Position numbers and translations under genes: made by a program
Shown: positions 1 through 64,000 of the stretch, piece after piece
Layout: each line of letters starts with the position of its first letter
Numbering within the stretch: position 1 is the stretch's first letter
From: Nitrosospira multiformis
GTDB lineage: Bacteria; Pseudomonadota; Gammaproteobacteria; Burkholderiales; Nitrosomonadaceae
DNA length: 64,000 nt
Direction of reading: 5' to 3'
NCBI RefSeq assembly: GCF_900103165.1
Contig: NZ_FNKY01000001.1
Span: 1,240,001 to 1,304,000 of the forward strand
Notes under the pieces: generated by a model
Told to the model about the DNA's origin: nothing
The model's database searches: none
The model's input: only the letters and a program-made list of their open reading frames with translations

Positions 1-116
1 TTGCCGATGGTAGTTTTCCCCGCGCCCATCATACCCACCAGGAAAATATTGCCGCTTGCCTCATTTGCGTCATCCGCGGTTTTTTCTGACGCCAGTGTTG
101 CATATGTGGAATTCAT
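1..116 (-). CDS. aroK: Shikimate kinase, 5' end only (cut by window edge)
   Basis: Reading the minus strand from the ATG at 116, the first 38 codons give an N-terminus of about 20 polar residues and then NIFLVGMMGAGKTTIGK, the P-loop (Walker A, GxxGAGKT) that opens shikimate kinases. The enzyme phosphorylates the 3-hydroxyl of shikimate with ATP in the cytoplasmic chorismate pathway. The rest lies outside the window. The leader before the P-loop is longer than in E. coli AroK, and the RBS is poor, so a later start is possible. aroK is often followed directly by aroB; here aroB is at 58.8 kb, so the pair is split in this genome. Identity rests on the P-loop context only. Confidence 0.8.
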   Translation of the reverse strand, partial: MNSTYATLASEKTADDANEASGNIFLVGMMGAGKTTIG

Positions 117-344
117 GCGCGTAATTGTAGCGGAAATACCCTGGATCGCGCATAGACAAAACGTGCTTGAGCTGGAGAGCCAAGTACTTTTTCTTGTAAT
201 CAGCACTGGTATGAAGGGCCGCGGGCGCAATGACCCGATTATGATTTACACGAGAGAATCAAGACCAGATTCCGGTCTGTGGAACCGGCAATGCGGTGGA
301 GAAAGAATGACGTGGAAGAAAAAGATTTAAAGAAACTCTCTTTG

Positions 345-629
345 TTAGTCCGGCTGAATGGGCGGTGTCGCGCTGAACTCGTCTTTGTTCAATCTGCCAT
401 CCCGGTCAATATCCAGACTCTTGAAAATCCTGGCGGGCATATTTTGCTCCTCCGCTTCTTTCGCGCTTATGTAGCCGTCCTTGTCCGTATCGTATAATTC
501 CCAGGGCGGGCTCGTATTTTTTTCTTTGGGTCCCACAGACGTTTCCGCATGAGCCAGAGAAGAGATACCGACAATTAATATTGCCGATAATTGTACTGTT
601 TTCTTTTGGAACGCCGGGAAGTGATTCAT
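345..629 (-). CDS. Secreted EF-hand calcium-binding protein
   Basis: 94 residues. A signal peptide (positions 1-28, ending SLAHA) is followed by two EF-hand loops: DTDKDGYISAKE at about 47-58 and DIDRDGRLNKDE at about 73-84. Both have acidic residues at loop positions 1, 3, 5 and a final Glu, so both should bind calcium. The product is probably periplasmic. The start is supported by an AGGAG about 5 bases upstream of the ATG. It is a small exported EF-hand protein of a type common in betaproteobacteria; no specific partner can be named. The downstream stretch to aroK (117-344) shows no gene. Confidence 0.8.
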   Translation of the reverse strand: MNHFPAFQKKTVQLSAILIVGISSLAHAETSVGPKEKNTSPPWELYDTDKDGYISAKEAEEQNMPARIFKSLDIDRDGRLNKDEFSATPPIQPD

Positions 630-674
630 TGCATCTCCTGAATAATTACCGTAAGGGATATGGATAAGCAGCGC

Positions 675-752
675 TCAATTCATCAAAAGGTAGATTATTA
701 TTAAAACTGACGCAGGTACGCCTAAAATCCAGGCGAGAAAATATTTACCCAT
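675..752 (-). CDS. 25-residue single-pass membrane protein
   Basis: Small ORF reading MGKYFLAWILGVPASVLIII then YLLMN. It is one continuous hydrophobic helix with a short charged N-terminus (GK) and a proline near the middle. A GGGAG Shine-Dalgarno sequence sits about 7 bases before the ATG. It lies between the EF-hand gene and the yqjD/E/K-like operon on the same strand. I recognise the general look of tiny hydrophobic proteins found beside stress-response membrane proteins but cannot assign a family. The RBS plus an uninterrupted hydrophobic helix make it likely to be real. Confidence 0.55.
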   Translation of the reverse strand: MGKYFLAWILGVPASVLIIIYLLMN

Positions 753-839
753 GATAGTTCTCCCGAAAAAGGCCTGAGACGATATATTTCAGGATATTAC
801 ATTTCCATGGTGTGCTTAAACTGTACTACGCGGCTCGCA

Positions 840-1205
840 TCATGGAAGGCGTTCCCGCGAGCGCGGGTTGTGCGAGCGTAACAAATGTACCACTGAGGGC
901 AGTACCTGCCGTATCATCAATGTTCTGGCCTTGTTGCCCAGTAGTCCTGCCGTAATGCCGGCGCCGCCTCTTGCCGCTTTGCGTAAGGAGCCGCGCGGCA
1001 TTATCGCCAGCACGGCCACCAGGCCCAAAGCAGCGGAATAGGGGTGGCGCGTTAAAAACTTGAACGTATGGCTGCGCGGGAATGCGTCCAAGGTATCGGC
1101 GGGAATATTCTCATCCGGATGGCTGAATGTGGACCGATAGACATCCCGGCTGGCATGCATCCGATCCAGCAGTATTTTTCTCTCGTCTTCGAGGGAAGCG
1201 CTCAT
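840..1205 (-). CDS. YqjK-like hypothetical protein
   Basis: 121 residues, with a hydrophilic N-terminal half, a hydrophobic segment at about 57-70 (YSAALGLVAVLAIMP) and a basic C-terminus. It is the third gene of a minus-strand operon, and its ATG overlaps the stop of the preceding holin-like gene by 4 bases (ATGA), indicating translational coupling. By position it matches yqjK in the enterobacterial yqjD-yqjE-yqjK cluster; sequence similarity to YqjK itself is not obvious to me, so the name is positional. Probably an inner-membrane-associated protein of the stationary-phase or stress response. Confidence 0.6.
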   Translation of the reverse strand: MSASLEDERKILLDRMHASRDVYRSTFSHPDENIPADTLDAFPRSHTFKFLTRHPYSAALGLVAVLAIMPRGSLRKAARGGAGITAGLLGNKARTLMIRQVLPSVVHLLRSHNPRSRERLP

Positions 1206-1570
1206 ACCACATCCTTCATCAGCTTGACATCCTGCCGTATTTCGTCACGCAGGGTATCAAAGGTGGAAGCAGGACGTGTCTTATCTTGACTGCCCATATA
1301 AGCCACGAAGGCGATCAAGGCATAACAGGCCATTACTCCCCATGCGGCGGCCGCTCGATAAGGTGTATCCCAGCAAGTAATTATGATGGCCAAGCCCAAA
1401 AAAATCAGGCTCAAGGCAGCGAAAAGCGTCACTATCACAAAGCTGATTATCCGTTTTTTCAAGCTCTGTCCTTGAATCTCAACGGATATTCTTATCAATT
1501 CAAGGTAATCGTCGACACGTTCCAGCGCAATGGCGGCTAGGCGCCTGGCTTTCCTGATGGTCTCAAACAT
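1202..1570 (-). CDS. Phage-holin-superfamily III membrane protein (YqjE-like, DUF1469)
   Basis: 122 residues from the ATG at 1570 (MFETIRKARRLAAIALERVD). Two hydrophobic segments, about 41-63 and 71-93, follow an amphipathic N-terminal helix and precede a polar tail. This is the layout of the DUF1469/YqjE family of inner-membrane proteins. An in-frame GTG at 1603 would add 11 residues; neither start has a strong RBS. It is the middle gene of a yqjD-E-K-like operon and overlaps the next gene by 4 bases. The function of the family is not established beyond membrane association and stress or stationary-phase expression. Confidence 0.75.
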   Translation of the reverse strand: MFETIRKARRLAAIALERVDDYLELIRISVEIQGQSLKKRIISFVIVTLFAALSLIFLGLAIIITCWDTPYRAAAAWGVMACYALIAFVAYMGSQDKTRPASTFDTLRDEIRQDVKLMKDVV

Positions 1571-1612
1571 GGCGATTTTGTCTCGACTGACGTGCCGGGG
1601 CACCAGGAGAAA

Positions 1613-2026
1613 TTAGCGACGCGTAATCAACACGCCGAGCAGAAAGCCCGCGAATGCCGCATAACCGACCGATTGCATGGGATGCTCTTTCACGTAGTCC
1701 TTGGAATACTCAACGCCATGATCGAACTGCTCGCGGGCGTCATTCGCCATCTCGGTCGCCGCTTCCCTGGTGGAAGCAATTTTTTCCAGCAGCTTTTCCT
1801 TGGCTTCTTCCACTTCGGTTTCCGATAAACTGGAGAGACGGGAGATCAGATCGCTCAGATCGGCACGGAGATGGGCCAATTCCTCGCTGGCAACGACGCC
1901 CGCCCGCTTGCCAGCCGATCTGGCAGCGTCTCCCACCTTATATGCTGCCGTACCTGCCCGCTGTGCCATATGCTTCACCTCGGCTTGTGCTTCATCCGCT
2001 TTGGTCCTGGAAGTATTGGTTGCCAT
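1613..2026 (-). CDS. ElaB/YqjD/DUF883 family membrane-anchored ribosome-binding protein
   Basis: 137 residues. A long, charged helical region (about 1-110, rich in Ala, Glu and Lys) precedes a C-terminal membrane anchor HPMQSVGYAAFAGFLLGVLI ending in TRR. This is the hallmark of the ElaB/YqjD family, whose E. coli member YqjD ties ribosomes to the inner membrane in stationary phase. The start at 2026 is fixed by AAAAGGAGTT just upstream. The frame stays open to an ATG at 2122 that lies in the adjoining repeat element; that longer reading has no RBS and is unlikely. First gene of the three-gene stress operon. Confidence 0.85.
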   Translation of the reverse strand: MATNTSRTKADEAQAEVKHMAQRAGTAAYKVGDAARSAGKRAGVVASEELAHLRADLSDLISRLSSLSETEVEEAKEKLLEKIASTREAATEMANDAREQFDHGVEYSKDYVKEHPMQSVGYAAFAGFLLGVLITRR

Positions 2027-2120
2027 GGTTAACTCCTTTTTGTAATAGAAAGTATGCTGTATATCAGCATGAGACACCAGTTTCCCGCAATTGGCAATTC
2101 CGGTATGTACGTTGACACAC

Positions 2121-2367
2121 ATAATCCTGAATCCGGCAGTTGGACGGGGCGGAGTGTGCGGTTTTTGGGGTGCAGGGCAAGGCGCAACGACGCGGAATGG
2201 TCATTCCATTCCAAGGAGTTGCAACACTGCCATGCGCCGTAAAAACCGTGCAATCTGCCCTGTAGCGAACTCACCCAGAAGGTGAGCGTAAAATAATACG
2301 AAATATTGTTATTAATCACAACACTGATCTATTAAATGAGCGGTCAACTGCCGGATTCAGGATAATC
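2121..2367. repeat. 247-bp palindromic copy of the dispersed repeat, two opposed arms
   Basis: The left end (2123-2144) is the reverse complement of the core CAACTGCCGGATTCAGGAT; the right end (2345-2366) is the same core in direct orientation. Inside, 2157-2202 (TGCGGTTTTTGGGGTGCAGG and onward) pairs imperfectly with 2203-2250 (running to CGTAAAAACCGTG), folding around GGAATGGTCATTCC. The inner left arm matches the single-arm copy at 24763-24834 along about 70 bp. No ORF is convincing inside. 2027-2120 and 2368-2514 show nothing else I can name. It lies in the long gap between the divergent yqjD-like operon and rpsB. Confidence 0.75.
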
Positions 2368-2514
2368 AAATCGATTTGTATGGATTCGATTACCTCATCT
2401 GTATTTCGTTACTATACACGTTAGATCCGTTGCAATCGATAAGCCGGGTCGATTGATGGAAGAAAGGCATTTTAGAGTTCCGAGAGTGCATGTTCTGATT
2501 TCCTCAGGTTCAAA

Positions 2515-2543
2515 TTGAGTGAACCCCGCAACAATGCTATAAT
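2515..2543 (+). promoter_or_regulatory. Sigma-70 promoter of rpsB-tsf
   Basis: A -35 box TTGAGT (2515-2520) and a perfect -10 box TATAAT (2538-2543) are separated by exactly 17 bp, with TGC just before the -10 (extended -10). Transcription would begin near 2550, giving a leader of about 135 nt before rpsB. That leader contains a small hairpin GCTCT/AGAGC near 2634-2650 and could carry S2 autoregulation as described for other proteobacterial rpsB leaders; the last point is inference. Confidence 0.8.
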
Positions 2544-2687
2544 GCCGCGCTAATCTGGCTTTGCGTCGCTTATCCCATTCCGGGTTCAGCTTAAATCCCA
2601 GATTAAATTCACATACCTGCCTATTCCAAGGGTGCTCTCTTATAGAGCGACTATGGCGGGTAGAGGCTCAACCCAAAGGAGAAGTTC

Positions 2688-3428
2688 ATGTCAGTAACCA
2701 TGCGGCAAATGCTGGAAGCGGGCGTTCATTTTGGACATCAGACCCGTTTCTGGAATCCCAGAATGGCTCAGTATATTTTCGGCCATCGTAACAAGATACA
2801 CATCATTAATCTGGAAAAAACCCTGGCGATGTACCAAGATGCGATGAAATACGTGCGTCAGCTATCCGCCAACAAGGGAACCATCCTTTTCGTCGGCACC
2901 AAGCGTCAGGCGCGGGACATCGTACGAGAGGAAGCACTCCGCTGCGGAGCCCCCTATGTCGATCAGCGCTGGCTCGGCGGGATGCTGACCAATTTCAAGA
3001 CGATAAAACAATCCGTCAAGCGCCTGCATGATATGGAAGCGATGGTGGAGGACGGCACGCTAGATAAACTTTCCAAAAAAGAAGCGCTGGATATTCAGCG
3101 CGAACTGGAGAAACTCAATCGTAGCCTGGGTGGCATCAAGGATATGAAGGGAATCCCCGATGCCATGTTCGTAATTGATGTGGGTTATCAGAAAGGCGCA
3201 ATCACCGAAGCCAAAAAATTGGGTATCCCCATGGTGGGTGTTGTTGATACCAACCACAGTCCCGAGGGATTGGATTACATAATTCCCGGCAATGACGATT
3301 CCAGCCAGGCCATACGCCTGTATGCACGAGGGGTGGCTGATGCGATTCTGGAAGGACGCAACCAGATTGTTCAGGAAATCATCACAAACGAATTTGTGGA
3401 GACGGACGAGACAACAGCCGCGGAATAG
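2688..3428 (+). CDS. rpsB: 30S ribosomal protein S2
   Basis: 246 residues, the usual length. The opening [20 protein letters not shown] and the internal [11 protein letters not shown] and [20 protein letters not shown] are diagnostic of bacterial S2. The protein joins the 30S subunit late and is needed for S1 binding. AAAGGAG 5 bases before the ATG fixes the start. It is first in the rpsB-tsf-pyrH-frr cluster and is driven by the promoter at 2515-2543. A 7-bp inverted repeat (CCGGCAG at 3463-3469, CTGCCGG at 3487-3493) lies in the rpsB-tsf gap and could attenuate read-through into tsf. Confidence 0.98.
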
Positions 3429-3540
3429 CAATCAGCTTAGGCTATGAATTGCGAGCAGCGTGCCGGCAGTGCTGATTTCAAGATGGCTGCCGGTATGTGA
3501 ATGGGCTGCGGCTTTAATTAATTTTGTATTTGGAGCGAGT

Positions 3541-4449
3541 ATGGCGGACATTACCGCACAAATGGTAAAGGAATTACGCGACATGACCGGCCTGGGCATG
3601 ATGGAGTGCAAAAAGGCTCTGACTGAAACCAGTGGCGACATGAAAGCAGCGGAAGATTTGCTGCGGATCAAAAGTGGCGCCAAGGCAAGCAAAGCGGCCG
3701 GACGCATTGCGGCGGAAGGAATGGTGGCGGCGTATATTGCGCCTGACGGCAAGCGCGGCGCTTTGGTGGAAATCAATTGCGAGACCGACTTTGTTGCCAG
3801 GAATGAAGATTTTATCAATTTTGCCCGTGGCCTGGCACAATTGGTGGCCGGGAGCGGCGTCGCGGATACGGCGGCGCTGGCAGGCGCCTCATTGCCGGGC
3901 GGTGAAAATGTGGATGACTTCCGAAAAGCGCTGGTAATGAAACTGGGTGAAAACATCAACGTACGCCGTTTCGTACGATATGTGGCGGATGGCCGCCTGG
4001 TTTCATATCTGCACGGCACAAAAATCGGTGTAATGGTCGATTATACAGGCGGTGACGAAACATTGGGCAAGGACCTGGCCATGCATATTGCGGCGAGCAA
4101 GCCTATTTGCGTTTCGCGTGAACAGGTTTCACCCGAATTGCTGGTGCGTGAACGGCAGATCTATACTGCGCAAGCGGCGGAGAGTGGCAAGTCCGCTGAT
4201 ATCGTCGCAAGAATGGTGGATGGACGTATTGCCAAATACCTTGCTGAAGTGACGTTGCTCGGCCAGCCCTTCGTCAAGGACGCGGATCAGACCGTGGAAA
4301 AACTGCTTGCAGCTAAATCAGCCACCGTTAATGGCTTTACCCTGTTCGTCGTGGGGGAAGGTATTGAAAAGAAGTCTGGAGATTTCGCCGCCGAGGTGAT
4401 GGCTCAGGTGAGCCAAATGAAAGAAGATCAGGCCTCACAGACAAACTAA
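3541..4449 (+). CDS. tsf: Translation elongation factor Ts
   Basis: 302 residues from [20 protein letters not shown]. The N-terminal UBA-like domain ([12 protein letters not shown]) and the core motif [12 protein letters not shown] identify EF-Ts, the nucleotide-exchange factor that regenerates EF-Tu-GTP. An upstream in-frame start exists, but the ATG at 3541 has GGAG 6 bases before it and matches the family N-terminus. It follows rpsB in the universally conserved order and is followed after 2 bases by pyrH. Confidence 0.98.
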
Positions 4450-4451
4450 AG

Positions 4452-5174
4452 ATGTTCATGACGAGTACCGTCTATAAGCGTATTCTGCTGAAGCTCTCCG
4501 GTGAGGCCCTGATGGGTGAGGACAGCTATGGCATCAATCGCACCATCATTGAGCGAATTGTCGCAGAAATCGCGGATGTGAGCCGGTTGGGTGTCCAGAT
4601 CGCAGTGGTTATCGGCGGAGGCAACATTTTTCGCGGTATGACATCGGCGGGAGATGGGATGGATCGTGCCAATGCGGATTACATGGGTATGCTGGCTACG
4701 GTCATGAATGGCCTGGCACTTCAGGATGCCATGCGCCGTGCCGGCCTGGTAAGCCGGGTGCAGTCCGCGTTGCGTATTGATCAAGTGGTGGAGCCCTATA
4801 TTCGCGGCAAGGCAATGCGCTATCTGGAAGAAGGAAAGGTGGTAATTTTTGTTGCCGGTACCGGCAATCCCTTCTTTACTACCGATACTGCTGCCGCGTT
4901 ACGTGGAATGGAAATGAACGTGGATATCGTGCTCAAGGCCACCAAAGTGGATGGTGTATATACCAGCGATCCAAAGACAGACCCTCGCGCCATACGTTAC
5001 CAAAACCTGTCGTTTGACGAAGCAATCTCTCAGAACCTGAAGGTGATGGATGCCACTGCCCTGACTCTTTGCCGCGATCAGAAGTTGCCGCTCAATGTAT
5101 TCAGCATCTTCAAGGCGGGAGCATTGAAACGGGTAGTGATGGGTGAAGATGAGGGGACGCTGGTGCGGGTTTGA
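4452..5174 (+). CDS. pyrH: Uridylate kinase (UMP kinase)
   Basis: 240 residues. [15 protein letters not shown] and [10 protein letters not shown] are the phosphate-binding loops of hexameric bacterial UMP kinases of the amino-acid-kinase fold; [17 protein letters not shown] is also family-specific. It converts UMP to UDP in pyrimidine nucleotide synthesis. The start may be 4452 or the second ATG at 4458 (MTSTVYKR). It begins 2 bases after tsf, consistent with co-transcription. Confidence 0.97.
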
Positions 5175-5235
5175 ATTTATTCAAGATCCCTGACAAAAGA
5201 AAGTATTCTTGTCCTTACCGTAATTGACAAATATC

Positions 5236-5793
5236 ATGATCGCCGATATCAAGAAATCAGCTGAACAAAAAATGCTAAAAAGCCTTGAAGCATTGAAACT
5301 GGATCTGGGCAAAGTGCGAACCGGCCGGGCTCATACAGGTTTGCTCGACCACATTACAGTCGATTATTATGGTACCCCCACGCTCATTGGTCAGGTAGCC
5401 AGCGTCAATTTGGCGGATGCCCGTACTATCACTGTTTCCCCTTGGGAAAAGAAGATGTTGAGTGCAATTGAAAAGGCAATCCGGAATTCCGATCTGGGGT
5501 TGAATCCTGTAACCGTCGGTGAAATAATCCGTGTTCCCATGCCGTCACTTACCGAGGAACGCCGCCGCGACCTCACCAAGATAGTGAAGCACGAGGCTGA
5601 AACCGCGAGAGTAGCAATGCGCAATATTCGGCGTGATGCAAATGCCCATTTGAAGGATTTACTCAAGGAAAAGAAGATCGCCGAAGATGACGAGCGCCGT
5701 GGACAGGATGAAATTCAGAAGCTTACGGATCGTCACATCGCAGAGATAGACAAGCTGCTGCAGACCAAGGAAGCGGAATTAATGGCGATTTGA
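5236..5793 (+). CDS. frr: Ribosome recycling factor
   Basis: 185 residues, the same length as E. coli [41 protein letters not shown] and [13 protein letters not shown] are classic RRF signatures. With EF-G it splits post-termination ribosomes. I chose the ATG at 5236 ([13 protein letters not shown]) by family alignment; an upstream TTG at 5224 is in frame but unlikely. Confidence 0.97.
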
Positions 5794-5895
5794 GACCACG
5801 AAGTATTGCCACACCGCAGGGTAAGCACGCAATCCGCGAAACCGAGTATTTGAAATTCGGGATTTTGAGATATCCCTAACTCATTGTGTTTCCCC

Positions 5896-6702
5896 ATGCC
5901 CCTTACCACCAGCTCAACGCGAGAAATACCTGAAGCCGGCATGATTCCCCGGCATATCGCCATTATCATGGATGGCAACGGCCGTTGGGCGAAAAAGCGT
6001 TTTATGCCTCGCGTGGCGGGGCATAAACGTGGAGTTGAGACAGTGCGGACTGCGATCAAGGCTTGTGTCGATCACGGTGTGGAATATCTCACTTTGTTCG
6101 CCTTCAGCAGCGAGAACTGGCGCCGGCCGGCGGATGAAGTCACATTCCTCATGCAACTTTTTATCACTGTGCTGGAACAAGAGGTTGTCAAACTGCATGA
6201 GAACGGTATTCGCTTTAAAGTAATTGGCGATCTGTCAAAATTCGAACCAAAAATAGTCGAGTTTATTCGTAATGGGGAAGCGCTGACCGCGAACAATACA
6301 CGCTTTACACTCACCATCGCGGCCAACTACGGTGGCCGCTGGGATATCATGCAAGCTGTTCGCAAGATGCTGGAGCAACATCCGGAATTGGCGGCTTGTT
6401 TCGAAGAAAAGGATTTGATGCAGTATTTTGCGTTGAACTATGCTCCGGAACCCGACCTGTTTATTCGCACTGGCGGGGAAAAACGCATTAGCAACTTTCT
6501 GTTATGGCAACTCGCCTACACGGAGCTGTATTTTACCGATACCTTATGGCCGGATTTTGATACGCGGGCATTGAATCTGGCCATTCAATCCTATCAGCAA
6601 CGCGAGCGCCGTTTTGGCCGTACCAGTGAACAGCTCCAGGTAGCGTCATCCACCAAGGAGCTAAGCGAGATTGCCGCCGAAAGAATGATGAAGTTTCAAT
6701 AA
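5896..6702 (+). CDS. uppS: Undecaprenyl diphosphate synthase (cis-prenyltransferase)
   Basis: 268 residues. [16 protein letters not shown] holds the catalytic Asp; [11 protein letters not shown] and [20 protein letters not shown] are the substrate-binding motifs of Z-type prenyltransferases. The enzyme adds eight isopentenyl units to farnesyl diphosphate to make the C55 lipid carrier of peptidoglycan and O-antigen precursors. The start at 5896 gives about 20 residues ahead of the conserved region, as in relatives; the RBS is weak and a TTG at 5884 is an alternative. It leads the lipid-precursor half of the cluster (uppS-cdsA-dxr). Confidence 0.96.
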
Positions 6703-6738
6703 ATTGTTGGCCGGCACTGTTTTTGCCTAACCCCTTCC

Positions 6739-7560
6739 ATGCTTAAGACCCGGATTTTCACCGCCGCCATCATGTTGCTCCTGTTTCTGGCGGCATTGTT
6801 TTACCTATCAGCGGTTTTCTGGACGATATTGCTGCTTGCCCTGACAGTGGCTGGCGCATGGGAATGGAGCAAGCTCGCAAAATTCTCTCTCACATATTCC
6901 ATCACTTATCTGCTTCTTACCGCAATAGTAGGCGGAGAGTTATTGTTTACATTGAGCGACGCGGTTTTGTCCGATCCCTACACGCCGTTATTTCTCTGGT
7001 TTTACGTCGCCTCATCGGTATTCTGGGTGCTGGGCGCTCCCTGTTTGCTGAAATCTAATCGTTCCATCAGGAATCCAATTCTATTGTCATTGACAGGCTG
7101 GATATTGCTATTGCCCACTTGCCTTGCCTTATTTCAGCTGCGGGCCATCGACCCGTTGCTCCTGCTAGGTTTCATGGCTACGGTCTGGATTTCGGATACC
7201 GCGGCGTATTTTACGGGGCGTGCATGGGGAAAGCGCAAGCTTGCGCCTGGCATCAGCCCCGGCAAGACTTGGGAAGGGGTGGCAGGAGCACTGGTGGCGG
7301 TCACATTTTACGCCGTGGCGTGGAGTTATATCGCCGGAGAAAAAGCCCATGGGTTATTACTGGTTCCGTTGTTGCTCGTGCTTGTCCTGATGGGCATTAT
7401 CGGTGACCTGTTCGAGTCATTGATGAAACGTCATGCCGGAGTTAAGGATAGCGGCAATATTTTACCTGGTCACGGTGGTATACTTGATCGCATCGATGCG
7501 CTCACGTCAACTCTGCCGATAGCTGCTTTGGCACTCTTATTTTTACAATCCGAACTATGA
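6739..7560 (+). CDS. cdsA: Phosphatidate cytidylyltransferase (CDP-diglyceride synthase)
   Basis: 273 residues with about eight hydrophobic segments and the C-terminal family signature around [19 protein letters not shown] (Asp/Gly-rich, near 235-255). It makes CDP-diacylglycerol from phosphatidate and CTP in the inner membrane, the branch point of phospholipid synthesis; psd at 29.1 kb acts further down this pathway. Its stop overlaps the dxr start by 4 bases (ATGA), indicating coupling. Confidence 0.96.
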
Positions 7561-8744
7561 TAGCCACTCGTCATCTCACAATTCTTGGCTCTACCGGCAC
7601 CATAGGCGTGAATACGCTGGATGTGGTCGCACGTCATCCCGGCCGGTTTCATGTTGTTGCGCTTACCGCCAACAATAACGCAAAAAAAATGCTGGAACAA
7701 TGCCGTCACTTCCAGCCACGCTACGCGGTGATGCTGGATGCGGTCAGCGCCGAATGGCTGAAGTCGGAGATTCGTACGGCTGGACTCGTCACCGAGGTGC
7801 TATCCGGTGTTGAATCGCTGGAGAAGGTGGCGTCGCTGCCCGAGGTGGATACAGTGATGGCGGCGATCGTCGGTGCCGCTGGCATACGCCCCACATTTGC
7901 CGCCGCCGGCGCGGGCAAGCATGTACTGCTTGCCAACAAGGAAACCCTGGTGATGGCCGGGCGGATTTTCATGGATGTCGTTAAGCAGAATCGTGCCACA
8001 CTGCTGCCGATAGACAGCGAACATAACGCCATCTTCCAGTCATTACCACAGAATTTCTCTGGAGATCTGGGTGCGGCCGGCGTGCGCCGTATTTTGCTGA
8101 CTGCCTCTGGCGGGCCATTCAGGCAATTATCACTCAGCTCATTGGATGATGTAACGCCGGGGCAGGCTTGTGCTCATCCCAATTGGGTGATGGGACAGAA
8201 GATTTCGGTTGATTCCGCCACTATGATGAACAAGGGCCTTGAAGTCATCGAAGCCCACTGGTTGTTTGATGCGGCGCCTGAGCAGATTCAGGTGGTAATC
8301 CATCCGCAAAGCATCATTCATTCCATGGTTGAATATGTGGATGGTTCGGTACTGGCACAACTTGGCAATCCCGACATGCGCACCCCGATTGCCCATGCCT
8401 TGGGTTTTCCTGAGAGAATCGAGACCGGTGTAGCTCCTCTGGACATGTTCAAAGTAGCGCGGCTGGATTTTGAGGCTCCTGATTTCAAACGCTTTCCCTG
8501 TTTGAGGCTTGCATATCAAGCACTGGCCGCCGGGGGCAGTGCGCCGGCAATCCTTAACGCCGCTAACGAAGTGGCGGTAGAATCCTTTCTCAAGTGCCGG
8601 ATGCCATTTACCGCGATTCCAGCCATGATTGAACACGTTATGGAGGCGGTAAGCCGCAAGGACATCGCCACGCTAAATGATGTGCTGATGGCAGATGACG
8701 CGGCGCGTGAAGCCGCACATGAATGGCTGGCTTGCCTGGTATAA
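7557..8744 (+). CDS. dxr: 1-deoxy-D-xylulose 5-phosphate reductoisomerase
   Basis: 395 residues. [20 protein letters not shown] is the NADPH-binding loop, [10 protein letters not shown] carries metal and substrate ligands, and ASGGPFR and [15 protein letters not shown] complete the active site. It commits carbon to the MEP isoprenoid pathway, supplying the precursor used by UppS upstream. It overlaps cdsA by 4 bases. The gap to rseP (8745-9035) holds a GC-rich stem-loop (GCCGGC at 8794-8799 with GCCGGC at 8805-8810) without a T-tract and no gene. Confidence 0.97.
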
Positions 8745-9035
8745 GGTGCCTGGCTTATCGGCTTCCGGAACGGGCCCGGCAGCCGTTTTACGCGCCGGCC
8801 TGGAGCCGGCGAAGCGGCCCGGGCGAGGAATGAGATCTTACCGTACCCCCGGTAAATGGACCGCAGGTTTATCATTAACGAACCGGCGTGTTCTTTTTCG
8901 TTCTCTGCTTGTTACCCGCCTGATTTTTTCCTTCCGATTTCGTGGGCTCAGTCTCTTTTTTGATGAGACGACCATGCAGATCGTCTCTTTACCGAAATCT
9001 CTTTTGTGTCATGATCGTTGTCGTTTTGCATGGGT

Positions 9036-10403
9036 ATGACTTTTTTTTCCACAATCATTGCTTTTGTCGTTGCCCTGGGGTTGCTGATCGTATTTCACGA
9101 ATTCGGCCATTACCTGGTGGCACGCTGGTGCGGAGTGAAGGTATTACGTTTTTCCATCGGTTTCGGCCGGCCATTATTAACGAAGCGCTGGGGAAATGAT
9201 CAAACCGAATGGGTAGTGGCTGCCCTTCCCCTGGGCGGTTACGTCAAGATGCTCGATGAGCGTGAAGGTGAGGTCGCGCCCGAGGATCTGACGCGATCGT
9301 TCAACCGCAAACCGGTGGCACACCGGTTCGCAATTGTCGCGGCAGGGCCGGTCGCGAATTTTTTGCTGGCGATCATATTGTACTGGGTGCTATTCATGCT
9401 GGGCGTCAGTGGCATGAAACCTGTGGTAGGGCCGATCGCTCCCGCGACACCCGCCGCGTTTGCGGCTTTCGAGAGGGGGGAGACGATAGTAAAGATCGGA
9501 ACCGAACCCGTCGCTACCTGGCAGGATGCTCGCTGGGTGCTGTTGTCGCATGCGGTGGAAAGATCTCCTGCCGTAATCGTCGACGTCATTGACCGGAGCG
9601 GAGAGATCGTTTCGCGGCAGTTGGATTTGAGCAGTATGCAGTCCGGCGACCTGGATGGGGATTTTTTGCGAAAGATCGGTCTGAGCAGTTATCAACCGGC
9701 AATAAAGCCCATTATTGCGAAGGTCACTGCGGACAGCGCGGGTAGTCGCGCCGGCTTGCTGCCGGGTGATGAGATCGTGTCGGTGAATGGGTCGAAGACC
9801 ACGCTCTGGGAGGAAGTGGTGCAAAGGATACGAACCAGCCCGGGAGTGCCGTTGGCGCTGGAAATTCAACGTAACAACAGAATCACCAATATAGAAGTTG
9901 TTCCCGATACTACCACCGAAAACGGAGAAAAAATCGGCAGAATCGGCATTGGACCGAAAATCGATCAGGATGAATTGGAAAAACTGCTGATAAAGGTCAG
10001 CTATCCAGCCGGACCGGCCTTAATCAAGGCTGTGCATAAAACCTGGGAAATGTCGGTGTTTACGCTCCAGATGCTCTGGAAAATGGTGGTCGGAGAAGTA
10101 TCGTGGAAGAATGTGAGCGGGCCTATTACCATCGCCGACTATGCCGGTAAGTCGGCCCAAATGGGACTTGCGTCTTATCTTGGCTTTCTTGCGCTCATCA
10201 GTATCAGTCTGGGGGTGTTGAATTTGTTACCTATTCCCATACTGGATGGAGGCCATTTAATGTATTATGTCGTCGAAATCGTCAAGGGCAGTCCGCTTTC
10301 TGTCAGAGCTACGGAGATTGGTCAGCAGGTAGGGATGGCGCTGTTATTTACCCTGATGGCTTTTGCCATATATAACGATGTCAGTCGGCTCATCTCCAGT
10401 TAA
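9036..10403 (+). CDS. rseP: Site-2 zinc metalloprotease RseP
   Basis: 455 residues. HEFGH at about 21-25 in the first membrane helix is the zinc site, and LDGGHL near the C-terminus gives the third ligand. Two PDZ regions lie between (one has RAGLLPGDEIVSVNG). RseP cuts anti-sigma factor RseA within the membrane to release sigma-E and also clears signal-peptide remnants. ATGs at 9030 and 9036 and a TTG at 9018 are all in frame; 9036 matches the family N-terminus best. It directly precedes bamA, as in most proteobacteria. Confidence 0.97.
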   Translation: MTFFSTIIAFVVALGLLIVFHEFGHYLVARWCGVKVLRFSIGFGRPLLTKRWGNDQTEWVVAALPLGGYVKMLDEREGEVAPEDLTRSFNRKPVAHRFAIVAAGPVANFLLAIILYWVLFMLGVSGMKPVVGPIAPATPAAFAAFERGETIVKIGTEPVATWQDARWVLLSHAVERSPAVIVDVIDRSGEIVSRQLDLSSMQSGDLDGDFLRKIGLSSYQPAIKPIIAKVTADSAGSRAGLLPGDEIVSVNGSKTTLWEEVVQRIRTSPGVPLALEIQRNNRITNIEVVPDTTTENGEKIGRIGIGPKIDQDELEKLLIKVSYPAGPALIKAVHKTWEMSVFTLQMLWKMVVGEVSWKNVSGPITIADYAGKSAQMGLASYLGFLALISISLGVLNLLPIPILDGGHLMYYVVEIVKGSPLSVRATEIGQQVGMALLFTLMAFAIYNDVSRLISS

Positions 10404-10410
10404 AGCATGA

Positions 10411-12702
10411 ATGTCAAGTATGAAAGTCAAATATCTCGTGGCGCTTGTTTCTGCATGTTGCGCTTCGGTTTCATGGGCTCTTGAGCCATTCGTAGTCAAG
10501 GATATACGGGTGGAAGGCATACAACGCACTGAAGCGGGAACGGTGTTCAGTTATTTGCCGGTTAAGGTGGGCGATACACTTGACGATGAAAAGGCCGCAA
10601 CCGCCATCAAGACACTCTATGCGACCGGTTTCTTCAAGGATGTTCGACTGGAATCGGACAATGGTGTTCTGCTTGTAGTGGTGGAAGAACGTCCGGCTAT
10701 TGCTCAGATTACTATTGTCGGTGCCAAGGAGTTCGAGAAGGATAAGCTGAAAGAAGGGTTGAAACAGGCAGGTCTGGCGGAATCACGCATCTTTGACCGC
10801 TCGATGCTGGATAAGGCCGAGCAGGAATTAAAGCAACAATACCTCAGCCGCGGGAAATATGGCGTCAAGATCACCACCACGACCACTCCACTTGACCGTA
10901 ATCGTATAGGTATCAACTTTGACGTGGATGAAGGAAAAACCGCCAAGATCCGCAAGATCAATATTGTCGGCAATAAAAATTTCAAGGAAAAGGAGTTGCT
11001 GGACGCGATCGTGCTGCGAACGCCTGGCTTGCTGACTTGGTTCACCAAGGAAGATCAGTATTCGAAACAGAAGCTGGGGGCCGATTTGGAGTCTCTGCGC
11101 TCTTTTTATCTCAATCGCGGCTATCTGGAATTCAACATCGAATCGACCCAGGTATCCATTACCTCCGATATGCAGGATATTTACATTACGATAAATATCG
11201 TCGAGGGTAATAAATACACAGTTTCCGAGATTAAGCTCGCCGGCGAAATGCTGTTGCCGGAAGATGAATTGCGCAAGTTCATAAAATTGGCGCCGGGTAG
11301 CGTATTTGCAAGGGAAAAGCTGACCGAATCCGTCAAGCTCATTACCGACCGGCTGGGTGATGATGGTTACGCGTTTGCAAATGTCAATGCGTCACCGCAA
11401 CTGGATCAAGAAAAACACGAGGTGGCGTTTACTTTTTTTATTGATCCGGGCCGCCGCGTTTACGTGAGACGTATCAATATAACAGGTAACAATCGCACAC
11501 GGGATGAGGTGATTCGACGGGAAATGCGTCAATTCGAAGGAGGGTGGTATTCAACCTCCAAAATCAACCAATCCAAGCTACGCGTTGACAGATTGAATTA
11601 TTTTAATGCTGTCAACATAGAAACGCCGGCTGTTCCCAATGCCACCGATCAGATCGATGTAAACGTCGAGGTCAAGGAAAAGGCAACGGGCGCCGTCATG
11701 TTCGGAGCGGGTTACTCCAATATGGAAGGCTTGATACTAAGCGGTTCCGTTGCCCAGGACAACATATTCGGAACCGGAAAATTCGTCAACCTCATGGTCA
11801 ATACCGGCAGCGTAAACAAGACCTACTCGCTCTCCTACACGGATCCTTATTTTACGCGTCACGGGATAACCGGGGGGTTTGATATTTACAAGCGGGTGCT
11901 CAATACACGTTCGCTATCCTCGGTAAGTACTTTTAATACCGATACCACAGGAGCTGGCCTGCGTTTTGGCATTCCGCTGAATGAGAATGACAGTATCATG
12001 ACCGGTCTTGGTATCGAAAATACGAAAATCGATCTGGGTCCTAACAGCCCGCAACGTAATATCGATTTTGTGGAAAAATTCGGAAGCAGCACCATCAACA
12101 TACCGTTGACTCTGAGCTGGCGGCGCGATGGCCGCGACAGCGCCATCTGGACCACCTCGGGTACCACTCAGCGGGTATTTGCAGAAACGGGTTTGCCGGG
12201 CGGCGACCTGACCTATTACAAATTGGATTATCAACTCAAGTGGTATTATCCACTCACCAATATTTTTACCCTCTTGTTGCACGGGGAACTTGGATACGGT
12301 GATGGCTACAACGGAAAAGATCTTCCTTTTTTCAAGAATTTCTTTGCCGGCGGCAATACTTCGGTGCGTGGCTACAACATCAGCTCGTTAGGTCCTCGTG
12401 ATGCCAATAACAGAACGCTGGGAGGTAATAAGCGCGCAGTGGGCAGTGTTGAAATACTGTTTCCGATGCCTGGCATGCGGAACGACAGATCAGTGCGCCT
12501 GAGCGCGTTCTTGGACGGCGGCACCGTATGGGGTCCTGACGGCCAGATACCTCAGGCGGAAGGGCTGCGTTATTCCACGGGAATTGCGGTTACCTGGATT
12601 TCTCCGATGGGGCCGCTTAAAGTCAGTATCGCCCAACCGATAAATAACCAACCCGGGGATAACTTGCAGCGGTTCCAGTTTCAATTTGGACAGCAGTTCT
12701 AA
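10411..12702 (+). CDS. bamA: Outer membrane protein assembly factor BamA
   Basis: 763 residues. The signal peptide ends SVSWA (about 23) before LEPFVVKDIRVEG. Five POTRA repeats (about 24-425) lead into a 16-strand barrel with the conserved loop-6 VRGYN motif (near 658) and a C-terminal aromatic residue (FQFGQQF). It folds and inserts beta-barrel proteins into the outer membrane. The start may be 10411 or the ATG at 10420 (MKVKYLVA). It lies 7 bases after rseP and 25 before skp. Confidence 0.98.
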   Translation: MSSMKVKYLVALVSACCASVSWALEPFVVKDIRVEGIQRTEAGTVFSYLPVKVGDTLDDEKAATAIKTLYATGFFKDVRLESDNGVLLVVVEERPAIAQITIVGAKEFEKDKLKEGLKQAGLAESRIFDRSMLDKAEQELKQQYLSRGKYGVKITTTTTPLDRNRIGINFDVDEGKTAKIRKINIVGNKNFKEKELLDAIVLRTPGLLTWFTKEDQYSKQKLGADLESLRSFYLNRGYLEFNIESTQVSITSDMQDIYITINIVEGNKYTVSEIKLAGEMLLPEDELRKFIKLAPGSVFAREKLTESVKLITDRLGDDGYAFANVNASPQLDQEKHEVAFTFFIDPGRRVYVRRINITGNNRTRDEVIRREMRQFEGGWYSTSKINQSKLRVDRLNYFNAVNIETPAVPNATDQIDVNVEVKEKATGAVMFGAGYSNMEGLILSGSVAQDNIFGTGKFVNLMVNTGSVNKTYSLSYTDPYFTRHGITGGFDIYKRVLNTRSLSSVSTFNTDTTGAGLRFGIPLNENDSIMTGLGIENTKIDLGPNSPQRNIDFVEKFGSSTINIPLTLSWRRDGRDSAIWTTSGTTQRVFAETGLPGGDLTYYKLDYQLKWYYPLTNIFTLLLHGELGYGDGYNGKDLPFFKNFFAGGNTSVRGYNISSLGPRDANNRTLGGNKRAVGSVEILFPMPGMRNDRSVRLSAFLDGGTVWGPDGQIPQAEGLRYSTGIAVTWISPMGPLKVSIAQPINNQPGDNLQRFQFQFGQQF

Positions 12703-12727
12703 TTAAACGGATAAGCAGGAGACAAAA

Positions 12728-13255
12728 TTGAAGCATAAGGTTCAATGGCGGCGAACTTTGACGGCGGCATGCATGACTATCGTTTTCGCCAGCGGATTCT
12801 TTGACGCCCATGCGGATGATATCAAGATTGGTGTGGTCGATACCGAGAGAATACTGGCTGAATCGGCACCTGCGGTCAGGGCGTTGAAGAAGATAGAAAA
12901 GGAATTCCTGCCGCGCGACCAGGAAATCAAGAAGATGGCATCACAGGCGAAAATTCTTCAGGAGCTTCTGGAAACAGAAGGTAAGGCCATGCCGGAGGCG
13001 GATCGGCGTAACAAAGAGCGCGATCTCGCCACGCTCAATCGAGAACATCAGCGGGCCCAGCGGCAGATGCGCGAGGACCTGAGTTTGCGTCAGAATGACG
13101 AAGTTGCCACGCTGCAACTGAGCGCCAGTAAAGCAATTCAAATTATCGCGGAAACGGAAAAGTATGACTTGATATTGCCCTTGCGGGATCTGGTTTACCG
13201 CAGTCAGCGCATGGACATTACCGAGAAGGTTATCAAAGCGCTGGCAGACAAATAG
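12728..13255 (+). CDS. skp: Periplasmic chaperone Skp/OmpH
   Basis: 175 residues starting at a TTG (12728) with AGGAG 8 bases upstream; no ATG fits. The signal peptide ends at AHA (about 33) before DDIKIGVVDTERIL. A long coiled-coil region (about 55-140, rich in Lys, Glu, Arg and Gln) forms the arms that hold unfolded outer-membrane proteins on the way to BamA. The C-terminal strand has YDLILP and VYRSQRMDITEKVIKAL, as in OmpH. In many relatives lpxD follows; here a divergent repeat copy and fabZ follow instead. Confidence 0.95.
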   Translation: MKHKVQWRRTLTAACMTIVFASGFFDAHADDIKIGVVDTERILAESAPAVRALKKIEKEFLPRDQEIKKMASQAKILQELLETEGKAMPEADRRNKERDLATLNREHQRAQRQMREDLSLRQNDEVATLQLSASKAIQIIAETEKYDLILPLRDLVYRSQRMDITEKVIKALADK

Positions 13256-13344
13256 CAGTCAATTTTTTTCCAGCCGGTGCTGTCGCGACGGTGTCAGCCA
13301 TCACCCATCCATAGGGAAGAGAGTTTGAAAGTTTGTGCCGTTGC

Positions 13345-13405
13345 ACGTTGCGTCTTGTCCCGACAACCGAATACCCCCACCCCGTCCAACTACCGGATTT
13401 AAGAT
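13345..13405 (+). repeat. Divergent copy of the dispersed repeat abutting fabZ
   Basis: GTTGCGTCTTGTCCCGACAA and onward to CCCGTCCAACTACCGGATTT aligns, with several differences, to the single-arm copy at 24763-24834. Its terminal GGATTTAAGATT runs straight into the fabZ ATG at 13407. It fills the skp-fabZ gap, where lpxD sits in many relatives. Confidence 0.6.
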
Positions 13406-13406
13406 T

Positions 13407-13847
13407 ATGAATATCCATGAAATTCTGCAATACCTGCCTCATCGCTATCCGTTTCTTCTGGTGGATCGCGTTCTCTCCTGTGAGCCAGGGAAGAACATAG
13501 TTGCACTCAAGAACGTGACGATTAACGAGCCCTTCTTTGGCGGTCATTTTCCCCACCATCCGGTTATGCCAGGCGTGCTGATTATCGAAGCGCTGGCGCA
13601 GGCTGCGGCGATCCTGACGCTCAAGACGATGAATGTGAAAGTCGATGAAAATTCGATATATTATTTTGTCGGCATAGACAGGGCCCGTTTCAAGCAACCG
13701 GTCCAGGCGGGTGACCAATTGATACTCAAGGCGACGATAGAGCGGCAGCGAATCGGTATCTGGAAGTATTCCGCCCAGGCGGAAGTGGATGGCCGTATTG
13801 TTACCGAGGCTGAGTTGATGTGCACGGTGCGAAGCAAGGAGCCGTAG
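13407..13847 (+). CDS. fabZ: 3-hydroxyacyl-ACP dehydratase FabZ
   Basis: 146 residues from [20 protein letters not shown]. The hot-dog fold active site [20 protein letters not shown] contains the catalytic His and Glu. It dehydrates beta-hydroxyacyl-ACP in fatty-acid elongation. The start abuts the dispersed repeat and has no clear Shine-Dalgarno sequence other than the weak AAGA within the repeat end. In E. coli the flanking genes are lpxD and lpxA; both are missing here. Confidence 0.97.
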
Positions 13848-13966
13848 CGGATATACCGGATATACCTGGACGAGCCTTATCGTCCGCTTGAGTGCGCGGG
13901 ATCGCAGCCAGTTGGCACTGGCCGGTTCCTTTATCGTCACCGACCGAGAATTGGGGATTGTGAGAA

Positions 13967-14572
13967 ATGCCAGCTGAAGGGATCAACCGGGTTTGCGGCG
14001 TGGACGAGGCTGGCAGAGGGCCATTAGCAGGGCCGGTGTTCGCCGCCTGCGTGGTACTTAATCCGGACCATAGAATAGAGGGTTTGGCGGATTCAAAAAC
14101 ACTCAGTGAAAGTCAGCGCAACAGGCTGACCATTGCCATTAAAACCTATTCGGTGGCCTGGGCTATTGGTTTCGCATCCGTTAACGAAATCGACCGGCTA
14201 AATATTCTGCAGGCAAGCCTGCTTGCCATGAAACGCGCGGTGGAAGGCCTGTCATTTATTCCTGGTAGAGTATTGGTGGATGGGAATCATAGTCCTCGTC
14301 TGACGTGTCCCGTCACCACAATTATCAGGGGCGATAGTCTGATACCGGAAATTTCGGCTGCATCGATTCTTGCCAAGACGGCGCGCGATGCTGAAATGGT
14401 GGCATTGCACCAGCGCTTTCCCCACTATGGCTTTGATCGCCATAAAGGATATTCCACCAAGGAACACATTGCGGCCTTGCGGGTCCACGGGGCATCGGCG
14501 GTCCATCGTCATAGTTTTGCGCCGGTCAGGGAGTTGATAATAAATGGTAAAGCTCAACAGGCGAAAATTTAG
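13967..14572 (+). CDS. rnhB: Ribonuclease HII
   Basis: 201 residues. [15 protein letters not shown] is the DEAGRG active-site motif; VDGNHSPRL and [12 protein letters not shown] give the other acidic ligands. It removes ribonucleotides and RNA from RNA-DNA hybrids. It normally follows lpxB in this cluster; here it follows fabZ after a 119-bp gap with no recognisable gene. Confidence 0.96.
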
Positions 14573-14637
14573 TCTCTTGTTTGAGAAGGAACCTTATTTC
14601 GTTTCATATTACTAATATAATATTCACTATCGCCAAC

Positions 14638-14730
14638 ATGCTTGAGGTACATAGCGAACGGGCGAGCCAGCGGGTACTTGAAGCGCGGGTGCAAGAAGCG
14701 ATTGCACGCGTACCGATTGCAGTAACTTAA
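14638..14730 (+). CDS. Possible 30-residue peptide
   Basis: Short ORF starting MLEVHSERASQRVLEARVQE and ending IAVT, between rnhB and the SlyD-like gene. It would form one charged amphipathic helix. A TATAAT lies at 14616-14621, but there is no good -35 box and no Shine-Dalgarno sequence. It may be a remnant of a longer gene or chance. Confidence 0.2.
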   Translation: MLEVHSERASQRVLEARVQEAIARVPIAVT

Positions 14731-14748
14731 ATCACAGACCTGAATAAT

Positions 14749-15228
14749 ATGCGCATTGAAAAAGACACGGTGGTATCCCTCACCTATGAGCTTCTTGATT
14801 CGACCGGTGAGGTTATGGAAAAAACCGACTCACCGATCACCTATTTGCACGGTGGTTATGACGGGATCTTTCCAATGGTGGAAGAGGAATTGCATAGCAA
14901 GGAGGCGGGTTACAGTTGCTCTGTTTATATGGAGCCGGAAAATACCTTTGGTGAATACGATAGTCAATTGGTGCGAGTGGAGCCGCGCGATGCATTTCCC
15001 GACAATATTGTGGTGGGAATGCAGTTTGAAGGCGGCGAAGAAGACTCCGACGATGTCTTGATATTTACCGTAACCGATATCGCCGATGACAAAGTCGTTG
15101 TGGACGGCAACCATCCATTGGCCGGTAAGGCTCTGCGTTTTGACTGTACGGTTGTCTCGGTACGGCCTGCGACTGCGGAGGAGTTGTCTCACGGCCACGT
15201 TCATGGAGATCATGGTCACGAACATTAA
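14749..15228 (+). CDS. slyD: FKBP-type peptidyl-prolyl isomerase, SlyD-like
   Basis: 159 residues: a split FKBP domain (about 1-70 and 125-145) with an inserted flap domain (about 71-120), and a His-rich tail (SHGHVHGDHGHEH) that likely binds nickel or other metals. YLHGGYDGIFPMVEEELHSK and NPLAGK-like NHPLAGKAL are family motifs. SlyD acts as folding helper and nickel metallochaperone in the cytoplasm. It converges on mutS with only 16 bases between. Confidence 0.88.
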   Translation: MRIEKDTVVSLTYELLDSTGEVMEKTDSPITYLHGGYDGIFPMVEEELHSKEAGYSCSVYMEPENTFGEYDSQLVRVEPRDAFPDNIVVGMQFEGGEEDSDDVLIFTVTDIADDKVVVDGNHPLAGKALRFDCTVVSVRPATAEELSHGHVHGDHGHEH

Positions 15229-15244
15229 GTTCCAGCTCCTAAGA

Positions 15245-17851
15245 CTATCCTTTCTCGAGCGCCGTTTTCAGTGCGTAGATTTTTTCCAGCGCTTGTCTTG
15301 GGCTTAACTCGTCTGGTTGAATCGCGCTTAATAATGTAAGGGCGGGGTGTTCCGGCGGGGTTGCTTTTGCGACGGGGGTTGTTCCCGAGAATAAATCGCC
15401 TTGCAATTGCTTATCTACTGTTTCCTGTTCAAGTTTTACCAGATATTTTCTGGCTGTTTTGATCACAGACTCCGGCACGCCGGCCAGTGCCGCGACCTGC
15501 AGTCCGTAGCTTTGACTGGCGGGCCCCTCAGTGACGGCGTGCAGAAATACAATATGATGTTTGTGTTCCACCGCATCCAGATGCACATTGACAGCTTGGG
15601 CAAACTCTTCCGCAAGTCGCGTCAACTCAAAATAATGCGTCGCGAACAAGGTATAACTGCGGTTTTTTTCCAGTAGATAGCGGGCAATTGCCAAAGCCAG
15701 CGCCAGGCCATCAAAGGTTGAAGTCCCTCTTCCAATTTCATCCATCAGTACCAGACTTTGTGCGCTCGCATTGTGCAGGATATTGGCAGCTTCCGTCATC
15801 TCCATCATGAAAGTCGAGCGGCCACCGGCAAGGTCGTCGGATGCGCCGATACGGGTAAAAATCTGATCCAGCGGACCCAGGCGAGCGCTTTTAGCGGGAA
15901 CGAAACTGCCACAATGGGCGAGCAATGCGATCAGCGCAACCTGCCGCATATAAGTGGATTTGCCACCCATATTGGGTCCGGTGATGACAAGCATTTGCCG
16001 CCTGGCGTAGCCGAAAGCGCCGAGCTGTACATCATTGGCGATGAAGTTCTCTACCTGGTTTTCCACTACCGGATGGCGGCCCGCTTCAATTTCGATCATG
16101 GCATCACGGGTAAAAACCGGCGCAACGTAATCGAGTGCGAGCGCACGCTCGGCGAAGGCGGCCAGCACATCCAGTTCGGCAACACTCCGGGCAACCTGCT
16201 GCAAATGCCCGATATACGGCCCAAGCATATCCAGCAACGCCTGGTATAAAAGCTTCTCTCGTTCCAGCGCCCGATCCTCTGCGGACAGCGCCTTGTCCTC
16301 GAAAGCTTTAAGTTCCGGCGTGATATAGCGCTCGGCATTCTTCAGCGTCTGCCTTCTGCGATAGTCATCGGGGATCTTCTCGCTGTGAGCGTGGGTAACT
16401 TCAATATAAAAGCCATGTACCTGGTTATACTCCACTTTGAGATTCGAGATGCCGGTGCGGGTTTTTTCCCGTGCTTCGAGTTGCAGCAAAAACTCGCCAC
16501 AATTATTTTGTATGGCGCGCAGTTCATCCAGTTCGGCATCATAGCCATCAGCGATTACGCCCCCTCCACGTAGTACGACCCCAGGTTCTTCGCGCAGCGA
16601 TCTTTCCAGAAGGCTGACAAGCGCCGCATCCGGTTCCATCATTTTTGTCAGCCTGACCATATGCTCGCTGGAGGAGTCCGTAATCTCGGCAATGGCGGTA
16701 ATGGCTTGAGGTAATCGTTTCAGGCTATCACGCAATCCTGACAAATCTCGTGGGCGTGCAGATGCCAGCGCGATACGCCCGGTGATACGTTCGATATCAG
16801 CCACACGCCGGAGGCACTCGCGTACCTGAAGGTGCGGCCCCAATCCCGCCGCCCCGATTAAAAAAGATACGCCATCAAGCCTGCTCTGGATTACCATGCG
16901 GTCACGCAACGGATGATGCAACCATTGCCGCAGCAAACGGCTGCCCATGTTGGTTGAACACGTGTCGAGCAGCGATAGCAATGTAGGCGACATCTCGCCA
17001 AGCATGGTTTCTGAAATCTCCAGATTACGGCGGGTGGCGGCATCCATACGTACGTAGGTACTGTCCCGCTCCACCCGTAGCGCTTTGACATGAGCAATAC
17101 CCGTACCCTGTGTGAGGCGGGCGTATTCCAGCAACGCCCCTGCGGCACCCAAAGATGCATGCAGCCCGTCGCAGCCGAAACCGGAAAGATCGCGGGTTTC
17201 AAATTGCCGGGAGAGACTGCGGACAGCGGCATCGATATCGAACTGCCATAGGGGCAGACGCTTAAGGGACAGCTTCTTGAGGGCGCCCGTGCCCGTGCCG
17301 TTGAGTCCGGCCGGCTCCAACGACTCCGGCAAGAGAATTTCCGCAGGCTTCAAGCGTTCGAGTTCGCTCGCCAGATTATCAGGCGAAACCTCCATCACGC
17401 AAAATTGCCCCGCGGCCAGATTGAGCCAAGCCAATCCCAGCATGGATTCTTGCACGCATAAGGCTAGCAACACGCAGTCGCGTTTCTCGTCCAGCAGCGC
17501 GGCATCGGTCAGTGTGCCCGGCGTGATGATCCGCGTGACCTGGCGTTCCACGGGACCCTTGGCGGTGGCGGGGTCGCCGGTCTGTTCGCAGATCGCCACC
17601 GATTCGCCAAGCCTGATGAGTTTCGCCAGATATTGTTCGGCGGCATGATAGGGCACGCCCGCCATCTTGATGGGTTCCCCCGCCGACGTGCCGCGCCGGG
17701 TTAGCGTGATGTCGAGCAGTTTCGCGGCCTTCTCCGCATCATCGAAGAACAGCTCGTAGAAATCTCCCATGCGGTAAAACATCAGCATGCCGGGGTGTTG
17801 CGCCTTGATGCGCAGGTATTGCTGCATCATGGGTGTGTGGTTTTTATCCAA
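15245..17851 (-). CDS. mutS: DNA mismatch repair protein MutS
   Basis: 868 residues. The N-terminal mismatch-recognition motif [20 protein letters not shown] contains the Phe-x-Glu wedge. The C-terminal ATPase has Walker [16 protein letters not shown] and Walker [17 protein letters not shown]. It starts repair of base mismatches with MutL. The start is a TTG at 17851, giving HTPMMQQYL near the N-terminus as in E. coli MutS; the ATG at 17830 would shorten it by seven residues. It stands alone between slyD and the glucosidase. Confidence 0.97.
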
Positions 17852-18001
17852 TGAATTTCTCTTCTGACAGGATGATGAGTTGCGGTTTGATGACGGTTAT
17901 TTGCACTATTCCCGTCAGAATTATTCCTTTGTGACCCAATGTGATCGTGCTGGCCGGTAGCTAATAAATCCACGTGCGCGTACTTTTGCAGCTGAAGGCA
18001 A

Positions 18002-20701
18002 CTATGACTTCGAAGGAGCAATAGGCGCCTGCTGCTTCCAGAATTCCGGGATATTCTGATGATAGCGGCGCATCACCAGATTTGCCGCCAGTCCGCTCCA
18101 GCTTTGATGGCTAGCTCCCAGGCCCTGACCTGTTTCACCGTGGAAATATTCGTGAAATAGCAGCAGGTCGCGCCAGTGCGGATCGGTCTGATGCGGGCTA
18201 TCCATGGGAAAGGCCGGAATCAGATCGGATTCATCTCGGCGGAAAATGTCAACGAGCCGCTCGGCCAGCATCGTGGCGGCATATTTAAGGGTAACTTCGT
18301 AGCCGTTCAGACAGGGTGCAGGAAAGGTAAAGGCATCGCCCAGAAAGCGGTGCAGTTTTTCGATGGACTGAATCAGCAAATAATTGGTCGGCATCCATAC
18401 CGGTCCGCGCCAGTTGGAATTGCCGCCGAACATCGGCGAGTCGGATTCACCCGGTACATAACGGATGAAGGTATCGCCAATGCCGGGGATATGCTCCGGA
18501 TTCCGGTGCGTGGCATGGCGCTTGGAGACCCCGCGAATGCCGTGCGAGGAAAAGAATTCCTTTTCATCGAAAATACGCGGCAATATTTTTACGAGCATTG
18601 AAGCGGTTACCAACGACAATAAATGTTCCCCGCGTGCATTGGTATGCACCGGGCAGGCGCATATGGTGCTTCCATCAAACATTCCTCCTTTGTGTTCCCA
18701 CAGCAGCGCCTTGAAGCGCGTCCGGTGTTCGAGCAAGCGTGCGTCCACCACCTCGCAGGCAAATAGCGGAATGATGCCAACCCATGAAAAGACGTCGATA
18801 CGATTTACCGTGCCATCCGGGCTGATCATGAGATCCTTGAAGAAGCCGTCCTCTTCGTCCCAGAGGGGTACGCAGGCACCGGTATGGCCGGCAATAGCGT
18901 AACCTATCGCCAGGAACTGGCTATAACACTGGATGGCAATATTCTCATAAGCCGGATCCTCAACAGCAATTTCCAGCGCAATCACGGTAAGCTGCAGCGA
19001 AAACATCGCCATCCAGCCGGTGGCATCGGCCTGCTTCAGGGTATAGCCGGGAGGCAATGGTTTGGACCGGTCATATACCGAGATATTGTCCAGCCCCAGA
19101 AATCCTCCTTCGAACACATTCGTGCCGGTAGCATCCTTGCGGTTGATCCACCAGGTGTGATTCAACAACAGCTTGTGCAGTACGCGTTTGAGGAAGGTAG
19201 TGTCGCCCTTGCCGCGCTGTACCCGTTCTGCGCGGAAGACCTTGAGGGCCGCCATGGCGTGTACCGGGGGGTTCACATCACCGAACGACCATTCGTAAGC
19301 AGGGATTTGCCCATTGGGGTGCAAATAGGTTTCAAGCAGCAACAGTTCAACCTGCTCTTTGGCGAAGTCCACGTCAATAAGCGCCAGGACGGCGCAATGG
19401 AAAGCCAGATCCCAGGCGGCAAACCAGGGATATTCCCATGCGTCCGGCATCGATATCACATGGCTTGCCTTGAGATGACGCCAACTGTGATTGCGTCCAT
19501 GCTTTCTTGATGAGGGTGGCGATACCCCGTCGCCCTGCAGCCAGGTGGATACATCATAATGAAAAAATTGCTTATTCCATATCATGCCGGCCAATGCCTG
19601 GCGGAGGATACGGTGATCTTGGACGCTGGCTTCGGGTAGTAATCCTCTGAAAAACGAATCAGCTTCCGAGCGGCGCAAGGCAAAGATGCTCTCATGATGA
19701 ATGAAGGGCTGGGGACGGTGAATGCGCGACAATACCAGGTCGATTGTGCCGGCCTGACCCGGTGCAACCCTGAGCTTGTGCACGGCGCCGAATTTGGTTC
19801 CCTGCTGTTCCGGATTCACCGCTGCGTGTTCACCATCGACAAGGTAGCGATGGAATGCGTCTTTGGCATACGATCCCGCGCTGGCCGTGCCCCACAATCG
19901 CGAGCGGTTGGTCTCATTCTCGGTATAAAGAACATCGGCATGCTGCCGCCCATAGAGATGGTATGTTCCCAGCATCGAGTGCTCCGCCACGACCGCCCAG
20001 GCTACGCCACCGGAAGGGGATAGAGCACGCAGTACCGGTTTCGGGGCGCCGTTCCTCGACCATGCCCAGTCATTGCGAAACCATAGTTGCGGCAATAGCC
20101 ACAATGTCGCTTCGTCTTCTCCCCGGTTGGTTGCAATGATACGAATATGTAGCTCCTCGGGCGATGCCTTGGCGTAGCATACTTCCACGTCCCAGTAGCG
20201 TCTATCGGCGAAAGCACCGCTATCCATCAGGCTGAATGGCGGATCTTTGCGCGAACGGCGCGCGTTTTCCTCAACCAATCGTGTATAGGGAAATGCGGAC
20301 TGCGGATATTTGTAGAGATAATGGAGCCAGGAATGCGAAGGGGTGGCATCAACATAGAAGTAGCATTCTTTCACATCCTCGCCACGATTGCCCTGCTTGC
20401 TGGTGAGACCGAAAGCACGCTCTTTCAGGATGGAATCCCTGCCGTTCCATAGCGCCAGCCCGAAACAGAGCCGCTGTGCCTCGTCCGAGATACCCCCCAG
20501 GCCATCCTCGTTCCAACGATAGGCGCGGGAACGGGATTGATCATGATCGAAGTACTCCCAGGCGTCACCGTCCGGACTGTAATCTTCGCGAACGGTTCCC
20601 CAGGCACGCTCGGACAGATAGGGTCCCCACAAACGCCAGTCCTCACAGCCAGTTCGCTGATTTTCGAGCCGCTGCCGTTCCGCATCCGGTTGATTAGACA
20701 T
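18002..20701 (-). CDS. Large glucosidase-like protein (GH63-type (alpha/alpha)6 domain)
   Basis: 899 residues with no signal peptide, so probably cytoplasmic. The N-terminal half (about 1-400) is beta-rich; the C-terminal half holds the (alpha/alpha)6 glycosidase domain with WEYPWFAAWDLAFHC, ATGWMAMFSLQLT and NWRGPVWMPTNYL, typical of bacterial proteins annotated as glucosidase, related to mannosyl-oligosaccharide glucosidase (GH63). The substrate is unknown; a role in alpha-glucan, trehalose or compatible-solute turnover is plausible. AGGAG precedes the ATG. It is monocistronic, with no glycogen genes nearby in the window. 20702-20966 holds its upstream region and no gene. Confidence 0.8.
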   Translation of the reverse strand: MSNQPDAERQRLENQRTGCEDWRLWGPYLSERAWGTVREDYSPDGDAWEYFDHDQSRSRAYRWNEDGLGGISDEAQRLCFGLALWNGRDSILKERAFGLTSKQGNRGEDVKECYFYVDATPSHSWLHYLYKYPQSAFPYTRLVEENARRSRKDPPFSLMDSGAFADRRYWDVEVCYAKASPEELHIRIIATNRGEDEATLWLLPQLWFRNDWAWSRNGAPKPVLRALSPSGGVAWAVVAEHSMLGTYHLYGRQHADVLYTENETNRSRLWGTASAGSYAKDAFHRYLVDGEHAAVNPEQQGTKFGAVHKLRVAPGQAGTIDLVLSRIHRPQPFIHHESIFALRRSEADSFFRGLLPEASVQDHRILRQALAGMIWNKQFFHYDVSTWLQGDGVSPPSSRKHGRNHSWRHLKASHVISMPDAWEYPWFAAWDLAFHCAVLALIDVDFAKEQVELLLLETYLHPNGQIPAYEWSFGDVNPPVHAMAALKVFRAERVQRGKGDTTFLKRVLHKLLLNHTWWINRKDATGTNVFEGGFLGLDNISVYDRSKPLPPGYTLKQADATGWMAMFSLQLTVIALEIAVEDPAYENIAIQCYSQFLAIGYAIAGHTGACVPLWDEEDGFFKDLMISPDGTVNRIDVFSWVGIIPLFACEVVDARLLEHRTRFKALLWEHKGGMFDGSTICACPVHTNARGEHLLSLVTASMLVKILPRIFDEKEFFSSHGIRGVSKRHATHRNPEHIPGIGDTFIRYVPGESDSPMFGGNSNWRGPVWMPTNYLLIQSIEKLHRFLGDAFTFPAPCLNGYEVTLKYAATMLAERLVDIFRRDESDLIPAFPMDSPHQTDPHWRDLLLFHEYFHGETGQGLGASHQSWSGLAANLVMRRYHQNIPEFWKQQAPIAPSKS

Positions 20702-20966
20702 GACGTTACTCCTCTTTTGCGCGGTGCCCCCCGGCGAGCACGCTATTCCAGTTTAACCCAGGTACTGCGCGCCGCATGAAGCAGTTCACATTGAAGGTTC
20801 CGATACCATGTTCAAGCCGGTATCGAGCAAGTGATCGCGGATAGGGGCAAGGCGGGATAAGGCCGGGCCGGCATCGCCTGGCGCAATCATCCGCATGGAT
20901 TACTGGCGTGACTTGACCTTCAATCCTGGTAAGTTCAGCTCATCCCATCCAACGGACCCAGGGTCA

Positions 20967-21779
20967 TTAATCCTTCCCTGTATCTGTTCTCAATTCCTTC
21001 GACAGATGCGGCGCAATGACTTGCAGCAGTTGCGCGAAAACTTTTGGATTGCCGGCAAGCAAGTTGCCGCTCTGCATATAAGTGGCATTGCCTTCCAGGT
21101 CGCCCAACAGGCCACCCGCTTCCGTGATGAGCAGGCAGCCGGCGGCGATGTCCCACGGAGAGAGTCCCAGTTCCCAGAAACCGTCGTAACGTCCGGCAGC
21201 CAGGTAGGCGAGGTCCAGTGCGGCGGAACCGGGGCGGCGGATACCGGCAACTCGTGGCATGACATCCTTGAACATGGCGATGTAGGCGTCCATGTGCGAA
21301 AACTCCCGAAACGGGAAGCCGGTGCCGATCAGGCAATCACCAAGATGCGTGCGCTTGCTTACGCGCAAACGATGATCGTTGAGATAAGCGCCTTGTCCGC
21401 GGCTGGCAGTGAATAATTCATTGGCGGAAGGATTGTATACGACCGCCTGGACTGGTATGTTCTTATGCATCAGTGCGATGGAAACCGAGTAATGCGGAAA
21501 ACCGTGAAGAAAATTGGTGGTGCCGTCAAGCGGGTCGATAATCCACTGGAATTCCGACTCGCCTTGAGCGCCGCTCTCTTCTGCTAGAATCGAATGATTG
21601 GGATAAGTATCCAGCAACACCTTGATAATGGCATCTTCCGCCGCGCTATCCACTTCGCTGACAAAATCATTGTGCGCTTTGCGCGAAACGTGCAGTAAAT
21701 CGAGATTTTGCGCAGCCCGATTGATGATACCGCCTGCGCGGCGTGCGGCTTTTACCGCAATAGTGAGCATAGGATGCAT
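20967..21779 (-). CDS. suhB: Inositol-1-monophosphatase SuhB
   Basis: 270 residues. ILAEESGA and [15 protein letters not shown] are the metal-binding motifs of the IMPase family, and [15 protein letters not shown] is the C-terminal one. It hydrolyses inositol monophosphate and in E. coli also serves in rRNA antitermination and ribosome maturation. It is divergent from trmJ, recalling the suhB-trmJ-iscR neighbourhood in gammaproteobacteria. Confidence 0.94.
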
Positions 21780-22005
21780 TTTTTTGGATTCAGAATTGAG
21801 CAGAGTGCGATTTTAACCCAGATAACCCATTAGGACGCGAGATGATGGCGAGACAGGTTGCGAGACGGTTTTGCCGGTTGGGAGAAGTTCATAGCTGGAT
21901 CTATGGATGCCGCGCCGGTGGCAAAAACGGCGGCAAAAAAATAGCCGCAAACTGCTCCCAGCACTCGGCCCGATCCCGCTTCACGGAGCCCTCCGTGCGA
22001 CATGG

Positions 22006-22045
22006 TATTAATGAATAAGCGATCAACTACCGGATTCCGAATAAT
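22006..22045 (+). repeat. Dispersed repeat copy abutting trmJ
   Basis: ATTAATGAATAAGCGATCAA followed by CTACCGGATTCCGAATAAT matches the right end of the 2121-2367 element (2331-2366), including the AATGAGCGGT-like lead-in. It ends directly at the trmJ ATG (22046). Confidence 0.65.
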
Positions 22046-22801
22046 ATGAATCCCCTCTACCTGCTTGATAAAGTCCGTGTCGTGCTAAGCCATCCCAGTC
22101 ATCCGGGCAATATCGGCGCAACGGCGCGGGCGATGAAAACAATGGGACTGAGTTCGCTCTACCTGGTGAATCCTAGAACTTTTCCCGACAAAGACGCGGA
22201 AGCGCGCGCCGCGGGTGCATGGGATATATTGAACGATGCCAAGGTTTGCGCGAATCTTGACGAGGCTCTGAGCGGCACGGTTCTGGCGGCGGCAATTACC
22301 GCTCGCCCACGCGATCTTTCGCATGAGGTTTTTGATGCGCGCCGGGGAGCGCACGAATTGCTCGATCATGCGTGCCAGCATCCCGTTGCGCTGGTTTTTG
22401 GCACGGAAATGTCCGGTCTTACCACGATGGAAGTGAGCAAGTGCCAGATTGTTGTGCACATTCCCGCCAATTCGGAGTACTCCTCCCTCAATCTTGCCAG
22501 TGCCGTTCAGATAATGGCCTATGAATTGCGCATGGCGTTGCCTGAATTAAGGTCTCTTTCGCCCGTGGCAAACATCGCGGCGGATTTCAACGATATGGAA
22601 TTGCTTTACCGTCATCTGGAGCGGGTGGCGATTAGCAGCGGTTTTCTGGATCCCCGGGAACCGAAACGATTCATGCAACGGATGCGTCGGCTATTCGCCC
22701 GTGCGCGATTGGAAAAGGAAGAAGTCAATCTATTGCGTGGGATGCTGAGCGCTCTCGAAAAGGGGATCCAGTCGCCGCAACAAACCCAAAACCTTGAGTG
22801 A
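22046..22801 (+). CDS. trmJ: tRNA (cytidine/uridine-32-2'-O)-methyltransferase TrmJ
   Basis: 251 residues. SHPGNIGATARAMKTMG, ALVFGTEMSGLT and IPANSEYSSLNLASAVQI are the three SPOUT motifs of the TrmJ branch; a C-terminal extension (about 165-250) fits the family. It methylates the ribose of residue 32 in several tRNAs using SAM. The start is set by the family N-terminus and the repeat end; no clear Shine-Dalgarno sequence is present. It is followed by iscR, as in E. coli. Confidence 0.93.
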   Translation: MNPLYLLDKVRVVLSHPSHPGNIGATARAMKTMGLSSLYLVNPRTFPDKDAEARAAGAWDILNDAKVCANLDEALSGTVLAAAITARPRDLSHEVFDARRGAHELLDHACQHPVALVFGTEMSGLTTMEVSKCQIVVHIPANSEYSSLNLASAVQIMAYELRMALPELRSLSPVANIAADFNDMELLYRHLERVAISSGFLDPREPKRFMQRMRRLFARARLEKEEVNLLRGMLSALEKGIQSPQQTQNLE

Positions 22802-22920
22802 GTCCCGGATATCGCCATCAACACGTATACAGTAAGTTTTTTCAGCGGATTGGCTGCACGTACCGAAGTCCGGGGCGGAAAAATCACCCTGGATAAGGCG
22901 GCCCCCGTCATCCGAACAAA

Positions 22921-22973
22921 ATAGTTGACTGAGTTAGAGGGACTTTATATACTTGACAAACATTGTCGGGTAT
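22921..22973 (+). promoter_or_regulatory. Tandem type-1 IscR-like sites upstream of iscR
   Basis: Two 25-bp segments spaced 28 bp apart resemble the type-1 IscR consensus. Site A (22921-22945) begins ATAGTTGACTGAGTTAG and has a good left half only. Site B (22949-22973) begins ATACTTGACAAACATTG and ends TCGGGTAT, matching about 22 of 25 positions by eye. The spacing equals that of the pair at 50552-50604. IscR carrying a 2Fe-2S cluster would repress here; this is inference from sequence. Confidence 0.65.
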
Positions 22974-23061
22974 TAAGACGGCGAACGACGATAATTCAAG
23001 AGATTTGCACAAGATAGTATTCCGTGTTGATTCTGTATCAAATTCTCATGAGGAGCAGAAA

Positions 23062-23532
23062 ATGCGATTGACGACTAAGGGACGCTTTGCGGTAACAGCA
23101 ATGATTGATCTTGCCTTGCACAGCGGTCATGGGCCTGTTACGTTGGCGGGCATCAGCGAACGTCAGAAGATTTCGCTGTCTTACCTGGAGCAATTATTCG
23201 GAAAACTGCGGCGCAATAAATTGGTGGGCAGCGTGCGTGGTCCTGGTGGTGGTTACCGGCTGGCGAAACCGATGAACGAAGTATCTGTGGTAGACATTAT
23301 TCTTGCGGTGGATGAGCCGATTGATGCAACACAATGCGGGGGCAAGGAAAATTGTCACAATGACCAGCGCTGTATGACTCACGATTTGTGGGCCAGTCTT
23401 AATGTCAGAATACGGGATTACTTGGCGCTGGTTACGCTGGAACAGCTGGTGGCAAGCCCTAAAGTAAAAGATATCGCGGTATTGCAGGATATGAGAGCGT
23501 GCAAACAGCCCGAAGAAACCGCTCTGGCTTGA
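23062..23532 (+). CDS. iscR: Fe-S cluster regulator IscR (first copy)
   Basis: 156 residues. The N-terminal Rrf2 winged helix (MRLTTKGRFAVTAMIDLALH, SLSYLEQLFGKLRR, VRGPGGGYRLA) binds DNA; the cluster ligands are CGGKENCHNDQRC (Cys-x5-Cys-x5-Cys), as in E. coli IscR, with a following His as likely fourth ligand. It senses Fe-S status and represses Fe-S assembly genes. The start at 23062 has AGGAG 7 bases upstream; a longer frame upstream is not supported. It is followed by iscS 72 bases on. A second IscR at 50694 is about 70% identical by eye. Confidence 0.95.
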   Translation: MRLTTKGRFAVTAMIDLALHSGHGPVTLAGISERQKISLSYLEQLFGKLRRNKLVGSVRGPGGGYRLAKPMNEVSVVDIILAVDEPIDATQCGGKENCHNDQRCMTHDLWASLNVRIRDYLALVTLEQLVASPKVKDIAVLQDMRACKQPEETALA

Positions 23533-23604
23533 TTCAGGATCAATAAGTTCTTCAGACTTTGGATGCAGATAGGGAATGACGCTCCAGGAGAATGAGAAAA
23601 GGCT

Positions 23605-24759
23605 ATGGACGTTTATTTTGATCACAACGCCACCACAGCGGTCGACGACACCGTGCTGGATGCAATGCTGCCGTATTTTCAGACAAAATTCGGCAACCCT
23701 TCCAGTCGCCATGTCCGTGGTATGGAAGCCCGCAGGGCCGTCAATCAGGCGCGCGAGCAAGTAGCGGATGCGGTTGGCGTGCAGCCTGCCCAAGTGGTTT
23801 TTACCAGTGGTGGATCGGAGGCTAATAACCTGTTCATTCAGGGTGCGGCAGGCTATCTGAAACCTGCGCAAATAATCGTCAGTGCGATTGAACACCCGTG
23901 CGTAATGCGGGCGGCCCAGGAATTGGCGCGGACCGCCAACGGGAAATGGAATTTACGCCGGTTGTCTGTCGATAATCTGGGGCGGGTGAATCCGGCCGAT
24001 TTCGATAAGGCCATGGCGGAGCAGCAGACCGGTCTGGTGTCCGTGATGCTGGCGAACAATGAAACCGGCGTCATTCAGGATGTGGCGGCGATTTCGCAGA
24101 AAGCCAGGGCATGCGGCGCGTGGATGCACACCGATGCGGTACAGGCCTTTGGCAAAATTCCAGTGGATTTTGCGTCGCTCAACGTACACGCCATGACACT
24201 GTCCGCCCACAAGATTTATGGACCTAAAGGCGCGGCGGCATTGATTATAGACAAGCGGTTGTTGCTCAAGCCGCTTATTTACGGAGGCGGCCATGAAAAC
24301 GGGTTGCGTTCGGGTACCGAGAATGTTCCCGCTATTGTGGGGTTTGGTATAGCCTGCAGCCTGGTCAAATCACGGATGGCGGAGAGCGCCACCCGCATTG
24401 CGGCCATGTGTGCGCGGTTAGAGCAGGGACTGGTTGAGATGGGTGCTGTTATTTTTGGTTTGAGTGCATCGCGTTTGCCCAATACCTGTTATTTTGCGTT
24501 GCCGGGCATTGAAGGCGATACGCTGGTTGTTCGTCTCGACAAGGCGGGTTTCGCGGTAGCAAGTGGTGCCGCCTGCTCCAGCGTCAACCCCGGCCAAAGT
24601 CATGTGCTCGAAGCGATGGGTGTGGAACCGATGCTGGCGCGTTGTGCAGTGCGAGTCAGTCTGGGCAGTGGCAACACACTGGCCCAGGTGGAAAATTTCC
24701 TTCAAGCACTAAGCGGCGTGGTGGAGGAATTGAAACGGATGAGTATGGTTACGCTCTAG
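23605..24759 (+). CDS. iscS: Cysteine desulfurase (IscS/NifS group)
   Basis: 384 residues. FDHNATT, the PLP lysine motif LSAHKIYGPKG, GGGHENGLRSGTEN, and the active Cys in the flexible loop SGAACSSVNPGQSHVL mark a group-I (IscS/NifS) enzyme, distinct from the SufS-type gene at 55.3 kb. It takes sulfur from cysteine for Fe-S clusters and tRNA thiolation. It is somewhat shorter than E. coli IscS (404). Unusually, no iscU, iscA, hscBA or fdx follows; the next element is a dispersed repeat 3 bases after the stop. Confidence 0.92.
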   Translation: MDVYFDHNATTAVDDTVLDAMLPYFQTKFGNPSSRHVRGMEARRAVNQAREQVADAVGVQPAQVVFTSGGSEANNLFIQGAAGYLKPAQIIVSAIEHPCVMRAAQELARTANGKWNLRRLSVDNLGRVNPADFDKAMAEQQTGLVSVMLANNETGVIQDVAAISQKARACGAWMHTDAVQAFGKIPVDFASLNVHAMTLSAHKIYGPKGAAALIIDKRLLLKPLIYGGGHENGLRSGTENVPAIVGFGIACSLVKSRMAESATRIAAMCARLEQGLVEMGAVIFGLSASRLPNTCYFALPGIEGDTLVVRLDKAGFAVASGAACSSVNPGQSHVLEAMGVEPMLARCAVRVSLGSGNTLAQVENFLQALSGVVEELKRMSMVTL

Positions 24760-24762
24760 CAG

Positions 24763-24834
24763 CTTTCCGGCGTTGCGCCTTGCCCTGCACCTCAAAAGCC
24801 GCGCACTTCACCCTGTCCAACTACCGGATTTAGG
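24763..24834 (+). repeat. Single-arm copy of the dispersed repeat
   Basis: From CTTTCCGGCGTTGCGCCTTG to CCAACTACCGGATTTAGG. Its reverse complement aligns over about 70 bp to 2125-2195, with the same block order (core, CACCCTGTC, GCGGCTTTTGAGGTGCAGGG, AAGGCGCAACG). It starts right after the iscS stop. 24835-25095 has no other recognisable gene. Confidence 0.7.
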
Positions 24835-25095
24835 TTTAATTCAATAATTTTCATGTCGACAGACAGTCTGTGCGTTAAAGTAGTCTCTGGCGAACAGCCT
24901 GAATAGCAGGTATCCTCCCTGCGAGTACATTGCAGTCATTTCCAAAAAAAGAAACGAGTTCTGAAGTCCCTGCATAGGGCCTTTAGATTATTCTTTTTTT
25001 ATGTGGACGGAAAATTTGGCTTATGTATAAAATCACCGGGAAGAGTCGAATTCTCGAATGCTTTACATCAAAATATCTCTAAAGGGGTAATCAAG

Positions 25096-25263
25096 TTGGC
25101 ACAACCCAATTTTCAGTATGAGAAGCGTCAAAGGGATTTAATCAAGAAGAAGAAACAGGAAGAAAAAAGACAACGTAAACTGGATAAAGGCAAGGAACAG
25201 CCTGGCGAGACTCCGGATCAGGCGCTGGATGGGCCGAATACGGAAGATGCCGGGAAAACCTAG
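25096..25263 (+). CDS. Small, highly basic hypothetical protein
   Basis: 55 residues from a TTG with AAAGGGG 9 bases upstream: MAQPNFQYEKRQRDLIKKKK and onward. The first half is a Lys/Arg/Glu-rich helix, the tail is acidic and polar. I know this as a conserved small hypothetical protein type in betaproteobacteria; its function is unknown. A start 31 codons upstream (25003) is in frame but adds an unrelated-looking segment. Confidence 0.6.
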   Translation: MAQPNFQYEKRQRDLIKKKKQEEKRQRKLDKGKEQPGETPDQALDGPNTEDAGKT

Positions 25264-25294
25264 AAATCTTTTACAAGTCGCCGAGGCATAGGCC

Positions 25295-25702
25295 ATGATC
25301 GATAGTCATCCACGCACCGTATCTGTTGTCCCTGAGAGCGGCCTCGTCCGGTTGACTCATATTATTTATTTGCTGCACGGTTTCAGCGTCCTGATGGGTA
25401 TTCTCGGGCCAGCGCTCATTATTACGACTTTTCTCACCGGCTGGCCTTCCATCATTGCGGTGATCATCAACTATGCAAAACGTGACGACGTGCGCGGGAC
25501 TTATCTCGATTCGCATTTCGGCTGGCAAATACGCACATTCTGGTATACGTTGCTTTGGGTAGCGATAGCGGCGTTGCTGTTCATCACAGTGATCGGCATT
25601 GTGCTCGCTTACATCGTAGCCGTGGGTGCGGGAGTTTGGGTGCTTTATCGCATCGTTCGCGGCTGGATTGCGCTCAATGACGGCAAGCCAATGCCGATTT
25701 GA
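25295..25702 (+). CDS. DUF4870-like membrane protein
   Basis: 135 residues with about three hydrophobic segments: around 23-57 (HIIYLLHGFSVLMGILGPAL onward), 82-97 and 99-121. It contains the pattern YLDSHFGWQIRTFW found in the DUF4870/TIC20-like family common in betaproteobacteria, and a C-terminal GWIALNDGKPMPI. Inner-membrane protein of unknown role. It starts 31 bases after the small basic gene. Confidence 0.7.
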   Translation: MIDSHPRTVSVVPESGLVRLTHIIYLLHGFSVLMGILGPALIITTFLTGWPSIIAVIINYAKRDDVRGTYLDSHFGWQIRTFWYTLLWVAIAALLFITVIGIVLAYIVAVGAGVWVLYRIVRGWIALNDGKPMPI

Positions 25703-26074
25703 ACCAGAATCAGCCTTCCGTTTCGTAATCCGGTCAAAAATCTTGCTTTTTCACGGGATGCTTGCCATACGGCTAGCCAGGCGGAGCCTCTCGCATCTCA
25801 TCTTTATTTTCATATGCTTCCATGATTTCTTAACCGATCGTCATGGATGTGAACGCACACCCTGCGCATCTGCCTCCCCGCAGGGACTATTCAGCAGCCC
25901 TTATGTGTGTCGCCGTACAGTCTAGAAGTCATCCTGCTTATTAATATGCCATCATCTCGCGCTTTTTTTTATCGCGGAGAAAGGCCTCCGAAGGCATCGA
26001 TACGACGCAAGTCGTTATTAAAAAGAGTGCAGGCGGGGAAACGGAAACGCAGGTTCGCACTTCAGGAGACAGGC
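25703..26074. other. 372-bp stretch without a recognisable gene
   Basis: Read in all frames, nothing here resembles a known protein. The only useful signal is AGGAG just before the KGG gene. The T-rich GCGCTTTTTTTTATCGCGG near 25959-25977 may be part of a promoter or weak terminator. Confidence 0.5.
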
Positions 26075-26323
26075 ATGAGTACAGATAAGGGTAAAAACAG
26101 CGGGGGGAAGTATAGCAAGCGTGGCTTTGCTTCCATGGATAAAGACAAACAACGGGAGATCGCGAGCAAGGGTGGAAAAGCCGCTCATGAGAAGGGGAGC
26201 GCCCATCGGTTCACTTCTGAAGAAGCCAGCCTGGCGGGCCAAAAAGGTGGCGCCGCGCACGGGAAAAATGCAGCAGCGGGCGAGGGCCGTCAGTCCAGGC
26301 CGCAAAAAATAGCTAAGGGATAA
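26075..26323 (+). CDS. KGG-repeat stress-induced protein (ConB/GsiB-like)
   Basis: 82 residues, strongly hydrophilic, rich in Gly, Lys, Ala and Ser. Repeats of the KGG motif appear in REIASKGGKAAHEKG and SLAGQKGGAAHGKN, with RGFASMDKDK before them, as in the stress-induced KGG family (PF10685; B. subtilis GsiB relatives). Probably a desiccation or general-stress hydrophilin of the cytoplasm. TCAGGAGACAGGC precedes the ATG. An upstream in-frame extension is not supported. Confidence 0.85.
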   Translation: MSTDKGKNSGGKYSKRGFASMDKDKQREIASKGGKAAHEKGSAHRFTSEEASLAGQKGGAAHGKNAAAGEGRQSRPQKIAKG

Positions 26324-26442
26324 AAAAAATAGGTCATTTCACCGTTCGATGTTCTATCGACGCGTAGTGGTTCGCACGAGGAATTCCTGGACATGACAGT
26401 CAGGATCTGAAGCATTGGTTCCCGGGATTGAGAAAATCATCC

Positions 26443-26944
26443 ATGCCCCCAACCCAAGGTCCCAGGCAGAACAGGATATTTGCAGCGTTACCTCCTGCGA
26501 CTTACACGCGCCTGTTACCGCTTCTTGAATTAGTGTGGTTGCCGGCAGGCTACACAATCTATGAGCCCCGGCTTCCTATCAGGTATTTATATTTCCCGAC
26601 GACCTGTATCGTTGCACGCCGGTATGAGATGGAAAATGGCTCATCCACGCAGATTGGAACCATCGGCAATGAGGGTTTGACCGGCATCTCCCTTTTCCTG
26701 GGTGCTGAAACCAGCGCGGTGCGTGAAGTCGTGCAAAGTGCAGGTAACGCTTACCGCATCAATGCGAGCTTTCTTAAAAAGGACTTTGAATCGGGTGGAG
26801 ACTTCCAGAATCTCCTCTTGCGGTTCGCGCAGGCACTGATTGCTGCGAATCAAAGTTCCTAACCGGCACTCCCTTATCAGTGATCAACGGCTTTTCCTGG
26901 ATTGGCCGCCAGGCGACGACCCCCTACCGTTAGGCGACGCATAA
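26443..26944 (+). pseudogene. Frameshifted, truncated Crp/Fnr-family regulator
   Basis: The open part (26443-26862) encodes a cyclic-nucleotide-binding-like domain with LYFPTTCIVARRYEMENGSS, IGNEGLTGISLFLGAE and VVQSAGNAYR, up to LLLRFAQALIA, then stops. In relatives the next stretch is close to TAVCNRHHSLDQQLCRWLLL. Here a +2 frame shift near 26848 restores VPNRHSLISDQRLFLDWPPG (26852-26911), which ends at a TAA at 26942. The DNA-binding HTH is absent. So one frameshift plus loss of the C-terminus has inactivated it. The upstream TTG at 26428 is an alternative start. Confidence 0.75.
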
Positions 26945-27088
26945 ACACGCCAGCCAGTATGCTGCGAGTGCGATCTGGCCCAGTGGTGAAAATCAAATAT
27001 TTCGCGGTTGCAGTGTGCGTTTTCGTACAGACCTGTCCTGATAGAACCGGATAATAACTATTGCTGCGTGGCCAGAGTTCTTGATCTT

Positions 27089-27420
27089 CGGAGACCCCGT
27101 ACCTCAAAAACCGCACACTGCGCCTAGGGCCTGTTAACACTTATTTCGCACCCGCGTTGCTACACAAAAAATGCGGAGGCAAGGCGCGAAGCGCAGGCCA
27201 TAGTGGGCCTATGGCCAAGCTTCGCAACACGGCATCCGCGTTTTTTGTGTAACAACCCGAAGGGACGGGACGGATTTCATCCAGCCCTTCGTTACTCGCC
27301 GCTTACGGAGGCCCGCTCCGCCGCGCGGCTCATGCCTCGTGCTGGATGAAATCCGTCGCCGTCGCGGGTGTGAAATAAGTGTTAACAGGCCCTAGTCTAA
27401 CTGCCGGACTCAGGATTATT
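27089..27420 (+). repeat. Dispersed repeat copy split by a MITE
   Basis: Left part 27092-27126 (GACCCCGTACCTCAAAAACC, GCACACTGCGCCTA) and right part 27395-27417 (GTCTAACTGCCGGACTCAGG) join, once the insert and one TA are removed, into a continuous copy that aligns without a gap to 24785-24828. Confidence 0.75.
27127..27392. mobile_element. 266-bp MITE-like element, IS630-type target signature
   Basis: The ends GGGCCTGTTAACACTTATTT (27127 on) and its reverse complement (ending 27392) form terminal inverted repeats of about 30 bp with one mismatch. The element is flanked by TA on both sides, and the reconstructed empty site reads CTAG, the target of IS630 insertion with TA duplication. Two internal hairpins lie inside: 27161-27177 with 27235-27251, and GACGGATTTCATCCAGC (27269-27285) with 27341-27357. 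No transposase ORF, so it would need one in trans. Confidence 0.8.
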
Positions 27421-27475
27421 GCGGCCTTACGTGTGATTGTTCGTATTTAGACGCAATTAGATAGCGGAGATCATC

Positions 27476-29020
27476 ATGAAAAGAATAAATATCCTTATCC
27501 TGGGTTTGGGACTCGCTGGTTTAGGCGCGGGAATGAATAGCGCGATGGGTCAAACCAACAATGAGACGCGCCAGGGAAGCATGCAGGCGCCTGATGCTGT
27601 CAGCAATGCTCAAACGGTTCGCGAAACGTCCATTACGCGCCCCGAGCAGAAAAGGAGCGAGCATGACCGCTCCAATATCTTTGCTGCGCCGAACGCGGCG
27701 CCTTCATCGCCCGCTTTTGACAATCAGCCCGATAAGGGAAAGATATTGGGGTTTGATTTTTATCGTGATCCGCTGAACGCGAAAAAACCGATGCAAACGT
27801 TTGAGGAAATGATGAAAGCCGATGTGGCTGATCGCGCCAAGGTCATGAAAACGCAGCATGAATTGCTTCTTCGGCATTACGACCTGGCTCCCCGGCTTGA
27901 CCGGGAAGCGAAAATGTCACGCGGTAAGCCGCTCGCGGTGGGGCCAACCGCACGATTGGCCGGAGGAATGAGCTGGCAAAAACTTGCCAGTATGTCTCCA
28001 TCGGAAATACGCAGCCAGAATGTATTCCCTTATCCCGCCTTGCCCCATCCTAAACAAACCCCGGGCGGGCAGGTTTTTCCTCAGGTTCAAGTCAATATGT
28101 TTCCGCGGCTGGAGCGGTTTGACATCGAATTCGATTTACCCGAAGCGTTCCTGCCGGAATTTCCACCAGCGATTTTTCTTCAGAACCGGCCTGAGTTGGG
28201 CGACGTTTCGCGGGGAGAAGTGGTTTCGATCAATAATTACTATCGGCTGTTCAAGGATCTTCTGACACCTGTACAGCTCGATGGCTTGCGGATGCTACTG
28301 ACCCCGTTCCCGCAGGAAGAGTTTAATCCGACTGATGACCGCAAAAGCGCACAACCCAGCCTCGGGGTTACCTGTTTTGATTGCCACGTGAATGGCCACA
28401 CGACCGGACAATTTCACCTCACTCCTGATATCAGGCCACAGGAACGGCGCTTCCGCCTGGACACCGTCAGCTTACGCGGCCTGTTTAACCAGCAGATTCA
28501 CGGCTCCAAGCGTAGCCTGCGATCGGTGGAGGATTTTACCGAATTTGAGTTTCGCACCGCTTACTTCAATGGCGACGCAATTCATTCGATGAAAAAAGGC
28601 CTTACGATTTTTGATCGAATTCACGTAAGTCATATGGCACAGCTTCAGAATATGCTGGATTTTCCGCCCGCGCCCAAGCTGGATAGCCAGGGACGGCTCG
28701 ACCCGGCTAAGGCAAACGAGAAGGAACTTCGCGGCGAGAAACTTTTTTACGGGAAAGGCCAGTGTGCCAGCTGCCATAAGCCGCCCGCTTTCCTCGATCA
28801 TCAGATGCACGACCTGAAACTTGAGCGTTTTGTCAATGAGCCGGGCGACGGGCCGATGAAGACCTTTACCTTGCGCGGCATCAAGGACAGTCCGCCCTAT
28901 CTGCATGATGGCCGTTTGCTCACGCTCGAAGATACGGTTGAGTTCTTCAATCTGGTGTTACAGCTCAAGCTCACGGACGAGGAGAAATCTGATCTCGTGG
29001 CCTACATGCGGCAGTTATGA
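27476..29020 (+). CDS. Periplasmic dihaem cytochrome c (MauG/cytochrome c peroxidase-like)
   Basis: 514 residues with a signal peptide (1-25, ending SAMGQ). Two haem c sites are visible: CFDCH at about 302-306 and CASCH at about 436-440. The segment FTLRGIKDSPPYLHDGRLLTLEDTVEFF matches the C-terminal region of the dihaem peroxidase/MauG superfamily; it is cited here in parts (TLRGIKDSPPYLHDGR). The N-terminal 200 residues are atypical and Pro/Gln-rich. Likely a periplasmic redox enzyme; substrate unknown. It lies 56 bases after the interrupted repeat copy and has GGAG before the ATG. Confidence 0.8.
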   Translation: MKRINILILGLGLAGLGAGMNSAMGQTNNETRQGSMQAPDAVSNAQTVRETSITRPEQKRSEHDRSNIFAAPNAAPSSPAFDNQPDKGKILGFDFYRDPLNAKKPMQTFEEMMKADVADRAKVMKTQHELLLRHYDLAPRLDREAKMSRGKPLAVGPTARLAGGMSWQKLASMSPSEIRSQNVFPYPALPHPKQTPGGQVFPQVQVNMFPRLERFDIEFDLPEAFLPEFPPAIFLQNRPELGDVSRGEVVSINNYYRLFKDLLTPVQLDGLRMLLTPFPQEEFNPTDDRKSAQPSLGVTCFDCHVNGHTTGQFHLTPDIRPQERRFRLDTVSLRGLFNQQIHGSKRSLRSVEDFTEFEFRTAYFNGDAIHSMKKGLTIFDRIHVSHMAQLQNMLDFPPAPKLDSQGRLDPAKANEKELRGEKLFYGKGQCASCHKPPAFLDHQMHDLKLERFVNEPGDGPMKTFTLRGIKDSPPYLHDGRLLTLEDTVEFFNLVLQLKLTDEEKSDLVAYMRQL

Positions 29021-29092
29021 GGCTGATTTTGCCCCGGATGCGATGCGGAGATAGTTCGGGCAATCGGCAAAAAGGTGGAACACCTTTGGGTG

Positions 29093-29126
29093 GTCCGTCT
29101 GGTTGCCGATTCAGGATTATTGAATC
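29093..29126 (+). repeat. Dispersed repeat copy overlapping the psd stop codon
   Basis: GGTCCGTCTGGTTGCCGATT followed by CAGGATTATTG is the type-a end of the repeat with two differences. The TAA that ends psd on the minus strand (29117-29119) falls inside its terminal GGATTATTG. Confidence 0.55.
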
Positions 29127-29992
29127 CCGCCGGCTTCCGTTCCCATCATTTCCCCGAAGCGAATGGTTCGGCCGGGTGTCCAGAGCGGATTAAACACGAT
29201 TCTGTTTTTGGGGAATAACATTACCACCGTTGAGCCGAGGAGAAATCGGCCCATTTCATCGCCTTTTTCGAACATCCGAGCCTGTGAATCATATCGCCAG
29301 TCGCGAAGTTGGCCGGCACGCCGGGGATTCACGACACCATGCCACACGGTGGATATACTGCCCACGATCGTCGCACCTACCAATACCAGTACAAACGGTC
29401 CGCGTTCCGATTCAAACACGCACACCACACGTTCGTTGCGTGCAAACAGGCCGGGTACGCCCCGAACCGTACCTGGATTTACCGAGAATAGAGTGCCAGG
29501 GATATAGATCATGCGAGTCAACCGGCCACCGCATGGCATATGCACCCGATGATAATCCTTGGGACTTAAATACAAGGTTGCAAAGTTGCCATCATGAAAT
29601 CTTTCAGCCAGCTCGCTATCGCCGCCCATTAGCGCAGTAGCCGAGTAATTACGTCCTTTAGCCTGAATTATTTGGTTGCTACGGATGACTCCTAACTGGC
29701 TGATGGCACCATCAACCGGACAAATATAGCTTGCCTGGGCTATGGGGCGCTTTTCTGTCAGTAGCGCACGGGTAAAAAAATCATTGAAGGTTCGGTAACT
29801 ATGGATATCAGGATTAACCGCCTCACTCATATCTACCGCGTAATGCTGGATGAAGCGCCGAATGGCAAACGTGGTAAGTCCACCGGCATTGGCTTTGGCA
29901 AACTTGCCCGCCAATTCGGTGAGCGTCTGCTTTGGCAGCAGATATTGAGGAAGTACTGATAAAGCAGTGAACACTTGGAATACCCGAAGCAA
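29117..29992 (-). CDS. psd: Phosphatidylserine decarboxylase
   Basis: 291 residues. The C-terminal FLLGSTVVMLFP has the LGST self-cleavage site, whose Ser becomes the pyruvoyl cofactor; SPKDYHRVHMP and VGATIVGSI are also family motifs. It converts phosphatidylserine to phosphatidylethanolamine at the inner membrane, using lipid that derives from CdsA product. The start is a TTG (29992) without a good RBS; a GTG at 29974 is equally possible. The stop codon lies in a repeat copy. Confidence 0.93.
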   Translation of the reverse strand: MLRVFQVFTALSVLPQYLLPKQTLTELAGKFAKANAGGLTTFAIRRFIQHYAVDMSEAVNPDIHSYRTFNDFFTRALLTEKRPIAQASYICPVDGAISQLGVIRSNQIIQAKGRNYSATALMGGDSELAERFHDGNFATLYLSPKDYHRVHMPCGGRLTRMIYIPGTLFSVNPGTVRGVPGLFARNERVVCVFESERGPFVLVLVGATIVGSISTVWHGVVNPRRAGQLRDWRYDSQARMFEKGDEMGRFLLGSTVVMLFPKNRIVFNPLWTPGRTIRFGEMMGTEAGGIQ

Positions 29993-30196
29993 AAATAGGG
30001 AGGATTATAATGGTTTGAGTTCATTAAGTCTCGGCATGATCGTTCAGGATTGCGTTTATCGTTTATGGAACATGAAACCGATCGGTCCGAAAGGTATGTA
30101 CCGGTGATACGAATCAATTCTGGGTGTCAAACATATACGTTTACGCGTCCCGCACAGATTTTCAAGCCCATCAGCTTTCGGCTGCATCTCTTTCTT

Positions 30197-30406
30197 ATGA
30201 CACATGCTCACGATAAAAAATCCGGGACGGATGTCTTGGAACCCAACAATCTTTCGTTTACGGAAAGCAACCTCCCGGATGCTCAATCTATTGATAGCTC
30301 TCGCGGCGGGATCAGGGATGCGGAGTTCGCGCACCATTTGGTAAAGCCGATCGACCCGGATGCGATCCATAAGCTGATAATTCCGCTAAGATTGAATGGC
30401 GGCTGA
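30197..30406 (+). pseudogene. Possible scrap of a response-regulator receiver domain
   Basis: The last 30 codons read RDAEFAHHLVKPIDPDAIHK, very like the end of receiver domains of hybrid kinases (DAHLVKPVDPDAL), which contain the conserved Lys and Pro. The rest shows no phosphoacceptor Asp or other receiver motif, and there is no DNA-binding or kinase domain. I read it as a decayed fragment. The opposite strand has an overlapping ORF of about 100 codons with no recognisable features. Confidence 0.35.
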
Positions 30407-30409
30407 GCA

Positions 30410-32248
30410 TTAACCAAGCGTTGGTATGGCGTCCGGTTTTTGCGTGATGTCGTTTATCCCTTGCAGCCGCGTCTGTTCTTCCTGCTGCTGGAGTTCCCAC
30501 ATCTGCGCATAGGCGCCGCTTGCCGCGAGTAGCTCCCGATGGGTGCCACGCTCGATAATACTACCTTTGCTCATAACCAGGATCTGATCTGCATCAGCAA
30601 TAGTGGACAGCCGGTGAGCAATGGTCAGCGTGGTACGGTTGATGGCAACACGTTTTAATTCCGCCTGGATGGCCTTTTCCGAGTTTGAATCCAGTGCTGA
30701 GGTGGCTTCGTCAAAGATCAGTATCTCAGGTTCTTTCAAAATCGCGCGGGCGATCGCAACACGTTGCTTTTCCCCGCCAGATAGTTTCAATCCACGTTCT
30801 CCCACCATGGTTTCGTACTTATCTGGCAGACTTTCGATAAAATCGTGAATGTGTGCCGATCGGGCAGCTTCGAGTACCTCTTCGCGGCTTGCATCAGGTC
30901 GTCCGTAGGCGATGTTGTAATAAATGCTATCGTTGAACAGGACAGTATCCTGCGGGACGATGCCCACCGCCTTACGCAGGCTTTGCTGTGTCACGTGGCT
31001 GATGTTCTGGCCACTTATCAGAATCCGGCCACTGGTGACATCGTAAAAGCGGAATAGCAGCCGTGCCAGTGTCGACTTGCCTGAGCCGCTGTGTCCGACC
31101 ACGGCTATGTTGCGGCCTGCAGGGATATCGAAACTTACATCAAACAGAATCTGGCGATTAGATTCATAGCTGAAATCCACTCCCTCGAAGCGAACCGCCG
31201 CATCTCCCGGAATGAGACTGGTTGCGCCCGGCTTATCCTTGATTTCCTCACTCTCAGCCAGTAAATTGAACATTTTTTCCATGTCCGCCAGCGAATGTTT
31301 AATTTCACGGTAGACAAATCCGAGAAAATGCAACGGCATGGATAGTTGCAGCATGAATGCATTGATCAGTACCAGGTCGCCCAGTGTCATGCTGCCCTTG
31401 ATCACCCCATCGGCCGCCAGCCACAACAGCAAGGTGACGCCTACCGCGATAATGGCGCTTTGCGCGGAGTTGAGTGCGGCGAGCGAAGTCTGGTTACGCA
31501 CCGCTGCGGCTTCCCATTTCTGCATGTGCTCGTCATAGCGCCGCGCTTCCCAGGATTCATTGCTGAAATATTTGACCGTTTCGTAGTTCAGCAAGCTATC
31601 AATCGCCTGGGTATTGGCTTTTGAATCCATATCGTTCATGGTCCGGCGGAAAATCATACGCCATTCCGTAACAATTAGCGTGAGCGCAATGTAGGCGACA
31701 AGTGTCACAAAGATGATCACTGAGAACCAGATGTCATATCTGGAAAGGAGGATAGCCGCCACCAAACCGATTTCGAGCAATGTCGGCAGGATGTTGAATA
31801 GCATGAAATTAAGCAGAAAGGAAATGCCGCGCGTCCCGCGCTCGATGTCGCGCGATACGCCGCCGGTCTGACGTTCCAGATGAAAGCGCAGTGACAGTGC
31901 ATGCAGGTGGCCAAACACCTTGATGGCTACCCGCCGGATCGCGCGCTGTGTCACCTTGGCGAATATCGCATCGCGCAATTCGCCGAACAGCGTACTGCAC
32001 AGGCGCAGCGCACCGTAGCCCAACAACAGCAGAACCGGCAGGACCAGCAGGGTTTGCGGCTGGTCGAGTGCATCGACAATTTCTTTCAGAACCAGTGGTA
32101 CGGCGACATTGGCGAGCTTGGCCATCAACAGGAGTGCCAGTGCCACCACTACCCGGCCTTTAAATTCCCACAGATAGGGCAGCAAGGCGCGAATGGTTTG
32201 CCAGTCGTTGCGATTAGCCGATGGTTTTTCCAGGCGAGTGGGACGCAT
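30410..32248 (-). CDS. Atm1-type ABC exporter (permease-ATPase fusion)
   Basis: 612 residues: a six-helix transmembrane domain (about 30-325) and a C-terminal ATPase with Walker [21 protein letters not shown], signature LSGGEKQRVAIAR and Walker B ILIFDEATSALDS. The RHL-type membrane domain with FHLERQTGGVSRDIERGTRG is typical of the ABCB7/Atm1/HMT1 family, which exports glutathione-linked sulfur or metal species and supports Fe-S biogenesis or metal tolerance. The ATG directly follows the dispersed repeat, whose AGGATA may act as a crude Shine-Dalgarno sequence. A decayed copy of its 5' end lies at 33307-33424. Confidence 0.9.
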   Translation of the reverse strand: MRPTRLEKPSANRNDWQTIRALLPYLWEFKGRVVVALALLLMAKLANVAVPLVLKEIVDALDQPQTLLVLPVLLLLGYGALRLCSTLFGELRDAIFAKVTQRAIRRVAIKVFGHLHALSLRFHLERQTGGVSRDIERGTRGISFLLNFMLFNILPTLLEIGLVAAILLSRYDIWFSVIIFVTLVAYIALTLIVTEWRMIFRRTMNDMDSKANTQAIDSLLNYETVKYFSNESWEARRYDEHMQKWEAAAVRNQTSLAALNSAQSAIIAVGVTLLLWLAADGVIKGSMTLGDLVLINAFMLQLSMPLHFLGFVYREIKHSLADMEKMFNLLAESEEIKDKPGATSLIPGDAAVRFEGVDFSYESNRQILFDVSFDIPAGRNIAVVGHSGSGKSTLARLLFRFYDVTSGRILISGQNISHVTQQSLRKAVGIVPQDTVLFNDSIYYNIAYGRPDASREEVLEAARSAHIHDFIESLPDKYETMVGERGLKLSGGEKQRVAIARAILKEPEILIFDEATSALDSNSEKAIQAELKRVAINRTTLTIAHRLSTIADADQILVMSKGSIIERGTHRELLAASGAYAQMWELQQQEEQTRLQGINDITQKPDAIPTLG

Positions 32249-32281
32249 TATCCTAAATCCGGTAGCTGGGTGGGTGAAATG
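32249..32281 (-). repeat. Dispersed repeat copy abutting the ABC exporter start
   Basis: On the minus strand, TTTCACCCACCCAGCTACCG and GATTTAGGATA run straight into the ATG at 32248. This is the type-a end, as at 24810-24834. Confidence 0.65.
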
Positions 32282-32292
32282 GAATATCCGGG

Positions 32293-33279
32293 CTAAAAAC
32301 TGGGGAACATATAGCGAATGCCACCTTCGATGTTCCAGTCATAGGCACCGCGAAGATTCTGTCCAAAAATTCCGATACCTGGACGTACGAATACCCCTAA
32401 TTTCCCCACTACATTCCGGCCGACTTCGAGTTCAAGGACCATGCTGCCGGCCGTGCTTCGTTCCCAATCGATCTGCCACGCGGCCTGCGCGATGGTCCAC
32501 CATTTGTCGGCCCAAATTGTGTTGACTTGAACCACTGCTCTCGAAAGATTGACAGGATTTCTCACAGAATCACCGGCAACGGAGATTTGTTGTGTAATTG
32601 ACCCTATCAGCAAGGATTTCCATCTGGGAAGAAATCGGGCTGTGGCGATGGTCGGGCCGACCGTATACCTGCCAAGGCCCAATCGCGCATCCTCAGCGGT
32701 GGGTAATGTCGTTATCACGCCAAGCAGCACGGCGTATTCGGGCGTGTTGTACGCACGCCATGCAGTCAGGATGGAAAGGTCACCGAAGCCTTGCGTGGTC
32801 ATGGTACCCGAACGACCTGGAATGCTCGTACTCACATACGGCGCTGATATGCTGAGCACGTAATTTCGCTGGAATGGTAGATCGACACGGCCCGCGCCAA
32901 AGAGGACTCGCCCGCCTTCCGGGGCATCAATGTATTGGGAGGTGAACTGTACCCGTCCCACGATCGCCGTGGGGTCGGTTCCGAACTTGGCGGCCTGTTG
33001 TCTGAGATGCTCCGCTTCTTCCCGCTGCTCCGGCGTGAGGTGCTGAGGTCCCAGCCGAGGAAAGAGTCGACGCTCCCGAGCCGGGCCATCATGCTCTTCC
33101 GCGGGATCGTTTATTTCCGTCTGCGGGGCTGAGGCGGGTTCGCTCCGCACCGGCGGTTTTGGCACTGATTGTTGTCCCAGCGCTAGAGGAGAATATACCG
33201 TCAGTAGCGGAATTATCGCTATAAGCCCACCGCATGCTGTGGCGAGACTACAACTCAAGTCCTTTACCTGATGCAGCAT
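32293..33279 (-). CDS. Outer-membrane beta-barrel protein (MetA-pathway/transporter-like)
   Basis: 328 residues from MLHQVKDLSCSLATACGGLI. A signal peptide ends near ALGQQ (about 38), then a Pro/Glu-rich linker with a helical stretch LTPEQREEAEHLRQQAAKFG, then alternating hydrophobic strands from about 105 to a terminal Phe (YMFPSF), typical of an outer-membrane barrel. It resembles proteins grouped with phenol-degradation MetA/transporter families. The frame is open 24 codons further upstream, but that part encodes MAKLANIAVPPVLKE, a relic of the ABC exporter N-terminus, so I place the start at 33279; its RBS is weak. Confidence 0.65.
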   Translation of the reverse strand: MLHQVKDLSCSLATACGGLIAIIPLLTVYSPLALGQQSVPKPPVRSEPASAPQTEINDPAEEHDGPARERRLFPRLGPQHLTPEQREEAEHLRQQAAKFGTDPTAIVGRVQFTSQYIDAPEGGRVLFGAGRVDLPFQRNYVLSISAPYVSTSIPGRSGTMTTQGFGDLSILTAWRAYNTPEYAVLLGVITTLPTAEDARLGLGRYTVGPTIATARFLPRWKSLLIGSITQQISVAGDSVRNPVNLSRAVVQVNTIWADKWWTIAQAAWQIDWERSTAGSMVLELEVGRNVVGKLGVFVRPGIGIFGQNLRGAYDWNIEGGIRYMFPSF

Positions 33280-33306
33280 TTGGGAATGGTAGCGTATGGC
33301 GAAAGG

Positions 33307-33424
33307 TTCTTTCAGAACCGGGGGTACGGCGATATTCGCGAGCTTGGCCATCGCCAGAAGTGCCAGAAAGGAGCAAATGGTTAGTTATAATTAGCCAATG
33401 GTTTTTTCAGACGGGTAGGGTGCC
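33307..33424 (-). pseudogene. Broken duplicate of the ABC exporter 5' end
   Basis: On the minus strand CTGAAAAAACCATTGGCTAA and CTGGCACTTCTGGCGATGGC with what follows to GTTCTGAAAGAA match the exporter's codons for RLEKPSAN and ALLLMAKLANVAVPLVLKE (32081-32245), with about 45 bp deleted between the two blocks. The copy runs in frame into the beta-barrel gene. No catalytic part remains. Confidence 0.75.
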
Positions 33425-33540
33425 TCACCTACTGGCCCGGAGAGGAAATAGTATACCGGGGAAAGCCGGTATTGCGGGGGTTCAAGGTAAGTTAGTGCTA
33501 GGTTGGACTGGATTTTAGGATCAAGTCCTGTACGAAGAAT

Positions 33541-33575
33541 TTCAGGTGAATCTGCCAACCCAGACTGCACCTGAA
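33541..33575 (-). terminator. Possible terminator of the cbb operon
   Basis: TTCAGGTG (33541-33548) and CACCTGAA (33568-33575) form an 8-bp stem 19 bases beyond the cbbX stop on the minus strand. The 19-nt loop is long and there is no T-run, so it may instead be a processing or stabilising stem. Confidence 0.4.
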
Positions 33576-33593
33576 GAATCTATATCAGATCAA

Positions 33594-34550
33594 TCAGTTG
33601 GCGGGTGGTATCTGGTTCGCACCTTCATCGCCATCCAGATCAACCGCTCCTTCCTTGAAGACCCGGCTCGCGCGAATGTCCTCGGCCTCGATAGTCATCA
33701 GGTCGATCCGCGAAAGATTTTTCTTTGCTCCTCCGAATAAGCGATTGGCCTGCCGCAGGCGTGCCCGGTCAAGGGCGTTGCGAATGGAGCGCGCATTGGC
33801 AAAATGCTCCAGCTTCATTCGTAGCCGGATATACTCGCTGAATGCATTTTCGCCCTCGGGACTGAGGCGGTAGTTCTGTGCAGCCAGCATGAGTTTGGCG
33901 ATCGCAAGCAATTCATCGGCGCTATAGTCGGGGAAGTCGATATGATGGGCGATACGTGAACGCATACCGGGATTGCTGTGGAAGAACTTGTCCATCCGGT
34001 CTTTATAGCCCGCCAGGATGACAACCAGGTCTTCACGATTGTTCTCCATTGCCTGCAAAAGGATTTCTATCGATTCCGCACCGTAATCACGCTCGTTCTC
34101 AGGTTTGTAAAGGTAATACGCTTCATCAATGAACAATACTCCACCCATTGCCTTCTTCAGTACTTCCTTGGTTTTGGGGGCGGTATGTCCGATATATTGT
34201 CCAACCAGGTCATCACGGGTGACAGAAACAAGATGTCCTTCACGCACATAACTCAGACGGTGCAAAATTTCGGACATGCGTAGCGCCACGGTGGTTTTTC
34301 CGGTGCCTGGATTCCCGGTGAAACACATGTGTAAACTTGGCGCACCAGCGGTCAAATCCAGTTTCTTACGCACGCGATCTACGAGCAGTAGTGCCGCAGT
34401 TTCGCGGATGCGGGTTTTCACGGGCTTCAGGCCAATCAATTCGAGATCAAGCTTATCCAGCACTTCCTTGATATTGGAAGAACGAAATTCGGCGTCCAGA
34501 TCGACTGAATCATTATCGGAGGCAGCGGGTTCTTTAGTCTGTTTTTTCAC
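33594..34550 (-). CDS. cbbX: Red-type RuBisCO activase CbbX
   Basis: 318 residues from a GTG at 34550 (MKKQTKE); a TTG at 34568 adds six. AAA+ domain with Walker [21 protein letters not shown], pore-loop region [20 protein letters not shown], Walker [14 protein letters not shown], and sensor [14 protein letters not shown]. CbbX removes inhibitory sugar phosphates from form I red-type RuBisCO by tugging the large-subunit tail. It is third in cbbL-cbbS-cbbX, 177 bases after cbbS. Confidence 0.94.
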
Positions 34551-34698
34551 GTTTAATCCACATGGCAAAGCACGTAAGCTTTTTAGCCCGCGCTCTGATT
34601 CAATATTGGTTTAGAGGAAAGAATTAACATAAGAAAACGGGGCGCAAGTAAATTACAGCAGCTAATCAATTACTCCACCTGCACCCCGATTAATAGAT

Positions 34699-34720
34699 CC
34701 CCTTACTTGAAAGTAAGGGG
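34699..34720 (-). terminator. Hairpin between cbbS and cbbX
   Basis: CCCCTTACTTGAAAGTAAGG with one more GG forms a 9-bp stem and tetraloop, 8 bases after the cbbS stop on the minus strand. No T-run follows, so it is more likely an attenuator or mRNA-stabilising stem lowering cbbX relative to cbbLS. Confidence 0.55.
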
Positions 34721-34727
34721 GTCTTCC

Positions 34728-35162
34728 TTAATACCGCTCGGATTCCGGTTTGTCGGTTGCGTAGGAGTGGATGGTGTAGCGAATGCTACGGCCTTCCGCT
34801 TCCTGGCGAACTACCTTGAAGCCAGGTTCTGTCTTCGGACGGTTGACAATATACGACATAGTCGGGCTTTCCACCCCACGCGTGGAATTGAACGCGGTGA
34901 CACGAATATAATGATTCGGATAGGTCTTCCGGCAGTCATTGATTTCCGAGAGGATCCCGGCAGGATCTTTCAAGTCAAACATCGGGTTGCCGAACATTTC
35001 CCAGTAGGTATTGCGCGGATGGGGGTCGTCGGTATACTCGACTCCGATGGCCCATCCGTTCTTCAGCGCATACTTGATTTGAGCCGCGATTTGTTTATCT
35101 GTCAATGGGGGCAGGAACGAGAATTGCCCTTGCGTGACATGATTTCCTACATTGGTCATCAT
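34728..35162 (-). CDS. cbbS: RuBisCO small subunit, form IC
   Basis: 144 residues from MMTNVGNHVTQGQFSFLPPL. NGWAIGVEYTDDPHPRNTYWEMFGNPMFD is the conserved mid-region (cited in parts: TDDPHPRNTYWEMFG) of red-type small subunits, with the C-terminal extension that forms the beta-hairpin in the solvent channel. AGGAG precedes the ATG doublet at 35162. It starts 22 bases after cbbL. Confidence 0.96.
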   Translation of the reverse strand: MMTNVGNHVTQGQFSFLPPLTDKQIAAQIKYALKNGWAIGVEYTDDPHPRNTYWEMFGNPMFDLKDPAGILSEINDCRKTYPNHYIRVTAFNSTRGVESPTMSYIVNRPKTEPGFKVVRQEAEGRSIRYTIHSYATDKPESERY

Positions 35163-35184
35163 AATTATTTTCTCCTTTTTATGG

Positions 35185-36687
<1,503 letters not shown>

Positions 36688-36710
36688 CTACAGAACGAAT
36701 TCTAGACTGA

Positions 36711-36753
36711 ATTATCATAAATACCAGTCACATGTTTTGATTGTTATGATAAT
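36711..36753. promoter_or_regulatory. Candidate CbbR operator in the cbbL-cbbR gap
   Basis: ATTATCATAA (36711-36720) and TTATGATAAT (36744-36753) are a perfect 10-bp inverted repeat with a 23-bp spacer, in the 148-bp region between divergent cbbL and cbbR. LysR-type regulators bind such dyads with T-N11-A character (for example TTATCATAAATACCA). Binding is inferred. Confidence 0.6.
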
Positions 36754-36802
36754 ATTTTGCTTATAGATTAGCATTCAAAATACACCTTGGTCGAAATAGC
36801 TT

Positions 36803-37726
36803 ATGCTGCATCTCACTCTGCGGCAATTAAAAGTTTTTGAATCGGTTGCCCGCAACCTGAGCTTTTCGCGCGCTGCGGAAGATCTCTTTCTAACCCAGCC
36901 CGCGGTTTCCATGCAAATCAAACAATTAGAGGACAACATCGGTCTCCCCCTATTTGAGCAACTGGGCAAGAAAATTTATCTGACGGATGCCGGGCGCGAA
37001 CTTTATCATTACAGCCGGGCGATTTCCCAGCAACTGGCCGATATGGAACTTGCGCTGGATGAATTGAAGGGTCTCGAGCGGGGTAAGCTCCATATCTCGG
37101 TGGTGAGCACCGCCAATTATTTTGCCCCGCACCTTCTGGCCAGGTTTTGCCAGCGCTACAGCGGCATTACCGTCAACCTTAATGTTTCCAATCGCGAAAC
37201 GGTGTTGAAGCAATTATCCGACAATGTAATCGATCTCGCCATTATGGGCCAGCCGCCGGATGGCCTGGATATCGCCACTGACTCATTCATGGAAAACCCG
37301 CTCGTGGTCATAGCTCCACCGGATCACCCGCTATGCAAGGTGCGTCAAATTCCGGTAAAAAGACTGGAGCAGGAAACGTTCCTGGTGCGCGAGCCCGGTT
37401 CCGGCACACGTGGAGCGATGGAGCGCTTCTTTATGGCACATCATGTTTCCATTAACCGAGGCATGGAAACCGATACCAGCGAGGCGATCAAACAGGCGGT
37501 GCAGGCGGGAATGGGGCTCGGTATCATGTCATTGCACACCGCCGAACTGGAGCTGGAAACCAAGCGGCTGAAAATTCTGGATGTACAGGACTTTCCTATC
37601 ATGCGTCACTGGCACGTGGTGCACCGGAAAAATAAGCGTCTTTCAAGCGTGGCTCAGGCATTCAGAACGTTCTTACTGAAGGAAGCGCCTGAGCTGATGC
37701 CAAGCTTAACAGGCGTGGCAAAATAG
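36803..37726 (+). CDS. cbbR: LysR-type regulator of the cbb operon
   Basis: 307 residues. The N-terminal winged HTH (LRQLKVFESVARNLSFSRAA, LTQPAVSMQIKQLE) is followed by a periplasmic-binding-like effector domain (about 90-295). Its position divergent to cbbL, and its length, fit CbbR, which activates Calvin-cycle genes in response to metabolites such as RuBP or NADPH. It converges on the first RND operon with 6 bases between stops. Confidence 0.92.
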   Translation: MLHLTLRQLKVFESVARNLSFSRAAEDLFLTQPAVSMQIKQLEDNIGLPLFEQLGKKIYLTDAGRELYHYSRAISQQLADMELALDELKGLERGKLHISVVSTANYFAPHLLARFCQRYSGITVNLNVSNRETVLKQLSDNVIDLAIMGQPPDGLDIATDSFMENPLVVIAPPDHPLCKVRQIPVKRLEQETFLVREPGSGTRGAMERFFMAHHVSINRGMETDTSEAIKQAVQAGMGLGIMSLHTAELELETKRLKILDVQDFPIMRHWHVVHRKNKRLSSVAQAFRTFLLKEAPELMPSLTGVAK

Positions 37727-37732
37727 AGGCCA

Positions 37733-39133
37733 CTAGCTTGGGGTGGGTGACCAACCTCCACCCAGAGCCCTGTAAAGTTGAACGACGGACACCAGATGCA
37801 GACGGTGTGTTGCCGTGAGGGCAAATTCGGCATTGAATAGATTACGCTTGGCAAGAAGTACATCCACATAGCTTGTAATGCCTCCCTTATAGCGAGCGTC
37901 GGCCACACGCAACGCTGAGCGCAGCGCGTCAACCTGCTCCTGCTGCGCTTTGCGCTGATCATTGGCGGTGCGGATAGCCACCAGGGCATCTTCTACCTCC
38001 TTGAATGCCACCAGGATGGTTTGTTCATATTGTGCCAACACCTGCCTTGCCTGGGCTTCCACGGCCCGTTGATCGAACCCCAGGCTTTGCGCATTCAGCA
38101 ATGGGCCGGCCAGCCCGAGTCCGCCCGCCCCAAACTCGCTTCCTGAGAGCAGCAAGTTGGATAAAGCCGGACTGGCTACCCCCAGAAAGCCCGTAATCGT
38201 AAGCTTGGGAAATCGCGCTGCTTTGGCCATCCCGATTCTGGCGGTGGCCGCCGCCAGCGTTTGCTCCGCCTGGAGAATATCGGGACGCCGTTGCAACAAC
38301 TCGGAAGGCAGTCCAGCTGGCACTTCCGGCGGCATCAGTTGTGCGGTCAGCGAGTAGCCTCGCGTAATCGGCACCGGGTTTTTTCCGAGCAATACACTCA
38401 GTTCATTTTCCTTCTGAACCATTTGCCGTTCCAGTTCCGCCACTCTAGCCATCGCGTTGGCCCGCTCCGCCTCGAACTGATCCAGATCAATGCGGGAAAT
38501 CAACCCGCCTTGCAATTGCGCCTGTGAAATGGCAACCGATTCTTCCCACGACGACAGGGCGCGGCGGGCAATACTCATCTGCATATCAAATTGCAAAAGA
38601 TCGAAATAGGATTGTGCCACCGAGCTTACCAACGTCAGCACTATCGCCCGGCGATTCTCCTCGCGCGCCATCAGATCGGCACGGGCAGCCTCATTGGCAC
38701 GGCGGAGCCTGCCCCAGATATCCAGCTCCCAATTCAGGGTCGTCTGTCCGAAATAATTGAAGGGTGTCGGGAAGCCGGGAATAAGGAAGCCGCCGAGGGT
38801 GCCCATCGCAGGTGCATTGGCACTGATGTCCATTTTGGGAAGAAAATCCATGCGCGCTATGCGCAGGCGGGCCTGGAGTTCCTCGACGCTCGCCACCGCC
38901 TGTTTGAGATTCCTATTCTCCAGCAAGGCCTGGTTGATGAGCCGCTGAAGTTCTTCATCCTTAAGAAGCTCCCACCAGGGAAGATTGGCGATGGATTGCC
39001 CTTCCGTTTCCGACATACGAAACTTCTCGGCGGTGTCGATAGGGGGCCGGAAATAGTCGGGTCCCATGGCGCAAGATGCCAGGAGCAAGCTGGAGATTAA
39101 TAGAATACTGACCTTATTATGGTGTTGCATCAT
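37733..39133 (-). CDS. RND efflux outer-membrane lipoprotein (NodT/OprM family), copy 1
   Basis: 466 residues from MMQHHNKVSILLISSLLLAS; the lipobox LLASC gives lipidation at about Cys21. Two OEP repeats follow, with helical barrel signatures such as NLPWWELLKDEELQRLINQA and RRPDILQAEQTLAAATARIG. It forms the outer-membrane channel of a tripartite pump. AGGAAACGGC precedes the ATG; a GTG at 39154 is also in frame. It is third in the operon adaptor-permease-channel. Copy 2 at 43707 is about 90% identical from the lipobox onward. Confidence 0.93.
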   Translation of the reverse strand: MMQHHNKVSILLISSLLLASCAMGPDYFRPPIDTAEKFRMSETEGQSIANLPWWELLKDEELQRLINQALLENRNLKQAVASVEELQARLRIARMDFLPKMDISANAPAMGTLGGFLIPGFPTPFNYFGQTTLNWELDIWGRLRRANEAARADLMAREENRRAIVLTLVSSVAQSYFDLLQFDMQMSIARRALSSWEESVAISQAQLQGGLISRIDLDQFEAERANAMARVAELERQMVQKENELSVLLGKNPVPITRGYSLTAQLMPPEVPAGLPSELLQRRPDILQAEQTLAAATARIGMAKAARFPKLTITGFLGVASPALSNLLLSGSEFGAGGLGLAGPLLNAQSLGFDQRAVEAQARQVLAQYEQTILVAFKEVEDALVAIRTANDQRKAQQEQVDALRSALRVADARYKGGITSYVDVLLAKRNLFNAEFALTATHRLHLVSVVQLYRALGGGWSPTPS

Positions 39134-39156
39134 GCCGTTTCCTGTCGGGTGCACAT

Positions 39157-42100
39157 TTATGATTCTTCTTTTGTGGAGGAAGGGACCTCAGTTAAAACCC
39201 GCTGAGTTTCAGCCGTTGAACCCTTACTTCGCCGCACGATCTTTCCAATGGTCACAAAAAAAAGCGGCACAAAAAAGATGGCTAGAAATGTGGCGGCCAA
39301 CATTCCTCCAAACACGCCCGTTCCAATGGAGTTCCGGCTCGCCGCACCAGCGCCGGAAGCCACCACAAGGGGAAACACGCCCAGAATAAAGGCCAGGGAA
39401 GTCATAACAATAGGTCGAAAACGGAGACGTGCCGCTTCGAGCGCAGCATCAGCCAGTGACACCCCCGCTGCATATCGTTGATTGGCAAACTCGACGATCA
39501 GGATTGCATTTTTTGCTGCCAACCCGATCAACGTCACCAGTCCGATCTGAAAATAGATGTCATTGGATAGCCCCCGCGTCCATATGGCCAGCAACGCACC
39601 CAAAATTCCAAAAGGTATTGCGAGAATGACTGCGAGTGGAATGGACCAGCTTTCGTACAGTGCGGCCAGGACCAGAAAGACCATGAGCAGGGCGAAGGCA
39701 AATACCAGGATGGACTGTCCTCCCGCTTTATGCTCCTGGAACGATATCCCGCTCCAATCGATTGCGTAACCCCGGGGAATCAGGATTTCGTTCGCGACCT
39801 GTTCCAATGCCTCAAGCGCTTGTCCTGAACTGTATCCTGGCGCGGCGCCTCCCAGTACAAGCGCGGTGTTGAACCCGTTGAAATGCGTGACCGGGTCCGG
39901 TCCGCTGGTAAATTCGGTGGTGACGACCGAGTCCAGCGGAATCATGGTGCGCCCTTCGTTATTCTGGGCGCGCACATAGACCTTGCTGATATCGTCGGGG
40001 CTGGACCGATACTCCGGAAGCGCCTCCGTTTGCACCCGATAGATACGGCCGAATTTTACGAAATCGTTGATATACAGATTCCCGAAATAAGCTTGCATGG
40101 TATCGAAGACTTCGGAAATGGGCACCCCCAGCGCCTTTGCCCGCTCCCGGTCTACCGTGGCATAGAGACGAGGGGCGCTCACACGAAAATTCGTGCTGGC
40201 AGCCGCGATCGCCGGATGTTCTACCGCCTTGGCTACAAATTCCTCAGCGACGGCGGCGAACTCGGCAAAATCGCCCCCGCTGGGGTCTTGTAATTGGAGG
40301 GAAAAACCTCCTGTGGAACCGAGGCCCCTGATCGAGGGGGCATTAAAAGCAAGGATTAAAGCCTCGGGGATTTTGGCAAATTCCTGAAAAGCCGCTGCAA
40401 TAAGGCCGGGCGCCTGCTCTTCGGCATTCCTGCGCGTATCCCAATGATGCAGCGGGATAAACATCGTTGCCTGATTCGTCCCGCGCGTCCCGAAAACAAA
40501 ATTCTGCCCGGCCAGCGTATCTGTCGAGTGAACGGCGGGAATCGATTGGAAGTAACTTTCGATTTTACTCAGTACCTCTATCGTTCGTGCCTTGGAGGCG
40601 CCATCCGGCAGTTGGACGATGGTAATAAAGTAGCCCTGATCTTCCTCCGGAAGGAAACTGCCCGGAATGGTTTTGAACAGGCCCAGGATGACCGCTATCA
40701 GTGTTCCGAAGACTACCAGGGCTATCACCGATCGTTTCAGGATGACTCCAACAGTCCCCACGTAGCGGGTCTGAACCCAGTCAAACGACCGGTTGAACAT
40801 TTTCCAGATTCCCTTGGGCTGGCCGTGACCCGGCTTGAGAACCAGGGCGCACAGCGCGGGGCTCAGGGTGAGCGCCACGAATCCCGAAATGGCCACCGAC
40901 AGGGCGATGGTAATCGCAAACTGTTTGTACAGTTCACCGGTGATTCCACCCAGAAAAGCAACCGGCACAAACACGGCAGCCAGCACCAGGACGATTGCAA
41001 TGACCGGCCCGGTCACTTCGTCCATCGCCTTTTTAGCCGCATCCTTGGGCGACAGGCCGCCCTGGGTCATGTGCCGCTCAACATTCTCCACCACCACGAT
41101 CGCATCATCCACCACGATGCCGATGGCCAGAACCATGCCGAACAGGGTTAGTGTGTTAATCGAAAATCCCAGCGCCGCCATGCCGGCAAGCGTTCCAATG
41201 AGCGAAATGGGAACGGCGATGGCTGGAATGAGCGTTGCACGCCAGCTCTGTAAAAAAATAAAAACGACCAGGATGACCAGGAGGGTCGCTTCAACGAGTG
41301 TCTTCACGACCTCCTTGATGGAAACTTCGATGAAGGTAGTGGTGTCGTAGGGGATATCGTAGGACACCCCCGCAGGAAAACTCTTGGTGAGCTTGTCCAT
41401 TTCCTGGCGAACCCGCTGGACGGTGTCGAGCGCATTGGCTCCCGGCGCAAGAAAGGTTAAAAGAAACGTATTGGGCTTTCCATTCCATCGGCCTTCAAGG
41501 TCATAAGATTGGGCGCCCAGTTCTACTCGCGCGATATCCCGCATTCGTACCATGGAGCCATCCGGATAGGCTCGCACGATCATGTCCTCGAATTCGTTTA
41601 CCTCGCTCATTCGGCCGCGCGTAATGACCGGGATGGTGAGTTCCGTGCCCTGAGACGTGGGCTCACGGCCTATTCTTCCCGCCGGGAAATCCCGATTCTG
41701 CTCACGCACGACTGCCGCAACCTCAGTCGGCGTGAGATCGAGTTGCGCCATCCGGACGGGATCGAGAATCAATCTCATGGAATAGTTCTGGCCGCCAAAG
41801 ATGGTGGCGTCCCCGACACCCGGAAGCCGTTTGACGCTATCGAGAATTCGAAGCAGGGCATAGTTTGAGAGGAAAACGGTGTCATGCCTGGGGTCGGTGG
41901 AGCTCAGCGCAATGACCGCCAGCAGATCCGGTGACGTCTTTTTAACGGTGATGCCCTGGCGAACGACCTCGTCCGGCAACTGCGGTTCGGCAAGGCGCTG
42001 CCGGTTCTGTGTCTGGACCTGTGCGATATCCACGTCGGTTCCAATTTCGAACGTGAGCCTCATTGTCATATGCCCGTCATTCGTGCTGGTGGAATCGTAG

Positions 42101-42333
42101 TACAAAAGGTTATCGATACCGGGGAGTTGTACCTCGATCGGACGCGCCACGGCCTCCGCGACGACTTCCGCGCTGGCACCGGGATAGTCCGCGTCAATCT
42201 GCACCATGGGCGGCGTAATTTGTGGAAACTGTGCGATGGGCAGCGTCTTTAACGAGACCAGGCCGACCACCACAATAATGATGGACAGGACCGATGCAAA
42301 AATTGGACGATCAATGAAAAAATGGGGACTCAT
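39157..42333 (-). CDS. RND efflux permease (HAE1 family), pump 1
   Basis: 1058 residues, full length. Twelve membrane helices with two large periplasmic loops; helix 1 follows MSPHFFIDRPIFASVLSIII. The helix-4 proton relay is VLAIGIVVDDAIVVVENVER with its Asp pair, and the GFSINTLTLFGMVLAIG context is typical of AcrB/MexB-like drug pumps. It exports lipophilic compounds driven by proton motive force. Its ATG overlaps the adaptor stop by 4 bases. Confidence 0.95.
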   Translation of the reverse strand: MSPHFFIDRPIFASVLSIIIVVVGLVSLKTLPIAQFPQITPPMVQIDADYPGASAEVVAEAVARPIEVQLPGIDNLLYYDSTSTNDGHMTMRLTFEIGTDVDIAQVQTQNRQRLAEPQLPDEVVRQGITVKKTSPDLLAVIALSSTDPRHDTVFLSNYALLRILDSVKRLPGVGDATIFGGQNYSMRLILDPVRMAQLDLTPTEVAAVVREQNRDFPAGRIGREPTSQGTELTIPVITRGRMSEVNEFEDMIVRAYPDGSMVRMRDIARVELGAQSYDLEGRWNGKPNTFLLTFLAPGANALDTVQRVRQEMDKLTKSFPAGVSYDIPYDTTTFIEVSIKEVVKTLVEATLLVILVVFIFLQSWRATLIPAIAVPISLIGTLAGMAALGFSINTLTLFGMVLAIGIVVDDAIVVVENVERHMTQGGLSPKDAAKKAMDEVTGPVIAIVLVLAAVFVPVAFLGGITGELYKQFAITIALSVAISGFVALTLSPALCALVLKPGHGQPKGIWKMFNRSFDWVQTRYVGTVGVILKRSVIALVVFGTLIAVILGLFKTIPGSFLPEEDQGYFITIVQLPDGASKARTIEVLSKIESYFQSIPAVHSTDTLAGQNFVFGTRGTNQATMFIPLHHWDTRRNAEEQAPGLIAAAFQEFAKIPEALILAFNAPSIRGLGSTGGFSLQLQDPSGGDFAEFAAVAEEFVAKAVEHPAIAAASTNFRVSAPRLYATVDRERAKALGVPISEVFDTMQAYFGNLYINDFVKFGRIYRVQTEALPEYRSSPDDISKVYVRAQNNEGRTMIPLDSVVTTEFTSGPDPVTHFNGFNTALVLGGAAPGYSSGQALEALEQVANEILIPRGYAIDWSGISFQEHKAGGQSILVFAFALLMVFLVLAALYESWSIPLAVILAIPFGILGALLAIWTRGLSNDIYFQIGLVTLIGLAAKNAILIVEFANQRYAAGVSLADAALEAARLRFRPIVMTSLAFILGVFPLVVASGAGAASRNSIGTGVFGGMLAATFLAIFFVPLFFVTIGKIVRRSKGSTAETQRVLTEVPSSTKEES

Positions 42334-43577
42334 GGTGTCTTTTGCGCGCCTTGTTCCTCCGAACGGTTATTCGAGGAAGTCTTTCCATTCTGGTATGGGA
42401 TGGCGCTCACTTGAATTCCTGGCCGCACGCGATGAAATCCTTCCACGACCACCCGTTCTCCAGAATGGAGACCGTCTTCGATCAACCATTCGTTCCCACG
42501 CCACGAACTGGCATGAATCGGACGAAACTCGGCCTTGTCTTCTGCATCGATCACATATACGAACGATCCTCTGGGTCCCTGCTGAACGGCCCGCTGGGGG
42601 ATGAGGATAGCGTTGGTACGGATGTAGCCCTTGAGACGAATCTTGACGAACTGTCCAGGATAAAAGTAGGACTGCCCGGGAGAATACCCTCCTTCGGGAT
42701 TGGGAAACATAAACCGCGCCTGTAGCATCCCCGTCTCGGATCGTACGGTAACATCAGCAAAATCCAGTATCCCTTCCCCAGGATATACACTTCCGTCCGA
42801 AAACGTCATGATGCCGCGTAATTGAAAAATATCCGGTCGCTCGACTTTATGTTCAGCGAGTTCGCGGCGGCGCCGGAGCAGATAGCTTTCCGGAACGCTC
42901 ACATTGACATACATGGGATCCAGTTGGTCAATGGTGGTCAAAAGGGTTGTCTGGGCGGAGATCAATCTCCCTTCATAGAAATGGCTGCGACCGATGCGGC
43001 CATTCACGGGAGCGGTGATGAGGGTGTTGTCGAGATCGAATTTTGCCTTGACCAGATCGCTTTGCGCAGCCTCCAGCGCGGCCTTGGTTCCCAGAACTGC
43101 CGCTACGGCATCATCAACATTTTTTCGGCTGACGGCTTGTTCTTCAAGAAGTGGTTTCACGCGAGCCAGGTCCTGCTCAGCCTGGACGAGCTGGGCCTGA
43201 GCCTGGGCCACCCTGGCTTTGCCGCTGAGGTAGATGGCTCTGAAGGGCACAGGATCGATGAGATACAGCGGGTCATCCTTCCTGACATTTCGGCCCTCGG
43301 TAAAAAAGACCTTTTTAATGATCCCGGTTACTTGCGGCCGAATCTCCACCGGGCGGAAGGCCTCCGTTTGACCAATAAATTCCGGCTCATCCGGGACCGT
43401 TTGAGTAGTGACGGTAATGACTTCTACTTGAGGGACGGGCGGAGGAGGAAGGGGCGCTTTCTCCGAGCAACCGGCAAGCAGGATCAGAAGCATCGGAAGT
43501 AACCCGGCATTCATGCGACCAATGACAGCCCTATCTCTGATGACCGGCGTTATTAACCAGTGGATTGTCAAGTACAT
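42330..43577 (-). CDS. RND periplasmic adaptor (membrane fusion protein), pump 1
   Basis: 415 residues from 43577; the lipobox LLILLAGC (about 33-38) suggests lipidation. Barrel-sandwich half-motif RPQVTGIIKKVFFTEGRNVR, alpha-hairpin about 100-180, and second half-motif ITAPVNGRIGRSHFYEGRLI are clear. It joins the permease to the channel. Neither the start at 43577 nor the ATG at 43514 has a good RBS; the shorter form would have a signal peptide without an N-terminal positive charge. No regulator sits beside this operon. 43578-43706 has no gene. Confidence 0.92.
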   Translation of the reverse strand: MYLTIHWLITPVIRDRAVIGRMNAGLLPMLLILLAGCSEKAPLPPPPVPQVEVITVTTQTVPDEPEFIGQTEAFRPVEIRPQVTGIIKKVFFTEGRNVRKDDPLYLIDPVPFRAIYLSGKARVAQAQAQLVQAEQDLARVKPLLEEQAVSRKNVDDAVAAVLGTKAALEAAQSDLVKAKFDLDNTLITAPVNGRIGRSHFYEGRLISAQTTLLTTIDQLDPMYVNVSVPESYLLRRRRELAEHKVERPDIFQLRGIMTFSDGSVYPGEGILDFADVTVRSETGMLQARFMFPNPEGGYSPGQSYFYPGQFVKIRLKGYIRTNAILIPQRAVQQGPRGSFVYVIDAEDKAEFRPIHASSWRGNEWLIEDGLHSGERVVVEGFHRVRPGIQVSAIPYQNGKTSSNNRSEEQGAQKTP

Positions 43578-43706
43578 ATGCGTGACTCTTGGGTTATCCC
43601 GGAAAAAATGAAGTATCGGGAAATAAGATTATGGCCGTCAAGACGTTAACGAAAGGTAGAAATCCAACGAATCTCCTGTTCGCGGCCGCTGAGGACGCGG
43701 CATCGA

Positions 43707-45233
43707 TCATCCCGGCATCCAGCCTCCGCCTAAGGCCTTGTAGAGCTGAACGACGGACACCAGATGCAAACGGTGTGTAGTCGTGAGAGCAAATTCGGCC
43801 TCGAACAGCAAACGCTTGGCAAGGAGCACATCCACATAGCTCGTAATGCCCCCCTTGTAGCGAAGGTCGGCCACACGCAACGCTGAGCGCAGCGCTTTGA
43901 CCTGCTCCTGCTGCGCATTGCGCTGATCATTGGCGGTGCGAATCGCCACCAGGGCGTCTTCCACCTCCTTGAATGCCACCAGGATGGTTTGCTCGTATTC
44001 GGCCAATACCTGCCTCGCCTGGGCTTCAGCTGCCCGCTGGTCGAACCCCAGGCTTTGCGCATTCAGCAATGGGCCGGCCAGCCCGAGTCCGCCCACTCCA
44101 AACTCGCTGCCGGAGAGTAGTAGATTTGACAAGGCCGGGCTCGCTACCCCCAGAAAACCGGTGATCGAGAGCTTGGGAAATCGCGCTGCTTTGGCCATCC
44201 CGATTCTGGCGGTGGCCGCCGCCAGCGTTTGCTCCGCCTGGAGAATATCGGGACGCCGTTGCAGCAGCTCGGAAGGCAGGCCGGACGGCACTTCCGGCGG
44301 CATCAGCTGTTCCGTCAGCGAGTGGCCTCGCGTAATCGGCACCGGGTTCTTTCCGAGCAATACACTCAGTTCATTTTCCTTCTGAACCATCTGCCGCTCT
44401 ACTTGCGCCACTCGGGTAGCGGCGTTGGCCCGCTCCGCTTCGAACTGATCCAGATCGAGGCGGGAAATCACGCCGCCTCGCAGTTGTGCCTGGGAAATGG
44501 CAACCGATTCTTCCCATGACGACAGGGCGCGAAGGGCAATACTCATCTGCATATCAAATTGCAGAAGATCGAAATAGGACTGTGCCACCGAGCTTACCAA
44601 CGTCAGCACTATCGCCCGGCGATTCTCCTCGCGCGCCATCAGGTCGGCGCGGGCGGCCTCATTGGAGCGACGAAGCCTGCCCCAGATATCCACTTCCCAA
44701 TTCAGGGTCGTCTGGCCGAAATAACTGTAGGGTGTTGGAAAACCGGGGCGAAGAAATCCACCGAGCGTGCCAAATGCCGGAGCGTTGGCACTGATGTCCA
44801 TTTTGGGAAGAAAATCCATGCGAGCGATGCTCAGGCGGGCCTGGAGTTCCTCAATGCTTGCCACCGCCTGCTTGAGATCCCTGTTTTCGAGCAAGGCCTG
44901 GTTGATGAGCCGTTGAAGTTCTTCATCCTGAAGAAGCTCCCACCAGGGAAGATTGGCGATGGATTGCCCTTCCGTTTCCGCCATGCGAAACTTCTCGGCG
45001 GTGTCGATAGGAGGCCGGAAATAGTCGGGTCCCATGGCGCAGGATGCTAACAGAAGGCTCGGAAGTAACAACAGTATGCGGATTCGGCGGTAATATCCTG
45101 TCTTCAATGAAAGAGCCACCGCTGTAAATTTTCCGGGTGTAGCGGAAGATGCAGTGGCCGCAACGATCGATTTAACACCGCTGACCAAGGCAGACACCGC
45201 CACCGGATGGGGTAATCTTAAATGTGGCATCAT
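43707..45233 (-). CDS. RND efflux outer-membrane lipoprotein, copy 2
   Basis: 508 residues if begun at the ATG overlapping the permease stop by 4 bases (45233). From the lipobox (LLLASCAMGPDYFRPPIDTA, Cys at about 65) it is nearly the same as copy 1 at protein and DNA level. The 60 residues before the lipobox are unlike copy 1 and too long and polar for a signal peptide; an internal TTG 24 codons before the Cys (LKTGYYRRIRILLLLPSLLL) would give a normal one. The start is therefore uncertain, and the gene looks patched by recombination. Confidence 0.88.
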   Translation of the reverse strand: MMPHLRLPHPVAVSALVSGVKSIVAATASSATPGKFTAVALSLKTGYYRRIRILLLLPSLLLASCAMGPDYFRPPIDTAEKFRMAETEGQSIANLPWWELLQDEELQRLINQALLENRDLKQAVASIEELQARLSIARMDFLPKMDISANAPAFGTLGGFLRPGFPTPYSYFGQTTLNWEVDIWGRLRRSNEAARADLMAREENRRAIVLTLVSSVAQSYFDLLQFDMQMSIALRALSSWEESVAISQAQLRGGVISRLDLDQFEAERANAATRVAQVERQMVQKENELSVLLGKNPVPITRGHSLTEQLMPPEVPSGLPSELLQRRPDILQAEQTLAAATARIGMAKAARFPKLSITGFLGVASPALSNLLLSGSEFGVGGLGLAGPLLNAQSLGFDQRAAEAQARQVLAEYEQTILVAFKEVEDALVAIRTANDQRNAQQEQVKALRSALRVADLRYKGGITSYVDVLLAKRLLFEAEFALTTTHRLHLVSVVQLYKALGGGWMPG

Positions 45234-48200
45234 GTCATTTCTGCCTGCGCATCTTTAACCCGCTTCTCCGTTTGCTTGCCGGTAAGCCAGGTAAAGAACA
45301 ATGGAATGAATATGGTGGCGACAAAGGTCGCAAGTATCATTCCGCCAAACACACCGGTACCCATGGAGCGGCGGGCAGCAGCTCCCGCTCCCGTGGCGAT
45401 CACGAGCGGCACGATACCCAATACAAAAGCCATGGAAGTCATGACAATCGGGCGAAAGCGCAGACGCGCGGCCTCAACCGCGGCTTGTGCAACTGGCATG
45501 CCTTCTCTCATTTTCTGACTGGCAAATTCCACAATCAGAATAGCATTTTTTGCCGCCAGCCCTATTAGCGTAATCAGGCCTACCTGGAAATAGATATCAT
45601 TAGGCATCCCGCGAATTAAAACGGCAAGCAGGGCGCCAACCAACGCAAAAGGCACCGCCATGATTACGGCCAGCGGCAATGTCCAGGTTTCGAATTGTGC
45701 CGCCAGGATAAGAAACACCATGATGATGGCGAAACTGAAAGCAAGGATCGCCGCCGAACCGGTACGTTTTTCCTGATAGGCTTGTGCTGTCCAGGCAATT
45801 TGATAATTATCCGGTAAATTCTTTGCCGCAATCTCTTCCACCAGTTTGATGGCGTCGCCCGAGCTTACACCCGGCGCGCCGCCTCCCATTACTTTCGCGG
45901 AAAGCAGGCCATTGTAACGCTCCAGTTGCTCTGCGCCTGCAATGGTGCTGATTGTGCTGAGTGCCGACATAGGCACCATCTCTCCGGATTGTGACCGCAC
46001 GTATACTCTGCCGAGATCCTCTGGTTTCATGCGGTATTGAGGTTCAGCCTGTAATTGTACGCGATAGGTGCGTCCGGCCTTATTAAAATCATTGATATAG
46101 AGCGAACCCATGGTGCTCTGCAAGGTGGCATACAGGTCGGCAATCGATACCCCCTGTGAAATTGCCTTGGCTTCATCTACTTCAATAAAGAATTGCGGTA
46201 CCGTAGGACGGAAAAAAGTGGCTATACCGGCAAGACGGGGTTCCTGATTGAGTGCATCAATGAAGTTGTTCACGACACCCGATAATTGCACGGGAGTTGC
46301 GCCAGCGCGGCTCTGTACATAGACTTCAAAGCCTCCCGCAGTGCCCAGACCACGAATGGCCGGTGGATTAAACGCAATCGCTATGCCGTCAGACTGCTGC
46401 ATGCCGATACCAGACAGCTTTTTGACAATGTCCTCCGCTGTGGAGGTGCGCTCGGACCAGTCTTTAAATGCAACAAACATGGTAGCCGAGCTGGTTTTAT
46501 TGCCCCCGCCAATAAGGTCGAAGCCATTGACCACAAATTCATGGGCAACAGCCGGATCCTCCGCGATGGCGGCGCGCACCGCTTCGGCGGTTCTGGTTGT
46601 TCGAGCCAGTGTTGCACCGTCAGGCAAGATTGTTGCGGTCACCACATAACCCTGATCTTCAGGCGGCACAAAGCTGTCAGGAACTATTTTAATCAGGTAG
46701 AGTGCAACAGCGATGATACCTGTGAATACGAATGTCCCAATAATCTTGTGTTTCAAGGTGGTGCTGACCATACGGATGTAAAAATGGGTCAGGCGGCTGA
46801 AGCCGTTGTTAAATGCGCGAAAGAACGCGGACTCGCCATGCGTATGTTTCAGCAGGATCGCGCATAATGCGGGCGTGAGCGTCAGGGCTACCACACCCGA
46901 GATGGTGACCGCGACAGCGACTGTCACCGCAAACTGGCGATATAGCTCGCCGGCAATGCCGCCCATGAAAGCCACGGGCACAAATACCGCGCAGAGCACC
47001 AATACAATCGCCACGACGGCGCGCGCGACCTGCTCCATCGATTTGATGGCGGCTTTCATCGGCGACAGTTTTTCTTCGTCCATCAAACGTTCGATGTTTT
47101 CCAGCACGACAATCGCATCGTCCACCACGATCCCGATAGACAGCACCATGGCAAACAGGGTGAGCGTATTGATGGAAAAGCCGAACACCCACAGGCCGGC
47201 AAAGGTACCGATCAGGGAAATGGGTACTGCGATAAGGGGAATCAGCGTAGCGCGCCAGCTTTGCAGGAAAACATATACAACCAGAACAACGAGGATCATC
47301 GCTTCGCCGAGTGTTTTGACCACTTCCCACATCGAAGCCTTAACAAATATGCTGGTGTCGTAAGGCACGACATAATCCATTCCTTCCGGAAAATACTGCT
47401 TCAGTTCCTCCATCTTGGCCATCAATGCTTTGGCCGTGTCGAGCGCGTTTGCGCCGGGTTTCAGAAAGATAGGGATACCTGCGCCGGGTTGCCCGTTTAA
47501 TGCCGTACGCACGTCATAGCTTAGCGCTCCCAAGTCGATCGTGGCGACATCCTTGAGATAGAGAACACCCTGGGGTCCCTCCGCCCGCAAAATGATATTG
47601 CCGAATTGCTCGGGTTCCAGCAGGCGGCCTTTGGCGTTAACCGTATAAACCAGTTGCTGATCCGCCGGTGCCGGTTCCTGGCCTATCTTACCGGCGGCAT
47701 ACTGTGCATTCTGTGAGCGAATAGCCGCGGCGATGTCTGTTGTGGTCACTCCCAACTGCGCCATGCGGTCAGGGCGCAACCAGATGCGCATGGAGTAGTC
47801 TTGCCCCCCAAACACCAGCGCGTCACCCACACCTTTGGTGCGTTTTAGCTCGTCCAGCACGTTAAGCGTGGCGTAATTGCTTAAATATAGCGGGTCGTAC
47901 TTTCCTTTCTCCTTCGAGATCAGCATAAAGACCAGCAGAATGTCATTGGAACGCTTTTGAATTACCAGGCCGGTGCGGCGGACTTCATCCGGCAGGCGCG
48001 GCAAGGCAATATTGACACGGTTGCTTACATTGAAAGTTGCCTGGTCGATTTCGGTGCCGACCTCAAAGGTCGCAGTGATGGTTAGCGTACCGCTGGAGTC
48101 GGCACTGGAACTGAAGTACAGGAGATTATCGACGCCGCTCAACTGCTCTTCAATCGGGGCGGCAACCGTTTTAGCCAGGGTATCAGCACTCGCACCGGGA

Positions 48201-48346
48201 AAGGTCGCGGTGATCAACACGGTGGGAGGCGCTATTTGGGGGTATTGTGCGATGGGCAGCTGCATCGCGGATGCCAGCCCTGCCAACACGATGATGATGG
48301 ACAATACCGATGCGAAAATCGGCCGGGTAATAAAGAATCTGGTCAT
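45230..48346 (-). CDS. RND efflux permease (HAE1 family), pump 2
   Basis: 1038 residues, AcrB-like: MTRFFITRPIFASVLSIIIV at helix 1, and helix 4 MVLSIGIVVDDAIVVLENIE with the conserved Asp pair. It differs widely from pump 1 (about 45% identity by eye), so the two pumps are older paralogues than their channel proteins. Expected substrates are drugs, detergents or lipophilic metabolites. It starts 11 bases after its adaptor. Confidence 0.95.
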   Translation of the reverse strand: MTRFFITRPIFASVLSIIIVLAGLASAMQLPIAQYPQIAPPTVLITATFPGASADTLAKTVAAPIEEQLSGVDNLLYFSSSADSSGTLTITATFEVGTEIDQATFNVSNRVNIALPRLPDEVRRTGLVIQKRSNDILLVFMLISKEKGKYDPLYLSNYATLNVLDELKRTKGVGDALVFGGQDYSMRIWLRPDRMAQLGVTTTDIAAAIRSQNAQYAAGKIGQEPAPADQQLVYTVNAKGRLLEPEQFGNIILRAEGPQGVLYLKDVATIDLGALSYDVRTALNGQPGAGIPIFLKPGANALDTAKALMAKMEELKQYFPEGMDYVVPYDTSIFVKASMWEVVKTLGEAMILVVLVVYVFLQSWRATLIPLIAVPISLIGTFAGLWVFGFSINTLTLFAMVLSIGIVVDDAIVVLENIERLMDEEKLSPMKAAIKSMEQVARAVVAIVLVLCAVFVPVAFMGGIAGELYRQFAVTVAVAVTISGVVALTLTPALCAILLKHTHGESAFFRAFNNGFSRLTHFYIRMVSTTLKHKIIGTFVFTGIIAVALYLIKIVPDSFVPPEDQGYVVTATILPDGATLARTTRTAEAVRAAIAEDPAVAHEFVVNGFDLIGGGNKTSSATMFVAFKDWSERTSTAEDIVKKLSGIGMQQSDGIAIAFNPPAIRGLGTAGGFEVYVQSRAGATPVQLSGVVNNFIDALNQEPRLAGIATFFRPTVPQFFIEVDEAKAISQGVSIADLYATLQSTMGSLYINDFNKAGRTYRVQLQAEPQYRMKPEDLGRVYVRSQSGEMVPMSALSTISTIAGAEQLERYNGLLSAKVMGGGAPGVSSGDAIKLVEEIAAKNLPDNYQIAWTAQAYQEKRTGSAAILAFSFAIIMVFLILAAQFETWTLPLAVIMAVPFALVGALLAVLIRGMPNDIYFQVGLITLIGLAAKNAILIVEFASQKMREGMPVAQAAVEAARLRFRPIVMTSMAFVLGIVPLVIATGAGAAARRSMGTGVFGGMILATFVATIFIPLFFTWLTGKQTEKRVKDAQAEMT

Positions 48347-48357
48347 GAGATTCCCGC

Positions 48358-49581
48358 CTACGTCTGCTTATCAGGGTCGGACTGGGCAGGGGATTGAGCA
48401 GGGGCTTCAACCAACGGTGCCGCAGGCGCTCCTCCTGGCGCATGGGATGACACAAGCGTACCGGGACGCAGTTTGATAATGTTATCGACAATAACCTTGT
48501 CACCGGCTTTGAGTCCCTCAAGAATCACCCAATCCTTGCCTATCCAGCGGCCCGCCACTACCGGTCGTACCGTCGCCTCGTTTTTCTCATTCATTACATA
48601 GACACTTTTACCCAGATCGGATGTCTGCACCGCAACCTGGGGGACGAGAAAGACCCCATCGCGTTCACCCGTGATGACGCGTGCACGGACAAATTGTCCT
48701 GGCAGCAGCCGCTGATCGGTGTTTTCAAATGTCGCGCGTAACTGTTGTGTACCCAGCGCCGGGTTGATCTGGCTGGCGGCAAAATTCAGCTTGCCTTTCT
48801 TTTCGTATTCCGTCCCGTCTGGCAATACCAGCACAACGTGTTGTACATTTTCTTCATTCAGGTGGCCACCAAGCTGTGCCAGTTCACTGTCGGAAAGACT
48901 GAAGCGCACCCATATGGGTGATAGCTGAACCAGCGTGGTCAGCAGGCTGGCGTTGGCTTCCACGAGTGCGCCCTCGGAGAATTGGAAGCGGCCCGATATA
49001 CCGCTTACCGGCGCTGTCACGGTGGTATAAGAAAGATTGAGCTCGGCGTCGCGTAAACGTGCTTCGGCCTGTTGTAAGGCAGCGCTGACGATTGCACTGT
49101 CAGAGGCGGCGTTGTCATACTCACGCTGACTGATAGCCTGCGTATCCAGCAAATCACGCAAACGGTTTTCTTCCCGCTCGGCCTGCTTGATACGGGCTTT
49201 TTGTTCAGCAAGTTGCGCCCTTGCCTGGGCCAGGGCATTTTGATAGGGTACGGGATCAATCTGAAACATGGGCTGACCCGCTTTTACCGCGGTGCCTTCT
49301 TCATACAGGCGTTTGAGCAAAATGCCGCCAACGCGTGGCCGTATTTCGACTTCCTTGGCGCCTTCGGTTTGTGCAACGGCTTCGGCACTGATCGGCACGC
49401 TGGTGGGCTGTACTTCAACCACGCTGACAGGAAGCGCCATGCCGGCCTGAGATTGGCTGGCCGCCTGATCGCTTTTGCCGCATGCGCCCAACGCAACGCC
49501 CATTACCAGCGCAATGACTAATTTTGAGTGAATTACCCATGAACTACGAAATTTATTCTTATAATGCCTGGGAACTGCCAT
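48358..49581 (-). CDS. RND periplasmic adaptor (AcrA/MexA-like), pump 2
   Basis: 407 residues from MAVPRHYKNKFRSSW, with GGAG 7 bases before the ATG at 49581; longer in-frame starts lack this. The lipobox MGVALGAC gives Cys34 for lipidation. IRPRVGGILLKRLYEEGTAV and VTAPVSGISGRFQFSEGALV are the paired lipoyl-domain motifs. First gene of the second pump operon, divergent from the TetR gene. Confidence 0.93.
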   Translation of the reverse strand: MAVPRHYKNKFRSSWVIHSKLVIALVMGVALGACGKSDQAASQSQAGMALPVSVVEVQPTSVPISAEAVAQTEGAKEVEIRPRVGGILLKRLYEEGTAVKAGQPMFQIDPVPYQNALAQARAQLAEQKARIKQAEREENRLRDLLDTQAISQREYDNAASDSAIVSAALQQAEARLRDAELNLSYTTVTAPVSGISGRFQFSEGALVEANASLLTTLVQLSPIWVRFSLSDSELAQLGGHLNEENVQHVVLVLPDGTEYEKKGKLNFAASQINPALGTQQLRATFENTDQRLLPGQFVRARVITGERDGVFLVPQVAVQTSDLGKSVYVMNEKNEATVRPVVAGRWIGKDWVILEGLKAGDKVIVDNIIKLRPGTLVSSHAPGGAPAAPLVEAPAQSPAQSDPDKQT

Positions 49582-49652
49582 TTTTAACTCCATGCCGGAT
49601 AAACTTAATGTTCCAAATCCGTACCAAACTAAGCGGATCAAAACGGAATACT

Positions 49653-49676
49653 TGCATACATTCGTGTTTGTATGTA
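49653..49676. promoter_or_regulatory. AcrR-like operator between pump 2 and tetR
   Basis: A 24-bp dyad with arms TGCATACA and TGTATGTA around TTCGTGTT matches the known E. coli AcrR operator at about 20 of 24 positions by eye. It lies between the divergent adaptor and TetR genes, 56 bases from the tetR ATG, where binding could control both. Confidence 0.75.
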
Positions 49677-49731
49677 AATTATATACAAAAATCTATCGGT
49701 GTAAATAGTCAATAAGGAATTCACTCGCACG

Positions 49732-50349
49732 ATGGCCCGAAAAACTAAGGAGGACGCGGAATTAACCCGGCAACGTCTTATTCAGGCGGCACGCGAGGTA
49801 TTTTTGACGCGCGGTGTCAGTCGCACCACGATGGAGCACATTGCCGTTCAGGCGGGCGTTACGCGCGGAGCCATCTATTGGCACTTCAACAATAAAATCG
49901 CCTTGTTTCAGGCGATGCGCGAACAGGTATTTCTACCACTCATTGATCGCATGGACGATACCTTGCTGGTGGAACGCTCTGAAGATCCGCTTGCGTGTGT
50001 AGAAAATTTTTTATGCGGCACTATCCAGAACCTGACTGATAGTATCGAGACACGGCAGATTTACGAAATCATGATGATCAAGTGTGAATATGTGGACGAA
50101 TTCGCTACCGTTTTGCGGCAAATTTTATCAAACTGCTCCGGTATCGAGGAAAAGCTTAAACTGGTTTATGAGCGTGCAAAAGCTCGCAAGCAATTGCATG
50201 CCTCCCATGATCCTTCTCAATTAGCGACGGATACGCATCTATTTTTTATTGGCTTGCTGCATATGTGGGTGAAAGATACCGATGGCAATCGATTTCGCTA
50301 CCAGGCAATAGAATTGGTCAAATCTCATATGAGACTCCGGCGCCGCTAA
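49732..50349 (+). CDS. TetR-family efflux repressor (AcrR/TtgR-like)
   Basis: 205 residues. The HTH is TRGVSRTTMEHIAVQAGVTR followed by GAIYWHFNNKIALFQAM, the AcrR/TtgR pattern; the C-terminal domain (about 65-205) is the ligand pocket. It starts MARKTKEDAELTRQRLIQAA, as AcrR does. Presumed local repressor of pump 2, relieved by pump substrates. The downstream gap has a small stem CGCAAA/TTTGCG (50429-50444) and then the IscR sites. Confidence 0.93.
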   Translation: MARKTKEDAELTRQRLIQAAREVFLTRGVSRTTMEHIAVQAGVTRGAIYWHFNNKIALFQAMREQVFLPLIDRMDDTLLVERSEDPLACVENFLCGTIQNLTDSIETRQIYEIMMIKCEYVDEFATVLRQILSNCSGIEEKLKLVYERAKARKQLHASHDPSQLATDTHLFFIGLLHMWVKDTDGNRFRYQAIELVKSHMRLRRR

Positions 50350-50551
50350 ACGTTGTGTGCTCAAGAGCATACCGTTCCTGATTCCCTAACCACTGAACCT
50401 GCATCGCATGGCGCTTGCTATGGCGGATCGCAAAGTTTTTTGCGGCGTATGCCCACAAATTCCATGCTGTTCGGCGGCCACCGCTGCGCCCGACACGTGC
50501 GAATCCGGATGAACGAAGTGTATTCGGCGGTACCCGTTTTTTCGGTAAAAT

Positions 50552-50604
50552 ATAGTTGACTAAATCGATCAGGTATCTTATAGTTGACTAAATCAGTCAT
50601 GTAT
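50552..50604 (+). promoter_or_regulatory. Tandem type-1 IscR sites and promoter of the suf operon
   Basis: Site A 50552-50576 (ATAGTTGACTAAATCGATC onward) and site B 50580-50604 (ATAGTTGACTAAATCAGTC onward) both fit the type-1 IscR consensus, site B almost perfectly. They are 28 bp apart. Promoter boxes are embedded: TTGACT (50556-50561) with TATAGT (50579-50584), 17-bp spacer; and TTGACT (50584-50589) with GATAAA downstream. Binding would block the -35 elements. Confidence 0.8.
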
Positions 50605-50693
50605 TGATAAAGGTACTCACTGAGGTACTGGCTGGATCCGCTATGTTTAATATCTCTATTGATTGAATTTACGAGAGTAAAGAGGAGCTTACC

Positions 50694-51203
50694 ATGAGGC
50701 TAACAACTAAAGGACGGTTTGCGGTAACGGCGCTGTTGGATCTTGCAATGCAGCGTAGCGCGCATCCCGTGACGCTCGCTGAAATCAGCCAGCGTCAACA
50801 AATCTCGCTATCCTACCTTGAGCAACTGTTTGCCAAGCTGCGGCAACGCGCGCTTGTCGACAGTGTGCGCGGCCCGGGTGGTGGTTATTGTCTTGCCAGG
50901 GACATGGCGGAAGTGTCGATTGCCGAGATCATCCTTGCGGTGGACGAACCGATGGATTCAACACAATGCAGCGGAAAGGAAAATTGCCACAATGACAAAA
51001 AGTGCATGACACACGATTTGTGGATAAAGCTTAATGATCTGATTTTCGATCACCTTGGCGCGATTACGCTGAAGCAGCTGGTTGATGACCAGAGAGCGAG
51101 GCAAGCGAAGCAGAGTGGCGTGGTCCCAATGCTGGATATGCGAAAGGTCATGCCCGAGCGTGGTGTTATGGCTGAACGTGAGCACTCCGTATATCCGGCC
51201 TGA
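50694..51203 (+). CDS. iscR: Fe-S cluster regulator IscR (second copy)
   Basis: 169 residues. Rrf2 winged helix with MRLTTKGRFAVTALLDLAMQ and VRGPGGGYCLA, and cluster ligands CSGKENCHNDKKC (Cys-x5-Cys-x5-Cys). It heads the suf operon, where E. coli has sufA without a local IscR; leading with an IscR/SufR-type repressor is common elsewhere. AGAGGAG precedes the ATG. The C-terminal 25 residues (VVPMLDMRKVMPERGVMAER onward) are longer than in copy 1. The stop overlaps a 10-bp tandem repeat (TGATCTGACC, TGATCCGACC, 51201-51220). Confidence 0.95.
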   Translation: MRLTTKGRFAVTALLDLAMQRSAHPVTLAEISQRQQISLSYLEQLFAKLRQRALVDSVRGPGGGYCLARDMAEVSIAEIILAVDEPMDSTQCSGKENCHNDKKCMTHDLWIKLNDLIFDHLGAITLKQLVDDQRARQAKQSGVVPMLDMRKVMPERGVMAEREHSVYPA

Positions 51204-51274
51204 TCTGACCTGATCCGACCTGGATAGCACACGTTTATTTCGATCATCATTTAGAATGGCGCGCGGGAATAGTG

Positions 51275-51616
51275 ATGGCGATAACATTAACTGAGAATGC
51301 CGCGAAACAGATCCGGAAGCAGCTTGCCAAGCGTGGCAAGGGATTGGCCTTGCGTGTCGGCGTAAAGAAAGTGGGCTGCTCTGGTTTTGCCTACACATTT
51401 GATTACGCGGACGATATTGGCGCGGACGATAAGATGTTCGAGTCTTGCAATGCTAATGTGGTGGTGGATGCCGGCAGCTTACCGTTTCTCGACGGTTCGC
51501 GTATTGATTTCGTCAAGGAAGGACTCAATGATTCGTTCAGATTCGAGAATCCTAATGTCGACAATATGTGCGGCTGTGGCGAAAGCTTCAGTTTGAAGGA
51601 ACCCGCCAAGGTTTAA
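51275..51616 (+). CDS. iscA: A-type Fe-S carrier (IscA/SufA family)
   Basis: 113 residues from [20 protein letters not shown]. The three conserved cysteines are in [10 protein letters not shown] and [10 protein letters not shown]-type carriers accept Fe-S clusters or iron and pass them to apo-proteins. By sequence IscA and SufA cannot be told apart here; by position it acts in the suf system. A GTG one codon earlier (51272) is possible. Confidence 0.93.
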
Positions 51617-51717
51617 CCTGTCGGCGGAGGGCGCCAAGGTGGCGAAAAGGTGCAAAAGAATTTCGAGTAACGGGTACGAAGAATTTTCTTCGACGTAAAC
51701 GATATTGGAGCAATCTA

Positions 51718-53154
51718 ATGAGTGCAGTATTACAAAATCTGGTCAACCAGCCCTACAAGCACGGTTTTGTTACGGACATCGAGTCCGACGTTGCGCCGAA
51801 GGGACTGAGTGAAGACACTATCAAGCTGATTTCGGCCAAGAAGGATGAGCCCGAATGGTTGCTCGAATTTCGGCTCAAGGCTTATCAGCAATGGCTCAAG
51901 ATGGAAGAACCGAAGTGGTCGAGCGTTAAATACCCGAAGATCGATTTCCAGGCGATCAGTTACTACTCTGCACCCAAACCGAAGAAGAAGTTGAGCAGCA
52001 TGGACGAGGTTGATCCTGAGTTGTTGCGCACCTTCGAGAAACTTGGCGTGCCGATGCACGAGCGTGCCGCCCTTGCCGGCGTGGCCGTCGATGTGATTTT
52101 CGACAGCGTGTCGGTGGCAACGACCTACAAGCAGAAACTGGCCGAGGTGGGTATTATTTTCTGTTCGATTTCGGAAGCCGTCCATATGCATCCGGATCTG
52201 ATGAAGCAATACCTCGGTACCGTGGTGCCGGTGGGTGACAATTACTACGCCGCGCTTAACTCGGCGGTCTTCACCGATGGCACATTCTGCTTCCTTCCCA
52301 AAGGCGTCAAATGCCCGATGGACCTGTCAACTTACTTTCGTATCAACACCGAGGAGTCGGGGCAGTTCGAGCGCACTCTCATTATCGCCGAGGAGGGAGC
52401 GTCGGTTTCCTACCTGGAAGGTTGTACCGCACCCAAGTTTGATACCAATCAATTGCATGCGGCGGTGGTTGAACTGGTGGCGCTCGACAATGCCGATATA
52501 AAATATTCGACAGTGCAGAACTGGTATGCGGGTGACGAAAATGGCCTGGGTGGCATCTATAATTTTGTTACCAAACGCGGTCTGGCCAAAGGTGTCAATT
52601 CGCGCATTTCATGGACCCAGGTTGAAACGGGTTCGGCAATTACCTGGAAATACCCTTCCTGCGTCTTGCTGGGTGAGAACTCGGTCGGTGAGTTCTATTC
52701 CGTTGCGGTCACTAATCATTATCAACAGGCCGATACCGGCACCAAGATGGTTCACTTGGGAAAGAATACGCGCAGCACCATAGTCAGCAAGGGTATCTCA
52801 GCCGGTCATTCCAACAATAGCTACCGTGGGCTCGTCAGAATCGCGCCGACCGCCGCCGGAGCCCGCAATTATTCGCAATGTGATTCGATGCTGATCGGCG
52901 ACGAGTGCAGTGCCAATACTTTTCCCTATATTCAGGTTCGTAACCATACTGCCAAAGTCGAGCACGAAGCATCAACGTCAAAGATCGGCGAAGATCAATT
53001 GTTTTATTTTGCACAACGCGGTATCGGCAACGAGGAAGCGGTATCAATGATTATTAATGGATTTTGCAAGGATGTATTTCAACAGTTGCCGATGGAGTTT
53101 GCGGTCGAGGCGACCAAACTGCTCGGCTTCAAGCTCGAAGGGAGTGTCGGATGA
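51718..53154 (+). CDS. sufB: Fe-S assembly scaffold SufB
   Basis: 478 residues from [20 protein letters not shown], with TTGGAG 9 bases upstream. The right-handed beta-helix core contains [28 protein letters not shown] and the C-terminal [20 protein letters not shown], holding cysteines used for cluster assembly with SufD. A far longer open frame upstream overlaps iscA and is spurious. A 6-bp stem CGAAGA/TCTTCG (51677-51692) lies in the iscA-sufB gap. Overlaps sufC by 4 bases. Confidence 0.97.
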
Positions 53155-53939
53155 TTTATCAGGACAGCAAAACGCTGCTTGAGGCGCGCGGACTGCGGGC
53201 GACCGTTAACGGAGTAGAGATTCTCAAAGGTATCGATCTAACGGTCAGAAGTGGTGAAATACATGCAATCATGGGAACGAATGGTTCGGGTAAAAGTACC
53301 CTGGCAAAAGTACTCGCCGGTCATAATGCCTATGAAGTCACCGATGGCTCGGTGACGTTTGAAGGCAACAACCTGTTCGATCTTGAACCGGAGGAGCGTG
53401 CGCGTGCTGGCCTATTCCTTGCTTTTCAGTACCCGATAGAGATACCTGGCGTCGCCAACAGCCATTTCCTGCGTCTTGCTTACAATACCGTGCAGGCCCA
53501 ACGCGGCAAGGAAGAACTTGATCCGCTCGAGTTTGAGGACTTTGTGCGTGAAAAGATGAAGTTGCTTGAAATGAATCCGGATTTTCTCGATCGAGGTGTC
53601 AATGAAGGTTTTTCCGGTGGAGAGAAAAAGAGAAACGAAATATTACAGATGGCGTTGCTTGAGCCACGGTTGGCGATTCTCGATGAGACCGATTCCGGCC
53701 TTGATATCGATGCGCTCAGGATCGTCACCAATGGCGTGAATCAGCTCGCAAACAAGGACAATGCAATCATATTGGTGACGCATTATCAGCGTCTGCTCAA
53801 CTATATCGTGCCGGACTACGTGCACGTGATGGAGTCGGGCCGTATCATCAAGACGGGTGGAAAAGAGCTGGCGCTGGAACTTGAGATGCGTGGTTACGAT
53901 TGGGTCAGCGTCGAGCAACGTGCCGCGGCCAGAGTATGA
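53151..53939 (+). CDS. sufC: ABC-type ATPase SufC
   Basis: 262 residues from [20 protein letters not shown]. Walker [21 protein letters not shown], the SufC signature [19 protein letters not shown] and Walker [20 protein letters not shown] are all present. It powers the SufBC2D scaffold in the cytoplasm. It starts and ends with 4-base overlaps with sufB and sufD, so translation is coupled. Confidence 0.97.
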
Positions 53940-55252
53940 GCGTGATCATGGTTACCGGTAGCAGCTATCTTGAAAGCCTGCTTCAAGGGCAGCCGCAATT
54001 GCCATCAAGCCCGCTGGCATGGCTTAATCAGTTGCGGGCCGACGCCGTCGATCGTGCCGGTACGCTGAAAGTACCGACTACACGCGATGAGGAATGGCGC
54101 TTTACCGACATTTCGCCGCTGTCCAGGCTATCGTTCCAACCGGTACGGGCCGAGCCGTCGTTGAGCGCAGCGGACGCCGAACATTTTTATCTGGAAGAAG
54201 CCAAGATCCGGCTCGTGTTCGTCGATGGCGTGTACGCGCCGCAGTTGTCCCGGCAGCCAGATGGCGCTAAAGACCCTGGCCTGGTCGTTACCAATTTATC
54301 GGAATCGGTAGCCGCGTATACAGCGGCGATAGAGCCGCATCTTGGCCGTCACGCCGGGTTTCAAGACAATGTGTTTACGGCGCTCAATACTGCGTTCCTG
54401 CATGACGGAGCGCTAATCATCGTGCCGCGCAATGGAGTGGTTGATGAGCCGGTGCACCTTTTGTTTATCGCGACGCAAAAGGAGGCGGCAAGTCATCCAC
54501 GTTGCCTGTTGATAGCCGAATCCGGCAGTGTGGTAACGGTCATCGAGGATTACGTTGCGTTGCAGGAAGATGCTTACGTAACCAATGCGGTGACCGAGAT
54601 CGTGCTTGCCGACAATGCTCAGGTCGATCACATCCGGGTTCAGCGCGATAGTACCGAGGCGTTTCACATTGCGAATTGCGCGGTGTCGCTCGCGCATGCA
54701 AGCCGCTATCGATCAGTCAGCGTCGCGCTTGGCGCACGCATCTCGCGCTACAACCTGAACACGCTGCTTGCGGCCGAAGGGGCGGAGTGCACCATTGACG
54801 GACTGGCGTTGATCACAGGACGGCAGCTTGCCGATACGCATACCTGCATCGACCATGCGAAACCTCATGGTACAAGTACCCAGTCACATAAATGCATTGT
54901 GGATGGGGCTGCGCATGCGGTATTCAACGGTAAAATCATGGTTCGCCCGGGTGCGCAGCGCACCGATTCCTCGCAGTCGAGCCGTAATTTGCTGCTGAAT
55001 GCGAAGGCGCGCGTGGATACCAAGCCGCAGCTGGAAATTTTCGCGGATGATGTGAAGTGTGCGCACGGGGCAACTGTTGGCCAACTCGATAATGAGGAAG
55101 TATTTTATCTCAAGAGCCGGGGGCTATCCGAAACCACGGCACGCAACTTACTGACGTATGCATTTGGCGCTGAAATCATCGATCGCATATCGATTGCATC
55201 GCTGAAACATCGACTTGAGCAGACGGCACTTGAGCAAACTCAGAGAAACTGA
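53936..55252 (+). CDS. sufD: Fe-S assembly protein SufD
   Basis: 438 residues from [33 protein letters not shown] near the N-terminus and, near the C-terminus, [20 protein letters not shown] (with the conserved Cys-x-His) and [20 protein letters not shown] are SufD signatures. It pairs with SufB and SufC and helps acquire iron. Confidence 0.96.
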
Positions 55253-55255
55253 ATT

Positions 55256-56515
55256 ATGCAGCTTATAGAATCCGCTTTGGAGTCACAATTCGATTTGATG
55301 TTTGATATTGAGAAAGTTCGCGCTGATTTTCCGATTCTCAAGCTCCAGATCGACGGTAAACCCCTGGTCTATTTCGATAATGCGGCATCCTGCCAGATGC
55401 CGCAGCCAGTCATCGACCGTCTGGTGCGTTATCAGACCACGCAACATGCCAATATCAATCGTGGAGTGCATTACCTGTCGGAAACGGCAACCGCGGAATA
55501 CGAGGAATCACGCCGCAAGTTGCAGCGCTTCATCAATGCGCGCGAAGACAGGGAAGTTATCTTTACCAGCGGCACCACGGATGCGATCAATCTGGTGATG
55601 CACGGCTACGGCCGCAAGTTCATCGGCGCTGGTGACGAGATCATTCTGACTACGCTGGAACACCATTCGAATATAGTGCCGTGGCAGATGCTGGCGGAAG
55701 AGAAAGGAGCAAAAATCCGTGTTGCGCCCATCAACGACGCGGGCGAACTTCTTATTGACGAGTACGAGAAACTTTTTAACGAGCGCACGAAATTTGTTGG
55801 CGTGATGCACGTGTCGAACGCGCTGGGTACGATCAATCCGGTCAAATCCATGATTGCATTCGCGCATGCGCGCGGGGTACCGGTACTGATCGATGGGGCG
55901 CAGGCGGTGCCGCATATGAAAGTCGATGTGCAGGACCTCGATTGCGATTTCTATGCGTTCTCAGGTCATAAGATGTGCGGCCCGACGGGTATTGGCATTC
56001 TTTATGGGAAGGCCGAGTTGCTCGAGCGCATGCAGCCGTTCAAGGGTGGCGGGGATATGATTTTGTCGGTGACGTTTGAAAAGACCACCTACAATACTAT
56101 CCCGCACAAGTTTGAAGCGGGTACGCCCCCGATTGCGGCTGCGATCGGACTGGGTGCCGCGGTTGATTATTTATTGTCGGTTGGCATGGATACCATTGCT
56201 TCGCAAGAACTTGATCTGCTCAACTATGCGACCGAACAGATAAGCCGTGTACCGGGTGTGCGTATTATTGGCACCGCCGCAATGAAAACCGCGGTGCTGT
56301 CGTTTGAGGTCAAGGGCGTGCATCCGCATGATATCGGCACGCTCCTGAATCAGGATGGAGTCGCGGTACGTACGGGCCACCATTGTGTGCAGCCGGTGAT
56401 GCTGCGTCTCAAGGTGCCGGCAACGACACGCGCCTCTTTTGCATTTTACAATACGCTGACCGAGGTGGATTCATTTATCGCGAGTCTTCGCACCGTACAG
56501 AAGATTTTCACGTAA
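55256..56515 (+). CDS. sufS: Cysteine desulfurase SufS (group II)
   Basis: 419 residues. YFDNAASCQMPQPVIDRL is the N-terminal motif, FYAFSGHKMCGPTGIGILYG contains the PLP Lys, and VRTGHHCVQPVMLRL has the active Cys in the short loop of group-II enzymes. It gives sulfur to the SufU-type partner encoded next. A later ATG in frame (MFDIEKVRADFP) would shorten it by 14 residues. Its stop overlaps the next start (TAATG). Confidence 0.96.
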   Translation: MQLIESALESQFDLMFDIEKVRADFPILKLQIDGKPLVYFDNAASCQMPQPVIDRLVRYQTTQHANINRGVHYLSETATAEYEESRRKLQRFINAREDREVIFTSGTTDAINLVMHGYGRKFIGAGDEIILTTLEHHSNIVPWQMLAEEKGAKIRVAPINDAGELLIDEYEKLFNERTKFVGVMHVSNALGTINPVKSMIAFAHARGVPVLIDGAQAVPHMKVDVQDLDCDFYAFSGHKMCGPTGIGILYGKAELLERMQPFKGGGDMILSVTFEKTTYNTIPHKFEAGTPPIAAAIGLGAAVDYLLSVGMDTIASQELDLLNYATEQISRVPGVRIIGTAAMKTAVLSFEVKGVHPHDIGTLLNQDGVAVRTGHHCVQPVMLRLKVPATTRASFAFYNTLTEVDSFIASLRTVQKIFT

Positions 56516-56997
56516 TGAGTACGAAATCACTTTATCAAGAGGTTATCCTCGACCACAACAAGAAGCCGCGCAATTACGGTACGCTCGATAACGCAAGTCA
56601 TCACGCCGTCGGTCATAATCCGCTGTGCGGTGACCACCTCGATATTGCACTCAATCTTGACGGGGAGCGCATTGATCGTATTGCTTTCCATGGTGAGTCA
56701 TGTGCGATCTGCAAGGCATCGGCCTCAATGATGACTGCCGTCGTAAAAGGCAAGACACGGGCGGACGCTGAAACATTGATTCAGGAATTTCGTGATATGG
56801 CAATCGGCAAGCTCAACCTTGACGGTGATCATCATCTGGGCCGGCTCACCGTTTTTGCAGGGGTACGCGATCTTCCGACACGCGTCAAATGTGCAATTCT
56901 GCCGTGGCATACCTTGCAGGCGGCGCTCAATTCGGTGACCACCACATCCACGGAGGCTGAAGACGATCCGATGCATGCCGCAATCGGTGATGCTTAA
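56515..56997 (+). CDS. sufU: SufU/IscU-like sulfur acceptor
   Basis: 160 residues from MSTKSLYQEVILDHNKKPRN. NPLCGDHLDI, GESCAICKASASMM and RVKCAILPWHTL carry the three conserved cysteines; the 19-21-residue insertion between Cys2 and Cys3 and the lack of the LPPVK motif mark SufU rather than IscU. It accepts persulfide from SufS. This Gram-positive-style partner in a proteobacterial suf operon replaces SufE. Confidence 0.93.
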   Translation: MSTKSLYQEVILDHNKKPRNYGTLDNASHHAVGHNPLCGDHLDIALNLDGERIDRIAFHGESCAICKASASMMTAVVKGKTRADAETLIQEFRDMAIGKLNLDGDHHLGRLTVFAGVRDLPTRVKCAILPWHTLQAALNSVTTTSTEAEDDPMHAAIGDA

Positions 56998-57017
56998 CAG
57001 GAAGCAGGAAAGGAAAA

Positions 57018-57578
57018 ATGCCAAAGATATCTGAGATAGAAGGTACGCCAAACAAGAATGCGTTGAAATTCATTCTCAAGGAGCCATTGACCTGGGGCGT
57101 GACGCACTCGTACGATAATGCCGAGCAGGCCCAGGACGATCCCCTTGCCGCCGCGCTATTCGATATCGATCATGTAACCAATGTATTTTATGTCGATCGC
57201 TGGATCACGATTACGCAGGATGGTGGCGCCGATTGGCAGGATCTGGCCCGCGAAGTCGCCGATCCGATCCGGGCCGCGCCCGCGGCGACTTCGCAGTCAG
57301 CTGCTACCGTTGCGGCGGCATCCAGCGCCATTGCCGGTTTGAGCCCGGAGGACCAGCAGCGCCTTGAAACGATCAATACGCTGCTTGATGAGGAGATACG
57401 TCCTTATTTGCAAAATGACGGCGGTGATCTTCATGTGCTCGGCCTCGACGGCAACAAACTCAGCGTTCACTACCAGGGCGCCTGCGGCACTTGCCCGAGC
57501 TCAATTTCGGGCACGCTCAGAGGCATTCAGAATTTGTTGAGGTCGATAGAGCCCGATTTGGAAGTAGTCGCGATGTAG
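57018..57578 (+). CDS. Nfu-type Fe-S carrier (Nfu N + NifU C domains)
   Basis: 186 residues: an N-terminal Nfu-N domain (about 1-85, including FILKEPLTWGVTHSYDN and VTNVFYVDRWITITQDG), an Ala-rich linker (about 90-110), and a C-terminal NifU-like domain with the Cys-x2-Cys GACGTCPSSISGTLRGIQNL. It holds a 4Fe-4S cluster between two subunits for delivery to targets. AGGAAA precedes the ATG. Last gene of the suf operon. Confidence 0.9.
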   Translation: MPKISEIEGTPNKNALKFILKEPLTWGVTHSYDNAEQAQDDPLAAALFDIDHVTNVFYVDRWITITQDGGADWQDLAREVADPIRAAPAATSQSAATVAAASSAIAGLSPEDQQRLETINTLLDEEIRPYLQNDGGDLHVLGLDGNKLSVHYQGACGTCPSSISGTLRGIQNLLRSIEPDLEVVAM

Positions 57579-57605
57579 TACCGCTTGTCCGGGTGTAAGG
57601 CGCCT

Positions 57606-57962
57606 TTATCGTAATGTTTCCAGATATTCCTTTAGCACGACGGCGTTATTGTGATTGAGCTCCCTGGAACCAAAGAGAAGCGTGGCGTTTCCGTTTCCAA
57701 GTTTCGCGATGAGTTCCTTGACAGCCGCGTCGTTGTTCTTAAGCTCTTCCTGGTATCTGCGCCGGAATTCAGGCCACTTCTCCAGCTCATGTTGATACCA
57801 GTCGCGTAACTCATTCGAGGGCGCTACTTCCTTGGCCCAGAAATCGATCCCGGCCTTAGCCTTCGAGAGACCGCGTGGCCACAAGCGGTCGACGAGGATG
57901 CGTATTCCATCCGGGTGTGGGGGTGGCTCGTATACTCGTTCAAGTCTGAGTCTCATCGTCAT
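57606..57962 (-). CDS. DUF488 family protein
   Basis: 118 residues with the family pattern RILVDRLWPRGLSKAKAGID and LRDWYQHELEKWPEFRRRYQ and the LLFGSRELNHNNAVVLKEYL end. Function not established; these cytoplasmic proteins occur widely and are sometimes linked to uroporphyrin or redox gene neighbourhoods. Start 57962 or two codons later. It converges on nfu with 27 bases between. 57963-58215 has no recognised gene. Confidence 0.85.
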   Translation of the reverse strand: MTMRLRLERVYEPPPHPDGIRILVDRLWPRGLSKAKAGIDFWAKEVAPSNELRDWYQHELEKWPEFRRRYQEELKNNDAAVKELIAKLGNGNATLLFGSRELNHNNAVVLKEYLETLR

Positions 57963-58215
57963 TACAAGGCATATCGCCTGCTATCGGTCGGTTATAATTC
58001 GACCCATGTCCCAGAAACTCGTTCCTGGTTTCGGGGTAGTTTGCATGATAATTATTTCCGAAGATCGCTTAATCCATTCGATGATGCCGATCGGCTATAG
58101 TATTATCCTGAAGCCGATAGTTGGTCTCGTCTCATTGGAACCCGCCAGGGGTGAAGGTCAAGTGATGCGAGGAGTCATTGCGGATCATGTCGCTTAATTG
58201 ACAAATGAACCGGGA

Positions 58216-58247
58216 ATGAGCGGTCACTGCTGGATTTAGGTTATCAG
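58216..58247 (+). repeat. Dispersed repeat copy abutting hemJ
   Basis: AATGAGCGGTCACTGCTGGA then TTTAGGTTATCAG matches the right end of the 2121-2367 element (AATGAGCGGTCAACTGCCGG) with small changes, and ends at the hemJ ATG. Confidence 0.6.
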
Positions 58248-58661
58248 ATGCTCTGGATAAAATCGCTACATATTATTTTTATGGTGACCTGGTTTGCCGG
58301 GCTCTTTTATTTGCCTCGCCTGTTCGTCTATCATGCGATGAGCGATGATGCGTCCGGCATTGAGCGTTTCAAGGTGATGGAACGCAAGCTCTATTATGGC
58401 ATCATGACACCAGGTGCCGTATTGACGATTCTTTTTGGCCTGTGGCTTTGGCTGGGTTACGGTATTTCCGGCGGATGGTTGCATGCCAAACTTGCATTGG
58501 TGATCGTACTGATTGGATACCACCTCTACTGCGGCAGATTGCTTGCCGATTTCAAGTATGACCGCAACCGCCATAGTCACGTTTATTACCGCTGGTTCAA
58601 TGAAATTCCGGTGGTGATTCTGATTGTGGTGGTGATACTGGTCGTGGTGAAACCATTTTAA
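58248..58661 (+). CDS. hemJ: Protoporphyrinogen IX oxidase HemJ
   Basis: 137 residues with four membrane helices. IKSLHIIFMVTWFAGLFYLP followed by RLFVYHA is the haem-ligand His region of the HemJ/UPF0093 family; a second conserved segment is GGWLHAKLALVIVLIGYHLY. It oxidises protoporphyrinogen in aerobic haem synthesis; hemE lies 2.7 kb downstream on the same strand. The start directly follows the dispersed repeat; a TAGG 10 bases before the ATG may serve as a weak RBS. Confidence 0.9.
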   Translation: MLWIKSLHIIFMVTWFAGLFYLPRLFVYHAMSDDASGIERFKVMERKLYYGIMTPGAVLTILFGLWLWLGYGISGGWLHAKLALVIVLIGYHLYCGRLLADFKYDRNRHSHVYYRWFNEIPVVILIVVVILVVVKPF

Positions 58662-58786
58662 GAATTGCTATCCTTCATGAAATTCTCCGGATGCAACGCT
58701 TTCTATCAGCGGATAGAGAAGAAAAGCGAGATCATGCATTCAAACCCCTCGGAAACCCTTCAAAGTCCTTCCAAACCGGCTAATCC

Positions 58787-59887
58787 ATGAAAACCATTAC
58801 GGTAGATCTTGATGCTACACCGAGCGAGCGCAGCTATCCGATACATATCGGCAGCGCCATTTTGAGCCAGATCGAACTTATCATGACCCACCTACCGCGG
58901 AAGCGCGTTGCTATCGTGACCAATACCACGGTGGCGCCGCTTTATCTGGAACGGTTGCGTAGTGCACTGGAGAAGCAAGATGTGGCGTCAGTCCCCATCA
59001 TTCTTCCCGACGGGGAAGAGTACAAGAACTGGCAAACACTCAATCTCATTTTTGATGCGCTGCTGACAAACCGCTGTGAACGCGGCACCCCGGTTATCGC
59101 GCTCGGTGGGGGAGTTGTCGGTGATCTGGCCGGCTTCGCCGCCGCCACCTATTTGCGTGGCGTGCCATTTATTCAATATCCGACCACGCTGCTGGCGCAG
59201 GTTGATTCTTCGGTCGGTGGCAAGACGGGTATTAACCATCCGCTTGGCAAGAACATGATCGGTGCTTTTTATCAACCCAAGGTGGTGGTGGCTGACAGCA
59301 CGATACTGGAAACCCTGCCCGAAAGAGAATTACGCGCAGGTATTGCCGAGGTGATCAAGTATGGTCTGATCCGGGATTCTGCTTTTCTGGTGTGGATCGA
59401 ACAGAACATGACAAAACTTCTGGCGCGTGATCCTGAGGTACTGATCGAAGCAATATACCGCAGCTGCAGGAATAAAGCCGAGGTTGTGGAGGCCGATGAG
59501 CATGAAAGCGGTGTCCGCGCACTGCTCAACCTGGGGCATACTTTTGGTCATGCCATCGAAAATGCATTGGGCTATGGCACGTGGCTGCATGGTGAAGCCG
59601 TCGCGGCAGGTACGGTACTAGCGGCGGAATTGTCGCGGCGCATGGGTATGATCAGCCAGATCGACGTCGAGCGTATCCGCAACATCTACGTGCAAGCCGG
59701 ACTTCCTGTCGCCGCTCCCAATCTGGGTCCGGAAAAGTATCTGCATTTGATGGGGCTGGACAAGAAAGTAGCGGGCGGGAAAATGCGTTTCATCCTGCTC
59801 CAGCGGATTGGTGAAGCGATGGTTCACTCCGACGTGCCCGCTGGAGTCCTCACTGAAACACTTCTGGGATGTACCGCCCATGCATGA
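58787..59887 (+). CDS. aroB: 3-dehydroquinate synthase
   Basis: 366 residues. [20 protein letters not shown] and [20 protein letters not shown] are the NAD and substrate motifs, with the zinc His in [12 protein letters not shown] and HGEAVAAG. It makes 3-dehydroquinate from DAHP, the second step of the shikimate pathway. It overlaps dgt by 8 bases. aroK, its usual upstream partner, is at the far end of the window. Confidence 0.96.
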
Positions 59888-61001
59888 GCTGGCGCCTTAT
59901 GCGGTATGCTCGATAAATTCGCGCGGCCGGCGTATCGAGGAAGAGTCGTCCCCCGGCCGTACGGAGTTCCAGCGCGATCGTGATCGCATTATTCATTCCA
60001 CCGCATTTCGCCGCCTCGAATACAAGACCCAGGTTTTTGTCAATCACGAGGGAGATCTTTTCCGCACGCGCTTGACACACAGCCTGGAGGTGGCGCAAAT
60101 CGGCCGCTCCGTCGCCCGGAATCTGCGTCTTAATGAAGATCTGGTTGAGGCTATCGCCCTGGCGCATGATTTAGGCCATACCCCATTTGGTCACGCGGGG
60201 CAGGATGCGTTAAATGATTGCATGAAAGACTACGGCGGCTTCGAGCACAATTTACAGTCTCTGCGGGTGGTAGATGTGCTGGAAGAGCGTTACGGGGCAT
60301 TTGATGGTTTGAACCTGTGCTTCGAAACGCGCGAAGGCATACTTAAGCACTGCGCCAGGAAAAATGCCCGAAGACTTGGTGATGTAGGTAAACGTTTTCT
60401 CACCGACCAGCGCCCATCGCTGGAAGCGCAGCTTGCCAATCTTGCCGATGAGATAGCCTACAATAATCATGATGTCGACGACGGTTTGCGTTCAGGTCTC
60501 ATTACGCAGGGACAGCTTGAGGAGATCGGGCTTTTTTCCCGGCACCTGGCGCTGGCTAAAAAACAGTATCCCGACATCTCGGGACGGCGCTTGATTCATG
60601 AAACGGTACGGCGCATGATCAATACGCTGGTAGCGGATCTGATCAGGCAAAGCGCGATCAATATCGCCGATGCGCATCCGGATGATTTATCCGCGGTACG
60701 GGCCGCGCCTGTACTGATTGGTTTCAGCAATAAGATCCTGCGGGAACAGCAGGAATTGAAAAAATTCCTGCGCGATAATCTTTACCGGCACTACCGGGTC
60801 GCGCGCATGAGTACAAAGGCGCGTCATACCGTCGAGATGCTATTTAACGCGTTCCACTCCGATATCCAGTTACTCCCGCCTAAGTATCAGACTAAATACT
60901 CCCAGGATAAACACCACGTTATTGCCGACTACATAGCAGGCATGACCGATCGTTATGCTATTCGGGAGTATCGGCGATTGTTCGCTATTGATGAGACCTA
61001 G
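59880..61001 (+). CDS. dgt: dGTP triphosphohydrolase-like HD protein
   Basis: 373 residues from [20 protein letters not shown]. The HD-domain metal ligands are [34 protein letters not shown] and [14 protein letters not shown]. This is the dGTPase-like (DGTPase-like type) family that hydrolyses dNTPs to nucleosides and triphosphate. A longer reading from inside aroB (59808) is unlikely. It overlaps aroB, so the two are co-translated; the aroB-dgt pair is common in betaproteobacteria. Confidence 0.93.
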
Positions 61002-61373
61002 GAATCTCTCATAAGCTCCCAATTTGCCGGCAACGTGTTCCATGGAGAAGAATCTTTCCTCCCCCAGTCACTTTCCACTTCAAGCTTCAAGTGTGGCGGG
61101 GTGCCAGGTAAATGATGAGGTCTTCAGCCGAATGCCAACGTTGGAACAAATGCCAAATGTGAGGCATTAATCGTCAATATCGCGATTGTATTCATCAGGG
61201 ATAATGTACCCGAAGGCCAATCGCTGGTAATATCGACAGTTCGGGAAAGCAGCAATCACCCTCTGCGAATTGGGCTTCGATGGAATTTGGTTCATGCGCG
61301 CGGGGCTACGATCCGAACACATGTTTGACCAGGAACGCTTCCCTATCGAATTTTAGAAATTAAATAGATCCCG
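61002..61373 (+). other. 372-bp gap before hemE with no recognisable gene
   Basis: No frame gives a familiar protein and there is no convincing RNA gene. A run ending 61356 (GFDGIWFMRAGLRSEHMFDQ on the plus strand) is open for about 30 codons without a start signal. It probably holds the hemE promoter. Confidence 0.4.
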
Positions 61374-62441
61374 ATGACAAAATTAAAAAACGATACCCTG
61401 CTGCGAGCCCTGCTGCGGCAACCTACCGAGTACACGCCTGTGTGGTTGATGCGACAGGCGGGCCGTTACCTGGCTGAATACAATCAGACTCGGGCCCGCG
61501 CCGGTAATTTTCTGGCGCTGTGCAAGAATCCCGATTTTGCCACCGAAGTTACCATGCAACCCTTGGCGCGGTTTCCGCTCGATGCCGCGATACTGTTTTC
61601 GGATATTCTTACCATTCCCGATGCAATGGGACTGGGGCTCTATTTCTCCGAGGGCGAAGGCCCCAAGTTTGAGCGTCCATTGCGCGAGGAATGGGAAATT
61701 CGTGCGCTTACGGTGCCTGATCCCTCGGTGCACTTGCGTTATGTGATGGATGCTGTTTCGCAAATTCGCAAGACGCTGGATAATCGCATTCCGCTGATTG
61801 GTTTTTCAGGCAGCCCCTTTACGCTTGCCTGCTATATGGTGGAAGGATGCGGCGGCACCGATTTCCGCCAAATCAAAACCATGTTGTACCAGCGGCCGGA
61901 TTTGCTGCACCACATACTCAATATCAACGCACAGGCGGTAATCGCCTATCTGAATGCACAGATCGAATCCGGTGCCCAGGCGGTGATGATTTTTGATACC
62001 TGGGGCGGAGCATTGTCGCATGCCGCCTATCAGGAATTTTCTTTGCGTTATATGAGTCAGATATTGGCCGGAATCAAGCGCGAGCATGGGGGCGGACGCA
62101 TTCCCAATATTATTTTTACCAAGGGTGGCGGCTTGTGGCTGGAGAGCATTGCCGACAGTGGTTGTGATGCGGTGGGTCTGGACTGGACCGTCGATATTGG
62201 TGAGGCACGCAGGCGCGTGGGTCACAAAGTCGCGCTGCAAGGTAATCTCGATCCCGCGGTGCTGTTTGCCGCACCGGAAATCATTACCGCAGAGGTGGAA
62301 AAGATTCTTGCCGCCTATGGTGACGGCTACGGTCACGTATTCAACCTCGGGCACGGCATCTCCCAGTTTACGCCGCCTGAGAGTGCCCTGACGTTAGTGG
62401 AGGCTGTTCACAGTATCAGTCGAAAATATCGTCCGCACTAG
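61374..62441 (+). CDS. hemE: Uroporphyrinogen decarboxylase
   Basis: 355 residues. [20 protein letters not shown] is the substrate-binding N-terminal motif, [19 protein letters not shown] holds the catalytic Asp, and [16 protein letters not shown] and [12 protein letters not shown] complete the family. It decarboxylates uroporphyrinogen III to coproporphyrinogen III in the cytoplasm. Haem demand is high in cytochrome-rich chemolithotrophs. Confidence 0.97.
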
Positions 62442-62818
62442 CAGTCTGTCGGACAAGGAGAATCGGCTGCAAAAAGCGTCTGACCTGCCCATATTTTGCT
62501 GTTTTTTCAGCCAATAGAGCCCGTATTGGTCTTCAAAATCGTCAAAATCTGTTCTCGTCCGTCGCTTTTTCGTTTCAATTCTTTATGTCCGAGAGGCTAC
62601 TAGTTTTTTAAAAAAGGGTATAGACTACAATGATATATCTTTCAGAAGGGGGTGCCCCACCATGCGGGATATTGCATGGGCGCGGGGGGTGATTACTTCA
62701 TCTTTCATATGAAATAGTGGAATGATGATTGATAAAAAGCAGGATACATCAGTTTCCTGGTGCAGTTTGTCAGTTCGGTTGAGCCTTCGTTATCTCATAT
62801 TCTCGATAGGAATCTTTC
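62442..62818 (+). other. 377-bp gap; possible IS-end scrap and promoter
   Basis: Directly after hemE, GCAGTCTGTCGGACAAGGAG (62443-62462) resembles terminal sequences of insertion elements I have seen, but no matching second end is visible. A TACAAT (62627-62632) may be a -10 box for the two-component genes. A 16-codon ORF with GAAGGGGGTG upstream (ATG 62662) is too short to judge. Confidence 0.3.
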
Positions 62819-63502
62819 GTGCACATACTTATTATTGAAGACGATCCCGCGATTGCCACTAATCTTTACGACTTCCTGGAAGCCCGCGGCCACAGTGTTG
62901 ATGCCGCCGCGGACGGCATTACGGGTTTGCATCTCGCGGTTACGCAGCGATTTGACGGTATTCTGCTCGATCTTGGTTTACCAGGCATGGATGGCATTAC
63001 CCTGTGTCGGAAGCTTCGCCAGGAAGCGAATCTCGATACGCCCGTGTTAATGCTGACAGCGCGCGATACGCTGGCAGACAAGCTGAAAGGTTTTGATTGC
63101 GGAGCGGACGATTATCTGGTCAAGCCATTCGCGCTGAAGGAGGTCGAGGCGCGTCTGTCCGCGATGCACAAACGGCATGGAGGTAAAGTTACCAGTCGCA
63201 TACTGGAAAGCGATGATCTGTCGTTTGATCCAAAAACATTGTCGGTCCGTTTTGCCGGCGCAGCCGTCAAATTGCCGCCAAAATGTATCCGCCTGCTTGC
63301 GCTCATGATGGGGGAACCTGGCCGCGTATTCAGCCGGAGGGAACTGGAGTCGGAAGTCTGGGGCGATGCGCAGGGAACCAGCGATACCTTGCGCAGTCAT
63401 ATGCACGAATTGCGCCGTGCATTGACCCGGGCTGGCGGCTATGATCCGATTGAGACAGTGCATGGCCTCGGCTACCGCCTCATTTCCCGTGCCGGGGTTT
63501 AA
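62819..63502 (+). CDS. OmpR/PhoP-family response regulator
   Basis: 227 residues from a GTG with AGGAA 5 bases upstream. Receiver domain: acidic pair IIEDDPAIA, phosphoacceptor Asp in ILLDLGLPGMDG (about 51) and the conserved Lys in DDYLVKPF. The C-terminal winged helix (about 130-225) ends with RSHMHELRRALTRAGGYDPI and VHGLGYRL. It would act with the kinase encoded next; the signal is unknown. It overlaps the kinase gene by about 41 bases. Confidence 0.93.
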   Translation: MHILIIEDDPAIATNLYDFLEARGHSVDAAADGITGLHLAVTQRFDGILLDLGLPGMDGITLCRKLRQEANLDTPVLMLTARDTLADKLKGFDCGADDYLVKPFALKEVEARLSAMHKRHGGKVTSRILESDDLSFDPKTLSVRFAGAAVKLPPKCIRLLALMMGEPGRVFSRRELESEVWGDAQGTSDTLRSHMHELRRALTRAGGYDPIETVHGLGYRLISRAGV

Positions 63503-64000
63503 GCGCGGCCTTCGCCTGCGTGTCGCGCTGGCATTTGCGGTATTCTGCATAGTTGTCGTTGGGACCCTCGGTATCAGTCTTTATATCGCCTCCGACGATA
63601 TCGAAGAGGCGCATATCGAACAGATCATCGAAACCGAGATGGATTACCTGCTCCAGCGCTATCGCGAGCGTGCAGATTTTGTACCGCAGGTCGGATCCAA
63701 TCTCGAGAAATACATTGTCCATGATTCCATCGAGGAATCCCAGCTTCCGTCTTATTTGCAAGGCCTCAATTACAGGCGCCACAAGGTTTTCCGGGGTCCG
63801 GAGGAGGTTCGTGTCGCGGTACGGCATGTCGATGGCGTGAAATTTCTCGTTGCCTATGAAATCGGACTCCATGACCAGCGGCAACAGGAACTCAGGCTGC
63901 TTATCGTGTTATCCCTTCTCTCGGTGGTGGGTGTCGCGCTCGTGGTGGGATACCTGCTTGCGGGATTGCTTGTCAAACAAGTCACTGACCTTGCTGAACG
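63462..64000 (+). CDS. Sensor histidine kinase, N-terminal part (cut by window edge)
   Basis: About 179 codons are visible, from an ATG at 63462 (MASATASFPVPGFKRGLRLR) or a GTG at 63489. One membrane helix (LRVALAFAVFCIVVVGTLGI), a periplasmic sensor region of about 110 residues (DDIEEAHIEQIIETEMDYLL onward), and a second helix (LLIVLSLLSVVGVALVVGYL) are followed by the start of a HAMP-like segment. The kinase core lies beyond the window. The overlap with the response regulator indicates a two-component pair. Confidence 0.88.
   Translation, partial: MASATASFPVPGFKRGLRLRVALAFAVFCIVVVGTLGISLYIASDDIEEAHIEQIIETEMDYLLQRYRERADFVPQVGSNLEKYIVHDSIEESQLPSYLQGLNYRRHKVFRGPEEVRVAVRHVDGVKFLVAYEIGLHDQRQQELRLLIVLSLLSVVGVALVVGYLLAGLLVKQVTDLAE

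Follow-up and report, generated by a model that had tools for sequence, protein, structure and literature searches.

A short repeat with the core CAACTGCCGGATTCAGGAT is dispersed through the window (the whole 64,000-nt stretch analyzed, C1:1240001-1304000 of the 3.5-Mb genome of Nitrosospira multiformis, hereafter G000), with copies on both strands, partly as outward-facing pairs, and with ends close to the starts of four genes (Table 1). At ≤3 mismatches the core was matched eight times in the window, against 0.01 matches expected by shuffling. Eight of the nine core positions listed in an initial annotation (2123, 2345, 13385, 22023, 24818, 27399, 32253 and 58225) proved to be ends of the repeat, with coordinates corrected here; the ninth, 29104, failed to match the 17-nt core even when ≤4 mismatches were allowed, and one further end on the minus strand (58107-58123) was absent from that list.

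Table 1. Repeat copies, target duplications and adjoining genes in the 64-kb window
Feature	Coordinates	Strand	Remarks
Complete 236-bp MITE copy	2126..2361		Terminal inverted repeats at 2126-2142 (-) and 2345-2361 (+), each with 0 mismatches
Target duplication (5 bp), left copy	2121..2125		ATAAT on +
Target duplication (5 bp), right copy	2362..2366		ATAAT on +
Single L-type repeat end before fabZ	13387..13403	+	AGG mutated to AAG; flank ATTAT at 13404-13408
fabZ	13407..13847	+	Start 3 nt past repeat end; start codon shared with element-free relatives
Single decayed R-type repeat end before trmJ	22024..22040	+	Terminates in CCGA
trmJ-like SpoU methylase	22046..22801	+	Start 5 nt past repeat end; GTG at same place in G004
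Single L-type repeat end	24818..24834	+	Flank TTTAA; coding start not found within 260 nt (uniform start-picking rule)
Repeat end of copy split by nested second element (27124-27395)	27398..27414	+	61 nt to next gene start
ABC exporter	30410..32248	-	Start 3 nt past repeat end; start codon shared with both relatives
Single repeat end before ABC exporter	32252..32268	-	Flank ATAAT at 32247-32251
Decayed 134-bp MITE copy	58107..58240		Ends at 58107-58123 (-, 2 mismatches) and 58224-58240 (+, 3 mismatches); 5-bp flanks now unlike
hemJ (UPF0093)	58248..58661	+	Start 7 nt past repeat end; start codon shared with both relatives

The repeat end near position 2122 had been taken to supply a start codon for the DUF883 gene (1613-2122). 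The ATG at 2122 is indeed in frame, but it is very probably not the start of this gene, because the ATG at 2026, further down, is preceded by a good ribosome-binding site (AAAAAGGAGTTAACC) and the Pfam domains of the long reading start at residues 79 and 141; translation is likely to begin at 2026.

Three other repeats were observed in the window. The inverted-repeat element nested in a MITE copy at 27124-27395 has 33-nt arms that are 97% complementary (GGCCTGTTAACACTTATTTCGCACCCGCG) and is bounded by CTAG; at ≤3 mismatches, the genome contains 67 matches to the arm. A direct repeat of 300 nt with 87% identity (37751-38050 and 43719-44018) lies at the ends of two large minus-strand open reading frames (ORFs), and between ORFs at 50544-50599 two 28-nt units stand in tandem, 82% alike and with TATAGTTGACTAAATC in common.

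Element anatomy, target site and distribution

The repeat is the 17-nt terminal inverted repeat of a MITE family, reading CAACTRCCGGATTYAGG outward, and no leader motif. Elements were surveyed in 468 kb around repeat sites (100 stretches plus the window), a sample in which reverse-strand ends from the middle of G000 are underrepresented; ends with four mismatches, among which there are chance matches, were retained only when paired. This yielded 89 outward pairs of ends ≤450 bp apart, most commonly 236 bp in size, with others of ∼116 and ∼385 bp. When AGG was taken as the end of the element, 5-bp flanks were identical in 37 pairs and flanks of 6 bp or longer in none (summed mismatches ≤5), and over all 89 pairs the 5-bp flanks were identical in 40 and showed one difference in 21. 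The target is WTNAW, mostly ATNAT or TTNAA, and the string AGGATNATG parses as AGG (repeat end), ATNAT (target copy) and G. The family thus combines terminal inverted repeats at both ends, a target site duplication and many dispersed copies, as MITEs do. That an unrelated short motif came to lie beside start codons by chance draws support from nothing but the commonness of start codons; the number of copies in the window and the 5-bp duplications both speak against it and, because the ends are paired with target duplications, chance juxtaposition is refuted, with a probability that is practically nil.

Across the whole G000 genome, 198 ends were found at ≤2 mismatches and none for a reversed control. 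Within the genus, the repeat was present at ≤1 mismatch in 17 of 23 genomes, some with one or two matches, and had no match in the other six. Among the matches listed in public records, the same ends occur in Nitrosospira sp. NpAV, Nl5 and Nsp11 and in Nitrosovibrio, and the same terminal repeat is found in records labeled as Acidobacteria, Verrucomicrobia, Chlamydiae and other Proteobacteria, many of these records being metagenome-assembled genomes (MAGs). At L155 and L326, in Nitrosospira sp. Nsp11 and in G001, a MITE copy lies 3 nt before the start of a gene which, from its protein sequence, we take to be tatC, perhaps as one common insertion. No description of this MITE family was found among the listed titles and abstract openings of open-license papers.

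Candidate transposase and known relatives

None of the elements in the window carries a protein-coding gene, and a profile search of the G000 genome for PF13701 returned no match. Going by the end sequence and the 5-bp duplications, it is likely, though not proven, that the MITE was moved by a transposase of the IS1380 type. ISEcp1, a member of that family, has ends starting with CCT and makes AT-rich duplications. IS1247 of the same family is entered in Table 2 of PMC3281130 as generating 5-bp repeats, with which the 5-bp duplication of the MITE agrees. In other bacteria, related transposase genes or their remnants adjoin this repeat: it follows directly after an IS1380-like ORF remnant on the Methylibium plasmid RPME01 (1 mismatch), a pair of repeats flanks a degraded IS1380-like ORF in a Terrimicrobiaceae MAG, the repeat stands right after a transposase remnant at L358 (2 mismatches), and a more distant end (4 mismatches) lies near intact ORFs at L346 and L347. 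The IS1380 cases with this repeat are one-sided or degraded (L265, L211 and L358), and the L211 fragment matched no Pfam family. A Polaromonas relative of these ORFs matched the IS1380 model NF033539 (E = 2e-32; 112 bits, under the 180-bit cutoff) and scored over the cutoff for both PF01609 (66 bits) and PF13701 (55 bits). Two Polaromonas ORFs gave no tblastn match in the sampled stretches of G000, G001, G004 and G008. Relatives of the Polaromonas transposase were found in 13 of 274 class-level genomes, and no intact element carrying the exact repeat was found among those 274. A search for an autonomous partner in the genus was likewise unsuccessful: PF13701 had matches in 6 of 23 genomes, 3 of them over the cutoff, and 12 of the 13 loci had no repeat end at ≤3 mismatches, the thirteenth (L256) holding an ordinary short copy. 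The MITE and IS1380 insertion sequences differ in that the window elements are non-coding and G000 is without a PF13701 match.

The element is ordinary in kind. Correia elements are short and non-coding, with terminal inverted repeats, a target duplication and many copies. The same features are described for Tn3-derived TIMEs (PMC4133298) and for MITEAba12 (PMC6382973). Unlike all three, the present family has another repeat sequence, duplicates a 5-bp target of the form WTNAW and often abuts exactly on native start codons; this start-codon habit is unusual and mostly follows from the target sequence.

Start codons and the WTNAW target

The initial annotation placed a gene start at the codon next to the repeat in four copies. 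A start does follow the repeat at fabZ, trmJ, the ABC exporter and hemJ, at spacings of 3, 5, 3 and 7 nt, so that adjacency is approximate. Gene starts were called with a home-made codon score rather than taken from annotation, and the names of genes outside the five in the window are those that we take them to bear, by recognition of their protein sequences. In both G004 and G008, two relatives free of the element, fabZ, the exporter and hemJ have an ATG at the same codon; trmJ has GTG in G004, and its N-terminus is unaligned in G008. Of 46 ends near starts (38 in an earlier list), 27 were used for the ortholog comparison; members of large gene families and uncertain reading frames were omitted. 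At least one of the two relatives had the start codon at the same place in 19 of these 27 genes (nudix, rfbA, mshM-like, rpoN, ruvA, rng, fmt, fabZ, trmJ, ABC exporter, hemJ, zip-like, accA, gspJ, gspF, dedD, ABC ATPase, gph and rlmD), two further starts were within one codon (argH and coaE), five disagreed (bamB, thiL, maf, rsmB and purE), and for kdpC the relative DNA compared contained no ortholog. The start codons beside the repeat are thus mostly the genes' own.

For 8 of the 17 genes on paired copies (rfbA, ruvA, maf, purE, zip-like, accA, gspF and coaE), the flank on the far side of the element matched the native upstream region in register, scoring higher than 200 shuffles. The far-side flank of argH reached 28 in one relative, where the best shuffle gave 26, but was out of register; those of the remaining eight genes did not align above shuffles. 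At ruvA the far-side alignment stops exactly at position +5 of the native start, as target duplication requires. In relatives the TGA of the gene upstream of ruvA seems to overlap the ruvA ATGA at this insertion site (L057, G000:C1:611539), and the 5-bp duplication appears to have kept both the stop of that putative upstream reading frame and the start. At fmt (L066, G000:C1:919757; orthologs L271 and L298) the far target copy is ATGAA and the gene-side copy TTGAA; the gene seems to start now with TTG, following an insertion at its ATG.

WTNAW can meet a start codon in two registers, ATGAW, which places the repeat end at distance 0, and WTNATG, which places it at distance 3. Among the ORF-facing ends at the sampled G000 sites, the distance from AGG to the coding start peaked at precisely these values (0 for 12 ends and 3 for 13, 25 of 140 in all), the starts being predicted ones of which a few are false, for example, that of DUF883. 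The expected rate was taken from 296 genes of G004: of the 933 WTNAW sites in their starts and upstream gaps, 133 were at one of these two distances. With the same start-picking rule on both sides, 25 of 107 G000 ends with a WTNAW flank were at these distances (odds ratio, 1.8; P = 0.022), and under a strict definition of the target 17 of 87 (P = 0.18); all P values reported here are exploratory and uncorrected. In G001, 2 of 46 ends were so placed, which differs from the 25 of 107 in G000 (P = 0.005). A stronger enrichment was indicated by a first background of 119 own genes (46 of 145 ends at distance ≤8 versus 26 of 197 strict and 59 of 418 loose target sites). Measured against the 296-gene background, it came to 27 of 107 versus 133 of 933 at distance 0 or 3 (P = 0.0045) and 18 of 88 versus 65 of 477 for the strict target (P = 0.10); strong enrichment was rejected, and G001 did not replicate it.

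Copies were classed as young when the summed mismatches of a pair were ≤1, and single ends were counted as old. Young copies of both genomes were at distance 0 or 3 as often as expected (8/68 versus 133/933; P = 0.72), whereas old G000 copies exceeded the background (19/71; P = 0.009) and none of the 14 old G001 copies was so placed. Within G000, young and old copies did not differ significantly at these distances (P = 0.33); at distance ≤8 there were 6 of 42 young and 30 of 98 old copies (P = 0.057), and G001 showed the opposite trend (7/35 young and 0/18 old; P = 0.08). The original view that chance placement was unlikely thus stands against uniform placement and largely fails once the target preference is allowed for. 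Target preference explains most of the coincidence, and a modest excess is confined to G000; the excess of old copies and the difference between G000 and G001 indicate that target choice alone may not account for the G000 pattern. R-type ends were rarer at starts (R 7, L 17 and S 8) than elsewhere (R 94, L 61 and S 5; 14 and 39 untyped ends dropped), also under a uniform start rule (R 7 to 16 versus 94 to 75; P = 0.027; 13 and 39 untyped ends dropped); the end-type bias was not significant in G001 (P = 0.44) and is a lead at most.

Insertion duplicates the 5-bp WTNAW target, to which start codons often conform (ATGAW, or WTNAT followed by G); at such a site a start codon stays on the gene side through the duplication, with the reading frame intact.

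Translation from starts beside the repeat

The repeat had been read as a domesticated 5' leader whose terminal AGGA could act as a minimal ribosome-binding site and place several genes under common translational control; on this reading, selection would keep the copies at starts. Anatomically, the ends do abut real start codons and form the immediate 5' leader, and translation of genes such as fabZ, accA and fmt has to begin at starts of this kind; common control is unsupported. Over-representation at starts of old G000 copies, and of single ends in that genome (17/40 versus 33/164, P = 0.007; under the uniform rule 13/32 versus 36/171, P = 0.024), would suit such retention, yet the excess is absent from G001 and from young copies, and old and young G000 copies show no significant difference. 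The ribosome-binding site itself was not borne out. The terminal G of AGG was present in a fraction of 0.80 of 46 ends at starts versus 0.93 of 199 others (P = 0.02), in 29 of 36 versus 192 of 208 under the uniform start rule (P = 0.056), and in 7 of 7 versus 92 of 94 in G001; because this G is, if anything, less conserved at starts and AGG is already mutated beside fabZ and trmJ, the repeat end is no maintained ribosome-binding site. At distance 0, moreover, AGG touches the ATG and cannot be a Shine-Dalgarno sequence. RNA leaders and riboswitches also lie just upstream of coding starts, but this repeat is mobile, both kinds of end occur before genes, and a search of the 64 kb for a regulatory leader or riboswitch gave no Rfam match at the gathering score. 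With the starts native and no functional theme seen among the repeat-adjoining genes, a domesticated leader is improbable.

The predicted Shine-Dalgarno pairing of the repeat end is -3.3 to -4.1 kcal/mol. Median predicted pairing was -3.1 in G004 (273 genes, 39% of them at or below -4), so that most genes of this sampled relative are without strong pairing, and -2.25 in the native orthologs (18 genes; P = 0.07 versus background). Since native pairing is weak and the repeat end is no worse, replacement of the upstream region should cost little. Insertions would then be tolerated, even before housekeeping genes. We consider it very likely that the copies are where they are through target choice and tolerance, with no support for common regulation, and equally hold, with high confidence, that the repeat belongs to a non-autonomous MITE whose WTNAW target overlaps start codons, whose insertions are tolerated and which is probably mobilized by an IS1380-type transposase.

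A further effect may arise from folding. The arms of an intact copy could pair, hide the start region and lower translation, and selection would then favor loss or mutation of the far arm, which would relieve the block and leave an open single end. Opening positions -18 to +12 was predicted to cost a median of 13.6 kcal/mol in 23 paired copies at starts, 10.0 in 13 single ends and 9.4 in 80 G004 genes, the paired copies differing from single ends (P = 0.005) and from the background (P = 0.0002) and single ends not differing significantly from the background (P = 0.94); the folding set consists of start copies and G004 genes, and paired copies fold more by construction. Arms mismatched more at starts (3.43 versus 2.35, P = 0.03; by another count 3.19 versus 2.28, P = 0.047), but in predicted arm-pairing energy there was no significant difference (P = 0.13). 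The excess of single ends given above also agrees with arm loss but is limited to G000, and in G001 all seven start copies are paired and none single, with arm mismatches of 0.71 versus 1.21 (P = 0.5). The G000 pattern as modeled fits selection for opening the hairpin, and the weak signal of retention in its old copies may reflect relief of the hairpin rather than common control. On these exploratory tests, a hairpin that dims translation is a tentative suggestion, less probable than not, and its predicted effect on translation would be the most interesting testable remainder.

A broader reading joins these elements. Starts would be a recurrent safe harbor, in which the duplication restores the start, the repeat end provides an initiation region that is portable and independent of Shine-Dalgarno pairing, the hairpin of an intact copy dims the gene until the far arm is lost, and old copies at starts are fossils kept as initiation regions; taken as a whole, this model is rather unlikely.

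What looked like a regulatory code turns out to be a mobile element with a target that overlaps start codons, and a coincidence of this kind is to be judged against the target motif of the element, not against uniform placement. In accA, fabZ, fmt, ruvA, rng, rpoN and other genes, one and the same foreign sequence has taken the place of the upstream region and the gene has been kept; this natural series lends itself to tests of Shine-Dalgarno-independent initiation and of the coexistence of transposons with dense bacterial operons.
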